From positions 1-25,641 of the IMG/VR virus record IMGVR_UViG_3300044731_001638: DNA of 25,641 nucleotides. The stretch is one strand, 5' to 3'. Positions 1 to 25,641 of this stretch are shown one piece after another. The DNA is from a virus. Made by a program: the position numbers and the translations under genes. Position 1 is the stretch's first letter, and the number at the start of each line of letters is the position of its first letter. A model generated the notes under the pieces. The model saw only the letters and a list, made by a program, of their open reading frames with translations. It ran no database searches and had not been told where the DNA came from.

Positions 1-115
1 GGCTTCAATTAATTTGTTACCTTATTAATCGCACTGCTTACTTCCACGCTGATGGCTAATCTTTACGTGGGTGAGATTCGCACTCACTGGTTCTTACGCA
101 CTTATCTTGGCGCAC
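1..115 (-). mobile_element. 5' end of a probable group II intron (partial, runs off the window)
   Basis: Read on the minus strand this stretch begins GTGCGCC at 115, matching the GUGCG(C/A) 5' consensus of bacterial group II introns. The following bases form three plausible stems: 71-75 with 83-87 (7-nt loop), 44-48 with 66-70, and 6-13 with 24-31 (8 bp, one G-U). G+C is about 45 percent by count, far above the roughly 25-30 percent around it, so the segment looks foreign. No open frame of useful length crosses it. The exon just upstream (minus sense) ends in an SD and ATG. The remaining domains and any reverse transcriptase/maturase gene would lie beyond base 1. An insertion sequence end or another structured RNA is the alternative; the class cannot be assigned from 115 bases. 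Confidence 0.6.
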
Positions 116-135
116 CATAAATACTCCTTTGTTAA
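116..135 (-). promoter_or_regulatory. Orphan ribosome binding site and ATG directly before the intron boundary
   Basis: On the minus strand AAAGGAG is followed, five bases later, by ATG at 118-116, and the intron-like sequence starts at the very next base. This is the start signal of a gene downstream of the tail fibre, where contractile phages usually carry a fibre assembly chaperone or a second fibre gene. Read straight through, the frame closes after 20 codons. The gene is therefore either interrupted by the intron or only expressed after splicing. The 70 bases between this site and the fibre stop codon are AT-rich and hold no clear terminator. Confidence 0.5.
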
Positions 136-205
136 AAGTTTATAAAGAACAAATATGTTATAATTAATTTAAATATTTTTTGTTTTGAAATTTACAAATT
201 TGATA

Positions 206-1147
206 TTAATTTCCGATAAGTTCGATTTTAATTGAGCTTATTGTTTCATTTGATATTGCACATTTAAACCCATCAACTAATCTAAAGCCAATAGAAACAG
301 TTTGATTTTTATATAATTCCCTGCAAATTTTTCTTTTTAATGGGGCAAAATATTTTTTGTTTCTATTATCAATTATTTCAATAGTCCATCTTGCCAATGT
401 TACAACTTCCTGCAAATCTTTTCCGATATTAAAAATACAAAATAATTCAAAAACTGTTCCATTATTTAAATCAACGGCCTCTCCTGAAATATCGACATCA
501 ATCTCATAATTGCCATCATATTCAATTGTGTACGTGTCTCTTGAATCATTCCAATGATTATCTGTAAAACCATAAGCAAAATAATAGCTATTAAATTTTA
601 CCAAATTTTTTAAGTTATTATTTCCTATATATTCAACCCTATTTACAGTATCGGCATACATGTAAGTTTTTTTTTGTTTATCAGCATATTTTTTATTAAC
701 TAAATCAGTTAATTCTTTTGGCTCTTTATCCCATTTTAAATTGTCTGAATTAATTTCTATTATTTTTGAATTTAAAGTTATTTTATCTTCTTCTGCTATT
801 ACTGTAGATTTATCGGTTTCTGATTTTATTGCCTTCCTTTGTGCAATAATTTTTTTACTCATATCATCAACTAAATTTTTAAGTGAGTTATAAAATCCAG
901 TAATTGATCTATAGTTACTATCAATTACATTATTTACTCGCTTAATTTTTGATTCTATAGCTGTATTTAATTGAGTATAAATTTTTTTATCTAGTGTTAT
1001 TTTTTCTGATTCTATTACTGTAGCAATTTCTTCTTGCATAGAATTTAAAAATTCAGATGTTACTATAGTGCCGGGTGTGTTATCGGCTAAATTTCCGTCT
1101 GTAAATTTATTATCTTTTGTTGCTGTAGATCCTTCAATTCTTTGCAT
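206..1147 (-). CDS. Tail fibre protein, N-terminal attachment type
   Basis: 313 residues. The N-terminus (about residues 14-65) has the pattern FTDGNLADNTPGTIVT, then a helical stretch with QEEIATVIES and QLNTAIES. This is typical of the part of phage tail fibre proteins that attaches to the baseplate. The middle (about 90-160) looks like a helical shaft, and the C-terminal half has alternating beta-type residues, as expected of a receptor-binding region. It follows the gp48-type baseplate gene, the usual place for the fibre. An SD GGAG lies ten bases before the ATG. The C-terminal half is not one I recognise, which is normal for receptor-binding domains. It is short for a fibre, so a further fibre or chaperone gene probably lay downstream. 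Confidence 0.7.
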   Translation of the reverse strand: MQRIEGSTATKDNKFTDGNLADNTPGTIVTSEFLNSMQEEIATVIESEKITLDKKIYTQLNTAIESKIKRVNNVIDSNYRSITGFYNSLKNLVDDMSKKIIAQRKAIKSETDKSTVIAEEDKITLNSKIIEINSDNLKWDKEPKELTDLVNKKYADKQKKTYMYADTVNRVEYIGNNNLKNLVKFNSYYFAYGFTDNHWNDSRDTYTIEYDGNYEIDVDISGEAVDLNNGTVFELFCIFNIGKDLQEVVTLARWTIEIIDNRNKKYFAPLKRKICRELYKNQTVSIGFRLVDGFKCAISNETISSIKIELIGN

Positions 1148-1153
1148 TTTAAA

Positions 1154-1666
1154 TTAACTCCTAAATTTATAAATAAATAATAAATGGGCTGGCCTGCTAT
1201 ATTCCAAAGTTTCAATAATTAATAATTTGTTGTTTTGATCTGAAAATACAAAAATCACTTTATATTCATCGTTTGCTGAATAGCCTAAACTCTCTCCTGC
1301 ACGGCTAGAACCAGCTCTAAAATATTGAGCATTTGATTTTAAAATTTCTGAATTTTTATCTAAAGCTTTTGAAAGTGTTAAAAAATATTCGTATGTATTC
1401 CCACCGGTTGCCGCTAATTTTGCAACTAGAGAAATTCTTCTTTTATCTATTTCATTACTAATTGGAATTATTTGTAAAGAATCTTCCCAATCATCTATTG
1501 TTTGTATTGCTGTTAATGGGAAAGTTTCTATTAAAATATCATCCGTGCATTTTAAAACATTATTAAAAGCCGATGCTATACCATCTATTAATTTTAAAAA
1601 ATTTTTACCCTGCCAATAAATCCCTTCGGGAAGCAAGGATCTTATTATTAATTTAATATCATTCAT
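1154..1666 (-). CDS. Baseplate protein, Mu gp48 / P2 gpI / YmfQ (DUF2313) family
   Basis: 170 residues, close to the usual length of the Mu gp48 family. The N-terminus (LLPEGIYW) matches the family's opening LLP.G.aW pattern. The region 53-75 (AIQTIDDWEDSLQI) and the ATGGNTYEYF segment near residue 88 are also family-like: a D.WE motif followed by a glycine-rich turn. The C-terminus RPAHLLFIYKF resembles the P.H..v.F.Y end of these proteins. In Mu and P2 this protein sits between the wedge protein gpJ/gp47 and the fibre in the baseplate, and the gene order here is the same. It begins two bases after the stop codon of the gp47-type gene. Confidence 0.85.
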   Translation of the reverse strand: MNDIKLIIRSLLPEGIYWQGKNFLKLIDGIASAFNNVLKCTDDILIETFPLTAIQTIDDWEDSLQIIPISNEIDKRRISLVAKLAATGGNTYEYFLTLSKALDKNSEILKSNAQYFRAGSSRAGESLGYSANDEYKVIFVFSDQNNKLLIIETLEYSRPAHLLFIYKFRS

Positions 1667-1668
1667 AA

Positions 1669-2736
1669 TTAATCCATATTTTTAAATAAAATATTGCCTA
1701 AAGTATGTATTTGTATATTTGTTGTTTTAATATCTTCTTTAGGGTTAATAATAATAAAATCACTTGTACTAAAATAATTTTGTTGGATAGCAACAATAAA
1801 TTGATAAAAACTTATTGTTTTATTTGGTTCACCTTCGGATTTTATAACGTTCCTTAAAATATTCTTAATTTTATTTTGATTATCTAAATTATTATTTCTT
1901 AATTTAATCTCAAAATTTATTGCTAATGAGTTCAATATAAAAAGATTAAGTTTAGCATTTATTGGCATTTTGCTTAAAATAATATTTTTACTTTTCTCAA
2001 TTTCCTCAATACTTGGAAAAATATTTTCATTGTTATCTTTAACATAGGTTAAGCCAGAAAATCCCTCACTTGGAAAACAAGGAATACACCACGTTCTCGT
2101 TACCTCTGGCAATTCTTTTGCCCATCTTATATAGTCATCTTTATTGCCTGCGCATGGCGGTTTTCTTAAACGTTCTAAAAATCTTTTTCTCCAATTTTCA
2201 AGATCTTCTAAATCTGAGCCGCCATATGTTCCGTTTTGTGAAAGTCTGACTTCAAAATCTATATTATTAATAGGTGAAATTAAATTAAGTTTTGTAAATG
2301 GTTTTAAATTTCCGGAATTACCAGATTGCATAGCATAAATGGGTATATCAGTTATACCATTATCTTTAATTATGCCCTCTTCTGTCGTCTGAAATCTTAA
2401 ATTATTTTCTGTTTGTATTTTTGTGTAAATAGGGATTTTTGAACCGGATAAACCTTTAAATACAGCTTTACCCTGACTGTAAGTTGCATTCTTTCGTTGC
2501 ACATTATACAAATTAGCCCATCTTTGGAAAAATTTTTCTTCTGATTTATCGGGGAAAATTTGCTGTATAATCCATTGTATAAAAAGGTAAATTGGATAAG
2601 CTACACCTGCAATAACACGTGATAAAACTTTAATAACAGAATATAAAAAAACTTTTGAATTATTATCAAATCGAGAATAAAAATCGAGTTCAATTTGTTC
2701 AACTAATTCTTTGAATGTTGGAATTTTGTAAGCCAT
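1669..2736 (-). CDS. Baseplate wedge protein, Mu gp47 / P2 gpJ family
   Basis: Baseplate J-like protein of 355 residues, similar in length to Mu gp47. The N-terminal part has an IPTF.EL.....DF pattern, followed by GNSGNL, typical of family members just before the central beta domain. NGTYGGSDLEDLENWRKRFLERLRKPP, split around its SDLED and RFLERL elements, matches the G.D.E.de..R.R.l..... core, and the downstream DYIRWAKELPEVTR segment matches the Y..WA...pgV.ra core. The frame stays open upstream to a TTG at 2748, but the ATG at 2736 has a GGTGA SD five bases before it and starts MAYKIPTF like its relatives, so I take 2736. The start overlaps the end of the gp46-type gene. Confidence 0.88.
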   Translation of the reverse strand: MAYKIPTFKELVEQIELDFYSRFDNNSKVFLYSVIKVLSRVIAGVAYPIYLFIQWIIQQIFPDKSEEKFFQRWANLYNVQRKNATYSQGKAVFKGLSGSKIPIYTKIQTENNLRFQTTEEGIIKDNGITDIPIYAMQSGNSGNLKPFTKLNLISPINNIDFEVRLSQNGTYGGSDLEDLENWRKRFLERLRKPPCAGNKDDYIRWAKELPEVTRTWCIPCFPSEGFSGLTYVKDNNENIFPSIEEIEKSKNIILSKMPINAKLNLFILNSLAINFEIKLRNNNLDNQNKIKNILRNVIKSEGEPNKTISFYQFIVAIQQNYFSTSDFIIINPKEDIKTTNIQIHTLGNILFKNMD

Positions 2737-3157
2737 TATTGTCACCAAGGTTGTAATTTATTAAATCTATATTCCCTTGGTTACTGTAAACAGTAATACT
2801 AATTACAATTGCTTTTTTTTCAAAATGCGAATCAATTTCAATTTTGCTAACAATTTTTTCGTTTACTAATGGCTGTAGGGCTTGGATACAATAAGCATTT
2901 ATATCATTTAAAATATTATTTGTTTTTTTTGCTCTTTTAAGTAACCAAAGTTTTGAACCTAAATTTGTTTTATCAAAAGCATCTGCCCAAAAACCTTTTT
3001 TAGATTGCTCATATTCTGGTAATTCATAATTTTCACATCTAGTGTCTGTAAATAAAAGCATTCCGATTTTTGATTCAAGTGAATCACCAATAATATTATT
3101 AAGATCTAGATCAAAACATTTTTGTACATGATCATATTTAAAAATAATATCTTTCAT
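2699..3157 (-). CDS. Baseplate protein, Mu gp46 family
   Basis: 152 residues. The motif GFWADAFDKTNLGSKLWLLK (about residues 56-75) is the hallmark R.GwW.D....G.rLWll.R of the Mu gp46 family, the Mu counterpart of the P2 gpW / T4 gp25 wedge protein. The N-terminus ends a beta region with LLFTDTRCE, as in relatives that carry LlTDrRa. The gene sits immediately before gp47 and overlaps it by 38 bases, and its ATG overlaps the stop of the preceding unknown gene (ATGA), suggesting coupled translation. Confidence 0.85.
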   Translation of the reverse strand: MKDIIFKYDHVQKCFDLDLNNIIGDSLESKIGMLLFTDTRCENYELPEYEQSKKGFWADAFDKTNLGSKLWLLKRAKKTNNILNDINAYCIQALQPLVNEKIVSKIEIDSHFEKKAIVISITVYSNQGNIDLINYNLGDNNGLQNSNIQRIS

Positions 3158-3534
3158 TTTTTATTCCAACTTATTTCAAATTTTAACCCAACAGGTATTG
3201 ATTTAATAGAAAATAAATCAATTAAATATTGCACTTTATAAGAAGTATTATAATCTAAACTATTAAAATATAATACTAAGTTATCTAGTTTATTTTCTTT
3301 GTATAGCATTGCTAAAAATTTTCTTACATCATCGTAGCGATAAATATCAGAAAAAAATACATCATAATTTAAAATAAACTTTTTATTTCTAGTAGCTTCT
3401 TCTATATAAAATGCAAAATTTTCTAATTCATTACAATATTTATTTTTAAAGATTTCAATAGTCCTTATATTAAAATTAAAAGGGTTATTAATATATTCTT
3501 GTGTTTTTTTATAAGCTTCTTCGGCTGTAATCAT
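3154..3534 (-). CDS. Unknown protein in the baseplate operon (126 aa)
   Basis: I do not recognise a family. The protein is rich in aromatic residues (Tyr, Phe), lysine and asparagine, appears mostly helical, and has no signal peptide or membrane segment. An SD AAGGA lies eight bases before the ATG, and the stop overlaps the start of the gp46-type gene. It lies between the spike module and gp46, where Mu has no gene, so it is either a lineage-specific baseplate part or an inserted accessory gene. Codon and base use match its neighbours. Confidence 0.75.
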   Translation of the reverse strand: MITAEEAYKKTQEYINNPFNFNIRTIEIFKNKYCNELENFAFYIEEATRNKKFILNYDVFFSDIYRYDDVRKFLAMLYKENKLDNLVLYFNSLDYNTSYKVQYLIDLFSIKSIPVGLKFEISWNKK

Positions 3535-3551
3535 TTTGATTTTCCTTTTTA

Positions 3552-3743
3552 TTATTGTAGTTTTCCTAGTCCTGTAACACTTCCACTAGGTGTGCTCATT
3601 GTTGCTGGTATAACTTCAACATTTGTGGATAAAAACGTAACTATTGCTTTTGAAATACTTTCCCACATTGCTTTTTTGTCTGAAGGCTTTGATTTTTCCA
3701 TTTCTTTTAAAATTAATTCAGCCAATACTTTACTATCCATCAT
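3552..3743 (-). CDS. Small unknown protein following the spike gene (63 aa)
   Basis: The protein has an acidic/basic helical N-terminus (LAELILKEMEKSKPSDKKAMWESI), followed by IVTFLSTNVEVIPATMSTPSGSVTGLGKLQ, with a Gly/Ser/Thr-rich end. Small proteins ending in a G..tG.G.l pattern often follow the spike or VgrG-type gene in contractile tail operons, so a minor baseplate or spike-tip role is likely. That is an inference from position and the C-terminal pattern. An SD AAGGA lies eight bases before the first of two consecutive ATG codons. Confidence 0.7.
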   Translation of the reverse strand: MMDSKVLAELILKEMEKSKPSDKKAMWESISKAIVTFLSTNVEVIPATMSTPSGSVTGLGKLQ

Positions 3744-3754
3744 ATTAGTATTCC

Positions 3755-4396
3755 TTATTTAAATGTATCTAATTTTGCTTTTAATTTAATAATTTCAGGA
3801 GCAGAATTTAAAAGCATTGCTCCCATTAAAGTATTTGTTGTTGATATTGATAAAATTTGAAAAAGCTCTGATAGAATTTCTATTAATTCACCAGCATCAT
3901 TTTTAACAGAAAATTTACTTGTTTTTATTGTTGTATTTTTTGTTTCTATTTTAAAATTTGATTCAGAAGTTATAAAAAAATCTTTAGTTGCAAACGTTAT
4001 TTTGTTTTCGCTTTGCACATCCAAAGTTTTTGTTTTGATTTCAATCAAATTTTCTTTTTTAAAATAGATGTGATCCTTCTCTATTGTGTAAATACAAACC
4101 TCGCCTATTTTAAGCCCTGTAGGGCGTGAATCTTTATCTTCTGTAGCTACAATATAGCCGGACTCACGCTCGCCACCATGAAACAAACAAATCCCCTCCG
4201 AGCCGTTAGGGGGTACGCTAGTAATTCCGTAATTTTGCCAGCGTTCTAAATTTTCCCTAGGATCGTCTTTGAAAAATTCGCACTGTGCCGTTTGTGTATT
4301 AGTTTCATCATTTGTTTTATTTATTGAGCAAATAGATATTATCGAAACAATTCTTTCATACAATGGGCTTGTAATTTTACGAATTAAGTCTTGCAT
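3755..4396 (-). CDS. Baseplate spike / assembly protein, Mu gp45 (gpV-like) family
   Basis: 213 residues, close to Mu gp45 (central spike that pierces the outer membrane). Features: an early conserved tail region around ERWQNYGITSVPPNGSEGI (about residues 50-68), then an OB-type beta domain. A C-terminal stretch (about 110-175) has regularly alternating hydrophobic residues (KENLIEIKTKTLDVQ, then NKITFATKDFFITS and FKIETKNTTIK), as expected of the triple-stranded beta-helix. The ATG overlaps the gpP-type stop as TAATG. The C-terminal 35 residues are helical, and no HxH iron-binding tip motif is visible, so the tip may be supplied by another protein, perhaps the 63-aa neighbour. Confidence 0.85.
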   Translation of the reverse strand: MQDLIRKITSPLYERIVSIISICSINKTNDETNTQTAQCEFFKDDPRENLERWQNYGITSVPPNGSEGICLFHGGERESGYIVATEDKDSRPTGLKIGEVCIYTIEKDHIYFKKENLIEIKTKTLDVQSENKITFATKDFFITSESNFKIETKNTTIKTSKFSVKNDAGELIEILSELFQILSISTTNTLMGAMLLNSAPEIIKLKAKLDTFK

Positions 4397-5430
4397 TATA
4401 CACTCATTTCCTCGCCAATTTTTGAAGAATTTCTCTCCTCTGTAGGGTTGTATGCGTCTTTGATAACAAGTTTTAATTCTGTTTTAAATCCATTTTCGTC
4501 AAATATAAAATTAGTTTCTTCAATTAAAAAATCACCTTTTAATTTAAATACAGGATAATCAATATTAACTAGTGTATTTATTTCCCAAATTTTACCATCT
4601 TCATATTCCCAACTTGGTAACTCAATGCTTAATGAAAAAGCTTTGGCAATTTGTTTTGCCATTTCCCATTTTGCACGCTCTTTGGCTTCATTTAATGTTA
4701 TTGATTTTGTAATTGGAACTTGTTTAACTCGTGGCCTTTTTACGCTATTATCAATTACTTCAGCTATTTCTTTTTTGTGTTTGTTTTTAGGACTTCCTAC
4801 ATTTACATAAACTCTATATGTTTGAAATTTTTCTGAATCTTTTTGTGTAAAATTTATTGAACTTATATTTTCACCTTGTTTTAAACTTGTTACTACAGAG
4901 CTTGCAACGTCTGAAAAAATAATGCCGCCATCATGATCTGGATAGGCTAACACACCCTGATATTTTGCTAATTTTGAAATTGATTCCCATATTGTTTCGT
5001 TTTGTTGTAAAGATATATTATTTATTATTGAATTACTTTTATTTGATTTTCCGGAAACATTTATACCAAATGGGCTTGCTAAAGTTTCAGCCATAAATTT
5101 TAAACTTACATTTTTAAATGATCGATTATTATTTGTGTTAGCTGAATCAACAAGATCTCCTGTTTTGTCTCTTCCAGTAATATCAAAACTTATAGAACTT
5201 TCATCTAGTGAATTACTAATCTCATCTATATAACCCGTAATCAAAGGCTTATCTTTAAACAATAAAGTACAAAGATCATCATTGCTTAAGTAATCTGTTG
5301 GGTTTATTGGATCATCAATATTTGAGGTGTAGGATATTTCAAATTTACCAGAAATTGCGGCAAGAGAACGAGTAACTTTAACATTTAGCCAGTTATCAAA
5401 TATATAATTATTTACTTTTAACCTTATCAT
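4396..5430 (-). CDS. Baseplate hub protein, Mu gpP / P2 gpD-like
   Basis: 344 residues, the length of Mu gpP (379) and similar hub proteins that form the ring between tube and spike. The N-terminus has the family pattern of a beta domain with NNYIFDNWLNVKVTRSL and SGKFEISYTS, then LITGYIDE (residues about 64-71) and SFDITGRDKTGDLVD, which correspond to v.TGyid......s..i.GRd.TgDLvDcs. The middle shows IWESISKLAKYQGVLAYPDHDGGIIF, matching the family's ....la...Gvl...d..G.l.f. Translation begins inside the end of the gpN-type gene, with GAGG nine bases upstream of the ATG. Confidence 0.88.
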   Translation of the reverse strand: MIRLKVNNYIFDNWLNVKVTRSLAAISGKFEISYTSNIDDPINPTDYLSNDDLCTLLFKDKPLITGYIDEISNSLDESSISFDITGRDKTGDLVDSANTNNNRSFKNVSLKFMAETLASPFGINVSGKSNKSNSIINNISLQQNETIWESISKLAKYQGVLAYPDHDGGIIFSDVASSVVTSLKQGENISSINFTQKDSEKFQTYRVYVNVGSPKNKHKKEIAEVIDNSVKRPRVKQVPITKSITLNEAKERAKWEMAKQIAKAFSLSIELPSWEYEDGKIWEINTLVNIDYPVFKLKGDFLIEETNFIFDENGFKTELKLVIKDAYNPTEERNSSKIGEEMSV

Positions 5431-6745
5431 CTAAAATTACCTCAATAAAGTCTCCTTCATTTAAAAATAAAGGATTTTTAATATTATTAAGGTAAACAAT
5501 ATCATCTATGTTATTTAGTGTTTCAAAATTTTCAAAACAGAAGTTAAATATTGTCTGGTCTTTTTTTAAGGCGTATTTATTTATAGATGGAATTTCATCT
5601 GAGATGGAACTTAAAGCGTTATATGTATTTATTCTTAATTCATACAAAGATTTAAACACATCGCTTGATATTGTTGGATCATTCATTAGTTGATCGATTT
5701 TATTTATAAGGTTGTCTCTAATTTTATTAGCTTCATTGATATTTATAAAAGTTGCTTCTGTAGTGGCAAAGTTACAAGCTGATGCTATTACATGGGTTTG
5801 CATTAATTTTTCAATTTCTTTTATATTTGTATCTGTATCACTTTTTTGTAATTTATTGGTATAAATTCTTTCGTATTCTAAAAGAATTTCCTTTGTCTCA
5901 TTTGCTTTTTCTATTTTATTTTTATTATCATTATTACTTTTAAATTCCATCATGCTAGGTAAAACAAGTGCAGAAATCGCTTGAGGTAAAGCCTTTGACG
6001 CTTCGGAATTATTTAATAATCTATTAAAAGATTCAAGAACCCCATCTATTAAATCAGCCGTAAAACTAGGAATATTTGAAACCCGATCTATCATGGATTT
6101 TGCATTGTAAACTAAATAAGTGAAATCTGTTCCTATCTGTGCTACAGAAGCAATAAAACCTTCAACATCTCTAACAGAATCTACTACATCTGAAATTGCT
6201 TTTTGAGCATCATAAATTTTTGATGATGTTTCTTTAACAAGATCTTTAACAAAGCCATATGATTCTTTAAATGCTTTTAATGCATTAAATTTAGTATCCT
6301 TTGTTGAATTTTCAACCAAAGCTTTTGTATTTATTTTTGGTTTTATGGCAATGTTTTTGCTTGATTCAACAAATTCAAATTCTATAGAACATTTACCTAT
6401 TTTTGTATTCTCTTCTGATATAGAAACCTTTTGACAAAAAACAATAAGTCGTCCTAAAAATGGGTGTATTAATTCACCTTCAACCCCATCTTCAATTAGT
6501 TTTTTTAAATTATCTCTTATTTTAAAAACATTTTTACCAATAATAAATCCTTTAACTTTAAAAGAAGCTTGCATTTTTCCAAATTTTTGGATTACAAATT
6601 TATTATTAAAAGGAAAAGATTTTAAAGAATTTCTATGGCCAAACTCGCTATTATGGCTTTCAATTTCAAAATATATTCCTAAGAAACAAGCTTCTTCTAA
6701 TTCTTGTTCAAAAGGCTTAAATCCTTCTAGCTCTAAATTTTCCAT
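5408..6745 (-). CDS. DNA circularisation / baseplate protein, Mu gpN family
   Basis: 445 residues. Residues about 10-130 match the DNA_circ_N domain of Mu gpN: LGIYFEIESHNSEFGHRN, then FVIQKFGKMQASFKVKGFIIG, then LIEDGVEGELIHPFLGRLIVFC. The last element is the G.G.L.HP..G...v signature. In Mu the protein is essential for tail assembly and is associated with the baseplate; the circularisation name comes from a related Shigella phage protein. The remaining 300 residues are mainly helical and variable. It lies between the tape measure and gpP as in Mu. Its SD is weak (AAGAGA), so expression may depend on coupling to the tape measure gene 12 bases upstream. Confidence 0.85.
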   Translation of the reverse strand: MENLELEGFKPFEQELEEACFLGIYFEIESHNSEFGHRNSLKSFPFNNKFVIQKFGKMQASFKVKGFIIGKNVFKIRDNLKKLIEDGVEGELIHPFLGRLIVFCQKVSISEENTKIGKCSIEFEFVESSKNIAIKPKINTKALVENSTKDTKFNALKAFKESYGFVKDLVKETSSKIYDAQKAISDVVDSVRDVEGFIASVAQIGTDFTYLVYNAKSMIDRVSNIPSFTADLIDGVLESFNRLLNNSEASKALPQAISALVLPSMMEFKSNNDNKNKIEKANETKEILLEYERIYTNKLQKSDTDTNIKEIEKLMQTHVIASACNFATTEATFININEANKIRDNLINKIDQLMNDPTISSDVFKSLYELRINTYNALSSISDEIPSINKYALKKDQTIFNFCFENFETLNNIDDIVYLNNIKNPLFLNEGDFIEVILDDKVKSK

Positions 6746-6757
6746 TTTTTTTCTCTT

Positions 6758-8875
6758 TTATTCGTAAGCCAAATCCTGAAAGCCCATATTTGAAATATTT
6801 AATTTAGTAGGATTATTTCCTTTTGTTGCTGAAGATACGCTTAGATCCTTGGGCGCATTATTAAAATTAATATCAATAATTGATTTACTTGTTAGCTGGT
6901 TCATTTCAGCGTTACTTTTTGGGACATACAAACTAATTGGCTCTAACTTCTGAATCTCTTTTTTAGTAATATTTATTTGATCAGGAATGCCTTTTATTTC
7001 ATTACTATCACCAAATAATTTTGACTTTATTCTAATATAATAACCATATAATTTATCAAATGCTTTTGTAAGAACGTCTAAGCCGCTATTAATTAAACCT
7101 TTAAAAGAATCCCAAGCACCATATAACCATATTTTAATTTTATCCCAATTCTTATATATCAAATATCCAGCGGTTGCTATTAATGCAACAGTTGCAGTTA
7201 TTGCGAGAGCTATCGGGTTAGAAATAGCAAATATAGCTAATCCTCTACCTATGCCTAAAATCAATGATTTAAACTTAGAAAAAATACTAATTATATTTTT
7301 AAATTTGCTAAAAAAGCTAAATGCTTTTTTTAATGTTTTTAATTTTTGACTTTCGGCTACAAGCTTAGAAAACTCAAAAACTTTTTTAATTGCAAATACA
7401 CCTTCGGCAACCTTAGCAATCATACCTAAAACTTTAAAACCAGCTAAAGCAAATAAGCCAAACCCTGCAACCCATTTTAACATTGAAGGATGTTGTTTTG
7501 AAAAAGTGCCTACTCTTTCCATTATATTTCCAAGTTTACCTACAAATTTAATTGCAAGATCAAGAATCCCACTACTCGCAAGCTTCTCTTTAAAATTATC
7601 TACTTCTCCAGAAAGTTTATCTAATTTTCCTCTATAAGAATTTTGATAAAATTTAAATTGCAAAGAAGTTTGTCCTTGATATTTCTGCATTCTCTGATGA
7701 GTTTTAAAAATATCTGTACCGCCATTTTCAGCACTTGCGGCCATTTTGGTAATTCCTGCAATACCTTCTTTTCCAAACATATTTCTTAATGATTCGCCGT
7801 AAATATTTGGCTCGAGTTTTTTTTGTGCTAATTGCAATTTAGGCACTAAATATTCAAAAAATTGTAATTTTCCTTTTTGCCAAATTTTATTTTCATCCAA
7901 ACCTAATACTTTTGTTGCCCGTGTCCATTTATCTAAAGATTTTGCATCATATGTAACTGTTATTCCATCTTCTTTTAAAGTGTCTGCAAATTTTGAATCG
8001 TTTTTAGTTAAATTTAAAAGTGTTTTGGGTGAAATTGTACCATACAACATATTTTTTATTGAAGTACCAGCTTTAGAACCTTCAACGCCACCTAATGCCA
8101 TTTGTGCATAAATTGATGCAAGATCAACTTTTGGAAGATTAAAAGATTTTGCAACGGGCGCACTGTTCGCTAACCCTGTATTAATTTCACCCATATCAGA
8201 CCCTGATATTTCTTTAAGCCAAACCATTAAATCTGCGCTATCAGTAAATTTATCCTCTTTTTCTCCATAAGCATGTGTAACTCTTACAATGGATTTTAAG
8301 GATTCAGCCGGATCATAATTTAAATCTTTCCCAAACATCGATCCTAGTTTACTTGAGTTCACTAATCCATCTATTGATTGCACGCCACTTCTTACAGAGG
8401 TGAGCATCAATTTGCTAAATTGTGCTGTACTTGTTCCTATAGATGTAGCTGTACTTTCAGCTTTATTTTTTAAGCTATCAAATTCTTTATTTGTTAAATG
8501 TGTTATTGCAGAAATTCTATTCATGTTTGTATTTAAATCATCTGCAAGAAATAAACCAGAATTAAAAATATTTCCTAACCTATTATTAATTGAATCAAAT
8601 GGTCTTGTTACTTCATTAAACCCATTAAATAAAGATTTATTAAAGTCATTCCACTTCTTTTTATTATTTGTGGTTGCATTGTCTAAATCTTTAGAAAGTT
8701 TTAAAACATATTTAGAAACACTATTTAAATTTAGCTTTAACTTATCAAAATTAGTATTATTATCTAGTTTTTTCATTTGAGACATAAAGCTATTTAAAGG
8801 GCTTTCCATATTTTTAAATACTTTACTAAACCCATCTATAGCTTTAAGATCTATTACTAATTCTGATTTGTTCAT
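6758..8875 (-). CDS. Tail tape measure protein (TP901-type core)
   Basis: 705 residues. The N-terminal third (about 100-300) carries the TP901-type tape-measure core: STATSIGTSTAQFSKLM, then ADLMVWLKEISGSDMGEIN, then VDLASIYAQMALGGVEGSKA with AGTSIKNML. The middle and end contain two strongly hydrophobic segments (about residues 458-500 and 545-570, the latter containing ALAITATVALIATAGYLIY) that probably insert in the host membrane during DNA injection. It is flanked by the frameshifted tail chaperone genes and gpN, the canonical place. At the usual 0.15 nm per residue it would set a tail of about 105 nm. Its start overlaps the end of the chaperone extension frame. Confidence 0.92.
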   Translation of the reverse strand: MNKSELVIDLKAIDGFSKVFKNMESPLNSFMSQMKKLDNNTNFDKLKLNLNSVSKYVLKLSKDLDNATTNNKKKWNDFNKSLFNGFNEVTRPFDSINNRLGNIFNSGLFLADDLNTNMNRISAITHLTNKEFDSLKNKAESTATSIGTSTAQFSKLMLTSVRSGVQSIDGLVNSSKLGSMFGKDLNYDPAESLKSIVRVTHAYGEKEDKFTDSADLMVWLKEISGSDMGEINTGLANSAPVAKSFNLPKVDLASIYAQMALGGVEGSKAGTSIKNMLYGTISPKTLLNLTKNDSKFADTLKEDGITVTYDAKSLDKWTRATKVLGLDENKIWQKGKLQFFEYLVPKLQLAQKKLEPNIYGESLRNMFGKEGIAGITKMAASAENGGTDIFKTHQRMQKYQGQTSLQFKFYQNSYRGKLDKLSGEVDNFKEKLASSGILDLAIKFVGKLGNIMERVGTFSKQHPSMLKWVAGFGLFALAGFKVLGMIAKVAEGVFAIKKVFEFSKLVAESQKLKTLKKAFSFFSKFKNIISIFSKFKSLILGIGRGLAIFAISNPIALAITATVALIATAGYLIYKNWDKIKIWLYGAWDSFKGLINSGLDVLTKAFDKLYGYYIRIKSKLFGDSNEIKGIPDQINITKKEIQKLEPISLYVPKSNAEMNQLTSKSIIDINFNNAPKDLSVSSATKGNNPTKLNISNMGFQDLAYE

Positions 8876-9008
8876 CTTGCTCTTTCCTAATTGCTTCAGT
8901 GTAAAATATAAGTTGACTTATCGTTAATTTTTCAATTTCTGAAGGTGTCCAATTAAAATTAACAATTAATGATCCAATTATTCTGTTAATTCCCTCGGAA
9001 CAGTGCCG
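8844..9008 (-). CDS. Tail assembly chaperone extension, reached by -1 frameshift (Mu gp42-like)
   Basis: This is the part of the -1 frame read after the slippery site, adding 54 residues to the first 115 residues of the upstream frame to give a 169-aa fusion. It contains FNWTPSEIEKLTISQLIFYTEAI, shown as the FNWTPSEIEKL and ISQLIFYTEAI parts of one element, like the short f.w.p.el..m...el..w end of P2 E' and Mu gp42 products. The frame does have its own ATG at 9035, but no SD stands before it, and the predicted N-terminus would be the out-of-frame copy of the upstream chaperone. It is therefore best read as an extension, not an independent gene. It overlaps the tape measure start by 32 bases. 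Confidence 0.75.
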   Translation of the reverse strand, partial: RHCSEGINRIIGSLIVNFNWTPSEIEKLTISQLIFYTEAIRKEQDEQIRISNRS

Positions 9009-9352
9009 AAAAAATATTGTAACATTAATGAGCATAGTAGATAATCTTTACCGCTCATTTTATTAAATGTACTTAATGGATAACCTGTAAGTTTTGCGGT
9101 CATGTGAATTACAAATTTGACTCTACTAAATTCAGATTGATCATAGTTTATATAATCTTTGACCTCTATTTCTTGAAAGACAAGTTTAGTAATTTCGGAA
9201 TCTTCATTTTTAACATCATTATCTTTATTTAATTTTGTTATATCAATTAAAGGTTTGTTAAGTTTTATTGTACGATTCTTAAAATCAATATTTTCCATAG
9301 ATTTATCATTATCAATATCGTTATTATTTAGAACTTCATTATTTTCATCCAT
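8978..9352 (-). CDS. Tail assembly chaperone, Mu gp41 / P2 gpE type
   Basis: 124 residues. The acidic N-terminus is followed by a conserved-type core: FKNRTIKLNKPLIDITKL, an LVFQEIEVKDYI element with a V.h....Lk segment, and KLTGYPLSTFNKMSGKDYLLC near the end. The final segment matches the Lt.lp...l..l...D...l pattern of the E/41/14 tail chaperone family. Such proteins coat the tape measure during tail assembly. An SD AAGGAG lies seven bases before the ATG. The frame ends soon after a T TTT TTC slippery site, so ribosomes make both this form and a longer form. Confidence 0.85.
   Translation of the reverse strand: MDENNEVLNNNDIDNDKSMENIDFKNRTIKLNKPLIDITKLNKDNDVKNEDSEITKLVFQEIEVKDYINYDQSEFSRVKFVIHMTAKLTGYPLSTFNKMSGKDYLLCSLMLQYFFGTVPRELTE
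9008..9014 (-). promoter_or_regulatory. Programmed -1 ribosomal frameshift slippery site
   Basis: On the minus strand the bases are T TTT TTC, with TTT and TTC as the zero-frame codons (residues 114-115 of the chaperone). This fits the X XXY YYZ rule for a tandem -1 slip, after which reading resumes at CGG in the frame of the extension. Such a shift between two chaperone frames just upstream of the tape measure is conserved in lambda (G/GT), P2 (E/E') and Mu (41/42). I see no strong hairpin or pseudoknot downstream, so the efficiency cannot be judged. Confidence 0.8.
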
Positions 9353-9401
9353 TTTTATATCTCCTTAAAATTAAATTAAAATCATTTTAAAAAATCTATT
9401 A

Positions 9402-9779
9402 TTAGTTTGTCTTTACTTCCATACCTCTTATACCCTCAAATTTAATTGGGGTTTTAGAATCTTTTGTACTAACCTCGCCTCCTTTATCATTAACTGTCCA
9501 CGCATTATATAAAGTAAATATTTTCCCATTTTCTAGTTCAAGTGTAATTGTGGCATCTTTTATTTTTATAATATCATCTAAAGTAACATCTTTTAAAAAT
9601 ATATTACCTTCAATAAATGGGACTTGTGGTTCTGCTGTATATCCTACTACGTAATTAGTCCCTTTTTGTGCAGTTCTAAGTCTTCCAATACCACCATATT
9701 TAAATTCACCTTCACAATGTAGACCCCTACCATTGTATTTTAGTGTGACATATCCACCTAATAAATTACCATCTGCCAT
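9402..9779 (-). CDS. Tail tube protein, Mu gpM family
   Basis: 125 residues, the size of Mu gpM (118). The N-terminus GGYVTLKYNGRGLHCEGEFKY resembles the start of the tube family (G...i.vdG..l...g.ftY), as seen in its GGYVTLKYNG and LHCEGEFKY halves. GYTAEPQVPFIEGNIFLK corresponds to g...e...P.ieg.i......d, and FTLYNAWTVNDKGGEVSTKDSK contains the NAw.v......nt..g element. The gene follows the sheath gene and precedes the chaperones, as in Mu. An SD AAGGAGAT lies seven bases upstream of the ATG. Confidence 0.9.
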   Translation of the reverse strand: MADGNLLGGYVTLKYNGRGLHCEGEFKYGGIGRLRTAQKGTNYVVGYTAEPQVPFIEGNIFLKDVTLDDIIKIKDATITLELENGKIFTLYNAWTVNDKGGEVSTKDSKTPIKFEGIRGMEVKTN

Positions 9780-9791
9780 ATTAATATCTCC

Positions 9792-11294
9792 TTATTTAAA
9801 TCTAATCTGTACAGCAACTTGTAATAATTGTTTGATTAAAGTTGGCGACATCATGATATCAAGTCGTCTACTATTATTTTTATTTAATTCGACTTTTAAA
9901 TCTTCAATAAAATCATCCAAATTTTGAACAAGTCCGTTTTTTTCCCATTGCATAAAACAAGCTATAGCTTCGCATTTAGCTAAATTAGGCGTTAAAATTT
10001 TTAAACTTGGATCTAAATTGTTTTCATTTTCTGCCAAGTTGTGCCTGTTATATTTAGTCCAAAAATATTGCTTAAAATCACTTCTTAAAAATGATAGCGT
10101 TAACATTGTTTCTGCACATTGGTAACTATCATCTGGCATGCCCGCATTATTTCTTTTGTAAGATGTAACAACTCTTTCAAGTGTAGGAGTATTTCCTATT
10201 GTAGTAATTGAACCAACACCCTTTAAAATTTGTGAATTTCTTGTGTCAATATCAATTCTATTATTTTGAAATGGCGGTTTAATTCCAACTAATGGGATAT
10301 TTTGCAACGGACTTGCCGGATTAATGGAGCCACTTAATGCAATTTGTGCGGCTGCGGCTGCATTTATTAAATATGTTGGAGATACACTATTTGCATAGTT
10401 TAAAGGGATAATTGCTTCACAATTTAAATTGTCTAAATTTGCTTTAAAAATTTTATCGTTTGAATCTTCTTTATTAATTGTGATTAGCAATAGGCCATCG
10501 GTTTGTGAATTTGAACTCCATCTATTTTTCAAAATATCTGCCATTTTGTTATTAAATTCATAACTAAAAAATGGGGTTACGATTAAATTAAATTTATTGT
10601 CTTTTATTTCTTCTTTAAATAATGCGTCAATATCTTCCAAATATTCTTTTGTTGCACCTGCAAATTTAGTGATAATTAAATTATCTTTATCTGCATAAGT
10701 CATTTTTAAATTAGTTGGTAAAGGTTTATCTTCATACCCATTAAGGTAAATAGCGTAGTCATTATAAATTGATGACTTATGAATTGTTTTTATTAGAATC
10801 GCATTTGGCTTTGTTTGATCTAAAATACAAGTAACAGGTATATCAATATTGTTAGAAATTTCTTTTACTACTGCATTACAGATATCTTTTAAATCTTTTG
10901 TTGAATTAATTGTAATGTTTAAAATTTCACCAAAAATAATAATTGAAAGAACCCCATCTAGTATTGGTTTTGTAGGGTCTTCAAAATCAAAAACCAACGA
11001 AGTTGATGCTTCTTTATCTCCTTCAGCCACGGCAATACAACTTACTTCAATTTTTTTGTCGTTCTTTTTATATTTTAAATATTGTTGAAATAAATTAGAT
11101 CCAAGGCCAAAAAGATCTTGAGCCTGTTTATCAGAATTAACTTGATATATTTTTGATAAATTAGCTTTTCCCAAGGTATTTTTAAAACCTATCAATAAAG
11201 TTTTAAATCCTTGTTGTTTTGTATTTGCAAGCGAGTTATCAAATTCTGCGCTCATACAAGGGACTTGTGAATCTGTAATTGTATTAAAAATCAT
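9792..11294 (-). CDS. Contractile tail sheath protein, Mu gpL family
   Basis: 500 residues, nearly the length of Mu gpL (495). Visible family features: the opening VP....EFDNS (Mu-type sheaths begin IP....yvEfdns), LGKANLSKIYQVNSDKQAQDLFG near residue 45-65, and an N-terminal domain rich in beta strands. The C-terminal polymerisation domain has RVVTSYKRNNAGMPDDSY, then AETMLTLSFLRSDFKQYFW and KYNRHNLAENEN, matching the very conserved D.sy.d..t...l.ylR...... ...yprhkLa.dg of these proteins. The presence of this gene fixes the virion as a myovirus. An SD AAGGA lies nine bases before the ATG. Confidence 0.93.
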   Translation of the reverse strand: MIFNTITDSQVPCMSAEFDNSLANTKQQGFKTLLIGFKNTLGKANLSKIYQVNSDKQAQDLFGLGSNLFQQYLKYKKNDKKIEVSCIAVAEGDKEASTSLVFDFEDPTKPILDGVLSIIIFGEILNITINSTKDLKDICNAVVKEISNNIDIPVTCILDQTKPNAILIKTIHKSSIYNDYAIYLNGYEDKPLPTNLKMTYADKDNLIITKFAGATKEYLEDIDALFKEEIKDNKFNLIVTPFFSYEFNNKMADILKNRWSSNSQTDGLLLITINKEDSNDKIFKANLDNLNCEAIIPLNYANSVSPTYLINAAAAAQIALSGSINPASPLQNIPLVGIKPPFQNNRIDIDTRNSQILKGVGSITTIGNTPTLERVVTSYKRNNAGMPDDSYQCAETMLTLSFLRSDFKQYFWTKYNRHNLAENENNLDPSLKILTPNLAKCEAIACFMQWEKNGLVQNLDDFIEDLKVELNKNNSRRLDIMMSPTLIKQLLQVAVQIRFK

Positions 11295-11306
11295 TTAAAA
11301 AAATCC

Positions 11307-11744
11307 TTATGCTAAAGGAACGTCGTATTTAATTGTCTCGCAATATTTGACACTATAAGTAATAACTGTAATTTCATCATTACTTATAGTTTCAGTATTT
11401 CTACTATCGTAACTAGTTTTAATATATCTAATTTCAAAACCTTTAATTTTAATATTTGCAATTTGCTCTTCAATTTGGTTGGCTATAATATCACTTGAAT
11501 TGTCATTATCTGGATTATTTAAACGATTGTAAATTACAAAATTTACATCTGTATCTCTTATTGATCCTCTTGGGTGTATATCTTCTATCTTTTCTTCACT
11601 TGATATATATATTCCTATTGCTGGTAGATCTATATCATCATCAAATGTTAAAAAGTTATGAACATAAATATTTTCTTTACACTCTGTTTTATTTATAATC
11701 GAGTCTTTTAATAATTTTTTAATTTCTATTCTCTTGTGAGTCAT
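11307..11744 (-). CDS. Probable tail terminator, lambda gpU-like
   Basis: 145 residues. The beginning (THKRIEIKKLLKDSI) and the segment DLPAIGIYISSEEKIEDI resemble lambda gpU, which has R....vl.aL followed by ..fPavaVyl..a. The middle VNFVIYNRLNN and the late VITYSVKYCE also follow the gpU layout of beta strands. Tail terminators cap the tail tube and join it to the head. Position, after the head completion gene and immediately before the sheath, fits. The similarity is by pattern only. Its SD is poor. Confidence 0.6.
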   Translation of the reverse strand: MTHKRIEIKKLLKDSIINKTECKENIYVHNFLTFDDDIDLPAIGIYISSEEKIEDIHPRGSIRDTDVNFVIYNRLNNPDNDNSSDIIANQIEEQIANIKIKGFEIRYIKTSYDSRNTETISNDEITVITYSVKYCETIKYDVPLA

Positions 11745-11749
11745 TTTTT

Positions 11750-12073
11750 TTAAACTTTCTTTAAATATAATTTATTAAAACCTTCATTTTTATATATTTT
11801 TTCATGAATGATATATTTGTTATTTTTATATTCTATGCTGATAATATCTTTTTTATTTATATCTATATTATTTGGAATATTTAATATTAGACTGTAATCA
11901 ATGACTGTGGAATAATTTCTTTTAGAAAACCTGCTTTCATTAAATTGGACAATACAATCAATTACTTTAGTTGTATTGTCCTTTAAAAATAAGGTTATTT
12001 CTTCCTTAAATACTTCAGTCATTTCTTTTGTAGCGTCTAAAATTAAATCATCCCATTTTGATGATTTAGGCAA
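11750..12073 (-). CDS. Probable head-tail completion protein, lambda gpFII-like
   Basis: 107 residues, close to lambda gpFII (117). After an N-terminal helix (DLILDATKEMTEVFKE) it has a small beta-barrel-like pattern: STVIDYSLILNIPN, then DIISIEYKNNKYIIHEKIY, like the i.dgd.i...g..y.V......g arrangement of such proteins. The start is TTG at 12073, inside the DUF2190 stop region (TAA overlap), with GGGAG six bases before it. No ATG with an SD is available in this frame. Position between decoration protein and tail terminator supports the role; the family call is tentative. Confidence 0.55.
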   Translation of the reverse strand: MPKSSKWDDLILDATKEMTEVFKEEITLFLKDNTTKVIDCIVQFNESRFSKRNYSTVIDYSLILNIPNNIDINKKDIISIEYKNNKYIIHEKIYKNEGFNKLYLKKV

Positions 12074-12407
12074 TTAAAGCTCCCGTTGAAATGAATGAAG
12101 AAAATAGAAGCCTCGAATAAATGCCACTTCCAGCATCAAGAGTGTAGCCAATTGCTAGTGATCCAGCTTCCTTTTTACATGAAATAACTTTAGTTGTGGG
12201 TGCATAATATGCCATTTGTCCGGCTGTAAAATCTCCAGTAATTTGAAATTTATAGATACCGGATGTTATAGCGGTTACTCTCTCGCCTTTTTTTACATTA
12301 ATTGCACTTACAAGGACAAGGCTTCCTAAAACAAATAGTTCTCCTCCTTTTAAAGTATCCGGTGCAATTATTCCAAAATTATTAGCATCTGAATTATAGT
12401 TACGCAT
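12066..12407 (-). CDS. Head decoration / stabilisation protein, DUF2190 family
   Basis: 113 residues. The sequence shows the DUF2190 layout: DTLKGGELFVLGSLVLVSAINVKKGE, seen here as KGGELFVLGSLVLVSA and a following INVKKGE. VTAITSGIYKFQITGDFTAG follows, with GQMAYYAPTTKVIS and AIGYTLDAGSG. These correspond to i.aG.pv..g.l.gVa.....Ge...... ..G.f..... ..... G...y.d.. .... .iG.a....g. Family members sit beside capsid genes and are thought to be trimeric decoration proteins, like lambda gpD. It lies right after the capsid gene, with an SD AAGGAAAG before the ATG. Confidence 0.82.
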   Translation of the reverse strand: MRNYNSDANNFGIIAPDTLKGGELFVLGSLVLVSAINVKKGERVTAITSGIYKFQITGDFTAGQMAYYAPTTKVISCKKEAGSLAIGYTLDAGSGIYSRLLFSSFISTGALIA

Positions 12408-12450
12408 TTTATACTTTCCTTTATTAATTAAATATATTTTTTTACACTAT

Positions 12451-12475
12451 CTAAATTAGGTTTTAGCTAATTTAG
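12451..12475 (-). other. 9-bp hairpin across the capsid stop codon
   Basis: CTAAATTAG (12451-12459) and CTAATTTAG (12467-12475) are perfect inverted repeats around a 7-base loop. The capsid TAA lies within the stem. No T-tract follows on either strand, so it is not a standard terminator. It could protect or process the mRNA between capsid and decoration genes. Confidence 0.45.
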
Positions 12476-14393
12476 GATTATGTAAGTAAAATCCTTTAGT
12501 ATCTATTGCTTTAGAAGCTGCAAACATTTTACAAGTAAATGTAACGGCATTGATTTTTGGATCATCTATTCTTGTTATTTTTGGCTCTTCATAACCTTTT
12601 AAATAAGATAAAATTAAACCGTCAATATCTTCCGGACTTGAAATAAAAATAGCCGCATTTTTCCCTAATTCCTCAAGTCTATTTTCAACTATTACTTCAA
12701 ATCTTCCAGCATAAATATTTAAATCTTGTGATTTTACTGCTGGAATAGAAGCTAAAACTCTTCTTACTATTGGTTCATTTGTTTTAGTTGTATAAACATA
12801 TTTATACTCTGGAATTTCAATCAAATTATTATCAGCATCTTTTAATCTTGTTAATGCAACTAGAGCTTCTGTAATAACATCATCACTAAATATTTTATCT
12901 TTTGTTTCAACCGCAATATTTCCTCTTTTTTCATGAAATATAGGAAGACCATCTGATAAATTAGTATTATTTTTGGTTAAGTTATTATATACGAGTGTTG
13001 AAATCTTTTTAGCTGTTGAGTCCGCAAACATTTGAAAGGCTCTTGGTAAAACATTTAAACGGTCGTTTAAAAACATTTCTTCAGAAAATGAAAAACTATT
13101 TCCGTGTTTAGATGTCTTATAAGTTTCTGCACTTTCACCAAAAGTAACTTCGTTATATGCTTCTAGTTCTCCAAGATCCGCTAATTCACCAAATGATCCC
13201 GTTTGTAATTCAGTTTTGATATTTAGGTCACTTACTTCTACTTTTCTTACAATTTTTTCATAAGTCTTACTAACTATTTTATATCTATCTCTTAAAGTTT
13301 TATCTGCAATATTAGATAGAATTAAAGGTAAATCTGTTGATGTAATTGCACGCTGGAATAGGTCAACTGGATTATATAAATCCCCATTTCTAACTAAACG
13401 CCTAGCTATTTCTACCATTGATAAATTCAAGAATCGTTTACTATTATCATCAATTTTATCTTTATCGCCTAGCATTCTATATGTAAGTGCGCTTTCAATT
13501 CCTGATCTTGTAAACTGGCTTTCATCATGACCTGTTGAAGTAACAGGAGCATGTCGCATTTGTGTATTCTTTTCTTTAAAATCTTTTAAAACAATTTCAG
13601 ATATTCTAACTTTTGCTTCATCCAAACTTGTAACTGATTTAATTATCTCATTAGCTCTTGTAAAATCTAAAAAAGACTCTGAACAAATACGGTTTATTTC
13701 AGAACAATCATTTGCTGATAATTCTTTTTTTATTGCACTTACAGGCTCAGAATTTGCATTTGCACGAACTTGATTTACAGGTTCAGGACTTGCAATTGTC
13801 TGTGTAGTTGTTGCTGTTTGGTTATCTGTTAACATTAATAATCTCCTATTTTCAATAATTATTTGAGGGATATAATCATCATCTAAAGCACGCACGCCAG
13901 CGTCTGGATCTGCTGGTACAGTTACAAAGGAAAGTTCAAGTGGTAAAATCTTAGTGGCTCTTACGGTTTCGTATTTTTCACCTTCATTTTTATATTTTTT
14001 GTAATCTAAAACACGATATCCTATTGACACATTTCGCAAAATGCCATCTAAAATATCTTGATAAATTGGTTCAACATCATCTCTTTTAGAGAATCTTATT
14101 TTTGCTTTAAGCTTTCCCTCCTCAACCCATGAATTTTCAATAACTCCAATTTGACTATTTAATTCGTAGTAATGGTCTTTTAGTAATGGTGCACAACCAG
14201 ATCCAAATCTTGAAAAATCAATTGAATCTTTTGTGATTTCAATTTCCTCATAAACTGGGTCTTCGAACCATCTATAACGCAAAACTTTTGCTCCAGTGGA
14301 GGCGATAACTTCAATAGTTCTATTTTCTGCATCTTTATTATGTACTTCAAATGAAATAGATCTTATTGCGCTATTTCTTTTTATTATTGTCAC
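12456..14393 (-). CDS. Prohead protease - major capsid protein fusion
   Basis: 645 residues. Residues about 10-170 are a prohead protease of the HK97 (S78/U35) type: the probable catalytic pair is H74 in LLKDHYY and S123 in RNVSIGY, and the family's end motif appears as ELSFVTVPADPDAGV. Residues about 187-280 form a polar, Ala/Thr/Ser-rich linker that could serve as internal scaffold. Residues about 285-645 are a Mu gpT-like HK97-fold capsid with NLSDGLPIFHEKRGN and DVITEALVALTRLKD. The start is GTG with GGAG eight bases upstream; it overlaps the portal end by 23 bases. An internal ATG with a strong SD at residue 187 probably yields separate capsid protein. Confidence 0.88.
   Translation of the reverse strand: MTIIKRNSAIRSISFEVHNKDAENRTIEVIASTGAKVLRYRWFEDPVYEEIEITKDSIDFSRFGSGCAPLLKDHYYELNSQIGVIENSWVEEGKLKAKIRFSKRDDVEPIYQDILDGILRNVSIGYRVLDYKKYKNEGEKYETVRATKILPLELSFVTVPADPDAGVRALDDDYIPQIIIENRRLLMLTDNQTATTTQTIASPEPVNQVRANANSEPVSAIKKELSANDCSEINRICSESFLDFTRANEIIKSVTSLDEAKVRISEIVLKDFKEKNTQMRHAPVTSTGHDESQFTRSGIESALTYRMLGDKDKIDDNSKRFLNLSMVEIARRLVRNGDLYNPVDLFQRAITSTDLPLILSNIADKTLRDRYKIVSKTYEKIVRKVEVSDLNIKTELQTGSFGELADLGELEAYNEVTFGESAETYKTSKHGNSFSFSEEMFLNDRLNVLPRAFQMFADSTAKKISTLVYNNLTKNNTNLSDGLPIFHEKRGNIAVETKDKIFSDDVITEALVALTRLKDADNNLIEIPEYKYVYTTKTNEPIVRRVLASIPAVKSQDLNIYAGRFEVIVENRLEELGKNAAIFISSPEDIDGLILSYLKGYEEPKITRIDDPKINAVTFTCKMFAASKAIDTKGFYLHNPKLAKT
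13833..13847 (-). promoter_or_regulatory. Internal ribosome binding site and in-frame start in the protease-capsid gene
   Basis: AGGAGA (13847-13842) stands six bases before an ATG at 13835-13833 that is in frame (codon 187) with the fusion. It lies exactly between the protease domain and the linker/capsid part. The product would be 459 residues beginning MLTDNQTATT. This SD is better than that of the GTG start at 14393, so the shorter capsid form would be expected in excess over the protease fusion. Confidence 0.75.
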
Positions 14394-15858
14394 TTTTCTT
14401 ACTCCTACTAGAATTTAATGAGCCATTTTGTGTTGTATCCTTAGGGTTGCAATCCAGCTTTATTCCCATCCTATCTAGCTCATCAAATATGTGCTTAATT
14501 TTTTGCAAAACGGTTGCACTATTTTGTCCATATTCTCGGTGAATTTCATCAAGGGAACAAAATCCATTTCTAATTTTCATAATATCTGCTTGAACTTCTT
14601 TAAGTGGATCAATCATTTCTCTTCTTGGAGGTGTCCAATTTACTTTAATTTTTGTTGTGTCAATTCCGTAATATAAGTTAACAGATTGTAAAAACCATTT
14701 AAAAACAGGTTCACAAAACATTGGAATCAAAATATTCCACCGCCACATCTCAATATTGCGATAAAATTCTAACCAACCCATACGACCGCTTGAAAAATTT
14801 ACTTGCGATAAATCACCGCTTAATACCTCATAAGTAACACCTAAACCGCATGCTATTTTCTTTAAATAAGAAGCACAAAAAGCCTCGTGTCCTGTAACTG
14901 TTGGAGGTTTTGATAAGGTAACAGTGCGGCCGGCTGGTAAAGTTACGGTAAGACCTGGCATCATTTCTATATTTTTATTTTCTTCATCATCTTCATTTGA
15001 TTCTGTTGGACAATTCCCATCAATATCATGAACAAATGCGGTATATAAGGATGCTATTTTTCTTCTTATAAGTTCTGCATGTTGGTAATCAGACAAATCT
15101 TTCACATCTAATAAAATAGGAGCTAACCAAGGAATACCACGAACTTGAGAAGTATTTTCCATTCTTAACATTTGCAACATTTCATTAGATGATATTAATG
15201 TACTTTGTGAATAATAAGAATTAATATTATTTTTAACAAAATAGCCAAGTCGCCTACCTCTCTCATTAAATTTAATTCCTTGGCTAATGATATCAGGATC
15301 GCTAGGGTCTTTTATTCCTGTATTATCTTTATTTATATCAATTAACTCTGATCTTATTAATTTTAATTCAAAAGGAATTTTTCCATTTTCAAATTTATTA
15401 GGAAATTTTCTAGCAAAACAATCTCCTGATTCAGCTACTTCTTTCATAATTAATGCTTGCATGCCTGAAAATGTAAGCATTTTTTCAGCATCAAAATCTG
15501 TCGATTCTGTAAAATTATTCCAAAGCTCTTGAACTTGTTCATGCGGCTTTCCGTCTTTAACAATTTCAGCGGTGATTCCAGTTCCTACCGTGTTGCTTTC
15601 AATAGCTGTAATTCCACGGCGTGAATAGCCATCATTCTTTACTAAATCACGGGATCTTGCTCTTAAAATATCAAGTCCTAAACGTGAATCTGAATTTATT
15701 GAGCTATTATTTAACTCCCAATATTTATATCGATCCGATTTTGTAGCACCTTGGAAATTTCTTATTTCATTTAAAAACTCTTTTTTATGCCTTATTAGTT
15801 GCCTTTTTTTACTTTCATTAGAAGAAAATAAGTCTTTAAATTTATCAATGAAGTCCAT
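14371..15858 (-). CDS. Portal protein, lambda gpB family
   Basis: 495 residues, slightly shorter than lambda gpB (533). The N-terminal half contains ARSRDLVKNDGYSRRGITAI, a family element (aR.l.RNn.....i...) before VGTGI. The middle has GDCFARKFPN and ELKLIRSELID, and the crown/stem region has YQHAELIRRKIASLYTAFV, matching the da.l...k.aA....f of lambda portals. GLGVTYEVLSGDLSQVNFSSGRMGWLEF follows, with LSGDLSQVNFSSGRMG equal to the very conserved l..Dls..nYSS.R. The C-terminus is a lysine/serine-rich tail. The gene follows the gpW-type connector and precedes the protease-capsid fusion. An SD GGGAG precedes the ATG. Confidence 0.92.
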   Translation of the reverse strand: MDFIDKFKDLFSSNESKKRQLIRHKKEFLNEIRNFQGATKSDRYKYWELNNSSINSDSRLGLDILRARSRDLVKNDGYSRRGITAIESNTVGTGITAEIVKDGKPHEQVQELWNNFTESTDFDAEKMLTFSGMQALIMKEVAESGDCFARKFPNKFENGKIPFELKLIRSELIDINKDNTGIKDPSDPDIISQGIKFNERGRRLGYFVKNNINSYYSQSTLISSNEMLQMLRMENTSQVRGIPWLAPILLDVKDLSDYQHAELIRRKIASLYTAFVHDIDGNCPTESNEDDEENKNIEMMPGLTVTLPAGRTVTLSKPPTVTGHEAFCASYLKKIACGLGVTYEVLSGDLSQVNFSSGRMGWLEFYRNIEMWRWNILIPMFCEPVFKWFLQSVNLYYGIDTTKIKVNWTPPRREMIDPLKEVQADIMKIRNGFCSLDEIHREYGQNSATVLQKIKHIFDELDRMGIKLDCNPKDTTQNGSLNSSRSKKSDNNKKK

Positions 15859-15863
15859 TTTTT

Positions 15864-16079
15864 TTAGACTCCCTTGTTAAATATAGAGTAACTTAACATA
15901 GTTCTTTGTTTTTTTGTTACTTTAGATAATTCATTAAGAAGTATTTGTCTTGCCTTAAGCATTTCATCTATAGATCTGTAAACAACTTCTTTCCCATCAT
16001 CAAATTTCACAGAATGAATAGATTTTGATATGGAAATATTTAAAGCTTCTAATCTGTTTTCAATTTCTTCTTTTTTCAT
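15864..16079 (-). CDS. Head-tail joining protein, lambda gpW-like
   Basis: 71 residues, compared with 68 in lambda gpW. It has the same layout: an N-terminal helix with RLEALNISI, a beta hairpin with SVKFDDGKEVVYRSIDEM (lambda has [20 protein letters not shown]), a second helix (LKARQILLNEL) and a short basic tail. gpW plugs the portal after packaging. The gene lies between terminase and portal, as in lambda. The ATG comes one base after a run of eight T, and the only SD-like bases (GGGGG) sit in the 3' arm of a terminator-like hairpin, which suggests controlled expression. Confidence 0.85.
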   Translation of the reverse strand: MKKEEIENRLEALNISISKSIHSVKFDDGKEVVYRSIDEMLKARQILLNELSKVTKKQRTMLSYSIFNKGV

Positions 16080-16080
16080 T

Positions 16081-16114
16081 AAAAAAAACCCCCAAATATG
16101 ATTTTATTTGGAGG
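16081..16114 (-). terminator. Terminator-like hairpin overlapping the gpW ribosome binding site
   Basis: Minus strand: CCTCCAAATA, a 6-base loop, TATTTGGGGG and then eight T. That is a 10-bp stem with one G-U pair and a perfect U-tract, the form of an intrinsic terminator. The U-tract ends two bases before the gpW ATG, and the GGGGG arm is the only SD. It could end transcripts from terminase/dprA, or act as an attenuator or translational switch for head genes. Read-through would then be needed for head and tail expression. Confidence 0.7.
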
Positions 16115-16203
16115 TGAAATATTTTACTCAAAAATTTGCAAAATGGCTTAATATTAACGTTTATTTACCGAAATTAAGTAAATTATAGAGAAAGGAGAGA
16201 AAA

Positions 16204-16440
16204 ATGATATTAAAAGGTAACTTTGAATTGACTATTGATGAAATGATAAAATTGCAAGAGAAAAATAAAAATAAAGTTTTTTATATAAAAGATTTATCTG
16301 GTCATTTGTATAAAGCAAAAGAGATTCAAAAGAATAATGATATTATAATTTTCAAATATTCTAAAGGCATATTTTGCGATCTTATAGCATATATTCCTAT
16401 AAATAAAATTGTAGCAATATCAGAAAATGAAAAACAATAA
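16204..16440 (+). CDS. Small opposite-strand gene of unknown function (moron candidate)
   Basis: This is the only gene on the plus strand that I accept. 78 residues: a helical N-terminus (IDEMIKLQEKNKN) followed by a beta-rich region (KVFYIKDLSGHLYKAKEI, then DIIIFKYSKGIFCDLIAYIP, then NKIVAISENEKQ) that looks like a small barrel. A strong SD AAGGAG precedes the ATG by seven bases, which argues against a chance frame. It interrupts the minus-strand late operon between dprA and gpW and converges on dprA. The 120 bases before it are AT-rich and could hold a promoter, but I see no convincing -35/-10 pair. No family recognised. Confidence 0.65.
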   Translation: MILKGNFELTIDEMIKLQEKNKNKVFYIKDLSGHLYKAKEIQKNNDIIIFKYSKGIFCDLIAYIPINKIVAISENEKQ

Positions 16441-16531
16441 AATGATGAACTTTGTGCCATCTTTATCAAAAATCGAGCTAAAAACGGCCTTAAAACGATT
16501 CTGAAATAATGCAACAATATTAATATGTTAC

Positions 16532-17389
16532 TTAATAAGAGAGATTAATTAAAATATCCTCAATGTTTTTCACTCGAATTGCGCCCAAAGCCTCTAATTC
16601 ATGTGGCCATTGCAAATTAGAATTTTCAAAATTATTATTTAATATAAATAATGGCCTGCCCTGTTTTAAGACAGTCCTAGCATTTGATAAAGTCCCTGAT
16701 CTGTCCCTTGCTTCCACAATTATTGTCCCATTTGCTAGGGCTGACATAGTTTTGTTTCTTTCAATAAAAAATCTTTTTTTAAAAGGAATTTTTAATCGCT
16801 CATATATAATAAATGGAACCTGTGAAATTAAAAGATGATTTTTAGCAATTTCATTCATTAAATCTTTATTATTTAATGGGTAACAATGATTTAAGGATGT
16901 TCCTATTACTGCAATTGTTTGACCATTTTCTTCTAGACAAGCTTTATGTGCGGCAGTGTCTATACCTTCGGCAAGCCCCGAAATAATTACAAAACCTTTT
17001 TTTACTAACATTTTTGATATTTTTGATGCTCTTTTTAAGCCTTCATTGCTTGCGTCTCTTGACCCAATAATTGCAATTGATGGCTTATTTATTAGTTCAT
17101 ATTTACCCATATAATATAATAAATATAACTTAGTATTTAAATCTAAAAGTTTTTTCGGATAATTATCTTTACCATAAATAATAGATTCGAAAGAATTTAA
17201 ATCTTTTGTCATACTTTTTATTTCTTCAAAATATTTTAAGGCAATATCTTCTTTTACTAATTCTTTAATTGAATCACTATCTATAAAGTTTTCTTCTATC
17301 ATTTTAAAAGAATCTGTTAACTGATAATAGTGATTTATTTCTTGTTCAAAAAAAGCTTCGTATCTTCCTATTTCTAATTTATTATTCAT
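16532..17389 (-). CDS. dprA: DprA/Smf-type DNA processing protein
   Basis: 285 residues. The Rossmann-type core is clear: IAIIGSRDAS (about 105-114, GSR motif), FVIISGLAEGIDTAAHKACL (133-152), TIAVIGTSLNHCYPLNN (158-174), FFIERNKTMSALANGTIIVE (207-226) and SGTLSNARTVLKQGRPLFIL (231-250). These are the conserved motifs of DprA, which binds ssDNA and loads RecA during natural transformation. The C-terminal winged-helix domain of many DprA proteins is absent; the N-terminal 100 residues are helical. The start overlaps the previous gene as ATGA. Phage copies of dprA are known, including in Wolbachia phages, but their task in the virus cycle is unclear: it may be recombination or protection of entering DNA. 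Confidence 0.9.
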   Translation of the reverse strand: MNNKLEIGRYEAFFEQEINHYYQLTDSFKMIEENFIDSDSIKELVKEDIALKYFEEIKSMTKDLNSFESIIYGKDNYPKKLLDLNTKLYLLYYMGKYELINKPSIAIIGSRDASNEGLKRASKISKMLVKKGFVIISGLAEGIDTAAHKACLEENGQTIAVIGTSLNHCYPLNNKDLMNEIAKNHLLISQVPFIIYERLKIPFKKRFFIERNKTMSALANGTIIVEARDRSGTLSNARTVLKQGRPLFILNNNFENSNLQWPHELEALGAIRVKNIEDILINLSY

Positions 17390-17634
17390 ACTTTCACCGA
17401 TGCTATTTTAATAGTGGAATCTCTTAATTTTTTGCCATCAAAATAAATTTCCATGTATCTATTTTTTTCGTTCTCATTGTTACTAGTAAGATCTAAAAAA
17501 ATAAGGCCTTTTGAAATATTTGAATTTACGAGATTTTGTTCAATTTCATCAAATTGCTCTACTAGTCGATCACTATTAAGAGAAGTCACAACAGCTTTGT
17601 ATTGCCCATTGGTTTGTTTAATTTGAAAGTTCAT
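17386..17634 (-). CDS. Unknown 82-aa protein coupled to dprA
   Basis: Unrecognised. The sequence suggests a small alpha/beta protein: a beta hairpin (FQIKQTNGQYKAVVTS), a helix (DRLVEQFDEIEQNLVNS) and two strands (GLIFLDLTS, RYMEIYFDGKKL). No membrane segment or signal. Its stop overlaps the dprA start (ATGA), so the two are very likely co-translated and may act together. Its own SD is far from the ATG (AAGGA twelve bases away), and the 160 bases before it carry two hairpin repeats that may control it. Lambda has no counterpart between terminase and gpW. Confidence 0.75.
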   Translation of the reverse strand: MNFQIKQTNGQYKAVVTSLNSDRLVEQFDEIEQNLVNSNISKGLIFLDLTSNNENEKNRYMEIYFDGKKLRDSTIKIASVKV

Positions 17635-17667
17635 AATTTTAATAAATCCTTATCTAATAAATAAAAG

Positions 17668-17709
17668 AATGTATTCATTACCTTACAGGACTTTAGCGAA
17701 TGCGTTCGT
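17668..17709. repeat. Imperfect 42-bp repeat, copy 1
   Basis: Shares AATGTATTCATTA (13/13) and a TTAC..GACTTTA.CG segment with copy 2, then ends in a small inverted repeat with CGAA/TTCG arms. The arms differ in sequence from those in copy 2, but both fold. Lies between terminase and the 82-aa gene. Confidence 0.75.
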
Positions 17710-17728
17710 TTTAATTAATAATTACTTT

Positions 17729-17770
17729 AATGTATTCATTATTTTACGAGACTTTACCGTCCGCGTGCGG
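17729..17770. repeat. Imperfect 42-bp repeat, copy 2
   Basis: Begins 61 bases after copy 1, with the same first 13 bases and a similar middle. It ends in a GC-rich inverted repeat CCGC/GCGG, exceptional in this AT-rich surrounding. On the minus strand this hairpin comes just downstream of the terminase stop, but a T-tract is lacking, so it is not a standard terminator. Confidence 0.75.
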
Positions 17771-17793
17771 TTTAAAAAAATGATTTATTGTTT

Positions 17794-19752
17794 TCACCAA
17801 TGTGAAAACCTTGAACTATTATTAAGCCAGCTATGAGTTTTTCTAGTTGGTTTTTTCATAGTTTGTACATTTTTATTAGGTTCTTTTGTTTCTTTAATTT
17901 CCCTTTTATCACCTAAAGAGGATTTAATAATCATATTTTCACTTTCGATTGCAATATTATTTGTTTTTATTATCTCAAGTTTTCTTTCTAGTTCAAACCA
18001 ATCTTTTTCTTTAAATCTTTCAATTCCAAATATTGAAGCGCAAGCCCTAGCGTAAACACGGCAGTCTAGGGCTTCGTTTCTGCTTCTTTGTTTAATCCAT
18101 TTGCCTTTAAGCTCGTATTCACAAGTTAACTCTTTAAAAAAACTCTCATGATAATTTGGAAAATGGCAATAACCCATTAATAAATCAAAATCAGATTTAT
18201 TTTTGCTTAAATAATCCATCAATTCTGCTTTATATGCGTTAACATTTACCCTATAAATTTTAATACCTTTTAAAAGTTTATGGCCTGTTTTTTTAAATTC
18301 CCTTAATGGGGATATATTAAAATACTCAGTCATTTTATCTCTTCCTTGTATAGGAAAAACATGAGTAAATTTAAAATTTTGACAGAAAGAATAAACATAA
18401 AAAGCGGTGTTGCCATCGCTTGCATCAATTCCCATTTTAGAAATTTTCATTTTTAAATCTGATCCTTCGATATCAAATTCTTCATTTACAATTTTAGCGA
18501 GTTCTTGCCAAACTTCATTTTGATCAGTTTTTCCATATAAAATACGATAATCAACTGACCAACTTTCCTTATTTCTTCCCCATGCGACAACTTCACAATG
18601 CAAACGATCATGTTGGACATCGACCCCACAAGTTAAAAATAAGCCGCCAATTGGTACCTTATTTAATTCGTAATTTTCCCTACGGTTATATATTTTTTCC
18701 CAATCTATTATTTCGCCTGTTTCTTCAAATGGAAGTCCTAAAACAGTATTTACAAAACTTTTATATTTATTAATATCATTTTTAGATTCCTCAAATAATT
18801 TTACAGCTTCCCACCATTTAAACCAGCCATCCGGTGAATAAAGTCCGCTAATAAAATAGCTAGCATGTGTTGAATCTTTACTTACGGCCGTAGCTCTCCA
18901 TTCACCATTATTTAACATTTTAGATTTTTGATATTCTTCAATTAAATATTTACAGCTAATACACTCATATTTTACACTGTGATATTTACCTTCTTCCCAT
19001 TTTAATTGCTCAAATTCCAATGTTTGATAAAAATTACATTCGGGACATGGGACAAAATACTTTCTTTGATCACCTTCTAAATATGATTTATTAATTTTAG
19101 ATCTTGAAGCACCTAGAGATGGTGTTGATATTAAAATAATTTTTTTATTAGGAAATGTATTTGTTCTTTGCATTGATAATTCAATTGGGCAGCCTTCACC
19201 TTCGACATCGTCGGGCATGCGGTCAATTTCGTCTAATACTAATTTACCAATGGGTAAAGAACATAGGCTTGAAGCACTATTTGCCCCTGATATCGCTAAA
19301 TAGCCTCCTTCAAATTCTTTCATTAGAATAGTATTTCCAGAATCTCTTTCTCTTGCATCTTTTATTTTATTTTTAAGAGATTTAGAATTTTCAAACATAG
19401 GTTTTAATCTAGTTTTAGAAAACTTTTCTGCAAGTTGAACAGAAGGTAACACATACATAATAGGAGATGGCGATATATCAACGTAATAACCTATAAAATT
19501 ACATGCTGCATTAGTAAACCCTAATTGTGCACCTTTCATTATCGTAATTTTTAAAAATTTAGAACTGCATGATAAATTTTTTAATATTTCCCTCAAGTAT
19601 GGCGTTATGCTTAAACGATATAGACCCGGACTTGAAGAAGAAACAGAAGATAAAATGATATTTTGCTCTGACCATTCATCTATATCTATTCGTTTTGTTG
19701 GCTTTAAACCACGCTTAAATGCTTCAATATAAAAAGAATTATTTATATTCAT
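17794..19752 (-). CDS. terL: Terminase large subunit, lambda gpA family
   Basis: 652 residues (lambda gpA has 641). ATPase part: deviant Walker A KGAQLGFT (73-80), Walker B LVLDEID (171-177) and coupling motif IISTP-like LISTP (207-211). A likely zinc-binding pair follows, CPEC (236-239) and CISC (264-267), typical of this family. The nuclease part starts at TCGVDVQHDRLHCEVVAWG (374-392) with the first acidic residue in GVDVQ, and has GIDASDG further on. The C-terminus (about 600-652) is basic and low complexity, probably for portal docking. The enzyme cuts concatemers and pumps DNA into the prohead. The start overlaps the small subunit stop by 14 bases. lambda gpA relatives mostly cut at cos sites. 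Confidence 0.95.
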   Translation of the reverse strand: MNINNSFYIEAFKRGLKPTKRIDIDEWSEQNIILSSVSSSSPGLYRLSITPYLREILKNLSCSSKFLKITIMKGAQLGFTNAACNFIGYYVDISPSPIMYVLPSVQLAEKFSKTRLKPMFENSKSLKNKIKDARERDSGNTILMKEFEGGYLAISGANSASSLCSLPIGKLVLDEIDRMPDDVEGEGCPIELSMQRTNTFPNKKIILISTPSLGASRSKINKSYLEGDQRKYFVPCPECNFYQTLEFEQLKWEEGKYHSVKYECISCKYLIEEYQKSKMLNNGEWRATAVSKDSTHASYFISGLYSPDGWFKWWEAVKLFEESKNDINKYKSFVNTVLGLPFEETGEIIDWEKIYNRRENYELNKVPIGGLFLTCGVDVQHDRLHCEVVAWGRNKESWSVDYRILYGKTDQNEVWQELAKIVNEEFDIEGSDLKMKISKMGIDASDGNTAFYVYSFCQNFKFTHVFPIQGRDKMTEYFNISPLREFKKTGHKLLKGIKIYRVNVNAYKAELMDYLSKNKSDFDLLMGYCHFPNYHESFFKELTCEYELKGKWIKQRSRNEALDCRVYARACASIFGIERFKEKDWFELERKLEIIKTNNIAIESENMIIKSSLGDKREIKETKEPNKNVQTMKKPTRKTHSWLNNSSRFSHW

Positions 19753-20335
19753 CGTTAGATAGTTCCCTTAAAGCAAGCTCTATTTCTTCACGCAATAAAA
19801 AATAAATTTCATTACGATCATTCATTGCAACAAATTGAGAGGCTAAACGATCTGGTAGATTAAAAAGCGATTCTTTAATGCGCTTACCAATTTCATAAAA
19901 ATCTTTTTTTACTTTATTCCCATCAACTAAACGGCCGCTAAGTTCTTCTACTTCTAAACGTTCAAGTTCTGCTGAAAATTGCATTTTACGAGTGCGGGCT
20001 TGTTCATACGATTCTTTATTATCAATTTTAAAAATATTTGTTTCTGTTTCTTCCGGTTCTTCCGTTTCAATTTCATTGGAGTTTAGAGATAGTTTAGTCT
20101 CTAAACTTTTTTTAGGCTCATTGTTTAGGGGTAGTTTAGTCTCTAAACTTTTTGAGTTATAATCAGGATCAGATTTAGATAAGACTTCTAAAACTTTTTT
20201 GTAATCAAATTTTAGTTGATTGCTTATAGGATCTCTTGCCATAGCATGATTGAGCCTCCCCTCTTTTTTAAGCTGCGAGATCCGACTTTTTGAAAGATTT
20301 AATTTTTTTGAAAGTTCATTTTGGTTTAGAAGCAT
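19739..20335 (-). CDS. terS: Terminase small subunit, lambda Nu1-like
   Basis: 198 residues (lambda Nu1 has 181). The first 30 residues are a winged-helix type DNA-binding motif (NELSKKLNLSKSRISQLKKEG). A low-complexity acidic linker (about 58-105) includes a duplicated SLETKL segment 14 residues apart. A helical domain follows, with SYEQARTRKMQFSAELERLE and RIKESLFNLPDRLASQF, as in Nu1-type proteins with y.eAR..ke...a.le.le and ....l...P.r.a. It recognises the packaging site and recruits the large subunit. The gene directly follows the proposed cos region. An SD AGGA lies seven bases before the ATG. Confidence 0.88.
   Translation of the reverse strand: MLLNQNELSKKLNLSKSRISQLKKEGRLNHAMARDPISNQLKFDYKKVLEVLSKSDPDYNSKSLETKLPLNNEPKKSLETKLSLNSNEIETEEPEETETNIFKIDNKESYEQARTRKMQFSAELERLEVEELSGRLVDGNKVKKDFYEIGKRIKESLFNLPDRLASQFVAMNDRNEIYFLLREEIELALRELSNDEYK
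20081..20153. repeat. 42-bp tandem repeat inside the small terminase gene
   Basis: GTTTAGRGRTAGTTTAGTCT begins at 20081 and again at 20123, and each copy continues CTAAACTTTTT. The spacing of 42 keeps the reading frame and duplicates the SLETKL segment of the linker. Each unit also contains inverted GTTTAG/CTAAAC elements, so it could double as a protein-binding site. Confidence 0.8.
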
Positions 20336-20371
20336 ACCACAGTCCTAGGGGTTGGGGTTTTTTTTGTCTAA

Positions 20372-20461
20372 AGCGTTTATTTTAGCGGAAAAGTTTAGGT
20401 TATAAAAATTTTATAACCAGCCAAAACCGGAGCGCCTCGCTGCCACCGGGAAATAAACGCT
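20372..20461. other. Candidate packaging (cos) site with nested inverted repeats
   Basis: Non-coding. Outer arms AGCGTTTATTT (20372-20382) and AAATAAACGCT (20451-20461) are exact inverted repeats. Inside is a 21-base perfect palindrome (20398-20418, GGTTATAAAA and its complement around one base). Next comes a GC-rich core (20427-20449) with CCGG at both ends and an AGCG/CGCT mini-hairpin. It lies just upstream of the lambda-type terminase genes, where lambda has cos. A replication origin or transcription switch is the alternative. Confidence 0.5.
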
Positions 20462-20496
20462 AGGAAGAACCTACAAATATAGATAACTATATAATA

Positions 20497-20531
20497 AATA
20501 ATTACTTACTCTAAGTTAAATAAGTATTATT
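20497..20531 (-). terminator. Weak terminator-like stem after the 70-aa gene
   Basis: AATAATTACTTA (20497-20508) pairs with TAAGTATTATT (20521-20531) with one bulged base and a 12-base loop. The stem overlaps the stop codon at 20530-20532. It is followed on the minus strand by a mixed AT tract instead of a clean T run, so termination is uncertain. Confidence 0.3.
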
Positions 20532-20742
20532 ATTTGTTAATTGCCAATTTGTTTTTCACACCGTTTTTATTCTTTTCACAAGAAAGATATTCTTTAATAT
20601 GTTTGTTTTTAATATAATCTAAACACTCTGAATCTAACCAATCTATTAAGTATTGCTTAAGTCTAATATCTAATTTATTAATATTGATAGCGAGCCTTTG
20701 AACTATTTTAATTTGTTTGTCATTTATTTCTTTATTAATCAT
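20530..20742 (-). CDS. Unknown small protein (70 aa)
   Basis: A short, lysine- and isoleucine-rich, mainly helical protein (IKIVQRLAININKLDIRLKQ, then YLIDWLDSECLDYIKNKHIK) with a basic, asparagine-rich tail. No family recognised; a small DNA- or protein-binding regulator is possible. It is the last gene before the non-coding region and terminase, a position where late regulators often lie. Only a weak purine-rich SD (AGAGA) precedes the ATG. Confidence 0.55.
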   Translation of the reverse strand: MINKEINDKQIKIVQRLAININKLDIRLKQYLIDWLDSECLDYIKNKHIKEYLSCEKNKNGVKNKLAINK

Positions 20743-20768
20743 ATGTATATATATCTCTTTAATAATTA

Positions 20769-21227
20769 TTAATCACGGCAATTCTTATCACAATGCCATG
20801 TATAGAATTGATTATCTTCAACTAATTTGAAGTCATAAAAACCATAAGCTACAGGGTTTTTTCCTTCAATATCTTGAATTTCTCCGGCTTTTTCTTCTGT
20901 AAATTCTCCAGTATTATATACAGTAAAATGAATTTTACCGTTTTTTGAACTATCGTTATCATGTACAAAATAAATAAACCCATCATATATTTTGGCTTGT
21001 TTAAACCAATTCATTTGTTCTTGAATTAGATTTAAATTATTTTCAAAATATTTAATCATTTTTTCATTGCCAAACTTAAAGCCTGTGTCGTAGGCGTATC
21101 TTAATAAATCAGATATTTTACTTATAAATTCTTTGTCAACTAACTCTTTTTCTTTCATATATTTTGTTAGAGCTTTTTTCTTTGATACTAGTAATAAATT
21201 CATTTCTTGAGATGTGCATGGTGTCAT
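20769..21227 (-). CDS. Unknown protein (152 aa)
   Basis: No family recognised. Residues 1-75 are helical and charged (KKKALTKYMKEKELVDKEFI). The second half is beta-rich with many aromatic residues (YDGFIYFVHDND, IHFTVYNTGEF, YGFYDFKLVEDNQFYTW), ending in HCDKNCRD with two Cys and a His. The ATG overlaps the stop of the gpZ-like gene (ATGA), and an SD AGGAA lies eight bases upstream, so it belongs to the same operon. Confidence 0.75.
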   Translation of the reverse strand: MTPCTSQEMNLLLVSKKKALTKYMKEKELVDKEFISKISDLLRYAYDTGFKFGNEKMIKYFENNLNLIQEQMNWFKQAKIYDGFIYFVHDNDSSKNGKIHFTVYNTGEFTEEKAGEIQDIEGKNPVAYGFYDFKLVEDNQFYTWHCDKNCRD

Positions 21228-21856
21228 TTTTTTAATTCCTTAAATGCTATGTTAACATAGTAATTCATATTATTTGAAAGTTTTCTTTCGTATACTTCAT
21301 TAGCTCTACTCTTTAATTTATCAAATAAGCTTGTGTTTTTTCTTAATATTTCAGACAAAGATACATCTGATTTTAATTTACCGTATTCAGTTCTTTTACC
21401 ATTTCTTTTTAAAGATAATAACGTACCAGCAATTGATCTACCTTTTTTAGGTGAAACCATGAAAGTATCTTTAGGTTCAACAATTTGTCCTTGAATAGTA
21501 GCTACAACTTTTAAAAATTTACGCCCGTTTTTTCCTCTTACAGGTTGCAATTTGTAAGGAAATGAAGAGACGCTTTCGTTTATTTTAGAAAAAACTACAC
21601 GAGCAAATAAACTAGGAATAGGAGTGCTCATATCTACCTGATCTTTACCTCGCCTAACTCTTTTTTTATAAAGCTTTTTATCTATTTTTAATTCATTTTG
21701 CTTAGAAAGTTCCTTTCTAGTTGTTACTAAAACTGTTTTTACAGTCTGACTTAAAGTTGTAACAAGAGCTTTTCTTATAGCTTCTTTTCTTAAATATTCT
21801 GTAAGCTGTGTTAATTTATAAAGTGATTCATATTTAATTTCTAATAATTTACTCAT
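21224..21856 (-). CDS. Minor tail protein Z-like (lambda gpZ family)
   Basis: 210 residues (lambda gpZ has 192), strongly basic. It begins with a helical segment (RKEAIRKALVTTLSQTVKTV) like the A...ai.r........a... start of gpZ. It continues with KKLYKKRVRRGK, a middle beta region with PIPSLFARVVFSK and VEPKDTFMVSPKK, and ends with a helix containing VYERKLSNNMNYYVN. gpZ acts in connecting tail to head. If correct, its location upstream of terminase is unusual: in lambda it lies between FII and U. The family call rests on layout and patterns, so a basic DNA-binding protein is possible instead. The ATG overlaps the preceding stop (ATGA). Confidence 0.5.
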   Translation of the reverse strand: MSKLLEIKYESLYKLTQLTEYLRKEAIRKALVTTLSQTVKTVLVTTRKELSKQNELKIDKKLYKKRVRRGKDQVDMSTPIPSLFARVVFSKINESVSSFPYKLQPVRGKNGRKFLKVVATIQGQIVEPKDTFMVSPKKGRSIAGTLLSLKRNGKRTEYGKLKSDVSLSEILRKNTSLFDKLKSRANEVYERKLSNNMNYYVNIAFKELKK

Positions 21857-22401
21857 TTAAAACCCCCATTAAAATCAAATATTGTTAGAGGATGATTTGA
21901 TAATTTAGTCCTAATCTTTTTTTTGATTTGAACCATAGGTTCATTTATATCAAGAAAAAAACCATTTTCATTTTTATTTGCATCATCTAATTCACAATAA
22001 TATCTAGTAATAGGTAGTTTTTTATGCTTTGGTGGTAATTCATTTTTTACTAATTCTAGTGGTAATTTTGTTAGCTCTGGATCATCTAAATTTAAAGACA
22101 GCATCCTATATAAATAAGGTAAAAGCATATTGAAGGCTATTAAAATGTGATAAGGCTCGACATCATCCCTTGTTGTCATATTAGTTTCATCAATTAAATC
22201 TTGAACTGTAATAATTTTATTGCGGTAAATTTCGCAATATTGATATCTACATAATATATAAGCCGCTTGTCTAACGTTCTCCGTAAAATAAGGGAACTCC
22301 ATTTTCTCACGTTGTAACTTTGTAAATTGTGGAATCCGACCCATTCTTAAAACGGCACTTTTAATCGTTTCATTTCTTATTTTTTTACGGTCGACGTGCA
22401 T
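21853..22401 (-). CDS. Unknown protein (182 aa)
   Basis: No family recognised. Mainly helical: a basic N-terminus (HVDRKKIRNETIKSAVLRMG), a middle segment with two Cys and several Tyr (AAYILCRYQYCEIYRNKII), and IAFNMLLPYLYRMLSLNLDD, possibly packing against a partner. The C-terminal third is charged. The gene follows the ssDNA-binding protein gene with a normal SD (AAGG) and is coupled to the gpZ-like gene by ATGA. It may be a replication or packaging accessory, but nothing in the sequence proves it. Confidence 0.75.
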   Translation of the reverse strand: MHVDRKKIRNETIKSAVLRMGRIPQFTKLQREKMEFPYFTENVRQAAYILCRYQYCEIYRNKIITVQDLIDETNMTTRDDVEPYHILIAFNMLLPYLYRMLSLNLDDPELTKLPLELVKNELPPKHKKLPITRYYCELDDANKNENGFFLDINEPMVQIKKKIRTKLSNHPLTIFDFNGGFK

Positions 22402-22443
22402 ATTTTTACCTTTATTATAAAAATAAATTAGCAGCTTATAAAT

Positions 22444-22995
22444 TTATTTAAAAAACAATTCGTCGTCATCATCATCTTTTTTAATATTTGTCTTTTTTGA
22501 AATAGGACTAGGCGTATTTTTATCAACTAAAATCGGTTCTGCTAGTGCTTTTCTTTGTATTCCATTCTTTTTATCTTCACCAATAGCAGGTCGTACATAA
22601 TCTTTAATCTCAAATAATCTTACTTGTGGTTCATTTCTTCCATTATAATCATTAAATTTATGAAAAACATCAGCACTAAATTCTCTACCAATTAAATTTT
22701 CTAATTCATTTAATTTAAGGTTTTTAAATTGACACGCTTTAATTATTAATGCTACTTTCTTTAAATTGTATTCTGATTGTTCTTTTGTAGCAAATACTAA
22801 ACCATAAAATACACAGTAATTTTTAAATTTTTGGCTTGTAACTTTAAATTTAAATTTAATCTGTGTATTACCGTTTTTTGTAACTGAATTATCAACATTT
22901 TCAACTACAAAATTATATCTACCCTTTTCAATAATATCATTCTCATTGTCATATTCATCTGTATTAATTTCCATATTAAAATCAAAATCAATCAT
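22444..22995 (-). CDS. Phage single-strand DNA-binding protein, DUF669-like
   Basis: 183 residues. Residues about 20-130 match the phage DUF669 pattern: EKGRYNFVVENVDNSVTKNG (e.G.Y...i......tk.G), then TQIKFKFKVTSQKFKNYCVF and a helix with KVALIIKACQF, followed by LENLIGREFSADVFHKFNDY (l.gk.....v.....ng). The protein ends in DDDDDELFFK (residues 174-183), an acidic tail with terminal aromatic residues like that of bacterial SSB, used there to dock partner proteins. DUF669 proteins commonly accompany Sak4-type recombinases, and here the ATPase gene is the immediate upstream neighbour. Confidence 0.75.
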   Translation of the reverse strand: MIDFDFNMEINTDEYDNENDIIEKGRYNFVVENVDNSVTKNGNTQIKFKFKVTSQKFKNYCVFYGLVFATKEQSEYNLKKVALIIKACQFKNLKLNELENLIGREFSADVFHKFNDYNGRNEPQVRLFEIKDYVRPAIGEDKKNGIQRKALAEPILVDKNTPSPISKKTNIKKDDDDDELFFK

Positions 22996-23020
22996 AATAA
23001 AAACCCTTTCTAAATAAGTG

Positions 23021-23740
23021 TTATTTTAATAAAGAATAAAATTTTAAATAATCGTCTTTACTATTTCCTATTGTAATAACTGTGTTTAATGAGTAGCGAG
23101 ATTTTGCAAGAATAGAAGCGGTTTCTTGAGTATAAATTTTTCTTCCCATTTCTTCCCTTGGGATTTTTCTTTTGTCTTCTAATTCTTTAAAGGTGAAAGA
23201 TTTTGAAACAAATAAAACAGCATCAACTTGAGCCACTATATATGAGCAACTTTTTTGATTTAATCTTAAGGAATAGCGATCAAATGATTCAGCTAACGGG
23301 TTATCAAATCTTTTAATTTGTTCATGAGCTATAAATATAATATTTTTATTATGATTTTCTAATAAACTTTTAAAGCTTTTTAATAATGTAACCCACTTTT
23401 TTTGAGCTTGCTCAAAACCTTTTCCATAGTCAAAATCCGTGATCGTTTTTTTTCCATGTTGATTACAAACATGCTCAAAAATCATTTGTTCTAAAAAATC
23501 AATACTATCTATTACAATAGTATCATATTGCTTAATCTCATTTAATTTAAAACAATCAAGAAATTCATCAAAATCTTTAATGCCTGATATTCTATTTACG
23601 TTTAGTTTTTTTGTACCATTTTCAACATCTAAAAAAATTGGATTAGGCGCAAAACTCGCTAGTGTTGATTTTCCTACACCAGCCGCACCGTAAAGAATTA
23701 TAAAAAATGGTGTATCAATTTTCCCTTGATTTATTTCCAT
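23021..23740 (-). CDS. Sak4-type RecA-like ATPase (AAA_24 family)
   Basis: 239 residues. Walker A GAAGVGKST (18-26), preceded by a beta strand (FFIILY); FLDVENGTKKL (36-46) matches the family's D.E.G...l. Walker B is TIVIDSID (74-81), and NIIFIAHE (133-140) is the usual v...He element after it. These single-domain ATPases (Sak4, gp2.5-like operons) act as ssDNA annealing/strand exchange factors with a phage SSB, and are related to the RecA core. Target and partner are inferred from the adjacent DUF669-like gene. Confidence 0.82.
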   Translation of the reverse strand: MEINQGKIDTPFFIILYGAAGVGKSTLASFAPNPIFLDVENGTKKLNVNRISGIKDFDEFLDCFKLNEIKQYDTIVIDSIDFLEQMIFEHVCNQHGKKTITDFDYGKGFEQAQKKWVTLLKSFKSLLENHNKNIIFIAHEQIKRFDNPLAESFDRYSLRLNQKSCSYIVAQVDAVLFVSKSFTFKELEDKRKIPREEMGRKIYTQETASILAKSRYSLNTVITIGNSKDDYLKFYSLLK

Positions 23741-23754
23741 AATATTTTAAACCC

Positions 23755-24357
23755 TTAAACATGAAATGAAAGCTTAGAGCCTCTAAAAAAAGGCACAAAT
23801 CTTTCATTATTTGAAATTTCATTATTATTTTTATTATTTCTACGCTCTAAATATCTTCTAATTTCAAACACGCCAAAATGCCTTAATTCAATTCTATTTA
23901 AATCAATTAAAATGTTAGATATTGTTTTAAAAAATTCATTTACCACCAAATAACAATCATCTTTATGGATTAGAAGACCTGAATTTTTTAAAGACTCGTG
24001 TAATTTTTCGGATAGTAAAATACTATAATTTGAATCACTGAACTGATCTGATTTGTTCTTTAAAGAGTATTTAAAATTCTTAGAAAACTTACAACGTACT
24101 ACTGGCTTAATATTAATATTGTTAATTTTTTCTTTTGTTTTAAAATTCATTCCTGATTTAATATTGTAAGTTTTTTTGTAGAAAACTCCCAAGTTCGTTA
24201 TTTTTAAAACATTATTTGAATTAATTTCTTGAATACACAAATGAATTATTCTGTTTACAATAAGTTCTAATTTGCAAGTATCCACTGTGTAATCTTCTAG
24301 CATTGTGTTAATTAAATCTTTTTTTGTATATGTTTTATTACTAACAGTTTTTTTCAT
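23755..24357 (-). CDS. Tandem IHF/HU-like DNA-binding protein
   Basis: 200 residues from the ATG at 24357, which has GAGG six bases upstream; the frame extends to a TTG at 24369 without a better SD. Two IHF/HU domains stand in a row. The first (about 9-96) has YTKKDLINTMLED, LKITNLGVFYKK and GMNFKTKEKINNINIKP. The second (about 112-200) has IELRHFGVFEIRR and NERFVPFFRGSKL, very like the R.FG.F..r ...... v.fkpgk.l of IHF beta. Both arm tips lack the intercalating proline (Phe72 in the first, Asn in the second). Such a protein could bend DNA as a single chain, serving packaging, replication or integration. Confidence 0.8.
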   Translation of the reverse strand: MKKTVSNKTYTKKDLINTMLEDYTVDTCKLELIVNRIIHLCIQEINSNNVLKITNLGVFYKKTYNIKSGMNFKTKEKINNINIKPVVRCKFSKNFKYSLKNKSDQFSDSNYSILLSEKLHESLKNSGLLIHKDDCYLVVNEFFKTISNILIDLNRIELRHFGVFEIRRYLERRNNKNNNEISNNERFVPFFRGSKLSFHV

Positions 24358-24365
24358 TTCTAACC

Positions 24366-24704
24366 TCAATTTATTACAAAAACATCTTCAATTGCTTTGT
24401 TTATTTCTTGATCGTTAAGATATTTTTTTAGTAATAAGACACATGACAAACTTTCATTAGTCATATTTCCTCTGTCTCTTAGATTTAATATTTTCTTTAT
24501 TAGAGTTTCTTTATCTATTGGTTTTTCAATATATTCATTAAAATCAAGTGATAGCTCAATAAACTGATCAATTTTTAGAAAATATTTTTCGGATAGGTAA
24601 CACTTTTCAATTAAAGATGATTGATTATAAGTATAAATATATTCATTTTCATCAATAACTGACTTATTATCGAGTAACAGTTTAAGAGCTTCTTTTGTAT
24701 TCAT
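24366..24704 (-). CDS. Unknown protein (112 aa)
   Basis: No family recognised. The protein is acidic and helical (NTKEALKLLLDNKSVIDENE, then FIELSLDFNEYIEKPIDKET, then SCVLLLKKYLNDQEINKAIE). The frame opens at an ATG at 24716, but the second ATG at 24704 has GGGGG five bases before it, so I prefer it. The gene ends eight bases before the IHF-like start. It may be a small regulator or partner of that protein. Confidence 0.65.
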   Translation of the reverse strand: MNTKEALKLLLDNKSVIDENEYIYTYNQSSLIEKCYLSEKYFLKIDQFIELSLDFNEYIEKPIDKETLIKKILNLRDRGNMTNESLSCVLLLKKYLNDQEINKAIEDVFVIN

Positions 24705-24718
24705 ATTAACCCCCATTA

Positions 24719-24817
24719 TTAAAAGCTTGAATAATATTTAATATTTTTTGAAATAATATTTTTGATTATTAGCAAGATGATGAGGGTTAATATTTTGCTA
24801 ATGTGATTATTTTTCAT
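24719..24817 (-). CDS. Possible 32-aa membrane peptide
   Basis: A short frame with ATG at 24817, preceded five bases upstream by GAGAG. It encodes a basic/polar start, a hydrophobic core ISKILTLIILLIIKNII, and a polar tail. It fills the gap between the SPFH-like lipoprotein gene and the next gene on the same strand. AT-rich DNA makes chance hydrophobic frames common, so this is tentative. If real, a holin-like or lipoprotein-associated peptide would be the guess. Confidence 0.35.
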   Translation of the reverse strand: MKNNHISKILTLIILLIIKNIISKNIKYYSSF

Positions 24818-24848
24818 TTTATCTCTCAAAATTGTATTATTTTAAAAA

Positions 24849-25595
24849 TTATTTTAGACTCATTATTAAACCATTATTGCCATCAATAATTTGTGGCATC
24901 TTGCCATCCCACTTTTTAATCATTTCCATTTGTATAATTTTGGGATTATCTGAAACTGCTTTTCCGAGAATTTCGGCAGATTTTGCTTCGGCTTGGGCAC
25001 GAATAATTTTTGTTTGTGCATCAATTTTAGCTTGTTCTTGTAGAAATTTAGACTTCTCGGCTTCTTGTTCTTGGATCATTTTAGATTCAATTGCTTTTTC
25101 TAGCGAGTCCGATAGTTCTGTGTCTTCAATAACAACATCTGTTAAATTTACTAAATTATTAAGTTTTAATTTTGAGAGTTCAAGAACTCTTTTTTTGATA
25201 TCATCTCTTTGTTTAACAATATTTTCAGCGGTTTTTGTGGAAGTAATTTCTTTTAGTGCTTCAATAACTTTCGGAATAACAAAATTATCAACTACGTTGC
25301 CGTTGTAGTTTATTAAAATATTTTTGACTGAGTTATCTGGAATTTCATATTGAATTCTTATTTTGGTTTTAACTGGCTGCAAATCGGAAGAGTAGACATT
25401 CACTTCTTTTTCGATTGATTGATTAGCAATAGAAAGTTTTAATATTTCCGTGCCAAATGGATTATAAAAGTACATTCCTTCTTTATAAACTATGTTACTA
25501 GGTTTACCGAATTTTACTTCAATGCTTCTTTGCATTGGCTCATTTTGGTGGCAGGAAGCAACTAATAAAGGTAATATATAAATTAATTTTTTCAT
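24849..25595 (-). CDS. Prohibitin/SPFH-like lipoprotein
   Basis: 248 residues. Signal: KK, then LIYILPLLVAS with Cys15 in a lipobox (VASC), so it is probably lipid-anchored. Residues about 20-170 follow the prohibitin-type SPFH (band 7) fold: GMYFYNPFGTEIL, then VYSSDLQPVKTKIRIQYEI, then VIPKVIEALKEITSTKTAEN with KQRDDIKKRVLE, and LTDVVIEDTELSDSLEKAIE. An Ala/Glu/Lys coiled coil follows (AQTKIIRAQAEAKSAEILG). Host prohibitin-type proteins control the FtsH protease and membrane domains. A phage copy may affect FtsH, lysis timing or superinfection. An SD AAGGA stands nine bases upstream of the ATG. Confidence 0.85.
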   Translation of the reverse strand: MKKLIYILPLLVASCHQNEPMQRSIEVKFGKPSNIVYKEGMYFYNPFGTEILKLSIANQSIEKEVNVYSSDLQPVKTKIRIQYEIPDNSVKNILINYNGNVVDNFVIPKVIEALKEITSTKTAENIVKQRDDIKKRVLELSKLKLNNLVNLTDVVIEDTELSDSLEKAIESKMIQEQEAEKSKFLQEQAKIDAQTKIIRAQAEAKSAEILGKAVSDNPKIIQMEMIKKWDGKMPQIIDGNNGLIMSLK

Positions 25596-25641
25596 GTTAT
25601 TTTTTCCTTTTAAAAAATGATTTATTTCTGTTTTTTATTTT

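Follow-up and report, generated by a model that had tools for sequence, protein, structure and literature searches.

What begins on the very base that follows a start codon at the edge of this phage contig, and how did it come to lie there? The stretch analysed here, which we call the window, is a complete virus record of 25,641 bases (IMGVR_UViG_3300044731_001638); base 1 is the contig end, so nothing exists beyond it. A first-pass annotation had read its outermost 115 bases as the beginning of a group II intron, inserted directly behind the start codon of a tail gene, and most of that reading holds. The minus strand of the segment opens with GTGCGCC (115-109), which matches both the GUGYG 5' end of group II introns and the GUGCGCC consensus that had been pointed out. 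It directly follows AGGAG-N5-ATG, so that a Shine-Dalgarno (SD) motif and a start codon abut the intron as described (Table 1). The G+C content is indeed raised (44.3% at 1-115 against 28.0% for the whole window), to a value attained by only 0.6% of the window's 115-base stretches. In a covariance-model search of the 115 bases alone, the sole Rfam match was RF02005 (group-II-D1D4-6; 38.6 bits, E=6.6e-10), which covers model positions 1-81, is cut by the contig end and lies below the gathering score of 49. Over the matched part of the model, the segment has the domain I structure of a recognised class. A scan of the whole window at gathering thresholds reported zero families, and the folding energy of the 115 bases by itself is unremarkable (z=-1.58). 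Positions 1 to 115 are the 5' end of a group II intron sited right after SD and ATG. An insertion-sequence end is ruled out by the RF02005 match together with the full-length intron relatives described below.

Table 1. Features at and next to the intron junction in the window.
Feature	Position	Strand	Basis
Group II intron, 5' part (start of domain I)	1..115	minus	RF02005 match, identity to Rickettsiales introns, copy in L003; cut at contig end
ATG start codon, terminus of the 5' exon	116..118	minus	Sequence; same TTTATG in L003; ATG placed as in relatives
Predicted IBS1, TTTATG	121-116	minus	Same TTTATG adjoins the same intron in L003
Shine-Dalgarno AGGAG, 5 nt 5' of the ATG	124..128	minus	Sequence
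Predicted IBS2	overlapping AGGAG 124..128	minus	Position inferred from relatives (exon -12..-8 pairs with EBS2)
Short tail fibre gene, directly upstream of the interrupted gene	206..1147	minus	phrog_2617 short tail fiber, E=1.6e-18

Scanning IMG/VR for exact copies of the first 22 intron bases recovered two further contigs, L002 and L003. The former is the same phage as the window, with the same junction. In the latter, the intron start is identical to that of the window over 90 nt and the flanks are different: the 5' exon reads TAAGGAAATTTTATG in L003 and AAAGGAGTATTTATG in the window, and L003 has a terminase of another family. Around the junction the two share 97% identity over 104 bases including exon; over the rest of the 4 kb compared, any matches were very weak. 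Both 5' exons end in an SD and TTTATG at the first base of the intron. Since the intron meets two unrelated 5' exons at an identical base, the exon/intron boundary is fixed and mobility is indicated.

All three contigs (window, L002, L003) stop within the intron, as would be expected of a multi-copy repeat. The same breaks, in every intron-bearing contig from the exact scan and with no contig here spanning an entire copy, would also fit a chimeric contig end, in which the assembler fused phage DNA to a bacterial intron repeat common to several replicons of the same sample. We consider such an artefact highly improbable, because the phage-intron junction recurs in L002, because the unrelated L003 has the intron at an equally specific SD and TTTATG, and because complete copies in Wolbachia-type phage contigs occupy the same kind of site; moreover, a chimera would not be expected to join exactly on a start codon. 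That the window holds a dead fragment, either as a 5' part alone or next to a pseudogene whose ATG has no role, also seems improbable. The window scan reveals no D5/D6 or reverse transcriptase (RT) up to the contig end at base 1, and some Rickettsiales copies are disrupted or rearranged, but 90 identical bases in two unrelated phages imply that a working element, or one mobilised in trans, has moved recently. BLAST of 125 bases against plasmid and phage records gave no matches, and a search for a D5-bearing contig with the missing 3' half returned only the relatives already known and other lineages.

The head, tail and packaging genes of the phage (1150-23750) are colinear with those of the contractile-tailed Silvanigrella phage CP017837 (54% amino acid identity for the terminase and 58% for the portal), followed in the terminase comparison by Wolbachia WO phages at about 42%. 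The portal and terminase genes flank a DprA-like gene (16532-17389; PF02481, E=9.8e-59), and a gene for a Band_7/SPFH-domain protein (24849-25595) occupies the right contig end. The interrupted gene had been proposed to be a tail gene; the intron and the start codon stand, but the tail-gene identity is not established, the downstream gene being off the contig. A search with the fibre protein found no relative except the same phage, and the genes that follow the fibre in the Silvanigrella phage gave no family match, so that the downstream gene cannot be inferred from them.

The nearest relatives found are Rickettsiales introns. RF02005 matches occurred in 35 of 263 Rickettsiales genomes, 22 of 398 from Pseudomonadota, 43 of 237 from another phylum and none of 14 control genomes. 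At the DNA level, 10 of the 263 Rickettsiales genomes matched, at 72-77% identity where the first 74-85 bases are covered; none of 385 genomes drawn from the class did so, in a scan that lacked a positive control. The complete relatives measure about 1.9 kb, carry an RT/maturase (TIGR04416) and D5/D6 (RF00029), and score 117-140 bits to RF02005. The same RT type is encoded by eight viral loci; some complete relatives lie in Wolbachia WO-type phage contigs, and the 3' exons of two viral loci match Wolbachia WO phages at about 91-93%. The window copy resembles these Rickettsiales introns, including those of Wolbachia-type phages, in primary sequence (72-77% over the first 74-116 nt), in its 5' GUGCGCC and in D1 architecture; it differs in being cut by the contig end and in residing in a phage whose nearest relative is the Silvanigrella phage and not WO. 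In one Wolbachia-type phage contig (L157), two intron copies (1575-3483 and 4002-5894) interrupt two genes, both after ATG plus one base. One genome contains three identical 1,918-nt introns with exchanged flanks (L092, L093, L094), the 3' exon of one copy matching the reverse complement of the 5' exon of another, which suggests recombination between intron copies. A different type of group II intron, D1D4-4, is found in a 73-kb viral contig (L168, 6631-8618), with a possible 5' end after CCCCATG.

Joining the exons of complete relatives restores reading frames that start at the exon ATG. In L111 the N-terminus of the product (MAIILLDTKTINRIA...) identifies it as MutL, and it has the ATPase fold that MutL should have (PF02518); in L155 it is a tail sheath (MTEQFLHGVNVIEI..., phrog_23) and in L157 a capsid E protein (MKNPFTNTAFSM..., PF03864). 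Two more joined exons yield open reading frames of 166 and 208 aa from the exon ATG. Intron-free versions of two sites exist in Wolbachia phages: the annotated start of the WOVitA1 tail sheath gene lies exactly 7 nt before the 3' exon match, and that of WO gp20 exactly 4 nt before it. At both empty sites the annotated start is the predicted ATG. By these comparisons, the genes interrupted in the relatives truly begin at the exon ATG.

We compiled 28 distinct insertion sites of the lineage, not all of them independent (L048 and L156, for example, share a site). An ATG ends 0-4 nt before the junction at 17 of the 28, and an SD-like 4-mer lies at a suitable distance at 24. Both occur together at 16/28 sites, as against 1.2% of positions in flanking DNA (binomial p about 4e-24, a value inflated by related sites). 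The preference is not absolute, since insertion sites without a start codon occur as well (L097/L049, L050, L064, L102). Among 12 other RF02005 introns viewed by eye, most are not inserted at a start codon, and the preference appears to be concentrated in the Rickettsiales lineage. A sister subfamily (GTGCGCCACG; L098, L099, L100, L106, L107) is repeatedly found at one motif resembling transposase coding sequence, pointing to a different target preference.

How such sites could be recognised was approached through the exon-binding sites (EBS) of the relatives. Their introns were aligned and scored for pairing with the intron-binding sites (IBS) against permuted exons, the EBS registers having been picked as the best-scoring ones before permutation. 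The best EBS1/IBS1 register pairs exon -6..-1 (score 0.84 versus 0.48 for permuted exons), and the EBS2/IBS2 register pairs exon -12..-8 (0.71 versus 0.48); for each, 0/1000 permutations equalled the score. In introns inserted at start codons, the EBS1 sequences include GCAUAU, UCAUAU, CCAUAA and ACAUUU, and most of them set CAU against the AUG. Where the target has an SD, EBS2 is in most cases rich in pyrimidines (UUCUC, UUUCC, UACUC, UACCU). The introns inserted elsewhere (L049, L050, L158) have different EBS, which fit their own sites. Such matching changes at non-ATG sites are what one would expect if the placement were a by-product, with any EBS-pairing site being used and SD plus ATG fitting without selection for gene starts. 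We judge this account credible but unlikely: most EBS1 align a CAU with the AUG, the spacing to the SD is roughly constant, both signals are present at 16 of the 28 sites, and insertion strikes different genes at one position with respect to their start. The EBS positions (columns 169 and 197 of the relatives' alignment) fall past the 115 bases of the window.

What becomes of the interrupted gene may depend on the other end of the intron. In both copies of L157 and in L155, L111 and L103, the intron 3' end bears an SD-like stretch together with an AUG that is in frame with the 3' exon and begins 16 nt before the end of the intron; translation from this AUG would extend the same protein by, for example, MTSTK- or MISTR-. 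This AUG falls on the 3' side of the predicted D6 helix, and the pairing of D6 may therefore constrain it; on sequence grounds, the SD is the less expected part of the two. The intron of L153, which directly follows an ATG, in another frame, is without the D6 AUG, and the window intron likewise directly follows its ATG. The first-pass annotation had held that tail-gene expression would depend on splicing. This is plausible and maybe too strict, as introns of the relatives bear an in-frame SD and AUG at their 3' end.

We therefore favour, with a probability of roughly 0.85, a mobile D1D4-6-type intron from a lineage with exon-binding sites adapted to translation-initiation regions, the window copy being its 5' end. 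EBS2 would pair with the SD, and EBS1 with the bases that lead up to and include the start codon. The intron RNP would recognise SD and AUG as DNA and reverse-splice into unrelated genes, at their ATG or just behind it, and the host gene would be kept alive by splicing, by the start in D6, or by both. The EBS, RT and D5/D6 of the window copy probably resemble those of its relatives, and the downstream gene is presumably expressed through splicing or from a start supplied by the intron.

That phages, those of endosymbionts among them, harbour group II introns has already been published (PMC12350094). Those introns resemble the present one in their setting (tailed phages, among them endosymbiont phages and IMG/VR contigs) and in matching the same Rfam models; a text search of the main text of that paper found no start-codon or SD targeting. 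Also known is the intron at the stop codon of Azotobacter groEL, of the lineage of Michel et al. 2007 as cited in PMC4465626; it likewise represents a group II lineage at a gene-edge codon, where damage to the host gene would be limited. It differs in using a stop codon and not SD plus start codon, and its lineage shares a large insertion at the 5' extremity, of which the 115 bases of the window show no sign. SD and AUG targeting was not described in the open literature searched, in which Michel et al. 2007 and Leclercq et al. 2011 (on a Wolbachia intron) were represented by citation only. Phage group II introns are known, then, and targeting of the start codon appears to be new.

Bacterial group II introns usually limit harm by inserting downstream of terminators or within other mobile elements. 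A lineage that targets SD and AUG would have very many potential sites per genome, at the one position of a gene where a replacement start can preserve function. Tentatively, and at somewhat less than even odds, the lineage may have evolved to use bacterial translation-initiation signals as a DNA address, with EBS2 mimicking the anti-SD of 16S rRNA and EBS1 the initiator anticodon. The replacement SD and AUG in domain VI would let the interrupted gene be translated whether spliced or not, and the intron could spread among endosymbionts and phages by way of gene starts. Such targeting would provide a simple and testable rule for the invasion of phage structural genes and endosymbiont genomes by introns, and it suggests natural targetrons directed at gene starts.
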